A stretch of DNA of 64,000 bases, taken from NCBI GenBank assembly GCA_903935095.1, contig CAIZQH010000023.1, forward strand, positions 1 through 64,000. The letters run 5' to 3'. The notes under the pieces are model-generated. The model saw nothing but the letters and a program-made list of their open reading frames with translations. It did not search any database and had not been told where the DNA came from. Positions 1 to 64,000 of the stretch are shown here, one piece after another. The DNA comes from an uncultured Flavobacteriales bacterium (GTDB lineage Bacteria > Bacteroidota > Bacteroidia > Flavobacteriales_D > Crocinitomicaceae). Each line of letters begins with the position of its first letter. Position 1 is the stretch's first letter. The position numbers and the translations under genes are program-made.

Positions 1-118
1 CGCTGTTTCCTTATTTCTCAATACTTCAAAGAACTTCTTTTGACGTTAGCTAAAACTCCCGTTATAGTTAACTATTATCACTTTTTTCCCAATGAATAAA
101 CCGTTGTTTACTACGATG
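1..118 (-). other. Probable leader of an rRNA operon running off the left edge
   Basis: No protein gene is visible in bases 1-246. Read on the minus strand, the stretch downstream of the promoter at 126-155 contains GTTCTTTGAAGTATTG (bases 34 to 19) and ends AAACAGCG at base 1. A GTTCTTTGA block of this kind is typical of the transcribed leader just before 16S rRNA genes in Bacteroidota. I infer that a 16S gene begins shortly beyond the left edge. The rRNA gene itself is not in the window, so this rests on the leader and promoter alone. Confidence 0.6.
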
Positions 119-125
119 TGGGGTG

Positions 126-155
126 CAAAGATATGTACTCTTTTTGGAAGTGCAA
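126..155 (-). promoter_or_regulatory. Strong Bacteroidota promoter reading leftward, probably rRNA
   Basis: On the minus strand there is a -33 TTG (bases 155-153), a 19-base spacer, and a perfect -7 box TATCTTTG (133-126). This is the textbook Bacteroidota arrangement. A/T-rich tracts just upstream (about 160-190) resemble an UP element. It is the best-formed promoter in the window together with the nuo promoter. Confidence 0.8.
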
Positions 156-246
156 CACTTTTGAAAGTTTTTTTTTGATTTTTTTTCACAGCAAAATATA
201 ACCGCTTGATAATTGGTTATTTACCTGAATAGAAAACAAACGTTTC

Positions 247-837
247 TTATAAGGACGCTTGATTTGATGATCGATAATACGTTTTTAAGGCCGAGATAGA
301 ATCATTAGGTTGAGAAAACCCAAGCGAAAAGACTGCTAACTCTTGATTTGTGTTTATGTCAATCAAGCGAATAATAGAGTCTGTAACCATATATACGTAG
401 GTATCATCTTTGGTGAAGTACTCTTCTTCCCAATAATAAACACTCAATTGAAAGGCCGCTTCAACCGCTTCTATGCGGTTACAAAGTTCGGATTCACTTT
501 TACGAAACTCCACATTCGCTAATAAAATACCGATACGATCCTTTAAGGCCAATATATCGTTTTTATTCCATGTGTAGATAGAAGGATATAAACGCACTAA
601 ATCAAACCAATCATTCTTGTTAATGATTACCCGATCTTTAACTCCTGAATTTAATTTCGCCGCATGAAACCAAAAACGCATCGCAATAATAACCAGTAAT
701 AAACAAAGTAATCCTGAAATTTTTGCAAGGATCAATTGATCGGACAATATGGCAAATGGAATCAAAATTAACAGCAAAAAAATTACCGTTAACCAAAAAG
801 GAAAACGGTAATTCACACGATTTTTATTTTGATTCAT
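247..837 (-). CDS. Hypothetical membrane protein with two N-terminal helices
   Basis: This 196-residue protein is not recognised. Two hydrophobic segments lie near the N-terminus (roughly residues 14-33 and 36-56 from the chosen start), followed by a soluble domain of about 140 residues rich in aromatic and charged residues. The ATG at 837 is preferred to a TTG five codons upstream at 852, because the upstream extension is short and unremarkable. The gene follows the 65-residue gene at 856-1053 with a gap of under 20 bases and is probably co-transcribed with it. The helical hairpin suggests inner-membrane anchoring with a cytoplasmic domain, but no function can be given. Confidence 0.75.
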   Translation of the reverse strand: MNQNKNRVNYRFPFWLTVIFLLLILIPFAILSDQLILAKISGLLCLLLVIIAMRFWFHAAKLNSGVKDRVIINKNDWFDLVRLYPSIYTWNKNDILALKDRIGILLANVEFRKSESELCNRIEAVEAAFQLSVYYWEEEYFTKDDTYVYMVTDSIIRLIDINTNQELAVFSLGFSQPNDSISALKTYYRSSNQASL

Positions 838-855
838 GAGCGTAATGACCAAAAA

Positions 856-1053
856 CTATTTTTCAACAATCCATTTGTCATTCAACATCTCACCTTTAAT
901 ATTGACGTCTTTTGTCCTCTTATAATCTTCAGCGGCAATCAGCATTTGTTCTTTTGTATCTCTACGGATTAAAATTGCACTTGAACCCTGAGATTTAACT
1001 TCTATATAAAATCCATTTCTCAATCGCGCTGGTTTTGTTGGCGGTCTTCCCAT
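856..1053 (-). CDS. Small conserved-type hypothetical protein (65 aa)
   Basis: A 65-residue basic protein that opens with MGRPPTKPARL and continues with a short, mostly beta-like segment. Small proteins of this look, with a GRPP..PARL start, recur in Bacteroidota as unnamed genes; that is from memory and was not searched. It starts at an ATG. There is no signal peptide or membrane helix. It is the first gene of a probable two-gene minus-strand unit with the membrane protein at 247-837, and is divergent from the ABC-F gene. The arginine and lysine content would fit nucleic-acid binding, but this is only a guess. Confidence 0.7.
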   Translation of the reverse strand: MGRPPTKPARLRNGFYIEVKSQGSSAILIRRDTKEQMLIAAEDYKRTKDVNIKGEMLNDKWIVEK

Positions 1054-1170
1054 TATCTCTTCGTATTAATTCTTATATAAATATAACAACATTTTTGGAA
1101 TAATGTTGTGTTTCGTTTAAATTTCTGTCAAAAACCATGCCTTATTCATACTCAAACAAAAGCTTTAGAG

Positions 1171-1178
1171 TAACTTTG
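1171..1178 (+). promoter_or_regulatory. -7 box four bases before the ABC-F start
   Basis: TAACTTTG is a perfect TAnnTTTG box. It is followed by CGGC and then the ATG at 1183, leaving essentially no 5' leader. No clear TTG -33 element is seen at the usual distance. Confidence 0.65.
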
Positions 1179-1182
1179 CGGC

Positions 1183-3084
1183 ATGATTCAACTCGAAAAA
1201 CTAGGATATTTCCTGCCACAAGGCTATTTATTTGAACAAGTAAGCGTACAAGTGAACCGCGGAGACAAAATTGGACTTGTCGGTAAAAATGGCGCTGGTA
1301 AGTCCACTATGCTTAAATTGTTATCCGGACAAATCACGCCAAGCGAAGGGGCAATTCACCAGCCAAAGGGATTAAACTATGGTTATTTGACTCAGGATAT
1401 TGTCATTAAATCAAAAGAAACAGTTTACAATTACCTCTTCCTTTCTAACCTTGAATTAAATCGAATTCGTGAACGACTAGACTTTATTAATCACGAGTTA
1501 GTCAATCGTACGGACTATGAATCCGATTACTACTCAGGAATCTTAGACGAGCTAAGTGAATTAAATCATGAGTTTCAAGTATTAGAAGGATTTCAATGGG
1601 AAGAAAAAATCAAAGCGACATTAGATGGACTTGGATTCTCAGACTTGGACCAGCAAAAACTCATACAAGCATGCTCTGGTGGATGGAAGATGCGTGCGGA
1701 GTTGGCAAGAATACTTGTGAATAATCCGGATATTTTGTTACTAGATGAGCCGACCAATCACTTAGATATCATTTCCATTAGTTGGTTGGAAACATACCTA
1801 CAACGATTTGACGGAGCTGTCATCTTGATCTCTCACGACCGTTTGTTCCTGGATAACGTTACCAAACGTACCTTAGAAATTAGTCAAGGACGTGTATTGG
1901 ATTTTCCTTTTGCCTATTCCAAATACAAACTCATGCGCGCCGAAGAAATGGAACGCATGGAGCAATCCAAAAAACAACAGGATAAACAGATCAAACAGAC
2001 AGAACAACTGATTGAGAAGTTTCGTGCCAAAAGCAGCAAAGCATCGTTCGCACAATCCTTAATGAAGAAATTAGAAAAAACAGAACGCATCGAAGTGGAA
2101 AAAGATGTGGTTTCGAAAATCAAGTTGACATTCCCATTGAGTGTTCATCCTGGAAAGTGGGTGCTAGAAATGAATGACCTAAGTAAAACATACGGCGATC
2201 GTACCTTATTTGAATCGGTCAACATAACGGTGGGACGCGGAGAAAAAATCGCTTTGTTAGGTCCAAATGGCGTAGGTAAATCAACATTGCTAAAATCAAT
2301 CACCAAGGATATTGACTTCGAAGGTGAAGTTTTATACGGACACAATGTCAATGTGGCTTACTTCGCACAAGATCAAGCGGAAAAATTAGATCCAACCAAA
2401 ACGATTTACGAAACGGTTGATGACATTGCTGTGGGGGACATCCGAAAAGATTTACGCTCGATACTTGGAACCTTCCTCTTTACAGGAGAAGTTGTGGAGA
2501 AAAAAGTGAGTGTTTTATCCGGTGGAGAACGAACGCGTCTCGCTCTTTGTGTGTTATTATTGAGTCCATCGAACTTCTTAATTCTGGATGAGCCAACCAA
2601 TCACTTGGATCTTCAAAGCAAGGATGTACTGAAAAGAGCGTTACAATCCTATGAGGGTACTTTCGTTGTCGTTTCGCATGACCGAGAATTTTTAGACGGA
2701 CTTTGCAACCGTATTTGGGATATTGAAAACCGTAACTTAAAGATACATCACTTTACCTTGAATGAATACTTACAGTACAAGATGGCTAAGAAGGACCTTC
2801 CAACTGGAAAAGTAACAGAACTTGTTAAGGAAAAAGTTGTGAAGGCAGACAAACCCGTTCAAGAAAAGAAACCTACGAATGTCAAAGTAGAAAAAGAAGT
2901 TCAGCAAATTGAACGCAAAATTGATGAATCAGAAAAACGCATCGCTGAAATGGAAGCGCTTATTGCTACGTTGGTTTTTGATGAAAACAATACGCACACA
3001 GAAGTACTTGGTGAATATGATGCCACGAAACAAAAATTAGCTGCATTAATGGCTGACTGGGAACTCAAAATGAGTGAATTGTAA
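1183..3084 (+). CDS. ABC-F family ATP-binding protein
   Basis: A 633-residue protein with two ABC ATPase domains and no membrane segment, as in the ABC-F family (Uup, YheS, EttA), which acts on ribosomes rather than in transport. The first domain has Walker A GKNGAGKST near residue 34, signature CSGGW and Walker B LLLDEPTNHLD. The second has GPNGVGKST with its lysine at about 366, signature LSGGERTR near 445 and LILDEPTNHLD. Between them is a charged helical linker (about 250-310), which in this family reaches into the ribosome. The C-terminal 60 residues form a predicted coiled coil, as in Uup-type members. A perfect -7 box ends four bases before the ATG, so the gene may be leaderless. Confidence 0.93.
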   Translation: MIQLEKLGYFLPQGYLFEQVSVQVNRGDKIGLVGKNGAGKSTMLKLLSGQITPSEGAIHQPKGLNYGYLTQDIVIKSKETVYNYLFLSNLELNRIRERLDFINHELVNRTDYESDYYSGILDELSELNHEFQVLEGFQWEEKIKATLDGLGFSDLDQQKLIQACSGGWKMRAELARILVNNPDILLLDEPTNHLDIISISWLETYLQRFDGAVILISHDRLFLDNVTKRTLEISQGRVLDFPFAYSKYKLMRAEEMERMEQSKKQQDKQIKQTEQLIEKFRAKSSKASFAQSLMKKLEKTERIEVEKDVVSKIKLTFPLSVHPGKWVLEMNDLSKTYGDRTLFESVNITVGRGEKIALLGPNGVGKSTLLKSITKDIDFEGEVLYGHNVNVAYFAQDQAEKLDPTKTIYETVDDIAVGDIRKDLRSILGTFLFTGEVVEKKVSVLSGGERTRLALCVLLLSPSNFLILDEPTNHLDLQSKDVLKRALQSYEGTFVVVSHDREFLDGLCNRIWDIENRNLKIHHFTLNEYLQYKMAKKDLPTGKVTELVKEKVVKADKPVQEKKPTNVKVEKEVQQIERKIDESEKRIAEMEALIATLVFDENNTHTEVLGEYDATKQKLAALMADWELKMSEL

Positions 3085-3106
3085 GCTGAGATTTTCAGTA
3101 TATTTG
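3079..3106 (+). promoter_or_regulatory. Promoter for the Rieske-like lipoprotein gene
   Basis: TTG (3079-3081), a 17-base spacer and TATATTTG (3099-3106), followed by TTTT and the ATG at 3111. The -33 element overlaps the end of the ABC-F gene, so the lipoprotein can be transcribed separately even though only 26 bases separate the genes. Confidence 0.6.
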
Positions 3107-3110
3107 TTTT

Positions 3111-3536
3111 ATGAGAGCGCTACTTTTTCTTTCTTGTTTGATTCTTTTATCCTCTAGTAAATGTGACAAAGGCAATCAGAATCCAATCCCATATGTCCCG
3201 TTTGACATCACGATTGACATCCAACTTCCGAGTTACAATCAATTGCAAGGCGTGGGGGGATGGAATTACGTCGTTGGCGGTTCCCGTGGGATCATCGTTT
3301 ACCGCCGTGGAATTGACGAATTTGTAGCCTTCGATCGACATTCACCTGTGGATCCATATGGCACTTGTTTTCTTCCCCTTTTTCCGGATATGGACAACTT
3401 CTTGCTTTTAAAAGATACGTGCAACAATGCCACATTTTCTTTGTATGACGGTTCACCCGTTTCAAATAGCGCCTTTGGACTTCGACAATATGCCGTTCAA
3501 TTCAACGGAAGTAATTTAGTTAGAATATACAATTAA
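3111..3536 (+). CDS. Lipoprotein with a degenerate Rieske-like fold
   Basis: A 141-residue lipoprotein with signal peptide and lipobox LSSSKC (Cys near residue 18). The rest follows the plan of a Rieske domain: a stretch ending EFVAFDRHSP where the first ligand pair normally lies, and DTCNNATFSLYDGSPVSN where CPCHGSxFDxxGxP is usual, then a C-terminal strand ending NLVRIYN. The CxH and CxxH ligand pairs are missing, so a 2Fe-2S cluster is unlikely. Similar ligand-free Rieske-like lipoproteins occur in Bacteroidota; I infer homology from the pattern only. The gene lies four bases before the ferredoxin gene and may be co-transcribed with it. Function is unknown. Confidence 0.75.
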   Translation: MRALLFLSCLILLSSSKCDKGNQNPIPYVPFDITIDIQLPSYNQLQGVGGWNYVVGGSRGIIVYRRGIDEFVAFDRHSPVDPYGTCFLPLFPDMDNFLLLKDTCNNATFSLYDGSPVSNSAFGLRQYAVQFNGSNLVRIYN

Positions 3537-3540
3537 AGAT

Positions 3541-3861
3541 ATGAATGAGATTAACGTAACCATCATCGATCGCGAAGGTGAAGCACATGAGTTGGTTGGA
3601 CCAACAGACATGAATATGAACATCATGGAATTATGCAAAGCCTACGAATTGCCTGTACTTGGCGAATGCGGCGGAATGGCGATGTGTGCCACGTGTCAGT
3701 GTTATTTGGAGTCAGAAACAGCACTTCCAGAACAAAGTGATGCAGAATTGGACATGTTAGATCAAGCTTTCTTCGTTAAAAACAATAGTCGTCTCGGATG
3801 TCAAATTCAATTGAACGACGACATCGATGGAATCGTTCTTCGTTTGGCTCCTGAAGCGTAA
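3541..3861 (+). CDS. 2Fe-2S ferredoxin, adrenodoxin type
   Basis: A 106-residue soluble electron carrier of the adrenodoxin/Fdx type. The cluster motif is CGGMAMCATC (C-x5-C-x2-C), with the fourth ligand in RLGCQI about 35 residues later. The length matches the family. Such ferredoxins donate electrons in Fe-S cluster assembly or to oxygenases; no isc or suf genes are next to it here. It starts four bases after the Rieske-like lipoprotein stop, and its end lies four bases from the end of the convergent msrBA gene. Confidence 0.9.
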   Translation: MNEINVTIIDREGEAHELVGPTDMNMNIMELCKAYELPVLGECGGMAMCATCQCYLESETALPEQSDAELDMLDQAFFVKNNSRLGCQIQLNDDIDGIVLRLAPEA

Positions 3862-3865
3862 GACC

Positions 3866-4888
3866 TTAATGGTTTAGTTTCTCCTTGAATACTTTTCTGA
3901 ACTTCTCTACTTTGGGACGAACAACTGCTTGACAATACATGTTTTGCGGATTATTCTCGAAGTAGTTGTGATGATAGTTCTCTGCTTCAGAATAGTTGTT
4001 AATGGCTACAATTTCTGTGACAATCGGATTATCCCACACTTTTTCTTTGGTCAATTTCTCCTTATAGGCAGTTGCCAATTCTTTTTGCTCCAAATCGTGG
4101 TAGAAAATCACCGAACGGTATTGCGTTCCTGTATCGTTTCCTTGACGGTTTAATTGGGTTGGATCGTGAACAAACCAGAAAATCTCGAGCAGCTCTTCAA
4201 AAGAAATCACCGTTGGATCGTATTCGACTTGAGCTACTTCTGCATGACCTGTGCTTCCAGTACATATTTGCTCGTATGTTGGATTCAAGGTTTTTCCTCC
4301 CGCATATCCTGGGACAACAGAAATAATTCCTTTCACATCTTTGAAACATGCCTCGATGCACCAAAAGCATCCAGCACCAAACGTTGCTTTTTTCATTCCT
4401 TTTTTGTTTGTGTAAATATAAGCAATCGGCTCGAAGTCCATTGCAAGTGAATTCAGGCAATAACGCTTTCCAGTTGGATTTGGACCATCATCAAATAAGT
4501 GTCCGAGGTGCGCATCGCATTTGGCACAACGAATCTCTATGCGATCCATTCCATCGCTCAAATCACGCACTTGTTTTACTTTTCCTTTCGTCAGGACATC
4601 GTAAAAACTTGGCCATCCACTACCCGACTCGTACTTCGTTGAGCTGGAGAACAAAGCCGTTCCGCATCCAACACAGGTGTACGTTCCTTTCTCATGGTGA
4701 TCCCAGAATTCGCCTGTGAAAGGTGCTTCTGTTGCACCATCTCGAATAACCGCACATACATTTTCCGGAAGAGCTTTACCGTTCCAGTTGGCAAATGAAC
4801 TCTTGGTAGAAGGTGAATCTTTTTTGCCAGGTGTCTGTGCACAGGCATTCATCAAAAAACTCAAAACGAAAAGCATTGTTATTCTCAT
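3866..4888 (-). CDS. msrBA: Bifunctional methionine sulfoxide reductase MsrB-MsrA lipoprotein
   Basis: A 340-residue fusion that reduces both stereoisomers of oxidised methionine. The N-terminal lipobox MNAC (Cys16) predicts export and lipid anchoring, so the enzyme should repair envelope proteins. The MsrB domain comes first, with zinc-site pairs C72/C75 and C121/C124 and the catalytic cysteine in RYCLNS (C144). The MsrA domain follows from about residue 165, with the GCFW catalytic cysteine at C174 and a GGKTLNPTY segment. In many fusions MsrA comes first, so this order is the less common one. The start codon is an ATG opening a normal lipoprotein signal. A perfect 8-bp inverted repeat lies between it and the divergent MFS gene. 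Confidence 0.95.
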   Translation of the reverse strand: MRITMLFVLSFLMNACAQTPGKKDSPSTKSSFANWNGKALPENVCAVIRDGATEAPFTGEFWDHHEKGTYTCVGCGTALFSSSTKYESGSGWPSFYDVLTKGKVKQVRDLSDGMDRIEIRCAKCDAHLGHLFDDGPNPTGKRYCLNSLAMDFEPIAYIYTNKKGMKKATFGAGCFWCIEACFKDVKGIISVVPGYAGGKTLNPTYEQICTGSTGHAEVAQVEYDPTVISFEELLEIFWFVHDPTQLNRQGNDTGTQYRSVIFYHDLEQKELATAYKEKLTKEKVWDNPIVTEIVAINNYSEAENYHHNYFENNPQNMYCQAVVRPKVEKFRKVFKEKLNH

Positions 4889-4904
4889 TCTATTAAAACA
4901 AAGT

Positions 4905-4925
4905 GCTTCGAAAAAAGTTCGAAGC
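4905..4925. promoter_or_regulatory. Perfect inverted repeat between msrBA and the MFS gene
   Basis: GCTTCGAA (4905-4912) and TTCGAAGC (4918-4925) are perfect inverted arms around five bases. They lie in the 61-base divergent spacer, about 25-45 bases before the MFS start, where the -33 region of its promoter should be. This placement fits an operator for a dimeric regulator; there is no U-tract that would make it a terminator. Confidence 0.45.
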
Positions 4926-4937
4926 TAGATAAAAGCG

Positions 4938-4945
4938 TACTTTTG
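4938..4945 (+). promoter_or_regulatory. -7 box four bases before the MFS start
   Basis: TACTTTTG is a perfect TAnnTTTG box, followed by CGCC and the ATG at 4950. The spacing is the same as for the ABC-F, lipoprotein, ftsB and helicase genes. Confidence 0.6.
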
Positions 4946-4949
4946 CGCC

Positions 4950-6113
4950 ATGAAATCAAGGTATAGTCGCAATTTTTGGATCGTGTGTTTTGCGATGTTC
5001 TTTTTCATGACCGGTTTTAATCTAATCATGCCGGAACTAAATAATTTCATCACCAACCTTGGCGGAGAAAATAAAAAAGGATTAATCATTCTGTTGTTTT
5101 CTGTTTCAGCGGCAATTTCCCGTCCATTTTCTGGAAAAATCGCAGACATCGTCGGACGAAAATGGGTCATGTACGCAGGAGTAATTTGCTCCTTTGTCAT
5201 CTGCCTCAGTTATTCGTTCGTGGAATCCATCGCTTTTTTCTTATTCCTTCGTTTTCTTCATGGTTTCAGTGCTGGATTCGCCCCAACGGGAGCAACAGCA
5301 TTATTAACCGACGTCATTCCGGACGATTCACGTGGAAACGCGATGGGAATTTGGGGGACTTTTATCTCTTTAGGAATTGGCGTTGGACAATCACTCGGTT
5401 CATGGATTTATCAAGCTTTTGGATTTGACACCTTATTTATGTCCGCGGCATTTATTACCTGCATTGCGTTCATCATGATTACGATTGCGACAGAAACATT
5501 GGAGAAACGGGAGAAAATAAACGCCAAGCATTTACGTATTACCTGGAAAGATGTCTTCGAACCGAATGTCCTTCCTGCAGCTTTTGTTATGTACTTGACT
5601 GCGATCTGTTCTGGAATTATTTTTGTTTTGACACCGGACATATCCGGCATGCTCCACATCGAAAACAAAGGTTTCTTTTTCGCGTTTTACGTCATTTCAA
5701 CTATTGTCATTCGTCTGTTAACAAGTTCGGTTTCCGATCGAATTGGCCGACCACAAACCTTAATTATCGGTGTAATTATTTTAATTGTGAGCATGGTTTT
5801 GATTGCAACGGTTCATACAACGAATACTTACATCTTCGCCGCCATCGTATTTGGATTCGCTACCGGAATATCTAGTCCGACCCTATTTGCTTGGACAGCC
5901 GATTTATCACACAAGGATCGTCGAGGAGTTGGGGCTGGAACCCTTTTTCTCGCTTTAGAGTTTGGAATTATTTCTGGATCAGTGATCACGCTTTTCGTTT
6001 ACGACAATAGTCCAACAGGAATTTACCGTGCATTCCTCATTGGTGCTGGAGCAGCTGTTTTAGCAGTTGTGGTGTTGATTTTTCAAGTTAGAAAAAGTCG
6101 CGCTATTCGCTAA
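4950..6113 (+). CDS. Major facilitator superfamily transporter
   Basis: A 387-residue inner-membrane protein with about twelve hydrophobic helices and no signal peptide. The loop after helix 2 has GKIADIVGRKWVM, matching the MFS signature GxxxDRxGRR, and the equivalent loop in the second half reads SDRIGRPQT. The length is typical of drug/sugar proton antiporters. Substrate cannot be told from sequence. It is divergent from msrBA across a spacer with an inverted repeat, so joint regulation with oxidative repair is possible. Its last 11 bases overlap the end of the convergent queuosine-precursor transporter gene. Confidence 0.9.
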   Translation: MKSRYSRNFWIVCFAMFFFMTGFNLIMPELNNFITNLGGENKKGLIILLFSVSAAISRPFSGKIADIVGRKWVMYAGVICSFVICLSYSFVESIAFFLFLRFLHGFSAGFAPTGATALLTDVIPDDSRGNAMGIWGTFISLGIGVGQSLGSWIYQAFGFDTLFMSAAFITCIAFIMITIATETLEKREKINAKHLRITWKDVFEPNVLPAAFVMYLTAICSGIIFVLTPDISGMLHIENKGFFFAFYVISTIVIRLLTSSVSDRIGRPQTLIIGVIILIVSMVLIATVHTTNTYIFAAIVFGFATGISSPTLFAWTADLSHKDRRGVGAGTLFLALEFGIISGSVITLFVYDNSPTGIYRAFLIGAGAAVLAVVVLIFQVRKSRAIR

Positions 6114-6828
6114 GTGCACTCGAATTCCCTTCCGCTTTATTCAGATACATGCGCATCAAGTAATGTCCCAAGTAGATCATGGGCGTTAAACTGATGGCAA
6201 TCAATAATTTCAAGATATAGTTTGTTGGTGCGACCGTCATATATGTTCCAAACGACATTTTTCCTGGAAGAACGAATCCAATGTACAAAACGATGTACGA
6301 ATCGATGACTTGTGACACAACTGTACTCCCCGTACTGCGCAGCCAAATGAACCGATTCCCTGTTTTGTGCTTGATTTTATCAAACAGGAAAGCATCCAAC
6401 AATTGCGACACGAGAAAGGCACAAATACTTCCCACTATAATCATTTGCGATTGTCCAAATACTTTGAGGTAAGACGCATTGTCCGCTAAATCTGATCCTG
6501 GAATTTCATACGCTGGAATCGCCAAGGAAAGGCCGACAATAATGAAACAATAAGCGATGAGTCCGGCGGTGATCCACGAGAGTCTGCGAACCGCTTTTTG
6601 ACCGTAAAATTCATTCATTAAATCCGTCAGTAAGAAAACGACGGGCCATGGAAGGATTCCGATAATCGTTGCGAATGGACCAAAATGATTGCCAAAGAGA
6701 TTAAATTCAATTGGAACCTGAATCAGTTTATTGCTAATCAACTCCGCCGTCACTGCATTTGTGATAAAGAGTCCAGCAAGGATGATGAACAACCAATTTC
6801 TTCTTTCGCTCAATTTTTCTAGGTTCAC
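6103..6828 (-). CDS. Queuosine precursor transporter (YhhQ/VUT family)
   Basis: A 241-residue membrane protein of the VUT/DUF165 family, which imports queuosine precursors (preQ0/preQ1) for tRNA modification. Family marks are an early TAELISNKL segment, then PWPVVFLLTDLMNEFYGQKAVRR, and a later helix ending in DSYIVLYIGF. About six helices are visible. The GTG at 6828 is chosen as start because an in-frame TTG at 6846 lies inside a perfect -7 box (6844-6851) and would be upstream of transcription. The family role comes from E. coli YhhQ; no queuosine biosynthesis genes are nearby, which fits salvage. Confidence 0.88.
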   Translation of the reverse strand: MNLEKLSERRNWLFIILAGLFITNAVTAELISNKLIQVPIEFNLFGNHFGPFATIIGILPWPVVFLLTDLMNEFYGQKAVRRLSWITAGLIAYCFIIVGLSLAIPAYEIPGSDLADNASYLKVFGQSQMIIVGSICAFLVSQLLDAFLFDKIKHKTGNRFIWLRSTGSTVVSQVIDSYIVLYIGFVLPGKMSFGTYMTVAPTNYILKLLIAISLTPMIYLGHYLMRMYLNKAEGNSSALSE

Positions 6829-6843
6829 GCTGTTTGTTTTATT

Positions 6844-6851
6844 CAAAAATA
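6844..6851 (-). promoter_or_regulatory. -7 box for the queuosine transporter gene
   Basis: The minus strand reads TATTTTTG, a perfect TAnnTTTG box, 15 bases before the GTG at 6828. The TTG at its end is therefore not a start codon. Confidence 0.55.
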
Positions 6852-6879
6852 ACGATTATTGCGACGCATTGTTCAGGAA

Positions 6880-7413
6880 TCATCCGCCGTAATCTAAGCG
6901 TTTTGTTTTGACGTAGCGACGAATGTAGTATTCCGATGTTTTAAAATTATCGATACGCACACCTCCATTGGCAGAGTGAATAAACTTAATTACTGAAGGT
7001 GTCACTTCAACCACCATCGCTACATGTCCTACAGCAGTGGAATTCAAATTGCTTCCTTTGAAAAACATCAAATCACCCGGTTGAATTTCAGAAAGTTTGA
7101 TCGTCTCTCCTAATTCTGCGAGTCCGTAACTGGTGCGAACAAGTGAAAATCCAAAGTTCCCAAAAATGTAATTGATAAATCCGGAACAATCGAATCCGGA
7201 TGGCGTTGTTCCACCGTAGCGGTATGGTACGCCCAAGAAAGATTTCGCGTACGAAATGATCGCATCCGCTTTTGGATTCGCTGGTCGAACTTTGATGGCC
7301 GTATCGATGCCTGATAAAGTCAAGGTATCTTTCGTCACTGTTTGAGAAAATCCCGAACGAGTAATCAACAACACAAAAAGAACGGAAAATGTATGTAGAA
7401 ATCTATTTTTCAT
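6880..7413 (-). CDS. Secreted NlpC/P60 peptidoglycan endopeptidase
   Basis: A 177-residue protein with a signal peptide ending near GFSQ (about residue 24) and a C-terminal NlpC/P60 domain. The catalytic cysteine lies in GFDCSGF (C76), the histidine in VGHVAMVV (H130), and a third polar residue, H146, in HSANGG. These enzymes cut the peptide stems of peptidoglycan. There is no SH3 domain, so this is a compact, Spr-like member. It is divergent from the MerR gene and has its own -7 box (7424-7431) ten bases before the ATG. Confidence 0.92.
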   Translation of the reverse strand: MKNRFLHTFSVLFVLLITRSGFSQTVTKDTLTLSGIDTAIKVRPANPKADAIISYAKSFLGVPYRYGGTTPSGFDCSGFINYIFGNFGFSLVRTSYGLAELGETIKLSEIQPGDLMFFKGSNLNSTAVGHVAMVVEVTPSVIKFIHSANGGVRIDNFKTSEYYIRRYVKTKRLDYGG

Positions 7414-7423
7414 CTTTCGATTG

Positions 7424-7431
7424 CAAAATTA
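7424..7431 (-). promoter_or_regulatory. -7 box for the NlpC/P60 gene
   Basis: The minus strand reads TAATTTTG (perfect TAnnTTTG), ten bases before the ATG at 7413. Confidence 0.55.
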
Positions 7432-7464
7432 TAACTATTTTCGGAAACTAATTCAAGTAACAAG

Positions 7465-7953
7465 GTGCCTTTAATTGATATTCAACAACTTAGCAAGCTC
7501 TACTATTCCATTGGGGAAGTAGCGGAATTACTCGATGTAAACGCTTCATTACTAAGATTTTGGGAGAAGGAATTTAAATTTGAAATCTCCAAGAAAAACG
7601 CAAAAGGCAATCGTTTATTTTCGGTAAAAGAAATTGATAAAATCAACCGCATTTATCATTTTGTCAAAATCGAAGGCTATACTTTGGATGGAGCGAAGAA
7701 AGCACTTAGATCCAAAGTAGTTAGCGAAAGCAGATTAGAGAGTAGCGACAATCACGACGCGGTCATTCTGCGCTTGGAACAAATTAAACGCAGATTGATT
7801 CACTTGAAAACAACTCTTCCAACGGAAACTGATCAAGTAAAAGTGGCTCCTGTTATCGCTTCACCAGCATCGAAAATTATTCCTCCTGTTGCGAAAAAAC
7901 CAGCTGCTCCTAAATCGGATACGTCTACGGACATGCCATCGTTGTTCGACTAG
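7465..7953 (+). CDS. MerR-family transcriptional regulator
   Basis: A 162-residue regulator with an N-terminal MerR winged helix-turn-helix (about residues 14-85: YSIGEVAELLDVNASLLRFW, then KGNRLFSVKEIDKI). A short linker and a proline/alanine/lysine-rich tail follow. There is no cysteine-based metal site, so an effector cannot be guessed. This short type with the LLRFWEKEF motif is common in Bacteroidota as a single-copy housekeeping regulator. The start is a GTG; no ATG lies before the conserved domain. The last four bases overlap the end of the convergent DUF5686 gene. Confidence 0.88.
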   Translation: MPLIDIQQLSKLYYSIGEVAELLDVNASLLRFWEKEFKFEISKKNAKGNRLFSVKEIDKINRIYHFVKIEGYTLDGAKKALRSKVVSESRLESSDNHDAVILRLEQIKRRLIHLKTTLPTETDQVKVAPVIASPASKIIPPVAKKPAAPKSDTSTDMPSLFD

Positions 7954-10343
7954 AACACGTATCCAACCGATAATTTTGGATAGATATTCGTTTTCCAATC
8001 TCCTTTATTTGCATACGCCCCAAAACGGGTAAATACACCAATTCCCATACTTGATTTTCCACTCACAAACAATCCATTGAAGAGAAGTCCTGCTTCATGA
8101 AAGCCTTTGTCCATGGTATTAAACGATAGATTATGTGCAGTTTGATTGGACATCGTTCCGTAACCAAAAGCGTAATGCACGCCGAATTGCGGTTCATTCC
8201 ATTTGGCTTTCGTGCGTTGCGCATTACATATGTACCGAAGAAATACGTTTACTTGCTGTTGATGGTAGAATTCCGTCACGCCTGCCGTTTCAAAGGTGTT
8301 TGCAATCGAAATGGAACGATTAACATAGGAAGCATGAACAGCCTGTTGGTACAACAAAGGCGTTGGTACATTGGTCCAACCTGCGCGGACATTCCACGTG
8401 AAGCGTCCATTTCCTAGAATGGTGGTCACATGGAACATATTGAATTGGACACGCAGAAAATCCATGGAAGTTAAATCCAAAGAAGGTATGTTCCAAGTCT
8501 TTTCTATTTTGATTTGCAGTTTTGGGAACTTCGCTGCTTTAGGTAGAAATACATCGCCGAGAATGATCCCTTTTTCACGGATAGCCCATGAAAATAAAAG
8601 TGAACTCATAAAGGCTGAACTCGATGCTTGTTGCATAAACTGGTATCCCTTTGTGAATTGATTTTGCTGGTAATTCAATTCGAGTGTCAGGTGTTTATTG
8701 GCGTGAATAATTGTCGAAAGTTGAATTCCCGCCTTCTTTTGGTAGTCCATGTTATTAACAAAAATCATCCTTCCTGCGTCTTGAGAGTAGAACATATTTG
8801 TTTTGTAGGATACGTTCCCTCCTACTTCCACCACGTCATTTGCATAGAACAGCTTCAAATTGGTTTTCGTCGATGGATCCAAATGAAATTCCAAGAATCC
8901 ACCGTATTTGACTTTTTTATCTCCGAATCCATACGCAATAGAGGCATTGGCGGTCATCCATGGAAGAAAGCGGTCTGAATTTTCGATTCCTAATCCAATG
9001 CGAGTTTTCTCAAAAGCATTCACAGCGAATAATTTTGTTGCGTCCATATTCAGGTATCCAAGTGGGATTTTACCCGTAGAAAGCACTTTCAATAAGCGCA
9101 AGTACCGATCTAAATGCTCTTCTTTGGAAAGACTGTCATTTGAAACGTACGTGTGTTTTTCTTTATCCGTCAATGCATATGGACGCAAACTATCCCATTC
9201 TTGGTCTTTGACGCGTTCAGATCCAACGTTTGTTTGCACGGCAATGTTGTTAAACTTCACTTTTTCCAATTCCGGAGGATTAAACTGAACAGATTCCATG
9301 TAGGTAGCGCCTTTACCTGTCACAAATGCTGTCTTTCCTTTAGAAACGGTTATGGCAGCGAAAACCATTTGAACCTCGGTCGATAATTTCATAGGAAACC
9401 ATTTTTTTTGATCGATGAAGGCGTATTCCTGAATAATTCGAACAGTCGTTGAAGATCTATCCACTTTGTATGGCGCTGCAGTTACTTTTTCAACGGCGTA
9501 ACCATTGGTGTTGATATACAAGTAACCTGTCATACCATCAAAGTCCTTTCCCTTTCGTGGACGAAAGAAAATCGTAAAGGTCGTATCGCGTCCATTAATA
9601 GTCGTATCCTCCAGCACGAACAAATAGCGGTTGATTCCACCGAAGGCAATTGGATTCACATATTGAACGCCCAGTAATTCTACTTGATTGTCGTAAAAGT
9701 GAAAAGACTGCATGGACTGTGCGAACGTAGAGAACATCGGGTCCGTAAACCCTGAAACTTTGTATGCCTCAACGATTTCTTTTTCCTTGTAAGGAGGTTC
9801 AAAATAATGTTTGGAAGCTGTTTCGATCAAAAACAAATGCTGGCGACCGAAGAATTGCTTCATGCTGTAGAGATTGGTATCCGTTGGATCCACAACAGTG
9901 TCCTCAAGGATTTTCCGCGATGCATCATCCAAATCAAAAACAAATTTGCTGTATTGAGATGAAATAAATCCATCGTTTTCGAAGGGGTGGTTTTTCATGC
10001 GATTGGCAATTACCTGCGCCATGATGCGTTCCGCGGGATTAACTCCAGGTTTCACCACGACTTCTTGCACATTTTGCGCTTTGCTTTTGAGGTAGATTTT
10101 GCCGTCTACTACTTGATTCAGCACAATGCTTGTGTCGTAGAATCCCGTCGCACGTATCTTCACCCAATGATTGGAGTCCAAGACCATAAAATAACCATCG
10201 ATATCCGTTAGGCGCGGTGTTTCTTTTTCCGGCATGACCTTCCCAAACGAAACTGGGTCCTTGGTTTGTTGATCAAGCAGTTGAAATTTCTGTGCGCTCA
10301 ATTGAAAAGAAGCGATCAACGTGAACAGTAACAATAGGCGCAT
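7950..10343 (-). CDS. DUF5686 / carboxypeptidase-regulatory-like outer-membrane protein
   Basis: A 797-residue protein with a signal peptide ending in LSAQ. A short carboxypeptidase-regulatory-like beta domain follows (about residues 15-95: FQLLDQQTKDPVSFGKV), then a long region typical of DUF5686. The C-terminal half is rich in alternating aromatic strands and ends GYVF, consistent with an outer-membrane beta barrel. The ATG at 10343 is chosen because it opens directly into the signal peptide; a start 14 codons upstream would add polar residues before it. The family is widespread in Bacteroidota and of unknown function. A REP-type repeat pair lies about 100 bases upstream. Confidence 0.88.
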   Translation of the reverse strand: MRLLLLFTLIASFQLSAQKFQLLDQQTKDPVSFGKVMPEKETPRLTDIDGYFMVLDSNHWVKIRATGFYDTSIVLNQVVDGKIYLKSKAQNVQEVVVKPGVNPAERIMAQVIANRMKNHPFENDGFISSQYSKFVFDLDDASRKILEDTVVDPTDTNLYSMKQFFGRQHLFLIETASKHYFEPPYKEKEIVEAYKVSGFTDPMFSTFAQSMQSFHFYDNQVELLGVQYVNPIAFGGINRYLFVLEDTTINGRDTTFTIFFRPRKGKDFDGMTGYLYINTNGYAVEKVTAAPYKVDRSSTTVRIIQEYAFIDQKKWFPMKLSTEVQMVFAAITVSKGKTAFVTGKGATYMESVQFNPPELEKVKFNNIAVQTNVGSERVKDQEWDSLRPYALTDKEKHTYVSNDSLSKEEHLDRYLRLLKVLSTGKIPLGYLNMDATKLFAVNAFEKTRIGLGIENSDRFLPWMTANASIAYGFGDKKVKYGGFLEFHLDPSTKTNLKLFYANDVVEVGGNVSYKTNMFYSQDAGRMIFVNNMDYQKKAGIQLSTIIHANKHLTLELNYQQNQFTKGYQFMQQASSSAFMSSLLFSWAIREKGIILGDVFLPKAAKFPKLQIKIEKTWNIPSLDLTSMDFLRVQFNMFHVTTILGNGRFTWNVRAGWTNVPTPLLYQQAVHASYVNRSISIANTFETAGVTEFYHQQQVNVFLRYICNAQRTKAKWNEPQFGVHYAFGYGTMSNQTAHNLSFNTMDKGFHEAGLLFNGLFVSGKSSMGIGVFTRFGAYANKGDWKTNIYPKLSVGYVF

Positions 10344-10443
10344 GCAGTATTTTTTATTAAAAATAAGGAAAATCTCGTAACGCAAGATGTCTATCCTGCG
10401 GAATACCGCATCGCTGGATTGTTAATTTAAGGTTATATGGTGC

Positions 10444-10500
10444 CGCAGCAGTGCAACTGCAGCGGTGCAAAGCGGATGCCTCAGCATTACAACTGCAGCG
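10444..10500. repeat. Orphan REP hairpin pair
   Basis: Bases 10444-10464 form a 21-nt imperfect palindrome (arms CGCnGCAGT and ACTGCnGCG, loop GCA, one A-A mismatch) identical base for base to 58248-58268 next to the RAYT transposase. A diverged copy in the same direction lies at 10482-10500 (CAGCATTACAACTGCAGCG). Both 21-mers are followed two bases later by GCAAAG. The pair sits in the 190-base spacer between the starts of the DUF5686 gene and the end of the BtuF-like gene and could also serve as a transcription barrier. Confidence 0.8.
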
Positions 10501-10533
10501 GAAAAGCGCAACGGTGTGAAGCTTCGCTTTACG

Positions 10534-11307
10534 TTAACCAAAAAACTCCTCGAAATAACTCGCTGCCAACTTCATTCTGGATCCATACCAAGAACACATT
10601 TCGCCATCAATGAGGTGAATCTGTGCGTTTGGAAAGATGGCTTGGTACTTATTGACGTGTTCTGACTTAAAAGGAAAGGGTTCCGAACTTAAAAAGATGT
10701 GGTCAACTGTTGCAGGTACAATATCGGACAAAGAGGGATATCGGCTCTGTTCACAGGCATTCTGAAAACCGATTTTCGTTAACATGGAATCGATAAAGGT
10801 GTTTTTTCCTGTGACAAACGCGGGCTCGTCCCAAATGAAATAGAGGAAGGTTTTTCCTTGTCCGAGGTTTTGAAGGGACGCAAATGCCTCGATGCTTTCT
10901 TCGACCAATAACTCGGCTTCGTCCTCTTTTTCGGTCATGACACCGATGGAATGGATCATCGCAAAAGCATCTTCAATCGTTTCAATGTGACTCATCCAAA
11001 CGGGAAATTCTTTTTCCAAGGCTTCGATGTCCTCTTTGGTGTTTTCTTCTTTGTTGCCAATGATTAAATCGGGATTCAAGGAACGTATCAACTCCAAATT
11101 CAGTTGTTTTGTCCCGCCAATGCGTTGCTTGACACGAAACCAAGAAGATGGATGGATACAAAACTTCGTGATACCAATGACTTCGGATTCTAATCCAAGA
11201 GCGTAGAGCAATTCCGTTTGTGAGGGGACCAAGGAAATGATTCGTTTTGGTTCAAGGGGAACATGTACTTTGCGTCCCATTTGATCCACGAAATTTCTTC
11301 CAATCAT
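10534..11307 (-). CDS. BtuF-like helical-backbone metal receptor without signal peptide
   Basis: A 257-residue protein with the fold of periplasmic cobalamin/iron-binding proteins (BtuF, peripla_BP_2): RIISLVPSQTELLYALGL at the start, then NPDLIIGNKEEN, and a second lobe with a long central helix between. There is no signal peptide, lipobox or neighbouring permease, so it is probably cytoplasmic or a stand-alone binder. Cys residues in FCIHPSSW and GEMCSWYG could bind a ligand. The ATG at 11307 overlaps the cystathionine beta-synthase stop by one base, so the two are translationally coupled. A TTG one codon earlier is rejected. Cofactor or metal delivery linked to sulfur metabolism is conceivable but unproven. 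Confidence 0.8.
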   Translation of the reverse strand: MIGRNFVDQMGRKVHVPLEPKRIISLVPSQTELLYALGLESEVIGITKFCIHPSSWFRVKQRIGGTKQLNLELIRSLNPDLIIGNKEENTKEDIEALEKEFPVWMSHIETIEDAFAMIHSIGVMTEKEDEAELLVEESIEAFASLQNLGQGKTFLYFIWDEPAFVTGKNTFIDSMLTKIGFQNACEQSRYPSLSDIVPATVDHIFLSSEPFPFKSEHVNKYQAIFPNAQIHLIDGEMCSWYGSRMKLAASYFEEFFG

Positions 11308-12668
11308 CAAGAGATCGCTGAAATAACGTCGTAACGAGAAACAATGTGGTACTTACCGTTCTCCAAGTGAACCAATACCGCCGGCGTTTGCTTGTTAATC
11401 AACTTGCAAATATCTTCGATGTGCGTCGCGTGATTTACCACTGGAAAAGGTGCGTTCATGATGGAGGAAATCGGAGCATCGCGCAAAGCTGGATCTTCCA
11501 CCAACAATTGATACACATGACTGTCATCGATGGAACCAACAAATACGCCGTCTTTCATGACTGGAATTTGTGAGATTCCGAAGTTGCGCATTTTAGCAAT
11601 AGCATGTGAAACCAACTCTTCTGCATACAAGGAAACCAATGGTTTATCGGCGTGTTTCGCCACTAAATCCGCAGCTGTAACAATGTTTTCGTCCAAGAAT
11701 CCGCGTTCTTTCATCCACTCGTCGTTGAAGATTTTTCCAACGTAACGACTTCCATGGTCATGGAATAAAACCACTACGATGTCGTCGGCTGTCAACTGGT
11801 CTTTCAATTGCAACAATCCTTTGATTGCTGAACCTGCGGAGTTCCCAACGAAAATTCCTTCTTCACGTGCAATTCTTCGCGTGTAAACCGCTGCATCTTT
11901 ATCGGTCACTTTTTCGAATAAATCGATCACGTCAAAATCAACGTTTGCTGGTAAAATATCTTCCCCAATTCCTTCGGTGATGTATGGATAGATTTCGTTT
12001 TCATCGAAAATTCCTGTTTCCTTGTACTTTTTGAATACGGAACCATACGTATCAATTCCCCAAATCTTGATGTTTGGATTTTTCTCTTTTAAGTACTTCC
12101 CAACGCCTGAAATGGTTCCTCCGGTTCCAACTCCCACAACAAAGTGTGTGATTTTTCCTTCAGTCTGTTCCCAGATTTCTGGACCAGTGGATTCGTAATG
12201 CGCTTGACGGTTCGACAAATTATCGTACTGATTCACGTACCACGAATTCGGAATTTCTTCTGCCAATCGACGTGAAACGGAATAGTAAGAACGTGGATCC
12301 GTTGGCTCAACTGCTGTTGGACAAACCACTACCTCTGCTCCTACCGCACGCAAAATATCCATTTTCTCTTTGGATTGTTTATCGTTTAGTACGCACACCA
12401 ATTTGTATCCTTTGATGATTGCTGCCAAGGCCAATCCCATTCCCGTATTTCCGGAAGTTCCTTCGATAATCGTTCCTCCCGGATGTAACAATCCTGCTTT
12501 CTCCGCATCTTCAATCATTTTTACAGCCATGCGGTCCTTCACAGAATTTCCTGGATTCGTTGTTTCGACTTTCGCGAATACTTGCGCGGAAACTTCAGCT
12601 GTTAATTTGTTGATGCGCACCAATGGTGTATTTCCAATGGTTTCGAGGATGTTATTGTATACTTTCAT
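11307..12668 (-). CDS. Cystathionine beta-synthase with C-terminal CBS domains
   Basis: A 453-residue PLP enzyme that condenses serine and homocysteine (or makes cysteine/H2S by related reactions). The fold-type II catalytic domain has the PLP lysine in NSVKDR (K44), the substrate loop TSGNTG at 71-76 and the phosphate loop GTGGTISG. A Bateman module of two CBS domains fills about 330-453, as in eukaryote-like CBS rather than plain cysteine synthase. The haem-binding N-terminal extension of the human enzyme is absent. It is first in an operon with the BtuF-like gene. A perfect -7 box (12683-12690) lies 14 bases before the ATG. Confidence 0.93.
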   Translation of the reverse strand: MKVYNNILETIGNTPLVRINKLTAEVSAQVFAKVETTNPGNSVKDRMAVKMIEDAEKAGLLHPGGTIIEGTSGNTGMGLALAAIIKGYKLVCVLNDKQSKEKMDILRAVGAEVVVCPTAVEPTDPRSYYSVSRRLAEEIPNSWYVNQYDNLSNRQAHYESTGPEIWEQTEGKITHFVVGVGTGGTISGVGKYLKEKNPNIKIWGIDTYGSVFKKYKETGIFDENEIYPYITEGIGEDILPANVDFDVIDLFEKVTDKDAAVYTRRIAREEGIFVGNSAGSAIKGLLQLKDQLTADDIVVVLFHDHGSRYVGKIFNDEWMKERGFLDENIVTAADLVAKHADKPLVSLYAEELVSHAIAKMRNFGISQIPVMKDGVFVGSIDDSHVYQLLVEDPALRDAPISSIMNAPFPVVNHATHIEDICKLINKQTPAVLVHLENGKYHIVSRYDVISAIS

Positions 12669-12682
12669 GCGGTGATTTTGGA

Positions 12683-12690
12683 CAAAGTTA
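12683..12690 (-). promoter_or_regulatory. -7 box for the cystathionine beta-synthase operon
   Basis: The minus strand reads TAACTTTG, 14 bases before the ATG at 12668. The leader is too short for a SAM or cobalamin riboswitch. Confidence 0.55.
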
Positions 12691-12766
12691 AGTAAATGAT
12701 TTTAGGCAGTCACGGATTTTTCCTTGACGCAGGGAAAAGCAGAAAAAAAACACCTAATTTTAGTTC

Positions 12767-14980
12767 ATGAAAAATTGCCTTTCTTTCCTTTTATGTTGCT
12801 TGATGTATACAAGCCACGCCCAAGTTTCTAGCATCCTTCCAAGTCCGGTGACGTATGTTCAACGTGAAGGATCCTTTCAAATAAACCAAGCTCTGACGGT
12901 AAATCCGTCTGAAATCAATCCATCGCTTTTCGCACAATTGAAAGAACTAGGAACGATTTATCACCAATTACGCATCGAACCGAATGTCCAAAATGCGATG
13001 CTTCAATTCAAAAAGTTGGAGAATGTCAAACAAGATTCCTACAGCATAAACGTTGCAGGTGGCATTACGATTTCTTATTCGAGCGATGCTTCTTGTTATT
13101 ATGCCATGACTTCCCTCATGCAATTGATGAAGCGCAACGAAAATGGACTTTCCCTGCCAATGTGTTTTGTGAAGGATTATCCGAACTTTCAATGGCGCGG
13201 ACTACATTTGGATGTTTCCCGTCATTTTTTCACGGTGGAAGAAATCAAACGCTTCATTGATTTGATGTCCTATTACAAGTTCAATACCTTTCACTGGCAT
13301 TTAACCGACGACCAAGGATGGCGCATCGAAATCAAGAAGTATCCAAAACTGACGGAAATTGGTGCGTGGCGAGATAGCACCGTGGACAATCACTACACCA
13401 CCGTTCCAAGAACCTACACGAAAGCGCGCTACGGTGGATTTTACACACAAGAACAAATCAAGGATGTTGTTGCCTACGCGGAAGCAAAATACGTGACGAT
13501 TGTCCCAGAAATTGAAATGCCAGGTCACGCACGCGCTGCATTGGCTGCTTATCCTGAATATTCTTGTACGGGCAAAGCACAAGGCGTTGAAGGACTTTGG
13601 GGAATTTTCGATGATATTTTCTGTTCCAAACCGGCATCTATTCAATTCTTAAAAGACATTTTGGATGAAGTGATTCCGTTGTTTCCAGGACAATACATCC
13701 ACATTGGTGGCGATGAAGCACCGAAAACACGCTGGCATAGTTGTCCGAAGTGTCAAGACATCATGAAAGAAAATCACCTAAAGGACGAACACGAATTGCA
13801 GAGTTACTTCATTCGCCAAATGGATGCATACGTGACAGCGAAAGGAAAAAAAATCATTGGTTGGGATGAAATCCTCGAAGGTGGACTTTCGCCCAATGCG
13901 GCTGTGATGTCTTGGCGTGGATTCGATGGCGGATTGGAAGCAGCGAAGCAAGGACATTACGTTGTGATGACTCCAGGCTCTCACTGCTATTTCGATCATT
14001 ACCAAGGAAAAGGGAAAGATGAACCTTTGGCGATTGGCGGCTACACTTCCTTGGAGAAAGTCTTTACGTTTAATCCGATTCCACCTGATTTAGGTCCGGA
14101 AGTTTCGTCGTACATTTTGGGTGGACAAGCGAACATTTGGACAGAATACATTCCCACTTTTTCCAAAGTGGAATACATGGCCTATCCACGCGCCATTGCC
14201 TTGAGCGAAGCACTTTGGTGTACCACAAAACCCACGTACGATGTCTTTTTATCTGTGCTCGTTCAAGATCACTTTCCGCAATTGGATCGATGGAAAGTCA
14301 ATTATTCAAAGAGTGCTCTAAAGGCTTCTGTGAAAACCTTGCGAACGAATACAGGAATCGAATTAAAATCCACCGGACAAAGCATCGAAAACGGAAAAAT
14401 AAAGAAAACTTCCATCTCCTTTCCCTTCACGCGCAGCAAGAAAAAGACAAAAACGGAAACGGTTATGATTCATCCGGAGGACGAAAGCATTCGTCAAACG
14501 ATCCAAATCACGAATCACTTGGCGCTCGGAGCGAATGTTCGCTTTGTGACAGAACCGAGTCCAAAATACAACGGTGGAGACATCGTTTTAGTCGATGGTC
14601 AATTCGGTGCGCGTCCGTGGAAAGGACACGAATGGATTGGCTTTGACACGAATGTCATTGTGTTGGAAATTGACCTAGGAAAAATAACGAAAATCCGAGA
14701 AGTGAAAGTAAGTTTCCTCCAAGACGAAAACAGTTGGATTCATGCGCCTCATCAAGTGGAAATCGAATCCATTTTGCCGAAACGCACCGATGGAATCGGA
14801 ATGGCAGAAGGTCCAAGCTTGGATTCATATGCATCAAACTCGGAAATCTGGAACCTCCCTTATAAAGGAAAAACTCAAACGATTCGCATAACGATAACTG
14901 GTTCACCAAAAATCCCCAATGGACTTCCCGGAGAAGGAAGTATACCTTGGATCTTCATCGATGAAATTCAAATTAATTGA
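12767..14980 (+). CDS. Secreted beta-N-acetylhexosaminidase (GH20)
   Basis: A 737-residue glycoside hydrolase family 20 enzyme that removes terminal GlcNAc or GalNAc from chitin fragments, glycans or muropeptides. The signal peptide ends in SHAQ (about residue 19). An N-terminal GH20b domain is followed by the catalytic barrel from about 140 to 490, with FHWHLTDDQGWRIEI, the HARAALAAYPEYS region and the catalytic pair D316-E317 in HIGGDEAPK. The last 200 residues form beta-rich modules, the final one resembling an F5/8-type domain. There is no sorting tail. A near-consensus -7 box, TAATTTTA (12755-12762), ends four bases before the ATG. Confidence 0.95.
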   Translation: MKNCLSFLLCCLMYTSHAQVSSILPSPVTYVQREGSFQINQALTVNPSEINPSLFAQLKELGTIYHQLRIEPNVQNAMLQFKKLENVKQDSYSINVAGGITISYSSDASCYYAMTSLMQLMKRNENGLSLPMCFVKDYPNFQWRGLHLDVSRHFFTVEEIKRFIDLMSYYKFNTFHWHLTDDQGWRIEIKKYPKLTEIGAWRDSTVDNHYTTVPRTYTKARYGGFYTQEQIKDVVAYAEAKYVTIVPEIEMPGHARAALAAYPEYSCTGKAQGVEGLWGIFDDIFCSKPASIQFLKDILDEVIPLFPGQYIHIGGDEAPKTRWHSCPKCQDIMKENHLKDEHELQSYFIRQMDAYVTAKGKKIIGWDEILEGGLSPNAAVMSWRGFDGGLEAAKQGHYVVMTPGSHCYFDHYQGKGKDEPLAIGGYTSLEKVFTFNPIPPDLGPEVSSYILGGQANIWTEYIPTFSKVEYMAYPRAIALSEALWCTTKPTYDVFLSVLVQDHFPQLDRWKVNYSKSALKASVKTLRTNTGIELKSTGQSIENGKIKKTSISFPFTRSKKKTKTETVMIHPEDESIRQTIQITNHLALGANVRFVTEPSPKYNGGDIVLVDGQFGARPWKGHEWIGFDTNVIVLEIDLGKITKIREVKVSFLQDENSWIHAPHQVEIESILPKRTDGIGMAEGPSLDSYASNSEIWNLPYKGKTQTIRITITGSPKIPNGLPGEGSIPWIFIDEIQIN

Positions 14981-15109
14981 TCCTCACATCCACATCTACA
15001 GTTAGGAGAATTGAAATGATCCATTTATTAGAAAATTTAAGCATGAATTCTGTCCGAATTGGATAGCTATTTTCTTCAAAAAGAAACATTCCATTGACGT
15101 CGGATGTTG

Positions 15110-15117
15110 TACCTTTG
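15110..15117 (+). promoter_or_regulatory. -7 box for menB
   Basis: TACCTTTG, a perfect TAnnTTTG box, lies 14 bases before the menB ATG. The 151-base spacer after the GH20 gene holds nothing else I can support. Confidence 0.55.
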
Positions 15118-15131
15118 CAAAAACTTTTTTT

Positions 15132-15953
15132 ATGGCTACGCGTAATTGGCAAACAATTAAAAAATACGAAGACATTAAATTCGAGTTCTTCGAAGGAATT
15201 GGTAAAATCACGATTAATCGTCCACGCGTATACAACGCGTTTCGTCCAGAGACGAATTTCGAAATGTTGGACGCGATGAACATCTGTCGCGAACGTCCGG
15301 ACATCAACGTGGTTGTTTTCACCGGAGAAGGCGACAAAGCATTCTGTTCAGGTGGAGATCAAAACGTAAAGGGTGTTGGTGGATACATTTCTGAAAATGG
15401 GGTTCCTCGCTTAAATGTCTTGGATTTACACAAAGCCATTCGTTCCCTGCCTAAACCAGTTATTGCGATGGTGAATGGGTATGCGATTGGTGGTGGACAC
15501 GTACTGCACGTTGTGTGCGATTTAACGATTGCTTCAGAAAATGCGATTTTTGGTCAAACTGGACCGAAAGTAGGAAGTTTTGACGGAGGATTCGGTTCTT
15601 CGTACTTGGCGCGCCACGTCGGACAGAAAAAAGCACGTGAAATTTGGTTCCTTTGTAATCAATACACCGCTGAAGAAGCAGAAAAAATGGGCATGGTCAA
15701 CAAAGTTGTTCCATTTGACCAATTAGAAGATACCGTTGTTGAATGGTCAAAAACGATCATGAAAAGAAGTCCATTGGCAATCCGCATGATCAAACGTGCA
15801 ATGAATGCTGAACTAGACGGACAACACGGATTAATGGAATTGGCTGGCGATGCTACCCTACTCTATTATTTAACCGAAGAAGCGCAAGAAGGAAAACACG
15901 CCTTCTTGGAAAAAAGAGATCCTGATTTTTTACAATACCCAAAATTCCCTTGA
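15132..15953 (+). CDS. menB: 1,4-dihydroxy-2-naphthoyl-CoA synthase
   Basis: A 273-residue crotonase-fold enzyme that closes the naphthoquinone ring in menaquinone synthesis. It has SGGDQNVKG, the oxyanion-hole region [21 protein letters not shown] and [20 protein letters not shown], which mark MenB rather than a general enoyl-CoA hydratase. The C-terminal [10 protein letters not shown] is also MenB-like. Menaquinone is the electron acceptor for the NADH dehydrogenase encoded at 41-54 kb. The pepD gene starts two bases after its stop, so the two are likely one operon. The rest of the men pathway is not in the window. Confidence 0.95.
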
Positions 15954-15954
15954 T

Positions 15955-17391
15955 ATGTCAGTAAGAGACCTACAACCAAACGCATTATGGAACCATTTTG
16001 CTGATTTGAATGCCGTTCCTCGTCCTTCGAAAAAAGAAGAACGCGTGCGTCAATTCATGATCGATTTTGGAAACTCATTGAACTTGAAAACGGTGGAAGA
16101 TGCCATCGGAAACGTGTACATCTACAAAGCAGCAACTGCGGGAATGGAAAATCGTCCAACGGTGATTCTTCAAGCGCACTTGGACATGGTTCATCAAAAG
16201 AATTCCGACACAACTTTCGACTTCGATCAACAAGGAATCGAAATGATTGTCGATGGTGATTGGGTACGTGCAAACGGAACAACACTTGGTGCCGACAACG
16301 GAATTGGTGTCGCAGCGATCATGGCGATTTTGTCGTCGACAGATATTCCACATCCAGCGGTTGAAGCATTTTTCACGGTGGACGAAGAAACAGGAATGAC
16401 GGGAGCCATCAAAATGGACCCAAGCTTTTTGAGTGGATCCATCCTATTGAACATTGACACCGAAGACGACGACGAATTATCCATCGGATGCGCCGGAGGA
16501 ATCGATACAAATACGACTTACACGTACGGACAAGTTCCAGTCGAAGGAGAAACGTTCACCCTTTCCGTTCGTGGATTGTTGGGCGGACATTCCGGAATGG
16601 ACATCGACAAAGGACGTGGAAATGCAAACAAATGGATGGCAAGAATCCTTTGGGAAATGAAACAAGTGACAAACATCCAATTGATTTCCTTCGATGGTGG
16701 AAGTTTGCGCAATGCCATTCCACGTGAAGCGACTGCAGTGATTGCAAGCAGCGATATTTCTGCTGTAAAATCAGTGTTCGCTGAGATTTCAGCAACCTTA
16801 AAAGAAGAATACGTAAGCATTGAACCGAATTGTCAATTCGAGCTTCAAGCGACAACGACTTCAGAACAAGCCATGATACAGAACGATTTCACAAAAATCA
16901 TTTCCTTGCTTTGTTCCGTTCACAATGGCGTTTACCGCATGAGTCCAGACATCGCTGGATTGGTAGAAACGTCTTCCAGTTTAGCGAGAATCATTATCAA
17001 GGACGGAAGTTTTGTTTCACAATCCTTGCAACGAAGCAGCGTTGAATCTACCAAACGCGAAGTGTGCATGGTGATGCGTGGAGCCTTCGAAAATGCAGGA
17101 TGTCACGTTGAACAAACAGGCGATTATCCCGGATGGAAACCAAATCCAAATTCGGGTATTTTGAATGTCATGGAAAACTTGTACTTCGAACTTTTCAACG
17201 AGAAAGCTAAAGTAAAAGCATGTCACGCCGGATTGGAATGTGGGATTTTAGGAAAGCACCTTCCAGGAGTGGACATGATTTCCTTTGGACCAAATATCCG
17301 TGCAGCACATTCACCGGATGAAAAAGTACAAATTTCTTCTGTTCAGAAATTCTGGAACTATTATTTAGAAACTTTAAAAAGAATCGCTTAA
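15955..17391 (+). CDS. pepD: Aminoacyl-histidine dipeptidase
   Basis: A 478-residue cytosolic metallopeptidase of family M20 (PepD, Xaa-His dipeptidase), which splits carnosine-like and other dipeptides. The di-zinc site is visible: H75 and D77 in LQAHLDMVH, D114 in LGADNGIGV, the catalytic glutamate pair E144/E145 in TVDEETGMTGA, and a late histidine in AAHSPDEKVQ. A dimerisation/lid domain lies between about 185 and 390. The length is normal for PepD. It starts two bases after menB, although no metabolic link is obvious, and precedes ribBA by 41 bases. Confidence 0.93.
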   Translation: MSVRDLQPNALWNHFADLNAVPRPSKKEERVRQFMIDFGNSLNLKTVEDAIGNVYIYKAATAGMENRPTVILQAHLDMVHQKNSDTTFDFDQQGIEMIVDGDWVRANGTTLGADNGIGVAAIMAILSSTDIPHPAVEAFFTVDEETGMTGAIKMDPSFLSGSILLNIDTEDDDELSIGCAGGIDTNTTYTYGQVPVEGETFTLSVRGLLGGHSGMDIDKGRGNANKWMARILWEMKQVTNIQLISFDGGSLRNAIPREATAVIASSDISAVKSVFAEISATLKEEYVSIEPNCQFELQATTTSEQAMIQNDFTKIISLLCSVHNGVYRMSPDIAGLVETSSSLARIIIKDGSFVSQSLQRSSVESTKREVCMVMRGAFENAGCHVEQTGDYPGWKPNPNSGILNVMENLYFELFNEKAKVKACHAGLECGILGKHLPGVDMISFGPNIRAAHSPDEKVQISSVQKFWNYYLETLKRIA

Positions 17392-17432
17392 TCTCTCACC
17401 ATCAAGACACTCAAAATCCTTATTTTTAGCAC

Positions 17433-18644
17433 ATGAATTTTCAATTAAATACGATAGAAGAAGCCATTTCAGAAATCCAACAAGGACGCGTAGTCATTGT
17501 AGTGGATGACGAAGGACGTGAAAACGAAGGCGACTTCTTAACAGCAGCAAGAAACGCGACACCCGAAGTCATCAATTTCATGGCGACACACGGACGCGGT
17601 TTGATCTGCGCTCCAATCAGTGAAGAACGTTGTAATGCATTAGGATTAGAGATGATGGTGCAAAGTAATTCTGCTGCATACGAAACACCCTTTACGGTGA
17701 GCATTGATTTAATTGGACACGGATGTACAACCGGAATTTCTGCCAGTGATCGCTCCAAAACAATCTTGGCCTTAATTGACCCAACGATACGACCAGAAGA
17801 ATTAGGGAAACCTGGACACATTTTCCCCTTGCGTGCACGCAAGGGCGGCGTTTTGCGTCGTGCAGGACACACAGAAGCAGCGGTGGATTTATCCCGTTTA
17901 GCTGGATTCGAAGAAGCAGGTGTAATCGTTGAAATCTTGAATGAAGATGGAACGATGGCACGTGTCCCAAGTTTGATTGAAATCGCACAGAAATTCGACT
18001 TAAAAATAGTTTCCATCGAGGATTTAATCAAATACCGTGTGGAACATGAGTCCTTGATTGAAGAACAAGTTTCCGTTCACATGCCGACAGAATTCGGTGA
18101 TTTTCAATTACGCGCGTTCAAAGACACGAGCAACGACCAAGATCATTTGGTATTGACAAAAGGAACTTGGACAAAAGATGAACCAGTGTTGGTTCGTGTG
18201 CACTCGTCTTGTTTAACCGGTGATATTTTTGGTTCATGTCGATGCGACTGTGGACCTCAATTGCACAAAGCGATGGAAGTCATTGAAAAAGAAGGAAAAG
18301 GCGCGATTGTTTACATGAATCAAGAAGGAAGAGGAATCGGACTTTTAAATAAATTGAAAGCGTACAAATTGCAAGAAGAAGGATTAGACACCTACGAAGC
18401 AAATGAGAAATTAGGATTCAAAGCAGACGAAAGAGATTACGGAATTGGTGCACAAATCATCCGTTCCATCGGAATTTCTAAAATGCGTTTGATGTCCAAC
18501 AACCCAAAGAAACGTACCGGTTTAATTGGCTACGGATTAGAAATCGTTGAAAATGTTGGCTTGGAAATCGCAAGTAACGTACACAATCAGCATTACTTGG
18601 AAACGAAGCGTGACAAAATGGGTCACAACCTAAAACTAGACTAA
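17433..18644 (+). CDS. ribBA: Bifunctional riboflavin synthesis protein RibBA
   Basis: A 403-residue fusion providing both entry steps of riboflavin synthesis. The N-terminal DHBP synthase (about 1-205) converts ribulose 5-phosphate and has [10 protein letters not shown] (about 25-34) and HGRGLICAP. The C-terminal GTP cyclohydrolase II (about 206-403) has zinc cysteines C260, C269 and C271 (in [10 protein letters not shown]) and [10 protein letters not shown]. Both active sites look intact. No FMN riboswitch can fit in the 41-base spacer. A near-consensus -7 box, TATTTTTA (17421-17428), ends four bases before the ATG, so it may have its own leaderless transcript. lolD follows with no gap. Confidence 0.96.
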
Positions 18645-19295
18645 ATGTTAAAGGCAACAGGAATACAAAAAGCGTACGGCGATCTTTCGATCTTAAAAGG
18701 CGTTGACTTAACTGTTGCTTCTGGAGAAGTGATTTCCATCGTTGGATCTTCCGGCGCTGGAAAAACAACGTTACTACAAATATTAGGAACCTTGGATCGT
18801 CCAGATCAAGGTGAATTACTCATTGATGGCATCAATCCATTTACGCTTTCCTCCAAAGGACTGGCTGATTTCCGTAATACATCCATTGGATTCATTTTTC
18901 AATTTCATCAATTACTTCCAGAATTCACCGCACTTGAAAACGCGATGTTACCCGCGTTAATTGGTGGAAAAAGTAAAAAAGAAGCCGAAGAACGCGCACA
19001 GCACTTGTTTCAAAAATTGAACATCGGACACCGTACGACACACAAACCGTCGGAATTATCAGGTGGTGAGCAACAACGCGTCGCGGTTTGTCGTTCCTTG
19101 ATGAATCAACCTGCCGTGATCTTCGCGGATGAACCATCCGGAAACTTGGACACCAAAAACGCACAGGAATTACATGAATTGTTTTTTCAATTGCGCGAAG
19201 AATTCAAGCAAACCTTCGTGATTGTCACACACAACGAATCCTTCGCTCAAATGGCTGACCGTTCTTTGGTCATGCGTGATGGAAATTTCATCTAA
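18645..19295 (+). CDS. lolD: LolD-like lipoprotein-release ABC ATPase
   Basis: A 216-residue ATPase of the LolD/MacB/FtsE group. It has Walker [10 protein letters not shown] with its lysine at K40, a [16 protein letters not shown]-loop, signature LSGGEQQR, Walker [13 protein letters not shown] and a switch histidine in VTHN. In the Lol system such an ATPase drives detachment of lipoproteins from the inner membrane. The partner permease LolC/E is not in this window, so a MacB-type role remains possible. Its ATG follows the ribBA stop codon directly, indicating one transcript. Confidence 0.88.
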
Positions 19296-19300
19296 GCGTT

Positions 19301-20053
19301 TTGAGTCCAAGTGAATTAAAAGAATTCCTCGATTTCAAAGCATCCTTCTACGAGCAAGGACATTTTTTGGAAGAAGATCCCATTCAACTCCCCCATCGAT
19401 TTAGCCAGAAAGAGGACATTGAAATTATTGCCTTTCTTGTATCCATGATTGCGTGGGGAAACCGAAAAAGCATTGTCAAAAGTGGAGAACGCATCATCGA
19501 CATCATGGGAAATTCACCCTATGATTACATCATGTCCTACACGGGCGAGATTCCAACATCGTTTGTCCACCGCACCTTCAACAACGAAGACCTTAGCGGA
19601 TTCTTTGCGTGTTTGCACAGACTTTACCAAGACCAAGGACTCGAAGCTGCTTTTTCCAAACAACAAGCAACAGACGACTTAAAAATGCGCATCACGCACT
19701 TTCGTGAAGAATTTTTCAAGGGTGAACATTTGTCCAGAACGCACAAACACATTTCCAATCCCGCTTCCGGTTCCGCGGCGAAACGCTTGGTCATGTTCCT
19801 CCGATGGATGGTTCGTTCAGCCGACAAAGGCGTAGACTTCGGAATCTGGAAAAGCATTTCCACCTCCGAATTAATGATTCCCCTCGATGTACACACGGGG
19901 AATGTCGCACGCAAACTCGGACTCCTCACCCGTACACAGAACGATTGGAAAACAAACGAAGAACTCATCGATACCTTCCGTTCCTTTGACGCAAACGATC
20001 CAGCGAAATACGATTTCGCCTTGTTTGGACTAGGAGCGTATGAGGGTTTTTAA
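19301..20053 (+). CDS. TIGR02757 family conserved protein
   Basis: A 250-residue soluble protein matching the TIGR02757 family, which is conserved in Bacteroidota and some proteobacteria and has no assigned function. Recognisable parts are DIEIIAFLVSMIAWGNRKSI, RLVMFLRWMVRS and PLDVHTGNVARKLGLL, the last resembling the helix-hairpin-helix/DNA-glycosylase-like helical fold. The start is a TTG five bases after the lolD stop; no ATG lies before conserved sequence. It closes the plus-strand run that begins at menB and overlaps the end of the convergent lipoprotein gene by four bases. Confidence 0.85.
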   Translation: MSPSELKEFLDFKASFYEQGHFLEEDPIQLPHRFSQKEDIEIIAFLVSMIAWGNRKSIVKSGERIIDIMGNSPYDYIMSYTGEIPTSFVHRTFNNEDLSGFFACLHRLYQDQGLEAAFSKQQATDDLKMRITHFREEFFKGEHLSRTHKHISNPASGSAAKRLVMFLRWMVRSADKGVDFGIWKSISTSELMIPLDVHTGNVARKLGLLTRTQNDWKTNEELIDTFRSFDANDPAKYDFALFGLGAYEGF

Positions 20054-20484
20054 TTCAACTCTGGAAACGGAATCAATTCCATGGCATTCGTGTAATCAGA
20101 GCCTTCGAGTGGATAAAGTATCAAGAGATTTTCGTTGGTGAATTCAAATTCAAATTCACGTTTTTCATCGGGAAAAATCATCGTGACGTAGTGTTTTTCG
20201 TGATCAAACTCCATCTTTCCATGAACTCCTTTTCCAGCTGCTAATTTTTGAAGATTCGTGAGTAGGCAGTTTCCGGATTGGTAAAAAATGATGACTTCCT
20301 GTTGCAAGGAATGCTTCAAGATTACTGCTCCATCTGGCGATATGGTTTTTTTCACCATCCAAACCTTGCTGTTTCCATCCGTAAAACCTTGTGTGAAATC
20401 GACATAGTCCGTGCGGATGCTCCCTGAACATGCGCTCAACAAGGAAACAAGCAGGAAAAAACTAAAAAAGTAACTTTTCGTCAT
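20050..20484 (-). CDS. Hypothetical lipoprotein (144 aa)
   Basis: Not recognised. It has a lipoprotein signal with lipobox LSACSG (Cys near residue 19) and then a beta-rich domain of about 120 residues. It contains FTQGFTDGNSKVW, and the neighbouring gene product has a similar FNQNTFTDGNELK segment just after its membrane anchor, so the two may be distant paralogues. The start codon overlaps the end of that gene by 23 bases, which implies co-expression. It should be anchored to the envelope. Confidence 0.75.
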   Translation of the reverse strand: MTKSYFFSFFLLVSLLSACSGSIRTDYVDFTQGFTDGNSKVWMVKKTISPDGAVILKHSLQQEVIIFYQSGNCLLTNLQKLAAGKGVHGKMEFDHEKHYVTMIFPDEKREFEFEFTNENLLILYPLEGSDYTNAMELIPFPELN

Positions 20485-21136
20485 GGAGGATTTTGTTCAC
20501 TTCAATCGAAACGGAATCAATGAGTTCCGGCTTCACTTTTCCTTTGCAATTGTAGGAATAAAGTTCCTCACAACTGCTGAATTCGTATTTGCCATCTTTC
20601 CACTTGAAGACACAATGGTAGGCCTCATCGTACTCATCTAAACGAAAACGAATCACCAAATCATCGTAAGTCGACGGTCCATTTTTTCTGCGCTCAATCA
20701 CATTTCCTTTGATGGTATTCGTCAATACAAGTTGACCTTTTTCACGCTCAAATATGAGAATACGTCTGGATTTAAAGTTTTCAGGATCATTCGGGTAGGC
20801 AGCACCATTGACCAATAGCAAAAAGGCATTTTTCAGTGAAACGGCATCATTCAATTTGAAAAAACGGAAAAACTTTGGTGAGCAAGATCCGAGTTGACCG
20901 TCGAGAATCGTTGTATCACATATTTTTAATTCTTTCAATAATTTCAACTCATTTCCATCCGTAAAGGTGTTTTGATTGAAGTCTGTGGAAATGTATTCGA
21001 TGCGGGACGTTTCCTTTTTCGGAGTTTCTGTCACCGTTGGCTGATCAGATTTCTGGTTCATTGTTACCATGATCACCACAACAACAAGTGTCACAAATAT
21101 GATGAGTAGGCCTTTTTTCGTTTTTAATCGATTCAT
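20462..21136 (-). CDS. Hypothetical membrane-anchored protein (224 aa)
   Basis: Not recognised. A single N-terminal helix (about residues 9-26, IIFVTLVVVVIMVT) anchors an extracytoplasmic domain. The domain has four or more cysteines (CDTTILDGQLGSC and, near the end, CEELYSYNC), which could form disulfides in the periplasm. It lies between the HMG-CoA lyase gene (nine bases upstream) and the lipoprotein gene that overlaps its end, so it is part of a minus-strand operon from pyrD. The link to these metabolic genes is probably only positional. Confidence 0.75.
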   Translation of the reverse strand: MNRLKTKKGLLIIFVTLVVVVIMVTMNQKSDQPTVTETPKKETSRIEYISTDFNQNTFTDGNELKLLKELKICDTTILDGQLGSCSPKFFRFFKLNDAVSLKNAFLLLVNGAAYPNDPENFKSRRILIFEREKGQLVLTNTIKGNVIERRKNGPSTYDDLVIRFRLDEYDEAYHCVFKWKDGKYEFSSCEELYSYNCKGKVKPELIDSVSIEVNKILHDEKLLF

Positions 21137-21145
21137 GCTTCTAAA

Positions 21146-22003
21146 TTACGAATTAAAAATAGTGCTTGAGGCAAGAAACGCTTTTTGAAAAGCATCCATG
21201 TCCAAACCGGTTTCGATGTCTCGTTCCGTCATCCACGCTGTCAACTGCTCTGTGGCAAGATTTCCTGTGAGCTCATCTTTCGCCATCGGACAACCGCCAA
21301 ATCCATTGATTGCTGTATCAAAACGACGACATCCACCTTCGTAAGCGGATTCAATCACCGCCGCTGCTTTTTCGCGAACCGTGTGAAAATGTGCACCAAA
21401 TTCCACATTTGGCAAAGCTGATTGAAGGATGGGAAACAGATTTCGCACATCCCTTGGATCAGCGCAACCAATCGTGTCCGACAGTGCTAAAATGGAAACG
21501 CCAAAGTCATTGTGTAACCGTTCTGACCAACTCAAAACCAATTCGGGATTCCATTCCTCCCCGTAAGGATTCCCGAATCCCATGGACAAGTAAACCACCA
21601 ATTCCTTATTCGCATGTTGCGCAATGGATTGTAATTTTTCCACTTGAAACAAGGAATCTTCGATGGACGTGTTCGTATTTCGTTGTTGAAATTGTTCAGA
21701 AATGGAAAATGGGTAGCCTAGGTATTGAATTTCATCAAAGGATGCCGCATCGTTTGCTCCGCGCTCATTGGCAACAATCGCCAATAATTTGGAAGAAGTA
21801 TTCAGGTTTAATCCCTCCAACACGTCGGCTGTATCGCGCATCTGCGGAATGGCTTTTGGAGAAACAAAACTTCCAAAGTCGATGGTATCGAATCCACAGT
21901 TCAACAGTTGATTGATGTACTGCGTTTTTAACTCCGTAGGAATAAATTCATGCAATCCTTGCATCGCATCTCTCGGACACTCGACGATTTTCAAACTAGG
22001 CAT
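21146..22003 (-). CDS. Hydroxymethylglutaryl-CoA lyase
   Basis: A 285-residue TIM-barrel enzyme of the HMGL/DRE-TIM family, which splits HMG-CoA to acetoacetate and acetyl-CoA in leucine catabolism. Family landmarks are ECPRDAMQG at the N-terminus (equivalent to the GPRDGLQ metal/catalytic motif), SDTIGCADP, the metal histidines in [12 protein letters not shown], and the catalytic cysteine in [15 protein letters not shown]. It overlaps the pyrD gene by eight bases. The link with leucine/ketogenic catabolism fits the methylmalonyl-CoA mutase genes 5 kb away. Confidence 0.88.
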
Positions 22004-23039
22004 GCTGTGCTTTTTTGATCAATGCTTGATTGATTTCCTTGATTAATCCTGGTCCTTCGTAGATGAATCCAGAATACAATTGAACCAAGGTCGCTCCTGC
22101 ATCTATTTTATCTAATGCGTCTTTTGCGGTGTGAATTCCACCAACCGCCATCATGGGAATACTTCCATTTGATTTCGTATAAATGTAGCGAATCACTTCC
22201 GTGGAACGTAGCGTTAAGGGTTTGCCTGAAACTCCTCCAGCGCCTAAAGCTTCCACTTCCGCACTCGGAGTGATTAATCCTTCTCGACTAATCGTCGTGT
22301 TTGTTGCAATGAGTCCAGCGATTTTTGTTTCCTGAACAATCTCGATGATTTCATCTAATTGTTCGTTCGTCAAATCTGGCGCAATTTTCAATAAAATAGG
22401 TTTGGGATTCGCGTTCGCTTCGTTTTTTTGCTGCAAGGTGGACAATAATTCCATCAAAGGAGCTTTATCTTGCAAGGCACGTAAATTAGGAGTATTCGGT
22501 GAAGAAACATTTACGGCAAAATAATCAACCTCATCGAACAGGGCATCAAAACAAATCACATAATCATTCAGAGCCTCTTCGTTGGGAGTCCATTTATTCT
22601 TCCCAATGTTTCCACCAATGATGAGCTGGTGATTTTTTCTGGACTTCAAGTGTTTCAAGGCTTCTTGAACACCGTCGTTATTGAATCCCATGCGATTCAA
22701 AATCGCTTCGTCTTTTTTCAAACGAAACAATCGTGGTAGTTCATTTCCTGGTTGAGCCAAGGGAGTTACGGTTCCGATTTCAATGAATCCGAAACCACAG
22801 CTTTCCATTTCGTTAAAATACTTGGCGTTTTTATCAAATCCCGCAGCAAGTCCAACTGGATTAGGGAATTTCAAACCGATGAATTCACGTTCCAAAGCGG
22901 GATGTTCTACGTGATACATGGAACGAAAAATCCACTTTGTTGGTGGGAATTTCACGATGGACTGTAAAAGTCCAACAACAAAATAATGGACTTTTTCCGC
23001 GTCAAAACGGAACAAAATGGAACGAACGAATTGGTACAT
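21996..23039 (-). CDS. pyrD: Dihydroorotate dehydrogenase (quinone), class 2
   Basis: A 347-residue FMN enzyme that oxidises dihydroorotate to orotate in pyrimidine synthesis and passes electrons to menaquinone. The N-terminal helical extension ([17 protein letters not shown]) is the class 2 membrane/quinone tunnel segment. FMN and substrate motifs include [23 protein letters not shown] and [11 protein letters not shown], and [13 protein letters not shown] near the end. The ATG at 23039 is chosen; a TTG two codons earlier lies in the -7 box TACATTTG (23043-23050). The first gene of a four-gene minus-strand operon. Confidence 0.95.
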
Positions 23040-23042
23040 ATA

Positions 23043-23050
23043 CAAATGTA
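23043..23050 (-). promoter_or_regulatory. -7 box three bases before the pyrD start
   Basis: The minus strand reads TACATTTG, a perfect TAnnTTTG box, followed by TAT and the ATG at 23039. Confidence 0.5.
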
Positions 23051-23086
23051 AAAACTAATTTCTACATCGCAGGGAAATACCAAAGT

Positions 23087-23254
23087 TTAGAACCAAATCA
23101 ATGCAGTAAAAACAACACCTAAAACATAAATCCAAGGATTCATGATCCATTTTTGATATTTTACTCCACCATAAATGGAATCAAAATCCATTCGTTGTCG
23201 AATTTGTTCGGAGCTAGGCTCTTCCCTGTCCAGTAGAAATTTTATCATGTTCAT
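23087..23254 (-). CDS. Small membrane protein coupled to the sigma factor gene
   Basis: A 55-residue ORF whose ATG overlaps the sigma-factor TGA (ATGA arrangement), the hallmark of translational coupling. Residues 1-33 are soluble and charged (SSEQIRQRMDFDSIYGG in the middle). Residues about 39-55 (NPWIYVLGVVFTALIWF) form one transmembrane helix that ends at the C-terminus. No family is recognised. The position directly after an ECF-type sigma gene and the soluble-N/membrane-C layout fit a membrane-tethered anti-sigma or modulator, much shorter than the usual anti-sigma factors. Codon-by-codon reading shows no internal stop. The role is inference. Confidence 0.6.
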   Translation of the reverse strand: MNMIKFLLDREEPSSEQIRQRMDFDSIYGGVKYQKWIMNPWIYVLGVVFTALIWF

Positions 23255-23823
23255 TCTTTTTTATTAAACAATTCTTTCAATTTCAAAAGCGCACGAAACG
23301 TTTTTACTTTTGCGTTATTTTCAGAAAGTCCGACAATTTCACCAATTTCTCTGAAAGAACGTTTTTCAAAAAAACGCATTTCGATTAACTGTAATTGTAC
23401 TTCTTTTAGTTTTCCTAAAGCCACCAATAATTTTGCGCGGTTTTCCTCGCTACTGTCATCTGTAAAATCATCCATCACTTGTTTTAAGGTTATGGAATCG
23501 ATGCTCACGGTACGACGTGCCTTTTTATCGCGGAAAGATTGATACAACTCACTCTTCGCGATGCGAAATAACCAAGAAGAAAAAGGCACTCCCCTATTCT
23601 CATATTTTTGGATACTTCCCATTGCCTTGATGAACACACAAGATGTGATGTCATAAGCACTTTCGGTTTCATCCACACGTTTGAACACATAGCGAAAAAT
23701 CGCTTCGTGGTAACGTTCGTACAAAGGAGCAAAATAACGCGGATGTTCTTTCGCACGTTCAACGAGTTTCATTTCCTCATCCAGACGAAATGCACTCAGA
23801 TGGTAAGTCATGTTGACAGCCAT
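23251..23823 (-). CDS. ECF-type RNA polymerase sigma factor
   Basis: A 190-residue sigma-70 family protein with only regions 2 and 4. Region 2 is seen at about 25-95 (YERYHEAIFRYVFKRV, DITSCVFIKAM, then PFSSWLFRIAKSELYQSFRDK). Region 4 lies at about 130-185, with the helix-turn-helix in FREIGEIVGLSENNAKVKTF. The ATG at 23823 is the first in frame; an internal ATG five codons later is possible. It is followed by the 55-residue membrane protein with stop/start overlap, a plausible regulator. The target promoter class is unknown. Confidence 0.92.
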   Translation of the reverse strand: MAVNMTYHLSAFRLDEEMKLVERAKEHPRYFAPLYERYHEAIFRYVFKRVDETESAYDITSCVFIKAMGSIQKYENRGVPFSSWLFRIAKSELYQSFRDKKARRTVSIDSITLKQVMDDFTDDSSEENRAKLLVALGKLKEVQLQLIEMRFFEKRSFREIGEIVGLSENNAKVKTFRALLKLKELFNKKE

Positions 23824-23925
23824 AAGTTCTGGTTTTAGTTCTAGTTTGATTTTTTGGAGATCGCGAGGCTTGCAGTCCTCACTTATAGGGATAACGCTTA
23901 AATTTTAAAAACGTATCAGTTTTTT

Positions 23926-23953
23926 TGAAAAAAAATTTCAATTAAATTGAAAT
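23926..23953 (-). terminator. Rho-independent terminator of the HhH/barrel operon
   Basis: On the minus strand ATTTCAAT and ATTGAAAT (8-bp perfect arms, fwd 23935-23942 and 23946-23953) surround three bases and are followed by eight T. The stem contains the stop codon of the gene ending at 23942. It separates that operon from the sigma gene downstream. Confidence 0.7.
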
Positions 23954-26023
23954 CCTAAGCTGAATAAGCAAATCAGACTTTCGATTTCCTATGATTTGCT
24001 CTGCTCCAGAGCTAATTGAGCTGCGATTTTCGTATAAAAAGACGCCATATTTGATCCATAAATCACACGAACGCCAAAAACTGTAACGCAACAACACGTA
24101 CGCACGACTTCCTTGGTAATAATACGCTGGAACAGCAAATACGTACAAGGCATTGCTTTCGAAGGTGTAAATGCGCGTATCGTAACTATCGGTATCAAAC
24201 AGAGCAAAACGCAGCGACAGATCAAAAGGACTACTTTTCGGTTTAAAAATTAAATCCTGCGAAAACATCATCCCTTGCTCCGGAGTATTGCTCGCTCGGT
24301 GAATCGTTACATATTCCAAACGCGTTTTGAGCGAGATGAATTCGTTTAAGACACAGGACATGTTCAAACGGTAATTGCGCTGCATGACATCTTCGATTTC
24401 CGTGACGGTTCCATCGCTATCTCGGCTGTTTTTCTGACGCATTTGTTGACGAAAACGTCCGTAGATCTCAAAGGTTTTGGATGGCCTGTAAACCGGTTGT
24501 AGCAAAATTTCATGTCCGTAGGATGGTGAATCGACGCCATATTTCATCCATGGAAATTTAAATAAATCAGCGTAGGCATTGATCGACCATGCCGATGCGA
24601 TTTTCCACTTGAACCCAGCATACGTTCCTTCCTCGTTTTGTGTGTTGCTTCCTTCAGAGAATCCTGCATTGTACAAGGTTTGATAATCCTTTTGGTAGTT
24701 GCGGTATAAAACACCAAAGCTAAATCTTGGGTCTAGGGACATCATCGCGGCATGCACCATTGCCCATCCGTTTTGGGCGGAAACATCCGGACGAAGGACT
24801 TTGGAAACTTCCCCAAAGACATTGATATTTCGGAAGACATAACTGTAATCTGAGCTCAGTGAAGAAAAAGAGGTTCCTCTAAAATCAAATTGATTGTAGT
24901 ACTGCATGTTCTTGGTGTATGGCTTATCGTATCCTTGGTGAACCAGTGCTCCACCCCAGCGAAAAGCACCATTGACATATCGGACATTCGCCCCCAAAAT
25001 TCGTTCATTGAGTCCATTCTTTTTTGCGATTTCATTCGTCGTTCGGTGCAAGCCTGTTAAATCAATTGTCGAAACGAATTCCAAATCATCGTAAGTCGAA
25101 TCAGACAGGGTGACACCATCCATTTTCTTTTGCGAAGCAAACACAAGCAAGGACCAATTTCGGTATCCAAAATCTGCGGCGGCACCACGTAAGAAACGAG
25201 ATTCATCCACAGAAGTATAGGCACGTATTGGAATCGCTGTTCGCTTCATGGTGGTCAGATCAGCTGTTTTACCAAAGGCATAACTGGACCAAAGGTTGAG
25301 TCCTTGTCCAACCTGAATCTGGTAATCGCCAATGACCGCCGACTTCAAATATTTTCCGCCTTTAAAAAACGCATGAGCGGAATAAAAATCGAAACCTTGT
25401 TTCTGGGTTCCGCGAAAAAACTGTTCTCCAGCGTCTTTCTCCGCTGTAAATCCAATCGAAATATTTGTTTTGTACGAATAACGAAAACGAGAATAATACC
25501 GGTCGCTGTTACCGTAATAGTATTTATTGGAAGCTTGCCGAACGGAATCACTCACATCGGCATACCCTGTTTTGGATTCAACCGTTGGTTGGTAGCGGAT
25601 ATACTCCTCGAATTTCCCTTGCTTAATCGCTTCTTTCCAAGTGATGTGCAACTGATCTAGGCGATCATCCACCCGAATAAAAGGAAGCAACATCTGAATG
25701 GTTTGTAGGTCCCAAAAAGTCAAACTTTGCAATTCGTAAATGGAAATAAATTTCCCAAACGCTTTTCGATGAAGCAAGACATCATTGATTTGTACTCCCG
25801 TCAGTAAGTACAATTCCTCCAATTCCTCGCCACTCGTTACATTCAGGTTGATCGGATGATCGAAGTAATAATTCAATTGTTCAATGACATTGGTTAAGTC
25901 CATGTTCTCGGACTGTACTTGTTCGGAGATAAACTCGATGCGTTGCTGAATGATTTCTCCCCGATCCTGAGCGTGAGCAGCAAGTCCTGCGGACAAAAGC
26001 ATTAAAAGAACGAGGTATTTCAT
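23942..26023 (-). CDS. Helix-hairpin-helix plus outer-membrane barrel protein
   Basis: A 693-residue exported protein (signal peptide ending AAHAQ). Residues about 35-115 hold two ComEA-like helix-hairpin-helix units (INLNVTSGEELEELYLLTGV, then KFISIYELQSLTF). The remaining 550 residues are a series of aromatic-rich amphipathic strands, consistent with an outer-membrane beta barrel, ending LLIQLRISI. This architecture is recurrent and unnamed in Bacteroidota. HhH domains usually bind DNA, so a role in DNA uptake or surface DNA binding is conceivable but untested. It starts one base after the stop of the PorV/Q-like gene, so the two form an operon. Confidence 0.85.
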   Translation of the reverse strand: MKYLVLLMLLSAGLAAHAQDRGEIIQQRIEFISEQVQSENMDLTNVIEQLNYYFDHPINLNVTSGEELEELYLLTGVQINDVLLHRKAFGKFISIYELQSLTFWDLQTIQMLLPFIRVDDRLDQLHITWKEAIKQGKFEEYIRYQPTVESKTGYADVSDSVRQASNKYYYGNSDRYYSRFRYSYKTNISIGFTAEKDAGEQFFRGTQKQGFDFYSAHAFFKGGKYLKSAVIGDYQIQVGQGLNLWSSYAFGKTADLTTMKRTAIPIRAYTSVDESRFLRGAAADFGYRNWSLLVFASQKKMDGVTLSDSTYDDLEFVSTIDLTGLHRTTNEIAKKNGLNERILGANVRYVNGAFRWGGALVHQGYDKPYTKNMQYYNQFDFRGTSFSSLSSDYSYVFRNINVFGEVSKVLRPDVSAQNGWAMVHAAMMSLDPRFSFGVLYRNYQKDYQTLYNAGFSEGSNTQNEEGTYAGFKWKIASAWSINAYADLFKFPWMKYGVDSPSYGHEILLQPVYRPSKTFEIYGRFRQQMRQKNSRDSDGTVTEIEDVMQRNYRLNMSCVLNEFISLKTRLEYVTIHRASNTPEQGMMFSQDLIFKPKSSPFDLSLRFALFDTDSYDTRIYTFESNALYVFAVPAYYYQGSRAYVLLRYSFWRSCDLWIKYGVFLYENRSSISSGAEQIIGNRKSDLLIQLRISI

Positions 26024-26024
26024 G

Positions 26025-26864
26025 TTAATTTAAATCGGCTTGAAAACTGATATGTGGACTCCATCCCAATAATTGATGATACGCTGTTCCAAGATCCAAT
26101 TGAAAACGACTTTTGAATTGCGTTCCCACACCAAAAGAAAAAGAAATGGGCGCCGTGGACAATCCACCTCTAAAACAAATTTTAGCCGATGGTTTGTATT
26201 CAGCCCCTATCTTAACTGAAAGTGGATAAAGTACATTTTTCTCTAATTCCGAGACGATGAAAATCTGATCAGATATCACGTATTGCATACCCAATCGCAT
26301 GAGTGTGGTTAAGCGTTCATTTGAATTCGACGCTATTTTCGTCCGTCCAATATTTAACACGCTACAACCCAGCCGAATTTGTTCTGTAAACTGAACTAAC
26401 AATCCCATTTCGCCAGTCACATTGGAAGATTTTCCATAATTTTCGTTCAAGCGAATGGAGTGATGATTCAATTGAACACCAAGTGATACTTTTTCGGATA
26501 AAGCCATAGCCAATCCTAGTCCATTTTTCAGTGAACGGTATTGTTGATAGCCATACCATTGACTTCCCGCAGAAAAAACCATCCGTTTCAAAGGAATCGC
26601 GTAAACCAGTCCTTGCGTTTGCATCTCTTTGACACTGAATCGATTTTGATAACTTATGCCAATGTTTTGCTTTTTCAAACCAACCAAAGCAGCCGGATTA
26701 TTTACATGTGCCCATACATCATTGAGTGAAACACTTGCGTTGGACATAGATAATGCTCGAGCACTGTTGGACATACCTTGACTCCATCCATGAAAGGAAG
26801 AGCAGAGTATAAAGAAGCTTAAAAATTGTTTCACAGAAATTGCATTGAAGGTTCTAAAATACAT
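26025..26864 (-). CDS. PorV/PorQ-like outer-membrane protein
   Basis: A 279-residue protein with a signal peptide ending HGWSQ (about residue 29) and then a motif, ARALSMSNASVSLNDVWAHVNNPAAL, that matches the N-terminus of PorV/PorQ/FadL-like barrels (usual form ARxxGMGxAxVxxxxDxxxxxxNPAxL). Alternating strands fill the rest. PorV and PorQ serve type IX secretion, and this window encodes two T9SS cargo proteins, but identity with either cannot be claimed. It is the first gene of an operon with the HhH/barrel protein. Confidence 0.75.
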   Translation of the reverse strand: MYFRTFNAISVKQFLSFFILCSSFHGWSQGMSNSARALSMSNASVSLNDVWAHVNNPAALVGLKKQNIGISYQNRFSVKEMQTQGLVYAIPLKRMVFSAGSQWYGYQQYRSLKNGLGLAMALSEKVSLGVQLNHHSIRLNENYGKSSNVTGEMGLLVQFTEQIRLGCSVLNIGRTKIASNSNERLTTLMRLGMQYVISDQIFIVSELEKNVLYPLSVKIGAEYKPSAKICFRGGLSTAPISFSFGVGTQFKSRFQLDLGTAYHQLLGWSPHISFQADLN

Positions 26865-26934
26865 TTTTCGAATGAAATAGCGTCAAACTTGTCGATTCTA
26901 ATCGTTTAAGCCCCTTCCCATTCAAACTTCTGTG

Positions 26935-26942
26935 TATATTTG
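26935..26942 (+). promoter_or_regulatory. -7 box for the mutAB operon
   Basis: TATATTTG, a perfect TAnnTTTG box, lies 22 bases before the mutA ATG at 26965. The leader is too short for a cobalamin riboswitch. Confidence 0.55.
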
Positions 26943-26964
26943 AAAAAAGAAATTTCAGTCCTAC

Positions 26965-28185
26965 ATGTCCAATTTAAACTACCCTTTTGCACCCGTAGCT
27001 CATGAAGATTGGGTACTTCAAATACAAAAGGAATTACGTGACCAAACAGAACGCATGCTATTTAAGGATTCCATCGAAGGATTGGAATTAGATGTCATTG
27101 AACCCGTTTCAATAATCACTCCCATTGACTTTTCGTCTTTTCGTGATTCAGTCAATAATGTTCACTTTGAGCGAATTCAAACAGAAAAGGAAAGCAATCG
27201 TTGCATGTTATTGGCGCTCATGCAGGGAGCGAACGCTTTATTTATTCAAATAGAAAAAGCAGAAGTTGACTGGAACATCGTTTTTGACAATATTGAATTG
27301 GCTTATATTCGAACCGAAATTATCATTCAGCAATCTGCTCAATTAGATTCTTTAAAAAATCAATTGAACAGCGAACAACTCGAACACCTTGTCATTCTGA
27401 ATGATGTGCTTGTTCAAGATCAACAGGAAGGATGTCAAGCGTATTTTAATGGATTTGAATTGCAACAAATCGGATCCAATTCCATCGATGAATTAAGCTT
27501 AATTTTAAGTTCGTATCACCATCATTTGTCGAACGGGATTCGATCGGCTGTCGTGTTCAGCGTTGGAATCGGTGCTAATTATTTTGTTCAAATGGCCAAA
27601 ATTAGGGCCCTGCATTATTTAATCAATAAAATCAGTTCGATTCACGGAATCCAACATCCAAGCTACCGCATTCAAGCACATGTTGGGTGGGTGAATAAAT
27701 CCTTGAAGGATCCATACACAAATTTACTGCGTCAAACGAGTGAGGCGATGTCCGCATATGCTGGCGGAGTTCACGGATTAGTGATTCATCCATGGGATGA
27801 ATATGCGCAAGAAGGAAAAGAAGATTTCACCGTACGCATGTCCTTAAATATTTTGAATTTACTAAGCGATGAAGCGCATTTCAGTTGGGTACAAGACCCC
27901 ATGAAAGGAAGTCGCATCGTTGAGGGATTAACGAATCAATTCATTGTTAAAACATGGAAACGCATTCAAAATTTGACGGATATGGATGAATCATCGATGA
28001 TTTCAACAGTCATGCGTTCCATAGAAAAAACGCGAAAACAACGAAGAGCGCAATGGGATTCTGGACAAGATAAATTGATTGGAGTCCATTACTTTTTGAA
28101 CAGTGACAAAAGTAAAGCCAAATCTTGGGGGGAATTACCACATTATTTGGGTAAAGAATATTTAACCGTTGAAAAATTAAATTGA
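26965..28185 (+). CDS. mutA: Methylmalonyl-CoA mutase small (beta) subunit
   Basis: A 406-residue subunit homologous to the TIM-barrel half of the large subunit, here without the B12-binding domain that longer MutA proteins keep in degenerate form. Shared segments include [52 protein letters not shown] and [18 protein letters not shown]. The partner of MutB in converting methylmalonyl-CoA to succinyl-CoA in propionate, odd-chain fatty acid and branched amino acid breakdown, it is thought to be structural. mutB starts one base after its stop. The shortened length is common in Flavobacteriia. Confidence 0.93.
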
Positions 28186-28186
28186 G

Positions 28187-30319
28187 ATGAATAAAATCGA
28201 TTTAAAATCAATTCCAGCATTTGAGGCAGGACAGTCAACGGAGGTAATGGACGCAGATGAAGTCTTGACAAATGAGGGCTTTACCGTCAAATCAATTTAT
28301 TCAGCTTCGGATATCGCAAACATTGATCACACCAGATATCGCTCTGGATTTGCGCCATTTCTGGGAGGGCCATATGCTTCGATGTATGTATCCAAACCTT
28401 GGACGATACGACAATACGCAGGATTTTCAACAGCCGAAGAATCCAACGCATTTTACCGTAGAAATTTAGCTTCTGGACAAAAAGGATTATCCGTTGCCTT
28501 TGATTTAGCGACACACCGTGGCTACGATTCTGATCATGAACGCGTAAAAGGAGACGTTGGAAAAGCAGGCGTAGCTATCGATTCCATCGAGGACATGAAA
28601 CGCTTGTTCGACCAAATTCCTTTGGGAGAAATGTCCGTTTCCATGACCATGAATGGCGCGGTTTTACCCATTTTGGCATTTTACATTGCTAGTGCATTGG
28701 AACAGGGCGTGAGTTTAGCCGAATTAAGTGGGACCATACAAAATGACATCCTAAAGGAGTTCATGGTGCGAAACACATACATCTATCCACCTAGGCCATC
28801 GATGCGCATCATCGCGGATATCTTTTCGTACACGTCGCAACACATGCCGAAATTTAATTCCATCAGTATTTCTGGCTACCACATGCACGAAGCAGGAGCG
28901 ACAGCCGCATTGGAGTTAGCCTACACCTTAGCAGATGGTATTGAATATGTTCGAACAGGATTAAATACCGGACTAAAAATTGATGAATTTGCACCAAGAT
29001 TAAGCTTCTTTTGGGCAATTGGAATGAATCACCATGTTGAAATTGCCAAGCTAAGGGCTGGACGCTTATTGTGGGCGAAATTGATCAAAGAATTCAATCC
29101 ATCCTCCGCGAAGTCCTTGGCCTTACGAACACATTGTCAAACATCTGGATGGTCCTTGACCGAACAAGATCCATTTAACAATGTCGCTCGAACGTGTATT
29201 GAAGCACTATCTGCTGTTTTGGGTGGGACACAATCCTTGCACACCAATGCATTAGACGAAGCGATTGCCTTACCAACCGATTTTTCAGCGCGAATCGCTC
29301 GGAATACACAAATCTTTTTGCAACAAGAAACAGGAATCACTTCGTTTATTGATCCAACTGCGGGCAGTTATTACATTGAATCACTGACAAATGAATTAGT
29401 TAACCAAGCTTGGGCATTGATACAAGAAGTGGAGGAATTAGGTGGGATGGCTAAAGCCATTGAAACAGGAATTCCGAAAATGCGCATTGAAGAAGCGGCA
29501 GCAAAAAAACAAGCGCGCATTGATTCTACCCAAGAGATCATTGTTGGTGTCAACCGATACCAAACCGACGAAAAAGCAGATTTTGAGATTCTTGAAATAG
29601 ACAATTCCAAAGTGCGCGATGCTCAAATTGAAGGGTTGAATCAACTGAAATCCAATAGAGATCAAAAGAAAGTTGACATACTTCTCCATGAACTAGAATC
29701 TGCGGCAAAAGAAGAAAATGGAAATTTATTGGAAATTGCCATCCGAGCGGCACAAGCTCGCTGTACCCTAGGAGAAATTTCTGATGCGTTAGAACGCGTT
29801 TATGGCCGGTATCAAGCCGTTATTCGCTCCATTAGTGGAGTTTATTCAAAAGAAATTATGAAAGATCAAGATTTTGTTAAAGCAACAGAATTGGTGGAAG
29901 TTTTTAGTCAATTAGAAGGAAGACGACCACGAATCATGATTGCTAAAATGGGACAAGACGGGCATGACCGAGGAGCTAAAGTCATTGCTACTTCCTTCGC
30001 TGATATCGGTTTCGATGTGGATATTGGACCATTATTCCAAACTCCCGCGGAAGCAGCGAAACAAGCCATTGAAAACGATGTTCATATATTGGGCGTCTCT
30101 TCGCTTGCTGCTGGACACAAAACATTGGTTCCAGAAGTCATCGCAGAGTTGAAAAAACTAAACAGATCAGACATCATGGTCGTTGCTGGCGGTGTCATTC
30201 CTCAACAAGATTATGACTATTTATACCAAGCAGGCGTTTTCGGGATTTACGGTCCAGGAACAAAAATCGCTAAGGCTGCTCAAGAGATATTAAACCTATT
30301 GATTAAAAGTCATGAATAA
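28187..30319 (+). CDS. mutB: Methylmalonyl-CoA mutase large (alpha) subunit
   Basis: A 710-residue adenosylcobalamin enzyme that interconverts methylmalonyl-CoA and succinyl-CoA. The N-terminal barrel has [20 protein letters not shown] and [24 protein letters not shown]. The C-terminal B12-binding domain (about 580-710) carries [16 protein letters not shown], the base-off DxHxxG motif with the cobalt-ligating histidine, followed by [16 protein letters not shown] and the nucleotide-binding glycine motif near [10 protein letters not shown]. All expected parts are present. Together with the HMG-CoA lyase at 21 kb it indicates catabolism of leucine, valine and isoleucine. Confidence 0.97.
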
Positions 30320-30377
30320 TTTTTTGTAAATTCGGCACAATAATTGAAAACACACCCATTAAAAAAAAACAACGCTT

Positions 30378-31523
30378 ATGTTTTCTAGAAAAATACTTTT
30401 AACCGGTTTATTTAGCCTGCTTTGGATGAGTAGTCAACTATCCGCGCAACAACCAAGCTTGCAATTAAAAGAATCAAAACGTGTAATTACCCTTGATGAT
30501 GAAGGGAGCAAAACGAATCGCGTAGAGATGAAATCCATCTTTACTCCTGCAGGAACGAAAAAAGTAGGAACAGAATGGACCATTTCCGGTACAAAAGATA
30601 AAGATTGGGCATTTACGAAAGGAGATGAAAAAGCGGACATTGTTGAAGTAGAGTTTAAACGCGTTGGAAATTATAGCGTTTCGTTGACAGTCACTTATTC
30701 AAAGTCAAAAAAATTAAAAAATGGCGAGGTAGAGGAAGAAGAATTCGACGTTTCAGAAGATCGAGACAATTTAATTACCGTTACCAATAACTTGGATGAA
30801 TTAACACAAATTCATGCGGATAGTAATTTTATCAAGTTGGTAAAACGCGCTTCAGATTATGTCGTTAAGCCTAAGTATGCAAGCGACCCAACACCATATA
30901 TTTTCCTTGCAAAAGGATTTTACGGAATGTACCGTAAAGACTTAAAGGACCCGTTGATTCCCGACCCTTTCGATGAAGCCGTTACAGCTACCGCAACAGC
31001 TATAGAGAAAGATGAAAATGGAATTTTCAGAATGCCTATTCACGAAATGTGGCTGAATAATTTCCAAAGTGAACTACTTGACAATGGAATAATTTATCGT
31101 TTGGAAGACGAAGATGGGTACCCTATTCTTTACACAAATACAAATAAAGAGAAACTAGCAGAAGTGGTTTCCGAAATGCTGGATGCCACAGAACAATATT
31201 CGACCATTACAAAGAATCCAATTGGTATTAAATTCGTGGAAGCGGCCATTCGTTTTCAAAACAAAGACGCGAAAACTGCCAACCTTATTTGGAAAACAGA
31301 AATTCCTAATTTGATGAAATTGACAGATTTAGAGAATTTTACAGATGCAGATAAAGATGCACTACGTACCGGGTTGATTTTAAGTTCACAAATCTTAATC
31401 AAGCGTGATGGCAATACAGCGAATGCAAGGGCAATATTGAAGCATGTTTCTAAATGGTTTGAATATGATAAAGACTTTATCGCATACTACGAAAAAAAAT
31501 ACAACAGCTTCGAAACGGAATAA
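30378..31523 (+). CDS. Hypothetical secreted protein (381 aa)
   Basis: Not recognised. A clear signal peptide ends in LSAQ (about residue 24). An N-terminal beta-rich stretch (about 25-130, with EWTISGTKDKDWAF and YSVSLTVTYSKSKK) resembles a PKD/Ig-like fold. The rest is helical, rich in acidic residues, and ends KKYNSFETE. There is no sorting tail or lipobox, so it should be periplasmic. It lies 58 bases after mutB and ends at a strong terminator, so it may be read through from the mut operon, though no functional link is visible. Confidence 0.8.
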   Translation: MFSRKILLTGLFSLLWMSSQLSAQQPSLQLKESKRVITLDDEGSKTNRVEMKSIFTPAGTKKVGTEWTISGTKDKDWAFTKGDEKADIVEVEFKRVGNYSVSLTVTYSKSKKLKNGEVEEEEFDVSEDRDNLITVTNNLDELTQIHADSNFIKLVKRASDYVVKPKYASDPTPYIFLAKGFYGMYRKDLKDPLIPDPFDEAVTATATAIEKDENGIFRMPIHEMWLNNFQSELLDNGIIYRLEDEDGYPILYTNTNKEKLAEVVSEMLDATEQYSTITKNPIGIKFVEAAIRFQNKDAKTANLIWKTEIPNLMKLTDLENFTDADKDALRTGLILSSQILIKRDGNTANARAILKHVSKWFEYDKDFIAYYEKKYNSFETE

Positions 31524-31550
31524 ATGAACATTTCATTCTTAAAAACTAAA

Positions 31551-31576
31551 AAGGAAGGTAGCACTTCCTTTTTTTT
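31551..31576 (+). terminator. Rho-independent terminator after the 381-aa gene
   Basis: AAGGAAG and CTTCCTT arms enclose GTAGCA and are followed by a run of T (31569-31576). The next promoter begins eight bases later. Confidence 0.85.
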
Positions 31577-31583
31577 ATGCCCG

Positions 31584-31591
31584 TATATTTG
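31584..31591 (+). promoter_or_regulatory. -7 box four bases before ftsB-like start
   Basis: TATATTTG, then AGCT, then the ATG at 31596. The preceding terminator ends only eight bases upstream, leaving no room for a leader and confirming a separate transcript. Confidence 0.65.
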
Positions 31592-31595
31592 AGCT

Positions 31596-31883
31596 ATGAA
31601 AATTCAAGTACCAGCATATTTAAAGAACAAATACATCCTTACAGGAATTGTTTTTGTTGTTTACTTTCTTTTTTTAGATGATTGGGATGTGTTTACATTG
31701 ATATCCCAACAACACAAAATGAATCAGCTTTCCGAGCAAAACATGGTCATGTCTAAGCAATTAAAAGAAACAAAACAAACCTTGCGCAGATTAAAAAACC
31801 CGGATTATTTAGAGGCTTATGCACGTTCAGAGAAGTTCTTCAAGCGCGACGATGAGGAAATTTTTGTGATTACTTATCAATAA
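31596..31883 (+). CDS. FtsB/DivIC-like septum formation protein
   Basis: A 95-residue bitopic membrane protein. A short cytoplasmic N-terminus precedes one helix (about residues 14-28, GIVFVVYFLFLDDW), a coiled coil (about 35-68, LISQQHKMNQLSEQN onward) and then LKNPDYLEAYARSEKFFKRDDEEIFVI, the typical FtsB/DivIC ending (P-x-x-hydrophobic-E-x-x-AR). FtsB-type proteins bridge early and late divisome proteins with FtsL and FtsQ. The gene is alone between a terminator and a convergent SpoIID-like gene, whose end it overlaps by 14 bases. Confidence 0.88.
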   Translation: MKIQVPAYLKNKYILTGIVFVVYFLFLDDWDVFTLISQQHKMNQLSEQNMVMSKQLKETKQTLRRLKNPDYLEAYARSEKFFKRDDEEIFVITYQ

Positions 31884-33018
31884 ATTCCGATCGGTCTACT
31901 AACTTCATTTTTGGGTAATAAAATCCTAAAATCTGATCATAGGTATACCCCTTCTTAGCCATATTCATTGCTCCTTCCTGACATAATCCTACACCGTGAC
32001 CGAAACCGCGGCCATGTAATAATACTTCTTCACCAACAATCTCTACATCAAAGAAAGTAGATTTTAATTTAAACTGCTCACGGATATCCCTCAAGGGAAT
32101 CCCATAAATTGGGTGCAAATAAAATGCAGACCGTTGTTCTTGCACAAAATGATGAAGTAATTGATTACTAACCGAATCCGATATAGGGAAATTGTATTTA
32201 TCCACTAAGAAATTCGTCCATTGTTCTTTCGGGATTTTTTTCTCCCATTTAGACTGTTGCGTATGAATGCAGAAGGTATCCTTGAACGAACATAAATTGG
32301 GGATTTCCTCATTCCAAACATAGTGTGGTTCGGATGTTTGTCCTCCGCAATTAGCGTGAAAATACGTAGGATACAACTCGTTATTTTGATCCAGCATGAT
32401 GATTCCACGTGTTTGATGTACAGAAGAATCAATAATCACTGTTGCACTGCGGTGATGTAAATACGCTTGACAATGAACACGGTCACACAGGTTATATCCA
32501 TTTTCTTTATGCTTATTCCAGTATTTCATCGCATAAGTCCGACTAATTACTGCTTGAGCTTTGTAGTAATTCAATCTTTGACCTGGACCTCCTTCAGATT
32601 CGACTACTCCTTCCAGATACGTTTCCATATCTAGATTATTGATTAAATTCAATGCTTCCTTTCTGATTTCAATATCGAAATCACCTTCATAAGATCTCTG
32701 CTTTGCTGCTGGTAAAATCAAACGTACTTGTAAATAATCTTCTTGTTTGTCCTGAATCAAACGAATAGATTTTCCTTTCCCCTTTTCGACACCATTCACC
32801 ATTACTCTAATGACCCCAGCCGCATATGTTGCTTTGAAAATATCCGCAGGACCTAATTTTGCTAGTTGAATGGAATCCTTGAAAACGAAATAGGTTCCTT
32901 TCCCTACAATTCCTTCACACTCTTTGATCGTTTTATCCGAAAAAATTCCCACACGGATGTTTTGGGCACAAATTTGCGTGAACAAGAATAAGCATATGAG
33001 GAGACTCCAACGTTGCAT
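31870..33018 (-). CDS. SpoIID/LytB-domain amidase-enhancer-like protein
   Basis: A 382-residue exported protein (signal peptide ending ICAQ). The SpoIID domain (about 100-380) has MDMETYLEGVVESEGGP, carrying the conserved glutamate proposed as catalytic, ALQ-type KAQAVISRTYAM and the ending GRGFGHGVGLCQEGAMNMAKKGYTYDQIL, close to family consensus. SpoIID cuts glycan strands that lack stem peptides in Bacillus; in non-sporulating bacteria the domain serves cell-wall remodelling. Its ATG follows the lpxB stop directly, so it ends a four-gene operon with surE, a small membrane protein and lpxB. Confidence 0.88.
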   Translation of the reverse strand: MQRWSLLICLFLFTQICAQNIRVGIFSDKTIKECEGIVGKGTYFVFKDSIQLAKLGPADIFKATYAAGVIRVMVNGVEKGKGKSIRLIQDKQEDYLQVRLILPAAKQRSYEGDFDIEIRKEALNLINNLDMETYLEGVVESEGGPGQRLNYYKAQAVISRTYAMKYWNKHKENGYNLCDRVHCQAYLHHRSATVIIDSSVHQTRGIIMLDQNNELYPTYFHANCGGQTSEPHYVWNEEIPNLCSFKDTFCIHTQQSKWEKKIPKEQWTNFLVDKYNFPISDSVSNQLLHHFVQEQRSAFYLHPIYGIPLRDIREQFKLKSTFFDVEIVGEEVLLHGRGFGHGVGLCQEGAMNMAKKGYTYDQILGFYYPKMKLVDRSEFIDK

Positions 33019-34134
33019 TTACTTCAAATATTGAATTAGATCCAAGGACATTTTCTCACTACAGCCATTTTGTCCAAGTAAGGTAATTAACTCATCATAT
33101 GCCTCGATCATGTCCATTCTTGCAGCTTGACCAGCCATTATTTTTTTCAATTCAATGATCATCAAATCACTTTGACAATTTTGTTGTATCAATTCGCGTA
33201 CCACTTCTCTGTCCATGATTAAATTCACCAAGGAAATAAATTTAATATTAACGAGCGCTTTCGCTATGCGGTATGAAATGTTAGAACTTTTATAACAAAC
33301 CACTTGCGGCACCCGAAATAAAGCTGTTTCTAAGGTTGCTGTACCAGAAGTAACTAATGCCACGTTTGACTTACTCAGCAATTGATAGGTTTGATTTTGA
33401 ATCAGCGAAACATTTTCCGCTAAATGAAATTCCTGATAGAAGGAAGCAGGAATATTTGGAGCACCTGCAATGACCACCTGATGGGAATCATGAAAAGCTG
33501 CTGCTGCTTTCAACATCTCTGGGAGTTTTTTCCTCAACTCTTGCTTGCGACTACCTGGAAGTAAGGCTAAAATTGGTTTTTCTGAATCCACTATTAACGT
33601 GGACGGCTCCGTTTCATGAAAACGTTCGATCTCGTCTAATAGTGGATGTCCAAAATAAGCAACTTCCATATCGAATTTCCGGTAAAATGCAGGTTCAAAC
33701 GGAAGAATGGTATACATGCGATCGACATCCCTTTTGATTTGATGGATGCGGTTTTCTTTCCATGCCCAAATGGTTGGAGAAATGTAGTAGATTACTTTCA
33801 TCCCTTTAGACTTCGCCCATTTCGCCATGCGTAAATTAAATCCTGGATAATCGACGAGGAGTAGCACATCTGCATGAAAATCGGTGATTTGTTGTTTGCA
33901 TGTTTTGAAATTTCGTAAAATCGCAGGTAAGTTTTGAATGACCTCAGCGAAGCCCATGAAAGCTAATTCACGGATGTGTTTTTTCACTTCTACTCCTTCG
34001 GAGATTAGTCGATCTCCTCCCCAAGCCTGAAATTCAAATTGTGTGCTATTTTTCTTCCACGCATGGACCAAATTCGCGGCATGCAAATCTCCAGAGGCTT
34101 CGCCGGTGATGATGAATACGCGCTGCTTTGACAT
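33019..34134 (-). CDS. lpxB: Lipid-A-disaccharide synthase
   Basis: A 371-residue GT19 glycosyltransferase that joins UDP-diacylglucosamine and lipid X into the lipid A disaccharide. It opens MSKQRVFIITGEASGDLHAA, the family N-terminus, and contains LLVDYPGFNLRMA, YYISPTIWAWKENR, LLPGSRKQEL and TSGTATLETAL. The ATG at 34134 is chosen: an upstream in-frame extension of 37 codons would overlap the whole end of the preceding membrane-protein gene and has no family similarity. The lipid A role confirms an outer membrane with LPS. It lies two bases after the upstream gene. Confidence 0.95.
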   Translation of the reverse strand: MSKQRVFIITGEASGDLHAANLVHAWKKNSTQFEFQAWGGDRLISEGVEVKKHIRELAFMGFAEVIQNLPAILRNFKTCKQQITDFHADVLLLVDYPGFNLRMAKWAKSKGMKVIYYISPTIWAWKENRIHQIKRDVDRMYTILPFEPAFYRKFDMEVAYFGHPLLDEIERFHETEPSTLIVDSEKPILALLPGSRKQELRKKLPEMLKAAAAFHDSHQVVIAGAPNIPASFYQEFHLAENVSLIQNQTYQLLSKSNVALVTSGTATLETALFRVPQVVCYKSSNISYRIAKALVNIKFISLVNLIMDREVVRELIQQNCQSDLMIIELKKIMAGQAARMDMIEAYDELITLLGQNGCSEKMSLDLIQYLK

Positions 34135-34136
34135 GA

Positions 34137-34439
34137 TTATTTGATCAAATTCACATACACCATGAAGGGAGCATAAATGAGCATTCCAAAAATAATTCCT
34201 CGCGTGTAGGCGTATTTCTCTCTGTTCAAAAATAGGTAAAACCAAAGTAAATTTGGAATCAATCCGAGGGACAAATAGCGACTAAGGTATTCCACTGAAT
34301 CATTCACTTGACTCCACAAATAGGGAAATTCTGAATGACGTGATTGCGATAAAACAAAAACAATAATGGGCAAAAATAAAATAGGGGTTAAAACGCCAAT
34401 TAAAAATCCCAGTACATGTTCTTTCGTTAACTTTTTCAT
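34137..34439 (-). CDS. Hypothetical membrane protein (100 aa)
   Basis: Not recognised. A 100-residue protein with three hydrophobic helices (about residues 10-30, 55-70 and 80-97) and no signal peptide, so it is an inner-membrane protein. The ATG at 34439 overlaps the surE stop as ATGA, which fixes the start; a TTG three codons upstream is unnecessary. It sits between surE and lpxB in the same transcript, a position often taken by unnamed small membrane genes in this phylum. No function is proposed. Confidence 0.8.
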   Translation of the reverse strand: MKKLTKEHVLGFLIGVLTPILFLPIIVFVLSQSRHSEFPYLWSQVNDSVEYLSRYLSLGLIPNLLWFYLFLNREKYAYTRGIIFGMLIYAPFMVYVNLIK

Positions 34440-35203
34440 ATTTTCCAATTATTCATTCGTTCTAAAGTTTCATAGGATGTCAAGTCAAAATGCGTAGGAA
34501 CAACGCTAACATACCCATTTTTAAGCGCTTGCAAATCTGTATCTGGACGTTGGTCCACATCGGCGAATTCACCAGACAACCAAAAGTATTCTCGTTCAAA
34601 CTGATCCTTTCTCCGCTCAAAGCGATCCGCCCAATAAGCATGTGCTTGCTTGCACACTTGAATTCCTTGAATTTCAGCGATCTTTAATTTAGGCACATTC
34701 ACATTTAAACAGACACTCGTTGAAATAGGTTGTTCAATCAACTGTTGGACAATCTTCGCTCCAAAAAACTGTGTTGCTTCGAAATCTGCATTTTCAGCGA
34801 AATCCGCTAATGAGAATCCAATCGAAGAAATTCCCTCCATGGCACCTTCTATCGCGGCAGACATCGTTCCAGAGTATAATACGTTCGTAGATGAATTTTC
34901 ACCATGATTAATCCCAGAAAAAATAAAATCCGGTTTGCGATGAAGTACTTCTGAAATTGCCAGTTTAACGCAATCGACAGGTGTTCCGGAGCAAGCAAAG
35001 GCATCGGTATCACCGAAAATGTTTGTAGGTGTTAATCTTAGCGGGTGATTGATGGTAATCGCATGTCCCATGCCCGACTGTGGTTTATCTGGCGCAACGA
35101 CAACGACACGTCCAAATTGTTTTGCCATTTCAACAAGTGCATGAATGCCTTTCGCGTTCACACTATCGTCGTTGGTTACTAATATGAGTCTCTCGTTTTC
35201 CAT
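34436..35203 (-). CDS. surE: 5'-/3'-nucleotidase SurE
   Basis: A 255-residue metal-dependent phosphatase that dephosphorylates nucleoside monophosphates. The N-terminal VTNDDSVNAKGI holds the metal-binding aspartate pair, and SGINHGENSSTNVLYSGTMSAAIEG holds the asparagine and serine of the active site. GTPVDCVKLAI is also conserved. Length is normal. It is the first gene of the surE-lpxB-SpoIID operon and is divergent from an NlpC/P60 gene. A near-consensus minus-strand -7 box, TATTTTTA (35217-35224), lies 13 bases before the ATG. Confidence 0.95.
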   Translation of the reverse strand: MENERLILVTNDDSVNAKGIHALVEMAKQFGRVVVVAPDKPQSGMGHAITINHPLRLTPTNIFGDTDAFACSGTPVDCVKLAISEVLHRKPDFIFSGINHGENSSTNVLYSGTMSAAIEGAMEGISSIGFSLADFAENADFEATQFFGAKIVQQLIEQPISTSVCLNVNVPKLKIAEIQGIQVCKQAHAYWADRFERRKDQFEREYFWLSGEFADVDQRPDTDLQALKNGYVSVVPTHFDLTSYETLERMNNWKI

Positions 35204-35247
35204 GGATTACTTGCTGTAAAAATAGGTATTATTCAGTTTTAATTTTT

Positions 35248-35255
35248 TACTTTTG
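35248..35255 (+). promoter_or_regulatory. -7 box for the second NlpC/P60 gene
   Basis: TACTTTTG lies nine bases before the ATG at 35265. An in-frame TTG at 35253 falls inside this box and is therefore rejected as the start. Confidence 0.6.
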
Positions 35256-35264
35256 ATAGACAAT

Positions 35265-36038
35265 ATGAACAATTTAAAATTAATAAGTCCGAGTCAAAAT
35301 AAGGCTTTCTGTTTTGTTTCTAACGCTCCCATTCGGAAAGAAGCTAGTGACGCCTCAGAAATGGTTTCTCAACTATTATTTGGCGAACCGATTGAAGTCG
35401 TAGACCACGGACAACCATGGATAAAAATCCGTACAGTCCTAGATGGTTACGAAGGATACATGGACATTAAACAAGTTTTGCCACTTACAGATAAAGAGTT
35501 TCGACGTTGGATGGATTCATTGACTTATCAGCATGATACTTTTGGACAACTTAATTCTCCTTTTGGATCATTTTTCACTTCAAAGGGTAGTTTTATTGGA
35601 CCAGAAGCATCTTTTCAAATTGGAGGTGTTTCCTTTGAAAACAGGAGCTTTTCAAGTAAAAAAACCAAGACGATATGGGAAGATGCGCTTGATTATTTGA
35701 ATGCGCCATATTCGTGGGGCGGAAAATCCATTTGGGGTATTGACTGTTCTGGCTTTGTTCAAGCAATTTTCCGACTGCATGGATTCAATTTACCAAGGGA
35801 TGCACATGAGCAAGCAGAAATCGGGACAGTTATTGAATTCGAAGATGTTCAGGTAAACGATTTGGCGTATTTCAGAAATAGTCAAGGGAAAATCATTCAT
35901 GTTGGAATCATTGGTGAACAAGGTCAAATCATCCATGCTTCCGGAAGAATTCGCATCGATGAATTGAAAGAGCAAGGAATCTGGAGCGAAGAATACGAAA
36001 AATTCAGCCACACCTTAGCGCACATAAAAAGACTTTAA
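35265..36038 (+). CDS. SH3-NlpC/P60 cell-wall hydrolase
   Basis: A 257-residue enzyme with an N-terminal SH3-like domain (about 10-75, beginning CFVSNAPIRKEASDASEMVSQ) and a C-terminal NlpC/P60 domain. The catalytic cysteine lies in WGIDCSGFVQ, the histidine in HVGIIG, and the third residue probably in IHASGRI. The SH3-NlpC form in Bacteroidota cleaves L-Ala-gamma-D-Glu dipeptides during murein recycling. No signal peptide is visible, which fits a cytoplasmic recycling role, in contrast with the exported NlpC/P60 at 6880-7413. Confidence 0.92.
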   Translation: MNNLKLISPSQNKAFCFVSNAPIRKEASDASEMVSQLLFGEPIEVVDHGQPWIKIRTVLDGYEGYMDIKQVLPLTDKEFRRWMDSLTYQHDTFGQLNSPFGSFFTSKGSFIGPEASFQIGGVSFENRSFSSKKTKTIWEDALDYLNAPYSWGGKSIWGIDCSGFVQAIFRLHGFNLPRDAHEQAEIGTVIEFEDVQVNDLAYFRNSQGKIIHVGIIGEQGQIIHASGRIRIDELKEQGIWSEEYEKFSHTLAHIKRL

Positions 36039-36068
36039 TTACGATATTTGCACTCATAAAACAGAAAA

Positions 36069-37340
36069 ATGAAAGATCAAGTTATTTTCGATTTAATTAA
36101 CGAAGAAAAAAACCGCCAATTACATGGAATTGAACTGATTGCTTCCGAGAATTTCGTGAGCGATGAAGTGATGTTATCCATGGGAAGTGTTCTAACGAAC
36201 AAATACGCAGAAGGACTTCCCGGAAAACGTTATTATGGAGGTTGTGAAGTCGTTGATAAAGTCGAGCAATTAGCGATCGATCGTTTGTGTCAACTTTTCG
36301 GGGCAACATGGGCAAATGTCCAACCACACTCTGGAGCACAAGCCAACGCAGCTGTATTTCTTGCATGTTTAAATCCCGGAGATAAAATCCTTGGCTTTGA
36401 TTTATCGCATGGCGGACATTTAACGCATGGCTCACCCGTTAATTTCTCTGGAAAACTATACAACCCTTTCTTTTACGGCGTTTCGAAAGAAACAGGTATG
36501 ATTGATTACGATTTAATGGAGGAAACGGCTTTACGGGAGAAACCAAAAATGATTATTTGTGGTGCTTCAGCCTATTCGCGCGATTGGGACTATGAACGCA
36601 TCCGCAAAGTAGCAGATGAAATTGGCGCATTGGTATTAGCGGATATTTCTCATCCAGCTGGATTGATTGCAGCAAAACTATTGAACGATCCATTAGACCA
36701 TTGTCACATCATTACTTCCACCACACATAAAACGCTTCGTGGACCTCGTGGCGGAATCATCATGATGCGTCACAATTTCGAGAATCCATTCGGCATTAAA
36801 TGGAATAACGGGAATCTTCGTTCCATGGGAGCGCTATTAGATGCTGCTGTATTCCCAGGGATTCAAGGTGGTCCATTGGAACATGTCATCGCCGCGAAGG
36901 CTGTTGCCTTTGGCGAAGCACTTCATCCCTCATACACAACTTACATGAAACAAGTTCAATCAAATGCAGCTGTTTTCGCTCAAGAAATGATGAACTTGGG
37001 GTATTCGATCATCTCAGGAGGTACGGATAATCACAGCATGCTTATTGACCTGCGTTCTAAAGGAATTAACGGAAAAGATGCCGAAAATGCATTGGTGATT
37101 GCTGATATTACCGTGAACAAAAATATGGTTCCTTATGATACAGAATCTCCATTTGTTACTTCTGGAATCCGCATTGGTACTCCGGCGATTACCACGCGTG
37201 GTGTCAAAGAAGATGAAATAAAATTCATTGTATCGCTTATTGACCGCGCTTTAATGAACCGTACAGATGCAGATGCCATCGCACGGGTTCGGAAAGAAGT
37301 GAATGAATTGATGTCCAATCGTCCACTTTTCGCTTGGTAA
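36069..37340 (+). CDS. glyA: Serine hydroxymethyltransferase
   Basis: A 423-residue PLP enzyme that converts serine and tetrahydrofolate to glycine and methylene-THF, the main one-carbon source. It has [28 protein letters not shown], the aspartate in LADISHPAG and the PLP lysine in [13 protein letters not shown], and [11 protein letters not shown]. Everything expected is present and the length is typical. A near-consensus -7 box, GATATTTG (36043-36050), precedes it by 18 bases. The small PH-domain gene begins two bases after its stop and is probably co-transcribed. Confidence 0.97.
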
Positions 37341-37342
37341 AC

Positions 37343-37771
37343 ATGCGCTTCGCAGGAAAGCGAGATCGATTTATTCTTTATGTTTGGCTAGCTATTCTCG
37401 TTCCCTACGGTGGAATCTGCGCATTGATTTATTGGCAGGAAAACGATTTGTCACCTATTTATGTGCTTGGTGCCGTGTGGCTGCTCCTTGGACTACTCTT
37501 TTACTTCATTGTCAAAAGCACCTATTACACGTTTGTGGACGATGAAACATTGGTTTGTCAAACCATGTACTTTTTCAAGAAGACCATTCCAGTATCATCG
37601 ATTCGTAGATTCGAAAAAACAAATGGATTCTATGCTGGTTGGAAGATGAGCACTTCTTGGGACTGTTTGATTATACATTACCATAAATACGAAGAGCTCC
37701 TCATTTCACCTGAAAACGAGGAGCTCTTTATCGCTGAAGTTGAACGCAGAAAAGCGTTAATCAATCCATAA
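37343..37771 (+). CDS. Membrane protein with bacterial PH-like domain
   Basis: A 142-residue protein with two N-terminal helices (about 9-28 and 36-55) and a C-terminal PH-like beta domain (about 58-140) that begins TYYTFVDDETLVCQTM and ends with the pattern ISPENEELFIAEVERR, common in Bacteroidota PH-domain proteins (YxxISPxxxxxFIxxL). The ATG at 37343 is chosen over a TTG at 37334, which lies within the glyA stop region. Function is unknown. An 11-bp perfect inverted repeat lies inside the coding sequence (37692-37728). The end overlaps the convergent haem-motif lipoprotein gene by 15 bases. Confidence 0.82.
   Translation: MRFAGKRDRFILYVWLAILVPYGGICALIYWQENDLSPIYVLGAVWLLLGLLFYFIVKSTYYTFVDDETLVCQTMYFFKKTIPVSSIRRFEKTNGFYAGWKMSTSWDCLIIHYHKYEELLISPENEELFIAEVERRKALINP
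37692..37728. repeat. 11-bp perfect inverted repeat inside a coding region
   Basis: AAGAGCTCCTC (37692-37702) and GAGGAGCTCTT (37718-37728) are perfect inverted arms around 15 bases. They encode the similar peptides EELL and EELF in the PH-domain protein. There is no U-tract on either side. It lies about 30 bases from the 3' end of the convergent gene and could block transcription or stabilise mRNA ends. Confidence 0.6.
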
Positions 37772-38227
37772 TTTATCTGTCGAAATACCATGGCAGGAGT
37801 TACATGCCCCAGAATTAAGTGCCGAACCCATTTCTTTCTTATTTCCTGAAGGACCAGTTACAACTGGATATAGTCCAACCGGACTAAAGTCTGCAGTCGT
37901 ATAAAAATTACCTTTACTATCGATCATAATGGTCTGTTTCAAAGTACCCGTTTCATTTGGACCGGTATAAAAATCCACTTTACCACTGGAAACCGTATTC
38001 GACATGGTCATATCATATACGGTTCCGGCTGCTATAAAACACCCTGCACCATCTCCATTCGCCTGATGACATTGCATACAGTTCATTCCTTTGTTATGAC
38101 TGTCATCAGAACCTGCTGCACTGATATTATCATCTTTACAAGCTTTCGTACCCTTACAGGAATTCATGCCTAACGTAAAAACAGAGCCTAAAAATACCAT
38201 TCCAAGAAACCCATTTAATTTTTTCAT
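37757..38227 (-). CDS. Lipoprotein with two CxxCH haem motifs
   Basis: A 156-residue envelope protein. The signal peptide ends in a lipobox at GMNSCKG (Cys about 24). Two c-type haem-binding motifs are present, CMQCH (about 53-57) and CNSCH near the C-terminus (about 142-146). Between them is a beta-rich domain of about 80 residues (AAGTVYDMTMSN through GLYPVVTGPSGN) that looks like a small Ig/cell-surface fold rather than a cytochrome c fold. A dihaem electron carrier is the simple reading; the spacing and the beta domain make it unlike standard dihaem cytochromes. It overlaps the convergent PH-domain gene by 15 bases. Confidence 0.82.
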   Translation of the reverse strand: MKKLNGFLGMVFLGSVFTLGMNSCKGTKACKDDNISAAGSDDSHNKGMNCMQCHQANGDGAGCFIAAGTVYDMTMSNTVSSGKVDFYTGPNETGTLKQTIMIDSKGNFYTTADFSPVGLYPVVTGPSGNKKEMGSALNSGACNSCHGISTDKLWID

Positions 38228-38439
38228 GTTTACTCTTCTTTATTTTGCGTTAATGTTTACAATGGCTTTCGGTTGAAACGGCACTTATCAAATGTACATC
38301 AATTTAGTGGGATTCATTCTTTCACGCTTGGATTTAACAAGTATATAACAGAAGAAGCATTCATTAAAAGAAGTGGAAAATTTCGGATTAGCGAGTTTGA
38401 CTTAGCGAATTTCAATTAATTTTAGTGAAAATTTTGAAA

Positions 38440-40410
38440 ATGAAACGAAGCACTTTGTTACTGCCAATCTTAATTCTCCTTAGCAGTGTATCCTTTGGAC
38501 AAGAGTCCGCCATTCATTGCGCAAAAAGAGACCATCGAACTCAACAGGTGAAGAGTGCCACATTGAATGTTGGTCAAATTGCTGAAACGGAAAAATACGA
38601 TGTCCATTTTTACCAATTAAACCTTAGCATGACGAATATCTCCACGAGTTTAAGTGGGACAGGAAGTATTCATGCGAAGGCCAAACAACCTTTGGACAGC
38701 GCCTTATTTGAATTATTCTCCACACTAAACATTACCCAAATTCGTCTTAACGGACAGCCAGTGGACTATTCCCGAGTGGCGAGCGCGGTAAAAGTCCCGG
38801 TGTATGCCCTAACGAACGAGTCCTTTATCATCGAAGTAGATTACAACGGAAATCCCCCGACAGCACAAACGAATCCTTTAGGTGGTAGTGGAATGACGGC
38901 AGCAGCTTCACCATCATGGGGAAATAAGGTGGTATGGTCCTTGTCCGAACCATTTTCTGCCTTTGAATGGTTTCCATGTAAGCAAAGTTTAACGGATAAA
39001 GCAGATTCATGTGCAGTATCCATTACCGTTCCGGACACCTGTAAAGCAGGATCCAACGGAATTTTGGAGTATGTTACTCCGCTCGGAAATGGTCAAACAC
39101 GCTACGACTGGAAACATAGACATCCCATCGATTATTACTTAATTTCTGTTTCCGTGGCAAAGTATGTGGAATACAACGTTTATGCAAATCCAGTTGGCGC
39201 TCCGAATCCAATTTTGATTCAAAATTACATTTACGATAATCCCGCAACCCTGCCGAATTTTCAAGCTGACATTAACGAGACGGCAGATTTTATCGAATTG
39301 TACTATGTTTTGTATGGACCATATCCATTTGAAGACGAGAAATATGGTCATTGTATGGCGCCGATTTCAGGAGGTATGGAACATCAAACGATGACCACAC
39401 AAGGATTTTTCGAAAAAACACTCACCTCCCATGAGTTAGCACATCAATGGTGGGGAAATAACGTCACGTGTGCGTCATGGTCTGACATTTGGATTAATGA
39501 AGGTTTTGCATCCTACAGCGAATATTTAATGTTAGAAAACCTCTATCCAGGCGAACAAGGTCCAAGCATGCAGCAAGTTCACAACAACGTAATGAATCAA
39601 GCCGGCGGAAGTGTTTGGGTATTGGATAGTTTGAATGAAAGCCGCATTTTCAGTGGACGATTAACCTACGATAAAGGCTCAGCCATTATTCACACGATGC
39701 GATATAAAATCAATAACGACTCCCTTTTCTTTAATGGTTTACGTGCATTTCAAGTGGAATTCAAAGACAGCACTGCAACGGGAATTGCGTTTAAAACCTT
39801 CATGGAGAATTTTACAGGCGTAAACTTGAATCCTTTTTTCAACGAATGGTATTTTGGTGAAGGATATCCCACGTATTCCGTTAAATGGAATCAGTCCGGA
39901 AATGACGCAGTGATTGAAATTTCGCACACGTCTTCCATGCCGCAAGTGACACCGACCTTTACAAACGACATCGATTTACGTTTTATTCGTCAAGGACAAG
40001 GGGATACGATTATTCGTTTTAACATCAACTCCAACAGCGAGCAATTCAGCATTTATAACATCGGGACATTAACCGGTTCCATTGGCATCGATCCCATAAA
40101 CTGGATCATCAATAAAAATGGGGCGATAACGCAAGATCCGAACTTGCAAGTCGGATTGATGTCTTCACCACAAAACACGAATATGACTATTTTCCCTAAT
40201 CCAAGCAATGGAGAATTTACGGTTCAAAATCTACCTTTAAACGCAAGTACTTTTGAGCTTTTTGATAGCTCAGGAAGATTTATTTCGGCGACAAAAGCAA
40301 CAAAAGATGGACTTGTTCGTCTGAATTTTTTGTCTGACGGAACCTACATTTTTAGTGTGGTGCTTTCCGATGGACAAAGAAAAACTTCCATGATTCAAAT
40401 AAAAAAATAG
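38440..40410 (+). CDS. Secreted M1-family aminopeptidase with T9SS sorting tail
   Basis: A 656-residue exported zinc peptidase (signal peptide ending SFGQ). The gluzincin motif HELAHQWW begins at H331, with the third zinc ligand in NEGFASYSEY, and the upstream GGMEH stands where M1 enzymes have GAMEN. The last 80 residues form a type A T9SS sorting domain (starting MTIFPNPSNGEFTV), so the enzyme should be carried across the outer membrane and released or anchored at the surface. The ATG at 38440 is chosen; a GTG 15 bases upstream adjoins the near-consensus -7 box TAATTTTA (38417-38424). The 212-base spacer before it holds no other gene. Confidence 0.93.
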   Translation: MKRSTLLLPILILLSSVSFGQESAIHCAKRDHRTQQVKSATLNVGQIAETEKYDVHFYQLNLSMTNISTSLSGTGSIHAKAKQPLDSALFELFSTLNITQIRLNGQPVDYSRVASAVKVPVYALTNESFIIEVDYNGNPPTAQTNPLGGSGMTAAASPSWGNKVVWSLSEPFSAFEWFPCKQSLTDKADSCAVSITVPDTCKAGSNGILEYVTPLGNGQTRYDWKHRHPIDYYLISVSVAKYVEYNVYANPVGAPNPILIQNYIYDNPATLPNFQADINETADFIELYYVLYGPYPFEDEKYGHCMAPISGGMEHQTMTTQGFFEKTLTSHELAHQWWGNNVTCASWSDIWINEGFASYSEYLMLENLYPGEQGPSMQQVHNNVMNQAGGSVWVLDSLNESRIFSGRLTYDKGSAIIHTMRYKINNDSLFFNGLRAFQVEFKDSTATGIAFKTFMENFTGVNLNPFFNEWYFGEGYPTYSVKWNQSGNDAVIEISHTSSMPQVTPTFTNDIDLRFIRQGQGDTIIRFNINSNSEQFSIYNIGTLTGSIGIDPINWIINKNGAITQDPNLQVGLMSSPQNTNMTIFPNPSNGEFTVQNLPLNASTFELFDSSGRFISATKATKDGLVRLNFLSDGTYIFSVVLSDGQRKTSMIQIKK

Positions 40411-40414
40411 TAAA

Positions 40415-40422
40415 TACGTTTG
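40415..40422 (+). promoter_or_regulatory. -7 box for the 281-aa barrel gene
   Basis: TACGTTTG, a perfect TAnnTTTG box, 26 bases before the ATG at 40449 and only four bases after the aminopeptidase stop. Confidence 0.5.
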
Positions 40423-40448
40423 TAGTCATAAATTTAAACAACAACAAA

Positions 40449-41294
40449 ATGAAAAAAGTTACCCTATTTGCTGCATTATTATTGAGCACCGCTGCCTTTT
40501 CACAAAAAATGAAGATCACTGAATTACATATTTCGAATGGCACAGGTTATGGTGGTCAAATCAATGGTTCCATTGATGATTTTAAAATCCTTGCACCAAA
40601 CTCAAGTATTTTGGCGATGGATTTTAGTCAATACAGCCCTCAAGGTTTTCCAACCTACCAGACACCTGGAATGAACATGTCCTCAAGTTATAGTTTACAG
40701 TTAGGACTCCAGTGTGCTAAAATGCCCAAAGTGACTTACCGTGTTGGAATTACTCATGTATCGAATGCAGGTGTATTATCAGCTTTCGGAAGTTATTCTC
40801 AATCCTTCCCTTATGACACCCTGACTTCTTCTCAAACCGGCGAACAGATTTTCATTGATTCAAGTAATTCAAAGTACTATCAAATGAATCATTCAAACCA
40901 ACAAATTCGTTTAGACGGGGCAATGATTTTCCGCATGTTCCCAGATAAAAGATGGTCATTACATACTGGACTAGGAGCTTCCATTGGTATGAGTTACCAA
41001 TCCAATACCGAAATCAGCTTTTGGGAATCTTCTAGCATGTACTCATACTCAAGTTATTATTATGGACAAGAAAACGGACAGAGAGAATCGTACAAAAACA
41101 AAAATTCCATTGGTGCTTCACTTTACATTCCATTCGGTATAGATTTTGGAATTGGCAAAAAACGTGAGTTCTGGATGCCTTTCCACCTATACATTGAAAC
41201 AAGACCAAGTTTGAACATCAATTCCATCAATGGAATTGGCACTTCTTTTAGTCCAGGAATGAGTTCCGCAGCTGGATTACGCGTAAAATTATAA
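40449..41294 (+). CDS. Putative outer-membrane beta-barrel protein (281 aa)
   Basis: Not assigned to a named family. The signal peptide ends AAFSQ (about residue 18), and the rest alternates hydrophobic and polar residues with many tyrosine/serine strands (MSSSYSLQLGLQC, LHTGLGASIGMSYQS). It ends SSAAGLRVKL, typical of a barrel's last strand although without a terminal aromatic. A small porin-like or structural barrel is likely. It has its own -7 box and ends at a strong terminator before the nuo promoter, so it is a single-gene unit. Confidence 0.78.
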   Translation: MKKVTLFAALLLSTAAFSQKMKITELHISNGTGYGGQINGSIDDFKILAPNSSILAMDFSQYSPQGFPTYQTPGMNMSSSYSLQLGLQCAKMPKVTYRVGITHVSNAGVLSAFGSYSQSFPYDTLTSSQTGEQIFIDSSNSKYYQMNHSNQQIRLDGAMIFRMFPDKRWSLHTGLGASIGMSYQSNTEISFWESSSMYSYSSYYYGQENGQRESYKNKNSIGASLYIPFGIDFGIGKKREFWMPFHLYIETRPSLNINSINGIGTSFSPGMSSAAGLRVKL

Positions 41295-41324
41295 GCGGAT
41301 TAAGTTATAATGATTCTAAATTAG

Positions 41325-41355
41325 AGCCTTCTCAAATTGAGAGGGCTTTTTTTTT
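41325..41355 (+). terminator. Rho-independent terminator before the nuo operon
   Basis: AGCC(T)TCTCAA and TTGAGAGGGCT form a stem around the centre AT-rich loop, followed by nine T (41347-41355). It isolates the nuo promoter from the upstream gene. Confidence 0.85.
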
Positions 41356-41376
41356 GCCTTTTTATCCACATTTTCA

Positions 41377-41406
41377 TTGGGGAATTGAAATGAAAAGGTA
41401 AATTTG
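41377..41406 (+). promoter_or_regulatory. nuo operon promoter
   Basis: TTG (41377-41379), a 19-base spacer and TAAATTTG (41399-41406) match the Bacteroidota -33/-7 consensus. The transcript would carry a leader of about 60 bases before nuoA, the longest visible leader in the window. Confidence 0.75.
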
Positions 41407-41474
41407 TGACGCTTTAACAAACAGGATATTTAAACGATTGTTGAAGTACAAAGAACCGGACAAAAACTGTTCCT

Positions 41475-41849
41475 ATGCAAGAAATTTCTACAAGCGCCAA
41501 TTACATTCCGCTTTTATTACAAATAGTGGTTGCGGCCGCATTTGTGATATTCACGTTAGTGGTGACACACAAATTAACACCCCGTATCAATTCTGATCAA
41601 AAGGATGAAAACTTCGAATGTGGTATTGAAGCAGAAGGAAACGCACGTTTCCCCGTTTCCGTAAGGTATTTTATGACGGCAATCCTCTTCGTGTTATTCG
41701 ATGTGGAAGTCATTTTCTTTTATCCATACGCGGTAAATTTTTACGAATTAAAAATGGAGGGCTTACTCGCATTGATCATGTTTGTTGGGTTCTTCCTAGT
41801 TGGATTCTTATACATTAGACTTAAAGGTGCTTTAGAATGGGAAAAATAG
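41475..41849 (+). CDS. nuoA: NADH-quinone oxidoreductase subunit A
   Basis: A 124-residue membrane subunit with three helices. The loop between helices 1 and 2 has [25 protein letters not shown], which matches the conserved YECG-x-RF segment that lies at the quinone-binding junction, and [13 protein letters not shown] carries the conserved acidic residues of helix 2. It is the first gene of the 14-gene complex I operon and overlaps nuoB by 13 bases. The promoter at 41377-41406 is strong. Confidence 0.95.
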
Positions 41850-42391
41850 ACGACGTAGAAGTCATCAACGGTGAAGGTTATCAGTTGACGACATTAGACA
41901 AAGCCATCGGACTTGCGCGAGCGAATTCAGTTTGGCCCCTTCCATTTGCAACATCTTGTTGTGGAATTGAATTCATGGCAACGATGGGTAGTGCTTATGA
42001 TTTATCTCGTTTCGGAATGGAACGAATGTCCTTCTCTCCGCGTCAAGCAGATTTATTGATTGTCGCAGGAACCATTTCGAAGAAACTGGGTCCCGTTTTG
42101 AAAAAAGTATACGAACAAATGTCCGAGCCTAAATGGGTTCTTTCTGTTGGTGCGTGTGCTTGCTCAGGAGGAATCTTTGATACTTACAGTGTTCTTCAAG
42201 GAATTGATCGCATCATTCCTGTGGATGTATACGTACCTGGATGTCCGCCAAGACCAGAACAAATCATTGATGGTGTCATGAACATTCACGAATTAGTGAA
42301 AAACGAATCGAATCGTCGACGCTACAGTGACGAATACAAACACTTGATGCAAAACTATAACATAGAAATCGAAGATGGAAAAGCTGAATAA
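41837..42391 (+). CDS. nuoB: NADH-quinone oxidoreductase subunit B
   Basis: A 184-residue peripheral subunit that carries the terminal 4Fe-4S cluster N2 next to the quinone site. The ligands are visible: the adjacent pair in TSCCGIEFM, a cysteine in GACACSGG and one in PGCPPRPEQ. It overlaps nuoA by 13 bases and nuoC by 17, so translation is coupled. The length is normal. Together with NuoC and NuoD it forms the hydrogenase-like connecting module. Confidence 0.97.
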
Positions 42392-42890
42392 TGAAGCCAT
42401 CTTGAACTTGATTCAAGGAGCTTTCCCGAACGATGTGTTGTTTCACGAAGAACCTTATGGTTTATTGACCATGGAGGTAACTGCAGCGAAGGGACATGAA
42501 ATCATCGAATGGTTAAAAAACCATGAGACATTAAGTGTGAACTACTTAACAAATATCGCAGCCGTTCATTATCCAGAAGAAGCTGGACGTGAGTTTACTG
42601 TGGTATATCAACTTCACAGTTGGAAGAATCTATTTAGACTTCGAATCAAATGCTACTTGCCGAAAGAAAATGTATCCATCGCCTCTTTGGTGGACATTTT
42701 TCCTGGTGCGAATTGGATGGAGAGAGAATCCTACGACTTTTTTGGTGTTGAGTTTATTGGACACCCAGACTTACGTCGTATTTTGAACGAGGACAGCATG
42801 GACTACTTCCCGATGCGCAAAGAATATGCGTTGGAGGATGATACCAGAGAAGATAAAGATGATCGCTATTTTGGACGTAATAACCAATAA
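42375..42890 (+). CDS. nuoC: NADH-quinone oxidoreductase subunit C
   Basis: A 171-residue 30-kDa-type subunit that supports the Q-module. The family segment is at the C-terminal half: [37 protein letters not shown], with the strictly conserved WxERExxDxxGxxFxxHPDLRR pattern. It is separate from NuoD, unlike the NuoCD fusion of E. coli. Its stop overlaps the nuoD start by one base. Confidence 0.96.
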
Positions 42891-44110
42891 TGATGAGTGA
42901 ACTAAAAACAAAAGAAGCTTTCGCACAATCGACAGAGACGATTGATGGAAATATTGCAACCATTAACTTTGGTCCTACTCACCCTTCAACTCACGGTATC
43001 TTTCAAAATGTACTAAAAGTTGATGGGGAGAAAATTATCTCATCCGAACAAACGGTTGGATACATCCATCGCGCATTCGAAAAATTGTCGGAACGTCGTC
43101 CATACAATCAAATTACACCGATTACGGATCGATTAAACTATTGCTCCTCCCCTATTAACAACATGGGTTGGGAAATGACCGTTGAGAAATTAATTGGTGC
43201 GGAAATTCCAAAACGTGTGCAATACATGCGTGTGATTATCATGGAATTAGCGCGTATTGCGGATCACTTAATCTGTAACTCCGTTATTGGTGTCGATGCT
43301 GGAGCTTTAACGAGTTTCTTTTATCCATTCACGGAACGTGAGAAAATCTACGAGTTATACGAAGAAATTTGTGGTGCTCGTTTGACAACAAACATTGGAC
43401 GCATTGGTGGTTTCGAACGTGATTTCACACCTGCTTTCCACACGAAATTGCAGTCCTTTTTGAAAACTTTCCCAAAAGCTTTTGAAGAATTCGACTCGAT
43501 GTTGGCTCGTAACCGAATCTTCATGGATCGTACAAAAGGAGCTGGACCAATTTCTGCAGAACGTGCACTTGCGTACTCGTTCTCTGGTCCAAACTTAAGA
43601 GCAACTGGTGTTGATTACGACGTTCGTGCCATGCACCCGTACTCCTCTTACGAAGATTTCGACTTCATTATTCCAGTTGGAGTAAATGGCGATACATATG
43701 ATCGTTTCATGGTACGTCAAGAAGAAATTCGTCAGAGTGTTCGCATTATCGAACAAGCATACAAAAACCTTCCTGAAGGATCGTACAAAGCAGATCTACC
43801 AGACTTTTACCTTCCAGAAAAAGCGGATGTATATAACAATATGGAAGCCTTAATCTACCATTTCAAGATTGTGATGGGAGAAACAGAAATTCCACCGGGT
43901 GAAGTGTATCACTCTGTTGAAGGCGGAAATGGTGAATTAGGATTTTACCTGATTTCCGATGGTGGAAGAACGCCATACCGTTTACAATTTAGAAGACCTT
44001 GTTTTATTTATTACCAAGCATACCCGGAAATGATTTCTGGTATGTCGATTAGTGATGCCGTTCTGACGCTAAGTAGCATGAACGTTATTGCCGGTGAATT
44101 AGATGCCTAA
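42890..44110 (+). CDS. nuoD: NADH-quinone oxidoreductase subunit D
   Basis: A 406-residue 49-kDa-type subunit that forms the quinone cavity with NuoB. It has FGPTHPSTHGIF near the N-terminus (quinone-binding histidine loop), GYIHRAFEKL, NNMGWEMTVEKL and ends with the family pattern SMNVIAGELDA, near the usual GSxDxVxGExDR. The N-terminal extension of about 20 residues is modest. The start shares one base with the nuoC stop (TAATG), and nuoE overlaps its end by eight bases. Confidence 0.96.
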   Translation: MMSELKTKEAFAQSTETIDGNIATINFGPTHPSTHGIFQNVLKVDGEKIISSEQTVGYIHRAFEKLSERRPYNQITPITDRLNYCSSPINNMGWEMTVEKLIGAEIPKRVQYMRVIIMELARIADHLICNSVIGVDAGALTSFFYPFTEREKIYELYEEICGARLTTNIGRIGGFERDFTPAFHTKLQSFLKTFPKAFEEFDSMLARNRIFMDRTKGAGPISAERALAYSFSGPNLRATGVDYDVRAMHPYSSYEDFDFIIPVGVNGDTYDRFMVRQEEIRQSVRIIEQAYKNLPEGSYKADLPDFYLPEKADVYNNMEALIYHFKIVMGETEIPPGEVYHSVEGGNGELGFYLISDGGRTPYRLQFRRPCFIYYQAYPEMISGMSISDAVLTLSSMNVIAGELDA

Positions 44111-44642
44111 TATGAAAATAGAAAGTCCGAATACCCAAGACTCTACGCCAATTGTTTTCAGTGCAGAAATGATTACTGAAATTAAATCGGTCATCGCTAT
44201 GTTTCCTGAAGGAAGAGAAAAAAGTGCAATCATCCGTATTTTACACATTGTTCAGACTCATTATGGTTGGACAAGTGTTCCAGCAATGAATGCTGTTGCA
44301 GACATTTTAAACATTCAACCCATAGAAGTTTACGAAGTTGCATCGTTCTACACGATGTTTCACTTGAATCCAGTTGGAAATTATGTATTTGAAGTTTGTC
44401 GAACTGGACCATGTATGATTGTTGGAAGTGATGACATCATTGCCTACATCGAGGAAAAATTGAACGTGAAAGTCGGCGGAACTACCGCTGACGGAATGTT
44501 TACCCTAAAAACTGCTGAATGTCTTGGGGCGTGTGGTTATGCACCCGTTTTACAATGTAAGTATAAATTTCACGAACATTTGACAAAAGAAAAAGTGGAC
44601 GAAATCATTGAAGCGTATCGTACAGCTTCATTAGTAAATTAA
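44103..44642 (+). CDS. nuoE: NADH-quinone oxidoreductase subunit E
   Basis: A 179-residue thioredoxin-fold subunit that binds the 2Fe-2S cluster N1a. The four ligands are CRTGPC (C-x4-C) and, about 40 residues later, CLGAC (C-x3-C). An ATG three codons downstream is an alternative start; the first is kept because it overlaps nuoD as other genes of this operon do. It works with NuoF as the NADH-dehydrogenase module. Confidence 0.95.
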   Translation: MPNMKIESPNTQDSTPIVFSAEMITEIKSVIAMFPEGREKSAIIRILHIVQTHYGWTSVPAMNAVADILNIQPIEVYEVASFYTMFHLNPVGNYVFEVCRTGPCMIVGSDDIIAYIEEKLNVKVGGTTADGMFTLKTAECLGACGYAPVLQCKYKFHEHLTKEKVDEIIEAYRTASLVN

Positions 44643-44648
44643 GGAATT

Positions 44649-46004
44649 ATGGCAGGTAGAAAGTTACTTATCGAAAACGTACATATTCCAGGCATCGAAA
44701 CGTATGATGTATACCGCAAAAATGGTGGATACGCATCTGTAGAGAAGGCTTTGAAAAAAATGACTCCTGAAGAGGTGGTCGAAGAAGTGAAGAAATCTGG
44801 ACTTCGCGGTAGAGGTGGCGCTGGATTCCCAACAGGGATGAAATGGTCGTTTTTGGCAAAACCAGAAGGAGTTCCAAGATATTTAGTATGTAATGCGGAT
44901 GAGTCAGAGCCCGGAACATTCAAGGATCGTTACCTTATGGAGAAAATTCCTCATTTATTAATTGAGGGAATGATTACTTCGAGTTATGCATTGGGTGCAA
45001 ATGTTTCCTACATCTATATTAGAGGAGAGTTCATGTACATCCTTCACATTTTGGAGAAAGCAATCGCCGAAGCCCGTGCAAATGGAATGCTTGGAAAAAA
45101 CATCATGGGTTCAGGTTACGACTTGGAACTTGTTGTGGCTCCAGGTGGTGGTGCCTATATCTGTGGTGAAGAAACAGCACTTTTAGAATCTTTGGAAGGA
45201 AAACGTGGAAATCCACGCATGAAACCACCTTTCCCAGCGGTGAAAGGACTTTGGGGATGTCCAACGGTTGTCAATAACGTAGAAACAATTGCTGCGGTTG
45301 TTCCCATTGTGAATAACGGTGGCGAAGAATACGCAAAAATTGGTATCGAACGCAGTACAGGAACTAAATTGATTTCAGCTAGTGGAAACTTGGTTCGTCC
45401 AGGTGTTTACGAACTTGAAATGGGCGTTTCTGTGGAGGAATTCATTTATGGCGATGATTATTGCCGTGGAATTGCCAATGGAAAACTTCTAAAAGCATGT
45501 ATTCCTGGTGGATCATCTGTTCCGATTTTACCAGCACATTTAGTGACCAAAACAGCTAACGGAGATAACCGACTAATGACTTACGAAAGTTTGGCTGATG
45601 GTGGATTTGCTTCTGGATCGATGTTAGGTTCAGGTGGATTCATTGTGTTTGATGAAGATCAATGCATCGTTCGCAATACGTATACATTCGCTCGTTTTTA
45701 TGCGCATGAATCGTGTGGACAATGTTCACCATGTCGTGAAGGAACAGGATGGATGGAGAAAGTATTACATCGCCTAGAAAATGGACATGGCACAATGGAG
45801 GACATCACTTTGTTGGAAGAAATCAACAAGAAAATTGAAGGAAATACCATTTGTCCGCTAGGAGATGCTGCTGCATGGCCTGTTGCTGCTGCGATTCGTC
45901 ACTTCCGTGAGGAATTTGAATGGCACGTGACGCATCCTGCGGAAGCACAAATAAGAAATTATGGTTTAATCCAACCTCGTGTTGAAGAGATAAAAGCGCT
46001 ATGA
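44649..46004 (+). CDS. nuoF: NADH-quinone oxidoreductase subunit F
   Basis: A 451-residue flavoprotein that oxidises NADH. FMN/NADH-binding segments are LRGRGGAGFPTGMKW, NADESEPGTFKDR and GAYICGEETALLESLEG. The 4Fe-4S cluster N3 is held by ESCGQCSPCREGT plus a cysteine in NTICPLGDA. Length and motifs are standard. Presence of NuoE and NuoF shows that this complex I takes electrons from NADH directly, unlike the NuoEFG-lacking enzymes of some Bacteroidota. Confidence 0.97.
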   Translation: MAGRKLLIENVHIPGIETYDVYRKNGGYASVEKALKKMTPEEVVEEVKKSGLRGRGGAGFPTGMKWSFLAKPEGVPRYLVCNADESEPGTFKDRYLMEKIPHLLIEGMITSSYALGANVSYIYIRGEFMYILHILEKAIAEARANGMLGKNIMGSGYDLELVVAPGGGAYICGEETALLESLEGKRGNPRMKPPFPAVKGLWGCPTVVNNVETIAAVVPIVNNGGEEYAKIGIERSTGTKLISASGNLVRPGVYELEMGVSVEEFIYGDDYCRGIANGKLLKACIPGGSSVPILPAHLVTKTANGDNRLMTYESLADGGFASGSMLGSGGFIVFDEDQCIVRNTYTFARFYAHESCGQCSPCREGTGWMEKVLHRLENGHGTMEDITLLEEINKKIEGNTICPLGDAAAWPVAAAIRHFREEFEWHVTHPAEAQIRNYGLIQPRVEEIKAL

Positions 46005-46963
46005 TTAAAGTAACTATTGACGATATTGAAGTAGAAGTAGAACCGGGTACATCGATTCTGAATGCCGCTCGTCAAATTGGTGGCGAAGTTGTTCCACCTG
46101 CAATGTGTTATTACAGCAAACTTCCAGGTACAGGAGGTAAATGTAGAACATGTTTGGTAGAGGTTGCTGCAGGATCCACTGCTGATCCTCGTCCAATGCC
46201 TAAATTAATGGCATCTTGTTCAACATCTGTCATGGATGGAATGATTGTGAAAAACAAAACGAGTCAACGCGTTCACGATAACCGTGGCGGAGTTGTGGAG
46301 TTTTTGTTAATCAATCACCCACTCGACTGTCCAGTTTGTGACCAAGCCGGGGAATGCCACTTGCAAGATTTAGGGTATGAGCATGGATCAGCAAAAACGC
46401 GCTATAAAGAAGAACGTCGCACCTTTGACCCCATCGACATCGGAAACAAAATCAAGTTGCACATGAATCGTTGCATTTTGTGTTACCGTTGTGTGCATGT
46501 TGCGAATCAATTGACAGATTCACGCGTTCATGGTGTCATGCACCGAGGAGAACATGCGGAAATCAGCACATATATTGAAAATGCTGTGGACAATGATTTT
46601 TCTGGTAACATGATTGATGTCTGTCCGGTAGGAGCGTTAACCGACAAAACCTTCCGTTTCAAAAGCCGTGTTTGGTTCTTGAAACCTATGGAAGCAGAAT
46701 GTGCTTGTACAAAATGTTCAGGAAAAGCAGTTGTTTGGATGTTTGGAAATGAAATTTACCGTGTGACAGCCCGCAAGGACAAATACGGTGAAGTAGAAGA
46801 TATTGAAGATAAAACAGCTTGGATTTGTAACGAATGTCGTTTCGATAAAAAAGACCCAAGTTCTTGGAATATTTCTGGACCAAGAAAAATAGACCGTCAT
46901 TCGGTGATTTCTCAAGGTCAGTATTCGACGAAAATAGATAAAGGACTTAAAAAAATAGGATAA
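46001..46963 (+). CDS. nuoG: Short NuoG-type Fe-S subunit
   Basis: A 320-residue Fe-S subunit, against 700-900 in E. coli or Thermus. The N-terminal ferredoxin domain has the 2Fe-2S ligands GKCRTC and neighbours. HPLDCPVCDQAGEC gives the H-x3-C-x2-C-x5-C site, and CILCYRCV plus DVCPVGAL gives the next 4Fe-4S site. The large molybdopterin-oxidoreductase-like domain is absent, but the C-terminal 90 residues keep CACTKC and ICNEC, which resemble the N7-type site at the start of that domain. Short NuoG is common in Flavobacteriia. Its start overlaps nuoF by four bases. Confidence 0.93.
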   Translation: MIKVTIDDIEVEVEPGTSILNAARQIGGEVVPPAMCYYSKLPGTGGKCRTCLVEVAAGSTADPRPMPKLMASCSTSVMDGMIVKNKTSQRVHDNRGGVVEFLLINHPLDCPVCDQAGECHLQDLGYEHGSAKTRYKEERRTFDPIDIGNKIKLHMNRCILCYRCVHVANQLTDSRVHGVMHRGEHAEISTYIENAVDNDFSGNMIDVCPVGALTDKTFRFKSRVWFLKPMEAECACTKCSGKAVVWMFGNEIYRVTARKDKYGEVEDIEDKTAWICNECRFDKKDPSSWNISGPRKIDRHSVISQGQYSTKIDKGLKKIG

Positions 46964-47991
46964 TGGATACAGGAATGCTCATAGAAAAATCTGTATTGGT
47001 AATCTTGTTATTCCTTATCTCTTTGGGAGTAGCGGCTTATCAAACGTATTTTGAACGAAAACTGGCTGCTTGGATTCAAGACCGCGTAGGACCAGATCGT
47101 GCTGGACCATTTGGAATCTTGCAACCAATTGCAGATGGAGTTAAAATGTTCTTAAAAGAAGATTTTATTCCAGCGAAGGCGGATAAATGGTTGTTCATCA
47201 TCGGACCAGGAATCTCCATGTTTACTGCACTTATCACGAGTTCTGTGATTCCTTGGGGAACAAATTTGAATTTATTTGGACGTGATATCAGTTTGCAAGT
47301 TGCAGACTTCAACATTGGAATCTTGTTCGTATTTGGTGTTGTTTCCATCGGTGTTTATGGAATCATGATTGGTGGATGGGCTTCGAATAACAAGTACTCA
47401 CTCTATGGAGCGATTCGCGCATCGTCGCAAATGATTTCCTACGAATTAGCAATGGGAATATCAGCGATAACCATCGTGATGTTATCTGGCAGTTTAAGTT
47501 TGAACGACATCGTGAAAAGTCAGCACGGAATGAACTGGAACATTTTCTATCAGCCGCTCGCTTTCTTTATTTTCTTTATCACTTCATTGGCAGAATTAAA
47601 CCGTGCACCGTTCGATTTACCGGAATGTGAATCTGAGTTGATTGGCGGATACCACACAGAATATAGCTCCATGAAATTAGGATTGTATTTGTTCTCTGAA
47701 TACACATCAATGTTTGTTTCTGCCGCAATTATGGCTATTTTATTCTTTGGAGGATATAACTTCCCAGGAATGGATGCCTTCTCCGGAAACGTCTTAGCCA
47801 TTTTAAGTATTGCAGCATTTGCTTTGAAAATTTTCTTATTCATCTTTGTGATTATGTGGATTCGCTGGACTATTCCTCGTTTCCGTTTTGATCAATTGAT
47901 GCACTTAGGATGGAAAGTATTAATTCCAGCTGCTATTGTCAACATGTTGGTTACAGGACTTGTAATTGCATGGAATGAAGGATGGATGTAA
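46963..47991 (+). CDS. nuoH: NADH-quinone oxidoreductase subunit H
   Basis: A 342-residue membrane subunit with about eight helices that forms the membrane end of the quinone channel. Conserved loops include ERKLAAWIQDRVGPDRAGPFG and LQPIADGVKMFLKEDF near the N-terminus, ELNRAPFDLPECESELIGGYHTEYS in the middle loop, and RWTIPRFRFDQLMHLGWK towards the end. All glutamates of the E-channel loop appear to be in place. Its ATG shares one base with the nuoG stop. Confidence 0.97.
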   Translation: MDTGMLIEKSVLVILLFLISLGVAAYQTYFERKLAAWIQDRVGPDRAGPFGILQPIADGVKMFLKEDFIPAKADKWLFIIGPGISMFTALITSSVIPWGTNLNLFGRDISLQVADFNIGILFVFGVVSIGVYGIMIGGWASNNKYSLYGAIRASSQMISYELAMGISAITIVMLSGSLSLNDIVKSQHGMNWNIFYQPLAFFIFFITSLAELNRAPFDLPECESELIGGYHTEYSSMKLGLYLFSEYTSMFVSAAIMAILFFGGYNFPGMDAFSGNVLAILSIAAFALKIFLFIFVIMWIRWTIPRFRFDQLMHLGWKVLIPAAIVNMLVTGLVIAWNEGWM

Positions 47992-48003
47992 AAGAACGTA
48001 TAA

Positions 48004-48546
48004 ATGGAAAGTTTAACAAATAGAAAGAAAGTCGTTTCGGACAAACCAATGACTTTTTTGGAGAAAATCTATATTCCAGCGATTGTTGGTGGAATGATGA
48101 CTACGATGAAGCACATGCTTCGTCCACGCAAAACGATTAAGTATCCTGAGGAAACACGTGTATTTGCTCCTGTTTACCGTGGACAACACGTTTTAAAACG
48201 AGATGAGCAAGGACGTGAAAACTGTACTGCATGTGGACTTTGTGCCGTTGCTTGTCCGGCTGAAGCGATTACCATGACATCTGCTGAACGTGTTAAGGGT
48301 GAAGAACACCTGTACCGTGAGGAGAAGTACGCTTCTAGCTACGAAATCAACATGTTGCGCTGCATCTTCTGCGGACTTTGTGAGGAAGCGTGTCCCAAAG
48401 AGGCTATCTTCTTAACAGACCGCATCGTTACGACTGAATTTGAACGCGACGAATTCATTTATGCGAAAGACAAGTTAGTCGAAGCAATCGATGATCGCAT
48501 CGACATTACTAAAAGACAATTCACCGGAAAAAGAACTGACAAATGA
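48004..48546 (+). CDS. nuoI: NADH-quinone oxidoreductase subunit I
   Basis: A 180-residue 8Fe ferredoxin subunit carrying clusters N6a and N6b. The two ligand sets are CTACGLCAVACP (about 77-88) and CIFCGLCEEACP (about 118-129). The N-terminal 50 residues are basic and amphipathic and associate with NuoH. The gap to nuoH is 12 bases, one of the few non-overlapping junctions in the operon; nuoJ overlaps its end by four bases. Confidence 0.97.
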   Translation: MESLTNRKKVVSDKPMTFLEKIYIPAIVGGMMTTMKHMLRPRKTIKYPEETRVFAPVYRGQHVLKRDEQGRENCTACGLCAVACPAEAITMTSAERVKGEEHLYREEKYASSYEINMLRCIFCGLCEEACPKEAIFLTDRIVTTEFERDEFIYAKDKLVEAIDDRIDITKRQFTGKRTDK

Positions 48547-49058
48547 GTTTACAAATGATCTCCGTGATATTGGGTAGCTTAACGATTGCATCAGCATTGA
48601 TGGTCGTTTTGAGTAAACACCCAATTCGAAGTGTAATTTACTTAGTGATTACCTTCTTTTTTATCTCTGCCATGTACATTTTGATGAATGCACAATTCCT
48701 TGCGATCGTAAATATGATCGTATACGCAGGAGCCATCATGGTATTATTCCTATTCGTATTGATGTTGCTAAACTTAAATAAGGAAATGGAACCAGAAACG
48801 AATCGCATGGGAATTATTTCCGCCCTTGTTGCAGGTGGTACCTTGTTTTTGGTATTAATTACAGCCCTACGAGATACCTTCCAATATGGAAAAGGTTATA
48901 CTATGGTAAAAGTACCTGAAGCTGGACTTGTAGAAAACCTAGGTAAACTTCTATTTTCTAAATACTTAGTTCCATTTGAAATTTCTTCTATTCTGTTTAT
49001 TGCAGCAATGGTTGGAGCAGTATTATTAGCAAAACGTGAAAAACAAGTCATTGACTAA
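48543..49058 (+). CDS. nuoJ: NADH-quinone oxidoreductase subunit J
   Basis: A 171-residue membrane subunit with five helices. Family marks are VVLSKHPIRSVIYLVITFFFISAMY and AIVNMIVYAGAIMVLFLFVLMLLN, with the glycine of the pi-bulge helix. It starts ATGA-overlapped with nuoI and is followed by nuoK after nine bases. NuoJ and NuoK together transmit the conformational change to the antiporter subunits. Confidence 0.95.
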   Translation: MSLQMISVILGSLTIASALMVVLSKHPIRSVIYLVITFFFISAMYILMNAQFLAIVNMIVYAGAIMVLFLFVLMLLNLNKEMEPETNRMGIISALVAGGTLFLVLITALRDTFQYGKGYTMVKVPEAGLVENLGKLLFSKYLVPFEISSILFIAAMVGAVLLAKREKQVID

Positions 49059-49067
49059 TCAACTATT

Positions 49068-49391
49068 ATGGAACAATTAAATAACATTGGCGCTTCCTTG
49101 GACTTCTACATTTTTGTGTCCATCGCGCTATTCAGTATCGGAGCAATCGGCGTGTTGACACGTAAAAACATGATTGTCCTGTTGATGTGCATCGAGTTGA
49201 TGTTAAATGCCGTGAACTTATTATTGGTGACATTCTCCACCTTCTTTGGCAATGGCGAGGCACAAATCTTTGTTTTCTTCATTATTGTTGTTGCAGCAGC
49301 AGAAGCAACCATTGGATTATCCATTTTAATCATGGCATACCGAAACAGTAAATCGATTGATATTGAAATGTTCAACAAATTAAACGGTTAA
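49068..49391 (+). CDS. nuoK: NADH-quinone oxidoreductase subunit K
   Basis: A 107-residue MrpC-like subunit with three helices. The conserved glutamates lie in LLMCIELMLNAVNL (helix 2) and VAAAEATIGLSILI (helix 3), both needed for proton transfer in E. coli. Length is normal (about 100). The gene lies between nuoJ (nine-base gap) and nuoL (four-base gap). Confidence 0.96.
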   Translation: MEQLNNIGASLDFYIFVSIALFSIGAIGVLTRKNMIVLLMCIELMLNAVNLLLVTFSTFFGNGEAQIFVFFIIVVAAAEATIGLSILIMAYRNSKSIDIEMFNKLNG

Positions 49392-49395
49392 GAAA

Positions 49396-51324
49396 ATGGG
49401 AAAAGATCTATTGTTATTGACCTTGATTTCTTTACCTTTAATCGGTGCGGCAATCAATGGTATACTTGGAAAGAAGATGCCGAAATTAATCGTTGGTTCG
49501 TTAGCGACAATGATGGTTTTCGTTTCTTTCCTAATCGGACTGTGCTTATTTACAGGTTTGGATAAAGCGACCATCGTTCATTTGTTTCAAGTAGCGAAAT
49601 TTGATGATTTCACTTTAGATGCGAACTTTCAAATTGATTCTTTATCCATTTGGATGACCTTAATCATCACGGGAATTGGATCCTTGATTCACTTATTCTC
49701 GATGGGATACATGAGTCATGACGAAGGATACCACAAATTCTTCACGTATTTGAACTTGTTTATTTTCTCCATGCTTTTATTGGTGTTGGGAAGTAACTAC
49801 TTCGTATTGTTCTTCGGTTGGGAAGGCGTAGGTATTTGTTCATATTTATTGATCGGATTCCACTACAACGATGCTGAAAAAGGAATTGCCAATAGTTTAG
49901 CTGCTCGTAAAGCGTTTATCATGAACCGTATTGGTGACGCTGGATTGTTATTTGCATTGTTCATGATGTTAAATCACTTCCATACTTTGGAATTCGTTGA
50001 AATCGGAAAAATGGTCACTGCGAGTCCGGAATTGTACACTGGAATAGCTGGTGCGATTACCTTATGTCTATTCTTGGCTGCGACTGGAAAAAGTGCACAA
50101 ATTCCATTGTTCACTTGGTTACCAGATGCGATGGCGGGACCAACTCCAGTTTCGGCGTTAATTCACGCGGCAACCATGGTAACTGCCGGAATCTACTTAA
50201 CGGTTCGTTCGAATTTCTTGTTTGAATTAGCACCAACAACGAAGGACCTTATTTTGGTGATTGGAATCGCTACGACGGTTGTCGCGGCGTTTATCGCGAT
50301 GCGTCAAAACGACATTAAAAAAGTATTGGCTTACTCCACCGTTTCACAACTTGGACTCATGTTCGTTGCATTGGGAATGGGTGCATATACTGTCGCTTTG
50401 TTCCACGTAACGACACATGCTTTCTTCAAAGCCTTATTGTTCTTAGGATCTGGTAGTGTGATTCACGCGATGTCCGACGAGCAAGACATTCGTAAAATGG
50501 GTGGATTATCGAAATTAACGCCAATCACACACATCACCTTCTTAATTGGAACACTTGCCATTGCTGGATTCCCGTTCCTTTCTGGATTCTTTTCCAAAGA
50601 CGAAATCTTAGCACATGCATGGATGTCAAGTCCAATCGTGTATGGCATCTTGATGATTGCTGTTACCATGACAGCCATCTACATGTTCCGCTTGTATTTC
50701 TTGGTATTCCACGGAAGCTTTAGAGGTGGTGAGAAATTAAAATCACATGTTCACGAAAGTGGCTTATCAATGACCATCCCATTGATGGTTCTTGCCGTAT
50801 TATCTGTTTTTGGTGGTATCTTGAATTTACCGGGTATTGTTTTTCACAACGTTGGACATTGGATGTCTCACTTCTTGGAAAGCACGACCTACGGATTGAA
50901 TCAAATTGAAACGGAACACATGGATGGAAATCAGTCGATCATTCTGATGAGCATTGCTAGTGTTGTCGCATTATCAGTGATGACTTGGGCCTACATCACG
51001 TATGTGAATAAACAAGCTCTTGCCAAAAAAGATGCGGACATGAATACTTGGGAGAAATTATCGAGCAACAAATTGTACATCGACGAAATCTACCAAACGA
51101 TTTTTGTTCAACCGCTCCTTTGGTTATCCACTACCCTAGCAAGTCAATTTGAGCAACGCGTTTTGAACAACGGGATTTTCCGAATGACAAGCGCCATCGA
51201 AGCAAGTGGAAACTACACGCGTAAATGGCAATCAGGATTTTTAGCAAGTTATTTATTCTGGATGGTTATGGGCATCATCGGATTCATTAGTTATTACATC
51301 ATAAAATCAACATTTTGGAACTAA
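49396..51324 (+). CDS. nuoL: NADH-quinone oxidoreductase subunit L
   Basis: A 642-residue proton-pumping subunit of the Mrp antiporter type, with about 16 helices and the long lateral helix at the C-terminus (about 540-642). Landmark segments are FFGWEGVGICSYLLIGFHY, with the conserved glutamate, and FTWLPDAMAGPTPVSALIHAATMVTAG, with the lysine-side channel loop, plus HAFFKALLFLGSGSVIHAM. Its last 10 bases overlap the nuoM start. Confidence 0.97.
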   Translation: MGKDLLLLTLISLPLIGAAINGILGKKMPKLIVGSLATMMVFVSFLIGLCLFTGLDKATIVHLFQVAKFDDFTLDANFQIDSLSIWMTLIITGIGSLIHLFSMGYMSHDEGYHKFFTYLNLFIFSMLLLVLGSNYFVLFFGWEGVGICSYLLIGFHYNDAEKGIANSLAARKAFIMNRIGDAGLLFALFMMLNHFHTLEFVEIGKMVTASPELYTGIAGAITLCLFLAATGKSAQIPLFTWLPDAMAGPTPVSALIHAATMVTAGIYLTVRSNFLFELAPTTKDLILVIGIATTVVAAFIAMRQNDIKKVLAYSTVSQLGLMFVALGMGAYTVALFHVTTHAFFKALLFLGSGSVIHAMSDEQDIRKMGGLSKLTPITHITFLIGTLAIAGFPFLSGFFSKDEILAHAWMSSPIVYGILMIAVTMTAIYMFRLYFLVFHGSFRGGEKLKSHVHESGLSMTIPLMVLAVLSVFGGILNLPGIVFHNVGHWMSHFLESTTYGLNQIETEHMDGNQSIILMSIASVVALSVMTWAYITYVNKQALAKKDADMNTWEKLSSNKLYIDEIYQTIFVQPLLWLSTTLASQFEQRVLNNGIFRMTSAIEASGNYTRKWQSGFLASYLFWMVMGIIGFISYYIIKSTFWN

Positions 51325-52763
51325 TCTTTTTACCTCTTATTCTTGGAATCATTGCGTTCTTCCTTCCAACTAAATGGGTTCGTCCATTTGGATTGTTAGC
51401 AAGCCTTAGTGTTTTAGCCTTTTCCATTGTTCATTTAATGAACTTTGAACCAGCGAACTATGTTCTTATTTTAAATCCGGCTGAAGTTTTTCCACTAGGA
51501 TTAACCTTTAAAATGGGTTATGATGGATTGGCATTAGTCATGGTCTTGTTAACGAATGCGGTCATCAGTATCATCTTGTTAGCGAATTGGAACAGAGAAA
51601 TTTCTTCCAATGCACGTTTTACCGGATTGGTTCTTTTGATGCAATGTGCTTTATTGGGCTTGTTCACATCGCTTGATGGAATTTTGTTTTATACCTTCTG
51701 GGAGTTAACCTTGATTCCAATTTTCCTGATACTTTACTGGTTTGGAAAACAGGACAACAACCGCGCATTGTTCAAATTCTTCTTGTATACCTTACTTGGA
51801 TCATTGATGATGTTATTGTCCTTTATCGGATTGGCTTACTTCTCGCCAAACTTCTCTTACTTCCAATTAGTACAAGCGAACTTCGACGGAAAAGCTGTAG
51901 AAGCGGCAATGATCATGGGAGGAATTCTCTTTGCATTTGCTGTGAAGATTCCATTATTTCCTTTCCACACGTGGCAGGCGCCGACGTATACGAATGCACC
52001 GATGGCTGGAACGATGTTGCTTTCTGCATTGATGTTGAAAATGGCTTTGTTCGGAATGATCAAATGGATGATTCCAATTGGATTTGAAGGATTAGTTTAT
52101 TTGAAATGGCCTGTAATCACACTTGGTGGTATTGGAATCGTTTATGGTGCAATTATCGCTATGAAACAAAAAGATTTGAAAACCTTGTTTGCTTACGCAT
52201 CTATTAGCCACCTTGGATTAATCGCAGCTGGAATCATGTTGTTCACTGTTTCAGCGATTGAAGCATCAATGGTTCAAATCATCAACCACAGTATTGTTGC
52301 TGTTGCCTTGTTCCTTTGTGCTGGAATCATTGAAGACCGATTGAACACACGAAACATCGATGACCTAGGTGGAATTGCAAAAGTAGCTCCTCACTTTGGA
52401 TTCTGGTTTGCTGTGATGACCTTTATTTCCGTTTCCGTTCCATTTACAGCTGGATTCATCGGAGAGTTTGTTTTGATCAAAGAATTGTTCTCTGCGCATT
52501 GGGTGATTGGAATTACTGCAGCGTCTACGTTAGTTTTCGGAGCAGTATACATGCTACGTGCCTACCAAGGTTCTATGTTCGGTCCTTCGAAGGTAACTGT
52601 CTTTAAAGATTTAACATGGAACGAATATGCGGTGTTCGGAATTTTAACAGTAGCAGCAGTTGGATTTGGATTGTATCCACAAATTATCATCGATTTCATT
52701 AAACCAAGCATCAAATTCACGCAAGAATTGATGGCGGGAGACTTAACATTTACAAAAAAATAA
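51315..52763 (+). CDS. nuoM: NADH-quinone oxidoreductase subunit M
   Basis: A 482-residue antiporter-like proton-pumping subunit with about 14 helices. FYTFWELTLIPIFLILYWFG holds the key glutamate, and FPFHTWQAPTYTNAPMAGTMLLSALMLKMALFG the conserved proline-rich channel loop and lysine. The start is a TTG at 51315 that overlaps the nuoL end by ten bases; no ATG occurs before the first helix, so the TTG is the best choice. Confidence 0.95.
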   Translation: MELIFLPLILGIIAFFLPTKWVRPFGLLASLSVLAFSIVHLMNFEPANYVLILNPAEVFPLGLTFKMGYDGLALVMVLLTNAVISIILLANWNREISSNARFTGLVLLMQCALLGLFTSLDGILFYTFWELTLIPIFLILYWFGKQDNNRALFKFFLYTLLGSLMMLLSFIGLAYFSPNFSYFQLVQANFDGKAVEAAMIMGGILFAFAVKIPLFPFHTWQAPTYTNAPMAGTMLLSALMLKMALFGMIKWMIPIGFEGLVYLKWPVITLGGIGIVYGAIIAMKQKDLKTLFAYASISHLGLIAAGIMLFTVSAIEASMVQIINHSIVAVALFLCAGIIEDRLNTRNIDDLGGIAKVAPHFGFWFAVMTFISVSVPFTAGFIGEFVLIKELFSAHWVIGITAASTLVFGAVYMLRAYQGSMFGPSKVTVFKDLTWNEYAVFGILTVAAVGFGLYPQIIIDFIKPSIKFTQELMAGDLTFTKK

Positions 52764-52764
52764 G

Positions 52765-54117
52765 ATGGACGCAGTAATTATCATATTTATCACAGGACTT
52801 ATTGGACTGTTTGTAGGAATGTTAAAAAAGAATGAATTGACGTTAGCAGTCATTTCAATCGGCTTGATCGGTGGATTTATTTCCATGTTCTTGATTAACG
52901 ATTACGAATCGATTTTCAGTACGTATGCTGGACTTACCTTCTCGCGTACTCAGCAAATGTTTGCTTTGTTAGCAATTGGACTGACTTTTTTAGCGGTGTT
53001 AATGGGTTATGTTTATTACAAGGAAGAGGACGAACACACAGCAGATTACTACGGATTGATTCTCTTCTCGTTAACGGGAGCTTTGTGTTTAATCGGATTC
53101 AGTAACATGTTTATGTTCTTCCTAGGTTTAGAGATTTTGTCTATTCCGATTTACGTACTAGTCGGAATTCAAAAGGGAAATTCATTAGCATCTGAAGCTT
53201 CCGTAAAATACTTCTTTACGGGATCATTTGCTACAGCCATCATGCTGTTTGGTATTGCGTTGATCTATGGTTCAACAGGATCTTTCGATTTGAATGAAAT
53301 CCTCATGGCAATTGACATGGGAATGTCACATTCACCGATGTTAAACATTGGCGTATTGATGATGATGGCAGCGTTCATGTTCAAAGTTGGAGCTGTTCCT
53401 TTCCATTTCTGGGGTCCAGACGTGTACCAAGGTTCTTCAAACGCAGTCATGGCATACATGGCTTCCGTCGTGAAATTAGCAGCATTATTTGCGTTTGTAC
53501 ATTTGTTCAATTTCACCTTCAATCAATTAACTCCATTTGTTTCAGGATTGGTGCTATTTGCCATTATTGTTTCCTTGTTCCTTGGCTACTTATCTGCATT
53601 GAAACAAACATCTTTCCGAAGAATGATGGCCTACTCGAGTATTGCCAATACTGGATTCGCATTGTTCGCTGTGTTGAACCAACAATTTGGTGAAGCTTCC
53701 TTGTGGATTTTCATGATTGGTTATGCATGTTCAACGATTGCATTGGTAACCATCAATATGATTGTCGAAAAAGACACGGACGAATTGTCAAATTGGAAAG
53801 GTATTGGCTATTCAAATCCACTGATCGGAATTACCTTGGTGATTTCCCTTTTATCCATGTCTGGAATTCCTCCTTTCACTGGATTCTTCGGTAAATACTT
53901 ATTGTTATCTAGTGCCTTTGCGAATTACTTACCGTTCGTAGTCTTGGCAATCATCGCTTCATTGATCGGAGCATACCTTTACTTGCGTTTAATGGTGCTT
54001 TCGCTATCTCGAGAGGGAGAAGGACAGAAAATCAAAATGACAGCCATTCAAGCGCTTGTTTTGGTTCTTTGTTTAGCAGGAGTTCTTGGTGGATGGTTGG
54101 TACTTCTAATTAAGTAA
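52765..54117 (+). CDS. nuoN: NADH-quinone oxidoreductase subunit N
   Basis: A 450-residue antiporter-like membrane subunit and last gene of the nuo operon. It has FFLGLEILSIPIYVLVGIQ with the channel glutamate, SVKYFFTGSFATAIMLFG and FKVGAVPFHFWGPDVYQGSSNAVMAYM. The gene starts one base after the nuoM stop. With it the operon is complete (A-N, 14 genes) and in canonical order. A weak stem-loop follows at 54122-54156. Confidence 0.96.
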   Translation: MDAVIIIFITGLIGLFVGMLKKNELTLAVISIGLIGGFISMFLINDYESIFSTYAGLTFSRTQQMFALLAIGLTFLAVLMGYVYYKEEDEHTADYYGLILFSLTGALCLIGFSNMFMFFLGLEILSIPIYVLVGIQKGNSLASEASVKYFFTGSFATAIMLFGIALIYGSTGSFDLNEILMAIDMGMSHSPMLNIGVLMMMAAFMFKVGAVPFHFWGPDVYQGSSNAVMAYMASVVKLAALFAFVHLFNFTFNQLTPFVSGLVLFAIIVSLFLGYLSALKQTSFRRMMAYSSIANTGFALFAVLNQQFGEASLWIFMIGYACSTIALVTINMIVEKDTDELSNWKGIGYSNPLIGITLVISLLSMSGIPPFTGFFGKYLLLSSAFANYLPFVVLAIIASLIGAYLYLRLMVLSLSREGEGQKIKMTAIQALVLVLCLAGVLGGWLVLLIK

Positions 54118-54121
54118 CAGT

Positions 54122-54170
54122 GGTTCAAAGGTCTCTTGCTTTTAATTACTTGAACCGTTCATTTTAGCGG
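54122..54170 (+). terminator. Possible weak terminator of the nuo operon
   Basis: GGTTCAA (54122-54128) and TTGAACC (54150-54156) can pair around a 21-base loop, followed by GTTCATTTT. The loop is long and the U-tract short, so termination would be weak. Confidence 0.35.
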
Positions 54171-54283
54171 ATCAAACCTGAAAGAAATTCTTCTGTTAGA
54201 ATTTTACATTCTTCACGTTTATTTTGTCAGCTGATGAACCAAGTTTTAACTTAGTTGTACAAAGGCTCACTAAACGTCTACGC

Positions 54284-57200
54284 ATGAACATACCCTTCCC
54301 AAGCGCATCCAAAAAACACATCCGTTTTGGTCTTATCTTATTGATTGCCATTCTCGCTGGAATTCTTTTCAATTACTTGAATCGACCAGAAACACCGACA
54401 AAACAGAAAGATCCATATGCTGGGCTCTTCAATCGTAAAACAGACGGTTTGATTCAGGAACAAACCTTACTTGCAAACAAGGCTGTTCCCGTATTGAAAA
54501 TCTCGAACGAACGAGAAAAAACAGTTCAGCTTTCCAAATTATCGATTTCCTCCACAATTGAAAATGGTGTCGCTCGCACGCGCTACGACATGTATTTCTA
54601 CAACGAGCAAAGCCGAGATTTGGAAGCAGAATTACAATTTCCACTCGCCGACGGACAAACCATCTCCTATTTTGCAATGGACGTCAATGGTGAGATGCGT
54701 TCCGGTGTAGCCGTTGAGAAAGTAAAAGCACGCATGGCATACGAGGCAACGGTTCGACAAGGAATCGATCCTGGATTAATCGAAAAAACGCAAGGAAATA
54801 ATTTCAAATTACGCGTCTTCCCTGTTCCATCGAAAGGGACAAAGCACATCATCATCGAGTACATGCATGAACTTGCGATGGATGTTAAACACGCCTATTA
54901 CTACCTCCCGCTTTTCTTTAAAGAAAAAATTCCTGTTTTCTCCTACCACCTTTCCATCGTTGGCGAAGCAGAAAACCCAAACATTCTTCGTTTCTGTTCC
55001 GATGATTTCAAGCTTTCTGAAGTATCGAAAATTTACCAAGCATCCGTTCGTAAAAAACAATTTTTAGCGAACAAACCTATAGTCATTCGCCTACCGAATC
55101 GTCAATCTGAAGCAGTCGCTGCGTGCGAACAAAAGTCAAACGGAATCTTCTTCCATACGAATCTGAAACTTCCACAAAAGTATGCACGCAAAAAGCAGCC
55201 TAAAAAAATCACGGTCATGTGGGACGTGTCTAGTTCTCGATACCTATCCCAAATTCCAAAGGAAATCAGCTTGTTGAAGAAGTATTTAAGCACCATGAAA
55301 AAAGGAGAAGTGGAATTCATTCCTTTTGGATTCAAAGCACTTCCTAGTCAAACCTTTCACATCAAAAATGGACAAAGCACCAAATTACTTCAAGCCATTC
55401 AGAAACTTGAGTACGATGGTGGAACAACCCTAAATCAATTGCCGTGGAATTCCTGTAAAGGCGAAGAAATCTTGTTGTTTACTGATGGACTTCAAAACCT
55501 AGGGAGCGCAAATAGTCCCTTAACCTCGAAAGAAATATACTGCATTCAAAGCGCGATTAAATCCGATAATGGATTCCTAAAAAATCTATCACGGACTTCT
55601 CACGGTGAATTCATCGACCTTTGTTCTTTAAGTGAAATGGAAGCTTTGGAGCGCTTGAATTCAAAATCGCTTCACTTTATGGGATTTGAACCGGATTCCG
55701 CATTGGAAAATTATTATCCAAGTACCGGATTGGGGAACAATGGCATTCTTTCCGTTTCTGGAAGGTTAACGAAAGTGCGTCCTTTCGTCACCGCTAAATT
55801 CGGAATCGGAACGAAAGTCCTTTTAAAAACAACTATCCCGCTAGAGCTTAACAAGCAAAAAGCACATGCCAACCTAGAAAAAATGTGGGCGATTCACCAG
55901 CTCAACGAACTTCAAGAAAATTCCAAACAAAACGAAGAACAAATTCTAGAGACCGGTTTAACATACCGTTTGGTTTCTGATTTCTCTTCCCTATTGATTC
56001 TCGACCGAGTGGAGGACTATGTTCAACACCGTATTTTACCTCCAAAAAGTTTACAAAAAGAATACTTCAAACAATTGAAGGCGGCGGATAAAGAGGAGAA
56101 AGAGAACAGTTATGACCATATGAAGAACATAAAAAAGGAATGGAAAACGCAACAAGCCTGGTGGAAATCACATCGAAAAGAACCGAAGAAAAAAAGAAAT
56201 CGACACAACACACAACGTGCTCCCATGCCAGGTGATGATGTAGAAACGCGAAGTATGACTGTTGAAGGTTCTAATTTTGAATCTTCTCCGCCACCACCAC
56301 CTGCGCGTGTTTCAGCTAATTCAACGGAACAAAGTACTGCTTTTATTCCTCCAGTTGCAGAAGATGATGAAGTAGCAAACGTGCAAATGGAAAGCACTCA
56401 AGCAGGCGCAGAAATCCAATTATCATCCGGATACGGTTTAGGTAATTCCGTTGGCGCAGTAAGTTACACATGGGCTAGTGGGGATTTCAATGGATTCGCC
56501 AGTTCTGCTTCAGTTTTAGCTGGAACCTATAGTTTAACCGTTACGGATTTCAACGGGAGTACAAGTTCAACCGTTGCTGCTCGCGGTTCTTTGCGCGTGA
56601 AAGCTTGGGATCCGAAGTCACCATATATGAAACGCATTAAAAACGTTCCGCTATCAAAAGCTTATCGTGTTTATTTAGAGGAACGTAAAAAGTATGCGAG
56701 TCAACCATCGTTTTATTTGGACGTGAGCGATTACTTGATTTTCAAAAAACATTACGCCGAAGGAATTCGTGTCCTATCGAACATTGCCGAATTGGACATG
56801 GAAAATCACAGTTTACTGCGCATTGTTGCACAACGATTCCTGCAATTAGGTGAAAAGAAATTGGCTTTAGCGCTTTTCAAACACTTGATCGAACTTCGTC
56901 CGGAAGAACCACAGTCCTACCGTGACCTTGGACTCGCGTTCGAACAAACCGGTAATTACAACGAAGCTATTCGCTACTTATTCAAAGTAGTCAAAGAACC
57001 ATACGATGGACGCTTTGCTGGAATTCACTGCATTGCATTGAACGAAATCAACAACATCATTGCTAGTCATCCGAGAAACTTGAAGTATGACTACATCGAC
57101 AAAGCGTTTATTCGCAAAATGCCAGTGGACATTCGCATCGTCTTGAATTGGGACACCGATGATACCGATGTCGATCTATGGATCACGGAACCTGATGGCG

Positions 57201-57487
57201 AAAAATGCATGTATTCATATCCGCTGACCGCAAATGGTGGACGCATTTCTAATGACTTTACCCAAGGTTATGGTCCAGAAGAATACATGATTCACGTAGC
57301 ACAGCATGGAACATACCGCATTCAAGCGCATTATTACGGTGATCATCGTCCGACTGTAAATGGCAAAGCGACCTTAAGTGTACAATTGTTTAAGCAGTAT
57401 GGAACTAGTTTGCAGTACAAACGTGAAATCACCCGCAGATTAAACGTAACAGACGACGTGGTTGACCTTGGTGAATTTGAGTTTTAA
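54284..57487 (+). CDS. Membrane-anchored VIT-VWA protein with SprB-like, TPR and DUF2135 parts
   Basis: A 1067-residue protein with one N-terminal helix (about 15-32), so most of it is extracytoplasmic. Parts in order: a VIT domain (about 60-210, MRSGVAVEKVKARMAYEATV); a VWA-like domain with DVSSS at about 314 and FTDG at about 401; a basic, proline-rich linker (610-700); one SprB-like unit (about 713-770, VSYTWASGDF to LAGTYSLTVTDFNG); a TPR pair (about 845-905); and a C-terminal DUF2135 (about 950-1065, DTDVDLWITEPDGE). VIT-VWA proteins resemble inter-alpha-trypsin heavy chains. The MIDAS reads DxSSS with a conserved TDG aspartate, so metal-dependent adhesion is plausible. The ATG at 54284 is preferred to a TTG 20 codons upstream. 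A RAYT element sits right at its stop codon. Confidence 0.85.
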   Translation: MNIPFPSASKKHIRFGLILLIAILAGILFNYLNRPETPTKQKDPYAGLFNRKTDGLIQEQTLLANKAVPVLKISNEREKTVQLSKLSISSTIENGVARTRYDMYFYNEQSRDLEAELQFPLADGQTISYFAMDVNGEMRSGVAVEKVKARMAYEATVRQGIDPGLIEKTQGNNFKLRVFPVPSKGTKHIIIEYMHELAMDVKHAYYYLPLFFKEKIPVFSYHLSIVGEAENPNILRFCSDDFKLSEVSKIYQASVRKKQFLANKPIVIRLPNRQSEAVAACEQKSNGIFFHTNLKLPQKYARKKQPKKITVMWDVSSSRYLSQIPKEISLLKKYLSTMKKGEVEFIPFGFKALPSQTFHIKNGQSTKLLQAIQKLEYDGGTTLNQLPWNSCKGEEILLFTDGLQNLGSANSPLTSKEIYCIQSAIKSDNGFLKNLSRTSHGEFIDLCSLSEMEALERLNSKSLHFMGFEPDSALENYYPSTGLGNNGILSVSGRLTKVRPFVTAKFGIGTKVLLKTTIPLELNKQKAHANLEKMWAIHQLNELQENSKQNEEQILETGLTYRLVSDFSSLLILDRVEDYVQHRILPPKSLQKEYFKQLKAADKEEKENSYDHMKNIKKEWKTQQAWWKSHRKEPKKKRNRHNTQRAPMPGDDVETRSMTVEGSNFESSPPPPPARVSANSTEQSTAFIPPVAEDDEVANVQMESTQAGAEIQLSSGYGLGNSVGAVSYTWASGDFNGFASSASVLAGTYSLTVTDFNGSTSSTVAARGSLRVKAWDPKSPYMKRIKNVPLSKAYRVYLEERKKYASQPSFYLDVSDYLIFKKHYAEGIRVLSNIAELDMENHSLLRIVAQRFLQLGEKKLALALFKHLIELRPEEPQSYRDLGLAFEQTGNYNEAIRYLFKVVKEPYDGRFAGIHCIALNEINNIIASHPRNLKYDYIDKAFIRKMPVDIRIVLNWDTDDTDVDLWITEPDGEKCMYSYPLTANGGRISNDFTQGYGPEEYMIHVAQHGTYRIQAHYYGDHRPTVNGKATLSVQLFKQYGTSLQYKREITRRLNVTDDVVDLGEFEF

Positions 57488-57503
57488 AGAAAGGAATTCT
57501 TGT
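57481..57503 (+). repeat. 23-bp direct repeat, left copy
   Basis: Starts GTTTTAAAGAAAGG and ends AATTCTTGT; identical over all 23 bases to 58278-58300. It includes the last codon and stop of the VIT-VWA gene. The two copies bracket the REP-RAYT module. Confidence 0.85.
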
Positions 57504-57515
57504 ATTACCCCGCTC

Positions 57516-57591
57516 CGCTGCAGTTGCACTGCTGCGGAACATTTGCAGTTGCATTATTGCGGAACAATTTAGGTTGCATTATTGCGGAACA
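57516..57591 (-). repeat. REP palindrome followed by two tandem decayed copies (25-bp period)
   Basis: Bases 57516-57536 are the exact reverse complement of the 21-mer at 58248-58268. The 19-nt core GTTGCAnTnnTGCGGAACA repeats at 57523-57541, 57548-57566 and 57573-57591, exactly 25 bases apart. The second and third are identical, and differ from the first at three positions that break its hairpin. Confidence 0.8.
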
Positions 57592-57642
57592 AATTTCAAA
57601 ACAAAATCAATTTAAGACAAGATTTTTTCTTATCTTAAATCA

Positions 57643-58218
57643 ATGCAACAAGGTGTCAAACACAACATTAAGAAAAATACCAGCTATTACTTAACACTAA
57701 CTGTCGTTGGTTGGGTAGATGTATTTACGCGAAATAGTCATAAAGATGCGCTTATCGAATCCCTAAGGTATTGTATAAAAAATAAAGGACTAAATGTTTA
57801 CGCATATTGTCTGATGACTAACCACTTACACATGGTGGTAAACTGTAATGAGCCTTTTCAACTGAAAGATGTGATTAGAGATTTTAAAAGACATACGGTA
57901 AAGACAATCATCGATCAGATAATCAATAAACCCGAAAGTCGAAGAGAATGGATGCTTAGAGAATTTGAAGCAGCAGCAGATAAAACTGACCGAAATAAAA
58001 CATACAAATTTTGGAAAAGTGGCAATCATGCAATAGAACTATTCACTGAAAAATTTGTGTGGGAAAAGATAAATTATATCCACAATAACCCGGTTAAAGA
58101 AAAATATGTGAAAAATCCACAGGAGTGGTTATACTCGTCGGCTTCAAATTATTGGTACGGTGAAGGTTTGTTGGATGAGGTGCAATGTTTGACTCCACGA
58201 TTAAAAACTGTAAGATGA
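57643..58218 (+). CDS. REP-associated tyrosine transposase (RAYT)
   Basis: A 191-residue Y1 transposase of the IS200-like HUH superfamily. The histidine-hydrophobe-histidine motif lies in MTNHLHMVV (about 58-66), where the usual form is MPNHVHLLL. KFWKSGNHAIELF and KINYIHNNPVKEKYV with a following WLYSSASNYW match the RAYT family C-terminal half; a tyrosine in this part is the probable nucleophile. The length is normal and the frame open, so it looks active. Read at ATG 57643; the near-consensus box TATCTTAA (57631-57638) ends four bases before it. Inverted copies of one REP hairpin flank the gene, the typical RAYT arrangement. An orphan REP at 10444 shows that the system has spread. Confidence 0.88.
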   Translation: MQQGVKHNIKKNTSYYLTLTVVGWVDVFTRNSHKDALIESLRYCIKNKGLNVYAYCLMTNHLHMVVNCNEPFQLKDVIRDFKRHTVKTIIDQIINKPESRREWMLREFEAAADKTDRNKTYKFWKSGNHAIELFTEKFVWEKINYIHNNPVKEKYVKNPQEWLYSSASNYWYGEGLLDEVQCLTPRLKTVR

Positions 58219-58247
58219 TTTTTTTACTGAAAAAATAAAGATGGTTT

Positions 58248-58268
58248 CGCAGCAGTGCAACTGCAGCG
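58248..58268 (+). repeat. REP palindrome downstream of the RAYT gene
   Basis: A 21-nt hairpin: nine-base arms with one A-A mismatch (CGCAGCAGT and ACTGCAGCG) and loop GCA. It is identical to 10444-10464 and the reverse complement of 57516-57536, and is followed two bases later by GCAAAG, as at 10444. Confidence 0.85.
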
Positions 58269-58277
58269 AAGCAAAGT

Positions 58278-58300
58278 GTTTTAAAGAAAGGAATTCTTGT
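58278..58300 (+). repeat. 23-bp direct repeat, right copy
   Basis: Identical to 57481-57503. Ten bases separate it from the REP palindrome. The sequence that follows (GTTTTTCAATTAAATG) differs from that after the left copy, so this marks the right boundary. Confidence 0.85.
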
Positions 58301-58362
58301 GTTTTTCAATTAAATGTGCATTTAGCGAAATAATTATTGTACTTTTAACCAAAACATACATC

Positions 58363-59676
58363 ATGCGTAAATTCCTATTTTCCTGCTTTATATTGAATTC
58401 ACTCTACTCTATCGCTCAAAATATCCCCATCAGTTTTGAACCAGGAGAATTTGGTTCAACATGGTCTTGGACCGTTTTTGAAAATATTGGAAATCCACCA
58501 TTAGAAATTTTGACCAATCCAGATGTAACTGGACTCAATACATCTTCAACCGTCGCAAAGTTCACTGCACTTCAAGGAGGAATGCCATATGCCGGAGTGG
58601 AATGTGCACATGGAGAAGTGGGAACATTCACCCTTACTCCTACAAATTGCATCGTAAAAATAATGGTTTATAAACCGGTCATCAGTAACGTTGGAATTAA
58701 ATTTTCTACTGGATCTGGTGGATCCACTGGTCAATTATTAGTCCCAAATACTCAGATCAACAAGTGGGAAGAATTAACCTTCGATTTTACACCCATACTT
58801 GGTTTACCAACTTCCAGCGGAATTGATCAATTGATTATTTTTCCAGACTTTCAGACCCGTACATCTACGAATATCTGTTATTTTGACAACATAACTTTTG
58901 GAATACCTGGTCCTCCATTGGCAACACCCATGACGCCAGCACCAGATCCAAATTTCGCTTCAGTTGATGTGATTTCGATGTTTAGCAATGTGTACACAGA
59001 TGTTCCTGTGAATACGTGGCAAACTGCATGGTCACAAGGAACGTTGAACGACATCCAAATTCAAGGAAACGATACAAAAAAATACAGTTCGCTGAATTTT
59101 GTTGGAGCGGAAACAACGGGGAGTAATCTTTTGGATGTGACCAATATGACGCATTTGTACCTGAACATTTGGACAGCCAACATGACGGAATTCCGTGTTA
59201 AACTTGTAGACTTTGGAAATAACTTAACCTATGCAGGTGGAGACGATACAGAACATGAATTGACCTTTACGCCCACATTGGAGAGCTGGATGACATTAGA
59301 CATTCCATTAACAAACTTTATTAACCTTGCTTCAAATGACCACATTGCTCAATTGATTTTTTCCGGTAATCCAAGTGGAAGCGGGGTCGTTTTCGTAGAC
59401 AATGTTTTATTTCATAACATCGTTACAGGTATCGACGCGATTGAAGCGAACGAGATGAAGCTTTACCCGAATCCCGTTCAAAACGTATTATCGATTGCGC
59501 ATTCATCGGATTTAGCATCCATTCAAATTTACTCTTTGACAGGTGAGAACATACTTGTTCAAACGGATATGACAGCTTCAAAAATGGACGTTTCGCAATT
59601 AGAAAGTGGAATGTACGTTTGTATGATGGAAACCATCAATGGAGAAATTCTTCAAACAAAGTTTATCAAGGAGTAG
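58363..59676 (+). CDS. Secreted carbohydrate-binding-type protein with T9SS tail
   Basis: A 437-residue exported protein (signal peptide ending SIAQ). Two beta-sandwich modules fill residues about 20-345, each with a conserved pattern ending in IYFDN- or VFVDN-type strands: CYFDNITFG at about 190 and VVFVDNVLFH at about 350. The second opens ASVDVISMFSNVYTDVPVNTWQ, as in the accessory modules of Bacteroidota laminarinases. The last 80 residues are a type A T9SS sorting domain (LYPNPVQNVLSIAH). No catalytic domain is seen. The ATG at 58363 opens the signal peptide; a GTG 22 codons upstream is rejected. A near-consensus box, TACTTTTA, lies at 58340-58347. Confidence 0.85.
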   Translation: MRKFLFSCFILNSLYSIAQNIPISFEPGEFGSTWSWTVFENIGNPPLEILTNPDVTGLNTSSTVAKFTALQGGMPYAGVECAHGEVGTFTLTPTNCIVKIMVYKPVISNVGIKFSTGSGGSTGQLLVPNTQINKWEELTFDFTPILGLPTSSGIDQLIIFPDFQTRTSTNICYFDNITFGIPGPPLATPMTPAPDPNFASVDVISMFSNVYTDVPVNTWQTAWSQGTLNDIQIQGNDTKKYSSLNFVGAETTGSNLLDVTNMTHLYLNIWTANMTEFRVKLVDFGNNLTYAGGDDTEHELTFTPTLESWMTLDIPLTNFINLASNDHIAQLIFSGNPSGSGVVFVDNVLFHNIVTGIDAIEANEMKLYPNPVQNVLSIAHSSDLASIQIYSLTGENILVQTDMTASKMDVSQLESGMYVCMMETINGEILQTKFIKE

Positions 59677-59756
59677 TAAGAACTTACATTTTACTGTGTT
59701 CATCTACTTCATTGGTAAATCAAGCGTTGAATGAGCCAAATTACCTGAACTCAACG

Positions 59757-59764
59757 TATCTTTG
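59757..59764 (+). promoter_or_regulatory. -7 box four bases before the helicase start
   Basis: TATCTTTG, then TTAC, then the ATG at 59769. The box decides the start: the open frame continues 50 codons upstream, but that part precedes the promoter. Confidence 0.65.
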
Positions 59765-59768
59765 TTAC

Positions 59769-61091
59769 ATGAACGAACATCAAGCAAAGATTTCCAAGGT
59801 ACTTTCGTCCATTGGATTTGACTCATTAAATTCCTTACAAGAAGAAACCTTAGAAAAAAGCGTCACATCCAAAAATGTGCTCATCCTTTCTCAAACCGGA
59901 TCTGGAAAAACCTTCGCCTTTCTTTTGCCCTTATTTTTGAATTTAGATTCAGAAGCGAAGCACATTCAAGCCTTGGTATTGGCTCCTTCACGAGAATTAG
60001 CCTTGCAGATTGAGGATGTTTGGCGTTCGATGAAAACAAATTTCAAAGTATTGAGTTGCTACGGAGGACATTCCATTTCGACAGAAAAGAAGAGTTTAAC
60101 AGAGGCTCCAGCCCTACTGATTGGTACACCAGGTAGAATTTGCGATCACATTTCTAGAGGAACCATTGACTTATCCATGGTAGAACAATTTGTTGTGGAT
60201 GAATACGACAAATGCTTAGAATTCGGATTTGATGACCAAATGAGTTATATCAACGAAGAATTTCGTTGCTTAGAGAAATTGACCTTGGTTTCCGCTACAG
60301 AGCATAAGGAATTTCCCAATTACCTTTCCTTTGATCAACCAGCCGTCATTAATCAGTTGCATTTATCCGAGGATCCTGACATTACCTTTTGGAAGTTTCC
60401 TGTTCGCAATCAAAATAAGTTTGAGCGATTGTTTGATTTACTCTGTTCCTTTCGAGGAGAGTTAAGCATCGTTTTCTGTAATTTCCGAGAAGCGACCGAA
60501 AGTGTGTGCACGTATTTAGCAGAAAACGGCTACGATGCCATTGTTTACCATGGTGGCATGGAACAGGACGAACGTGAACGTGCCTTGATCAAATTCAGAA
60601 ACGGAAGTTTTCACACCTTAATTTGCACCGACTTAGGTTCCCGCGGACTAGATATTCCGGAGATTCAACACGTCGTTCATTTTCAATTTCCGCAAAGTGA
60701 AGAAGCTTTTATTCATCGCAATGGACGAACAGCACGCATGAAAGCGAATGGTTCCTCCTATTTGTTTATGAATCCAGATGAACGCACTCCAGACTACGTA
60801 AACACTCCACGAGAGGAGTTCAAACTTCCCAAGCTAATGGACGCTCCAGTTGAGAGTCCATGGATCACTTTGTACTTTAGCGGTGGAAAAAAAGACAAAA
60901 TCAACAAAATCGACATTGTTGGATTCCTAGGTCAAAAAGGCGGTGTAGCCAAAGAAGAAATCGGACTCATTACGGTTCAAGATTTTAGTTCCTATGTTGC
61001 TGTAAAACGTCACAACGTTCGTGATTTGTTGGCGAAAATTCGTCCAGAAAAAATCAAAGGGAAGAAATTGAAAATTGACGTTTCGAAATAA
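59769..61091 (+). CDS. DEAD-box-type RNA helicase with DbpA-like tail
   Basis: A 440-residue SF2 helicase. Motif I is SQTGSGKT, Ia PSRELA, Ib TPGR and III SAT, and motif II reads DEYD in place of DEAD. Motif V is RGLDIP, and motif VI is HRNGRTAR in place of HRxGRxGR. The last 75 residues (from about 365, PWITLYFSGGKKDKINKIDIV) resemble the RNA-binding domain of DbpA, which directs that helicase to 23S rRNA during 50S assembly. I infer a ribosome-assembly role. The start is set by the -7 box ending four bases before the ATG. The variant motifs are discussed in the findings. Confidence 0.92.
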   Translation: MNEHQAKISKVLSSIGFDSLNSLQEETLEKSVTSKNVLILSQTGSGKTFAFLLPLFLNLDSEAKHIQALVLAPSRELALQIEDVWRSMKTNFKVLSCYGGHSISTEKKSLTEAPALLIGTPGRICDHISRGTIDLSMVEQFVVDEYDKCLEFGFDDQMSYINEEFRCLEKLTLVSATEHKEFPNYLSFDQPAVINQLHLSEDPDITFWKFPVRNQNKFERLFDLLCSFRGELSIVFCNFREATESVCTYLAENGYDAIVYHGGMEQDERERALIKFRNGSFHTLICTDLGSRGLDIPEIQHVVHFQFPQSEEAFIHRNGRTARMKANGSSYLFMNPDERTPDYVNTPREEFKLPKLMDAPVESPWITLYFSGGKKDKINKIDIVGFLGQKGGVAKEEIGLITVQDFSSYVAVKRHNVRDLLAKIRPEKIKGKKLKIDVSK

Positions 61092-61097
61092 ACGACT

Positions 61098-61721
61098 TTA
61101 CAGTTTCAACGCTTTTTTCCTTGAATAATGGACAGAGATCTTTCGCTGTAAATAATTTGACAATACTGCCGAACCTGCTCCAACTATCGCTCCTGCAAGT
61201 ATATCACTTGGAAAATGTACACCAAGGTGCATGCGGGAATATCCCGCTGCGCACGCATACACATACGATGGCGCAATAACATACCATTTCGGAAAAGCCA
61301 AACTTATAGAGGTTGCAAAAGCAAATGCACTGGAAGTATGTCCAGAAGGAAAGAAATATGTCCCAGCATCTGCTTGTTTATCTAAATAAGGATAAGTCAC
61401 AAACGGACGATCGCGCTTAAACGCCATTTTCAGCGCTGTTGTGGTAAACGCATTCAAGCACAGGGCTTCCACCATGAAGATCCCTTTGCTTTTCAAACTA
61501 CTGTCCTTTTGAATGATTCCAATACCCAATACAACAATGGGCGCTCCAATACTCATTGGACTCACACTATTCGTAATGAACTTGAAACTTGGATCCAAGG
61601 ATTTATTTCGTTCTAAATTGATTTCCTTCAATAAATCGATGTCCCAGTTTTGGGCTGAAACAAGAGTAGGGAAAATAATAAAGAAACAGAAAAGTATTTT
61701 GAGGCAATTGTTAAACATCAT
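61098..61721 (-). CDS. PAP2-family phosphatase
   Basis: A 207-residue membrane or periplasmic phosphatase with a signal peptide ending LVSAQ. All three PAP2 motifs are present: KMAFKRDRP (KxxxxxxRP), FPSGHTS (PSGH) and SRMHLGVHFPSD (SRxxxxxHxxxD). These enzymes dephosphorylate lipid or isoprenoid phosphates such as undecaprenyl pyrophosphate. The start is the ATG pair at 61721/61718; a longer frame begins inside a terminator palindrome. It is followed seven bases later by the end of the convergent helicase gene. Confidence 0.92.
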   Translation of the reverse strand: MMFNNCLKILFCFFIIFPTLVSAQNWDIDLLKEINLERNKSLDPSFKFITNSVSPMSIGAPIVVLGIGIIQKDSSLKSKGIFMVEALCLNAFTTTALKMAFKRDRPFVTYPYLDKQADAGTYFFPSGHTSSAFAFATSISLAFPKWYVIAPSYVYACAAGYSRMHLGVHFPSDILAGAIVGAGSAVLSNYLQRKISVHYSRKKALKL

Positions 61722-61732
61722 CAGTATTTGAT

Positions 61733-61740
61733 CAAATATA
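61733..61740 (-). promoter_or_regulatory. -7 box for the PAP2 gene
   Basis: The minus strand reads TATATTTG 11 bases before the ATG at 61721. A second perfect box, TATCTTTG (61753-61746), lies just upstream, so there may be two start sites. Confidence 0.5.
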
Positions 61741-61752
61741 ATGTTCAAAGAT

Positions 61753-61783
61753 AAAAAAAGCGTCAATGGAATTCCATTGACGC
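61753..61783 (-). terminator. Terminator with a perfect 24-bp palindrome
   Basis: Bases 61760-61783 are a perfect palindrome with arms GCGTCAATGGAA and TTCCATTGACGC. On the minus strand it is followed by a run of seven T, ending the lipoprotein gene at 61801. On the plus strand CTCTTTTT follows, so it may act in both directions. Confidence 0.8.
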
Positions 61784-61800
61784 CTCTTTTTAATGTTTAA

Positions 61801-62190
61801 CTATTGAGGCAAGCAAAGTACTTGTAAGTACTTCACTGTTTTCATTCCATCATAGTTTAAGGTCGCCTCTACTTTTACCGTCACCATCGTCGTATCAGTC
61901 ACTTGGTTAATCCAATGTTCATGAAACGAATATGATTTTGATTTTTCTTCCGAGGTCATGCTTTCAAATTCATTTCCTGAAAATGCATCCGCAAATATTA
62001 ACTTATAACCGTACATCTTCCCGTTTCCAGTGATGCTACCTTCTAAATGTAATTCCTCATTAAATGCGATGGTATCACCCAATATTGGTTCCATAATGTC
62101 AATAGTAGCCGTAGTTGCATCTCCTTTATGGCAAGAAGAAATAGAGAATAAAATGGCAAAAGCAGCCATACTAAGCATTGTTTTTTTCAT
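61801..62190 (-). CDS. DUF4625-like lipoprotein (129 aa)
   Basis: A 129-residue lipoprotein (lipobox ISSCHK, Cys near 20) with one beta-sandwich domain: ATIDIMEPILGDTIAFNEELHLEGSI resembles DUF4625, where a similar SPxxGDxxxxGExLxL start is usual. A histidine-containing stretch, FHEHWINQV, could bind metal. DUF4625 proteins often sit near outer-membrane metal-uptake genes in Bacteroidota. The start overlaps the end of the barrel gene by 20 bases, and a perfect terminator follows. Confidence 0.75.
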   Translation of the reverse strand: MKKTMLSMAAFAILFSISSCHKGDATTATIDIMEPILGDTIAFNEELHLEGSITGNGKMYGYKLIFADAFSGNEFESMTSEEKSKSYSFHEHWINQVTDTTMVTVKVEATLNYDGMKTVKYLQVLCLPQ

Positions 62191-63085
62191 GTTGTTTTTT
62201 TTGAATTAAATAATTTAAACTAAGTCCGAAGACGATTTTTTGTTGAATAGAACCTTGATTCAATTCTTGTTTGATTGGAGCTTGCACCTGAGCTGAAAAG
62301 AGGAATCGATTCGTCAGGAGATTGACACTTGCTTTCATTGCTAGAATGTATCCACGATTCGTCTGACCGACAATTTGGACACCTTTTAATCGACTAGCTT
62401 GATACTCATCAAATTGCAATCCAAGGGAAGAAATCAATCGATAACCTTGAATTTTTCGGTTGTAAATCATCGAACTAGAAAGTTGTGATGAATTTCCAAA
62501 TTGATATCCTTCGCGATCTTTTCCCTTGAGCGCATGACTTGCTTCCCCTTGAAACGACCATCCTTTTTGGAAACGATGGGTATAATTTGCAAGAATCAAT
62601 CCATCAAATGATCCCGTACCAGGAGCAAGGTTTTTCAAATCATTTTGATAGGATAGAAATTTACCAAATGGGAATTTCGCACCTAATCCGATGTTCAGAA
62701 AGTCACGCGTCACATTCAAGGAATCTTTTTTATCGATCAAAGAATACGTAAACAGTACATTTGGATCTGAAAAACCAGACACGAAACTTGTAGTAAAATC
62801 GGTTTTTTGTAGAGCCAATTGAATTGGAATAGCTCCATAAACTTGAATCCTTTTTCCAAACTGTGTACGAAAATTAAGGTCCGACTGCCAAATTGCTTCC
62901 GATGAATGTTTGATGCCATACATGTATGAATCAAACAAACGATATGTTTGACGCCAACCAACCAAGTGAAAGCGATTGGAGGCAAATATACCTATAGAGG
63001 CATTGCTTCCGACACCGCCGCAAAGGTCACATGCCGACAATTGGACATAGCTCATTAGCATGCCCAATAAAAATATGTATTTCAT
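62171..63085 (-). CDS. Outer-membrane barrel protein with CDLCGG motif
   Basis: A 304-residue protein whose signal peptide (about 1-18) is directly followed by ACDLCGG, an exposed CxxC next to the mature N-terminus. The rest alternates strands typical of an outer-membrane barrel (NIGLGAKFPFGKFLSYQND, GYILAMKASVNLL, VFGLSLNYLI). The CxxC could be a metal or thiol site or a lipidated cysteine (LSAC is a valid lipobox). It lies between the cysteine-rich protein and the lipoprotein gene, with overlapping starts, so all three probably act together at the envelope, perhaps in metal handling. Confidence 0.75.
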   Translation of the reverse strand: MKYIFLLGMLMSYVQLSACDLCGGVGSNASIGIFASNRFHLVGWRQTYRLFDSYMYGIKHSSEAIWQSDLNFRTQFGKRIQVYGAIPIQLALQKTDFTTSFVSGFSDPNVLFTYSLIDKKDSLNVTRDFLNIGLGAKFPFGKFLSYQNDLKNLAPGTGSFDGLILANYTHRFQKGWSFQGEASHALKGKDREGYQFGNSSQLSSSMIYNRKIQGYRLISSLGLQFDEYQASRLKGVQIVGQTNRGYILAMKASVNLLTNRFLFSAQVQAPIKQELNQGSIQQKIVFGLSLNYLIQKKQHEKNNA

Positions 63086-63124
63086 TGATTATTTGTTAAT
63101 TAAACGAATTTAAAAGGGATTCGT

Positions 63125-63520
63125 TTAAGCACAGGGGGGATGAAAGCAGCTCAGACCATTTTCAAAATGATAGAAATTCACAACATTGAAATTTGACGTT
63201 TCTTTAAGCGAAATGGTTGATTGGTCCAACTTCATCACGATTGTTTCTGGACAAGCAAACAAGGAAGTTTCCATCCATTTTAAATTCACCAAAGATTTAG
63301 AAGATTCTTCCCTTCTTTCATCTAATAAATTATCAGCTTTTTGCAGTTGTTTCGCAAGGTAACATTTCCCATTACAATGCAATTCTGGTCGATTTCTGTT
63401 TTCACATTCCATGCGTACAATTTCCTTCTGATTCAATTGGAAATTCACTTGCCAAAAGACACTGTAAATGGTTTTACTCAGTAAAACCGCAAGGAGGAAT
63501 ATGGTGCTCAAGATGCGCAT
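63125..63520 (-). CDS. Small cysteine-rich exported protein
   Basis: A 131-residue protein with one N-terminal hydrophobic helix or signal peptide and a conserved-looking cysteine set: MECENRNRPELHCNGKCYLAKQL in the first half, LFACPE in the middle and LSCFHPPCA at the C-terminus. Small proteins with CEN..P..C.GKC..K.L and a terminal FxPP recur in Bacteroidota next to outer-membrane metal-transport genes; this is from memory. The ATG at 63520 is chosen because a perfect -7 box (63526-63533) ends five bases upstream; an ATG at 63538 lies before it. First gene of a three-gene operon. Confidence 0.75.
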   Translation of the reverse strand: MRILSTIFLLAVLLSKTIYSVFWQVNFQLNQKEIVRMECENRNRPELHCNGKCYLAKQLQKADNLLDERREESSKSLVNLKWMETSLFACPETIVMKLDQSTISLKETSNFNVVNFYHFENGLSCFHPPCA

Positions 63521-63525
63521 TACTG

Positions 63526-63533
63526 CAAAATTA
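63526..63533 (-). promoter_or_regulatory. -7 box five bases before the cysteine-rich gene
   Basis: The minus strand reads TAATTTTG, then five bases (CAGTA region) and the ATG at 63520. Confidence 0.55.
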
Positions 63534-63675
63534 ATCATTTAATTATGTTAAAAAATGATTAATGTCAGGTTTTAATGAATTCCCATCAATTTTCATTGAA
63601 ATCTATGAACAATAGCTAAAACAAGACGATAAAACAGTGTGTAAAACTAAGTTTTTAGTTGTCAATAGAAGGCGG

Positions 63676-63683
63676 TATCTTTG
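63676..63683 (+). promoter_or_regulatory. -7 box for the last, partial gene
   Basis: TATCTTTG lies 70 bases before the ATG at 63754. A TTG at 63659-63661 is only 14 bases upstream, shorter than the usual spacer. Confidence 0.5.
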
Positions 63684-63753
63684 CAAATTAATTGAGTCGT
63701 AATTGGTATTTTAAAGGAATACTAACAACACTTATATTGAATTATCAATTTGA

Positions 63754-64000
63754 ATGAAAAATCTTATGCAGAAATTAACAGCCAGTCAATGTAAACTGAC
63801 TTTCTTTTTCCTATTCTTCATCGTTCTAGGATCAAAAGTATTTGCTCAAAGTCCTTTGTCACAAGGAAATGAGCAAAACAAACTACAAATTCCTTTCAAT
63901 CACCACATTGAGTTGAATCAACTTGGTCTTCATTCAACTGATTCCTTTGACTGGGAAATCAGAAACAAGAACAACGAAGTGATAGCAAACAAAAGTTTTG
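63754..64000 (+). CDS. Partial secreted protein, cut by the window end
   Basis: The first 82 codons of a gene that continues beyond 64000. The N-terminus is an export signal ending GSKVFAQ (about residue 35) after a longer than usual start region with two methionines (MKNLMQ). The mature part begins SPLSQGNEQNKLQ and is polar, with DSFDWEIRNKNNEVI resembling an Ig- or cell-surface-type strand. There is no stop in frame. Too little is present to name a family. Confidence 0.7.
   Translation, partial: MKNLMQKLTASQCKLTFFFLFFIVLGSKVFAQSPLSQGNEQNKLQIPFNHHIELNQLGLHSTDSFDWEIRNKNNEVIANKSF

Follow-up and report, generated by a model that had tools for sequence, protein, structure and literature searches.

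The locus examined here, in a 64,000-nucleotide stretch of DNA (the window) from an uncultured member of the Crocinitomicaceae, raises the question of how a gene for a REP-associated tyrosine transposase (RAYT), together with its REP hairpins, came to lie between two identical direct repeats. RAYT genes are described as immobile, with no gene mobility known, in the available portions of two papers (PMC2817692, PMC8266576), and the original prediction noted that neither REP/RAYT systems nor IS200-like enzymes are known for duplicating their targets. No report of RAYT target duplications was found in the open-licence literature searched, the coverage of which is partial. The insertions described here bear on the spread of RAYT genes and REPs, being datable and having empty sites and border duplications.

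The element and its borders

The sequence GTTTTAAAGAAAGGAATTCTTGT occurs as an exact 23-bp direct repeat at 57481–57503 and 58278–58300 (both + strand), and the match extends to 25/26 positions if one mismatch is allowed. The repeats thus lie at both element borders as originally claimed, and these are the only two exact copies in the 2.48-Mb genome (29 contigs), in which one further site resembles the repeat with three mismatches. As a 22-base pattern with up to 3 mismatches, the repeat occurs twice in the window and not once in 100 shuffles. The left copy comprises the last bases and stop codon of the upstream host gene followed by 16 nt; this gene (54224–57487, + strand) encodes a 1087-aa VIT-domain/DUF2135 protein, and its TAA stop at 57485–57487 is inside the repeat. 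The position of this stop codon had been predicted correctly, but the name given to the gene, VIT-VWA, is only half right: the protein matches VIT, DUF2135 and, below threshold, TPR, and has no VWA match at E≤0.001. The downstream host gene (58363–59676, + strand, with its ATG at 58363) encodes a protein with a T9SS C-terminal sorting domain and occupies this position in the readable same-genus relatives as well.

The element resembles the RAYT/TnpA-REP systems (REPtrons) of Bacteroidetes subclass 2.6 of Quentin 2018, in which inverted hairpins likewise flank the gene for a Y1 HUH transposase; the NHLH and YIHNNP motifs and the single gene copy in this genome are further points of likeness. 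The RAYT gene (57643–58218, + strand) is intact with 191 codons, and is the only copy in its genome. The NHLH (HUH) and YIHNNP (tyrosine) motifs in its translation fit the NH[LIV]H and YIH[QN]NP of the subclass 2.6 motif set, which also includes WQ; WK stands after the nearest F. The protein scores 93.1 bits against NF047646 (NCBIfam REP-associated tyrosine transposase; cut-off 80) and 23.3 bits against the IS200/IS605 profile NF033573, below the cut-off of 55. It also matches Pfam Y1_Tnp, and a PDB search by sequence returns weak matches only (E about 0.08). Subclass 2.6 corresponds to RAYT group 5 of Bertels.

The left REP (57508–57537, + strand) consists of a 5′ foot, CCCCGCT (57508–57514), and a hairpin (57515–57537), and is followed by two more degenerate REP-like units in direct tandem with a 25-nt period (57544–57593, + strand). 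The right REP (58246–58277, − strand) is inverted, with a hairpin at 58246–58270 and a foot, ACTTTGC on the − strand, at 58271–58277, such that the 5′ foot points outwards at both ends. The arms are 29 nt long and 93% complementary, and both hairpins fold, with equally good folds in 0/200 and 1/200 shuffles; the profile score, arms and folding together confirm a RAYT gene between inverted REP hairpins. Neither foot, CCCCGCT on the left or ACTTTGC on the right, has the GT[AG]G that GTAG-type REPs carry on the 5′ side of their hairpin, a point of difference from the described RAYT systems. The many REP copies of RAYT systems are not seen in this genome, which has seven matches with up to 3 mismatches, of which three belong to this element and another (by eye) is within a coding sequence; this count concerns matches to the REP of this element, and REPs of other sequence escape it. 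Elsewhere in the window (10430–10500) there are REPs without a RAYT gene, including a one-mismatch match at 10441–10461 (− strand) with an adjoining degenerate hairpin.

Empty and occupied sites in the genus

Of the genus's 86 genomes, 26 have the VIT protein, the genome under study among them, and the site is readable in 11 same-genus relatives (VIT protein 69–93% identical); the count omits G082, where the contig stops at this gene, and 13 VIT matches that are more distant. The empty sites sought by the original prediction are common: eight of the 11 relatives lack the element, one (G059) has REPs only, and two (G072 and G029) have a RAYT. The two best-preserved empty sites (G046 and G020) contain a single repeat copy, with one mismatch in 23, followed by the same downstream gene, and the remaining six are more diverged across the repeat region. 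None of the eight empty relatives carries two repeat copies, so the right-hand copy came together with the element. The single-copy sites and the lack of any relative with two copies and no element support the predicted history, in which insertion doubled the end of the gene.

The sister species G072, whose VIT protein is the nearest to the one here, has a full RAYT element in the same place with a 32-bp repeat (28/32). Both of its repeat copies read GAAAGT whereas both copies here read GAAAGG, and the two copies within either species resemble each other more than they do the copies of the other species. The two genomes are 96.0% identical in the element, 93.1% in the 3′ kb of the VIT gene and 85.0% in the downstream gene, and third-position divergence is 0.058 for RAYT versus 0.154 for VIT. 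These patterns would fit either one shared insertion with gene conversion that homogenised the copies or two insertions.

The element in G029 (L020) has 508/543 nt (93.6%) identical to that described here, whereas the final kb of VIT has 810/990 (81.8%) and the whole VIT gene is 75% identical. Judged from sequence, the G029 element reached this spot separately, because it is so much more alike than the adjoining host gene. Its RAYT gene has lost the C-terminal part and is joined directly to the right REP, with one in-frame TGA in the match. In G059 (L015) a REP pair without a RAYT gene lies slightly further downstream of the VIT gene and the flanking sequence is changed.

Duplicated gene junctions at other RAYT loci

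RAYT matches (E≤1e-40) are present in 53 of 240 Crocinitomicaceae genomes. The family sample comprises 72 matches, with 63 in the scan set (60 regions and the window), 10 dropped for a short match or short flank, and 57 copies scanned; the sample from other families of the phylum comprises 75 matches outside the window and 60 regions, with one match dropped and 60 copies scanned. The scan covers direct repeats spanning the RAYT gene with hairpins masked, using shifted windows of the same loci as controls. At a score of at least 20, repeats span 17/57 family copies versus 3/207 controls (Fisher 4e-10) and 11/60 phylum copies versus 2/232 controls (Fisher 7e-7), leaving 40/57 and 49/60 copies with no repeat at this score in the hairpin-masked scan. 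Since repeats recur at these copies, the locus is not the rare chance to see how a RAYT unit arrived that had been proposed. About half of the matches are in REP arrays or are unclear (8/17 in the family, and 10/15 in the phylum at a score of at least 18). Clean duplications, a class chosen by eye and unblinded and compared with unfiltered controls, account for 9/57 family copies at a score of at least 20 (versus 3/207 controls; p 8e-5) and 5/60 phylum copies at a score of at least 18 (versus 2/232; p 0.005); at 20 or more the phylum figure is 2/60 versus 2/232, which is not significant alone. In the family count the copies here and in G072 may be one event and L104 is counted twice, and the L104 array itself supplies one of the three positive controls in the family.

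The nine clean host-sequence duplications in Crocinitomicaceae include those here and in G072, and the eight other than the one described here are about 24–125 bp long. They include L139 (80/82), L106 (50/53), L122 (55/60), L112 (41/44) and L140 (24/25), the border-repeat alignments excluding L110, L120, L130 and L137. L139 is in Crocinitomix catalasitica ATCC 23190, and with a cultured type strain among these lineages the reaction is testable. L104 (L057 2759–4770, in a Brumimicrobium-like genome) is a nested array in which two tandem RAYT units, the repeated unit being host segment plus element, are 98.4% identical over 852 nt, a third RAYT copy is internally deleted, and each is flanked by fragments of one gene junction; a duplication of about 125 bp encloses one copy, and a duplication of 94 bp, read as a nested event, encloses the internally deleted one.

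The duplications mostly span the stop codon of a neighbouring gene. The upstream stop codon is within the left copy here and in G072, L104, L139, L106 and L122; in L112 it straddles the edge of that copy, and in L140 it lies 28 nt before it. L104, L139 and L106 have a convergent downstream gene whose end falls inside the right copy, and in L122 and L112 that end lies 2 nt and 17 nt beyond the aligned copy. In element-free relatives of L106 the convergent genes abut in 7/7 cases with their last codons 2–24 nt apart, and at the L112 junction they abut in 15/19 relatives (5–22 nt apart), the downstream gene not being found in the other four, one of which (G172) has a RAYT. Second target copies were not seen in the L106 and L112 relatives inspected. 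The empty site of L139 is weak, in that the genes abut in 2/8 relatives (last codons 14 and 18 nt apart), the downstream gene is 29–35% identical, and the junction is rearranged or the gene not found in 6/8; L104 and L122 have no informative empty site among the relatives compared. The stop codons at L106 are contiguous, which left no spacer for an element to enter, and the left and right copies each complete one gene. Both genes are whole in L139 and L106 only because the duplication places both stop codons inside copies; duplication can thus let an element land between tightly packed genes with both unbroken, and this sparing of neighbours explains persistence of the element in compact genomes.

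The clean phylum loci are L228, L231, L248, L256 and L259. The stop codons of both neighbours are inside the copy in L231, the downstream one in L248 and L256 and the upstream one in L228, and the upstream stop overlaps the copy edge in L259. At 7/7 loci with inspected junctions, an A can be read at the host position just ahead of the repeat (in L139 only after a border shift); as a common nick-site base this was set aside, with 0/5 clean phylum loci having it, and it is kept as a lead. The sequence just beyond the right copy of L140 resembles a TPP riboswitch.

Origin of the duplications

Single-copy empty sites, duplicated host borders, the G029 arrival, the other loci and the whole neighbour genes form the comparative basis for interpretation. 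A transposable unit of REP, RAYT gene and inverted REP probably entered downstream of VIT with duplication of its target, as its relatives did over about 20–125 bp, and from sequence comparison the duplication very probably happened at insertion. Unlike RAYTs as described, which are said to be immobile, this element has sites that are empty in relatives, has reached one spot separately and is accompanied by target duplications; the tandem copies in L104 likewise depart from immobility.

Neither chance nor assembly is a credible source of the repeats. The window does come from a genome in 29 contigs, but the same structure is present in other assemblies, including a type-strain isolate (L059/L139) and a single-contig genome (L122), and a chance repeat is rejected by its absence from all 100 shuffles, its uniqueness in the genome and the far lower control rates. 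It is very improbable that the RAYT unit entered between two copies of a target already doubled: no evidence for such a prior duplication was found, and this reading is rejected since none of the eight empty relatives has two copies, nor do the L106 and L112 relatives inspected. Insertion without duplication, slippage or unequal exchange at the REPs having doubled the host segment afterwards, would be in keeping with the many RAYT loci in REP arrays with repeated segments and with the tandem units of L104; it is nevertheless unlikely, as the insertion points of L139 and L106 are within the downstream coding region, where the gene would have been cut, and the repeats abut the element borders.

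A further alternative accepts that duplication accompanies insertion and differs in its source, which would be repair or replication. A RAYT nick would prime limited synthesis and the new strand, having passed the right REP, would jump back 20–125 nt and re-copy host DNA or the element end. Such template switching, conceived by analogy with AAV Rep integration, is a possibility we take seriously while rating it below even. It would account for the variable duplication length, for the repeated host-plus-element segment of L104 and for the tandem copies of the right element end in L106 and L112, and AAV integration, likewise an HUH-enzyme reaction, reportedly duplicates part of its target. Against it, most switch points share little sequence (junctions by eye), and in most cases both ends are closely marked by REP feet.

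Duplication by two-strand transfer at insertion is a chemistry that we propose tentatively. HUH nucleases release a free 3′-OH and keep the 5′ end on the tyrosine according to the part of PMC8266576 available, and the same arrangement is proposed for RAYT in the corresponding part of PMC2817692. The two REPs are inverted, with feet pointing outwards on opposite strands, so each element strand has a foot at its own 5′ end. The enzyme would nick at the foot and stay bound to the 5′ end through its tyrosine, the two 5′ ends would be handed to host 3′-OH ends at opposite-strand nicks 20–125 nt apart, and gap filling would then double the sequence between the staggered nicks, giving duplications of variable length. 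Several observations count against the reading as a whole, target duplication at insertion included. Among them are the copies with no repeat, the REP arrays and unclear matches, the phylum figure at 20 or more, and the weak or uninformative empty sites given above. In L106 and L112 the RAYT C-terminal end and right REP are duplicated in tandem (up to about 100 nt per unit, by eye), which suggests re-copying; the concerted copies here and in G072 are not expected from one simple insertion; and about 38 nt separate the right REP from the repeat in L140, as do about 20 nt the left REP from its aligned repeat in L112. The data fit both two-strand transfer and template-switch re-copying. On the two-strand scheme, Bacteroidetes RAYTs could possibly be a living transposon family that joins its 5′ ends to staggered host 3′ ends, duplicates about 20–125 bp, and enters spacerless convergent junctions with both genes left whole.

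A Y1 HUH transposase would not be expected to make duplications that are long and of variable length. IS200/IS605 elements, which share the enzyme fold family (Pfam Y1_Tnp) and hairpin ends, transpose one strand through a single-stranded circle and so duplicate nothing. The element described here differs from them in its inverted symmetric ends and long (23-bp) target duplication, IS200/IS605 having neither terminal inverted repeats nor larger target duplications in the available part of PMC2817692. The likeness to Rep-mediated integration of AAV extends to the HUH enzyme and partial target duplication but is one of mechanism only, AAV being an animal virus with a helicase-bearing Rep. REPIN/BIME arrays share the inverted REP pairs, and the internally deleted RAYT of L104 resembles a non-autonomous form; REPINs and BIMEs are short multicopy repeats, whereas here the RAYT gene itself moved. 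In a quick comparison of RAYT and host trees (60 rows) the genus labels need 30 changes, the minimum possible being 12; the RAYT tree shows lineages mixed, a pattern that transfer and loss would both fit.
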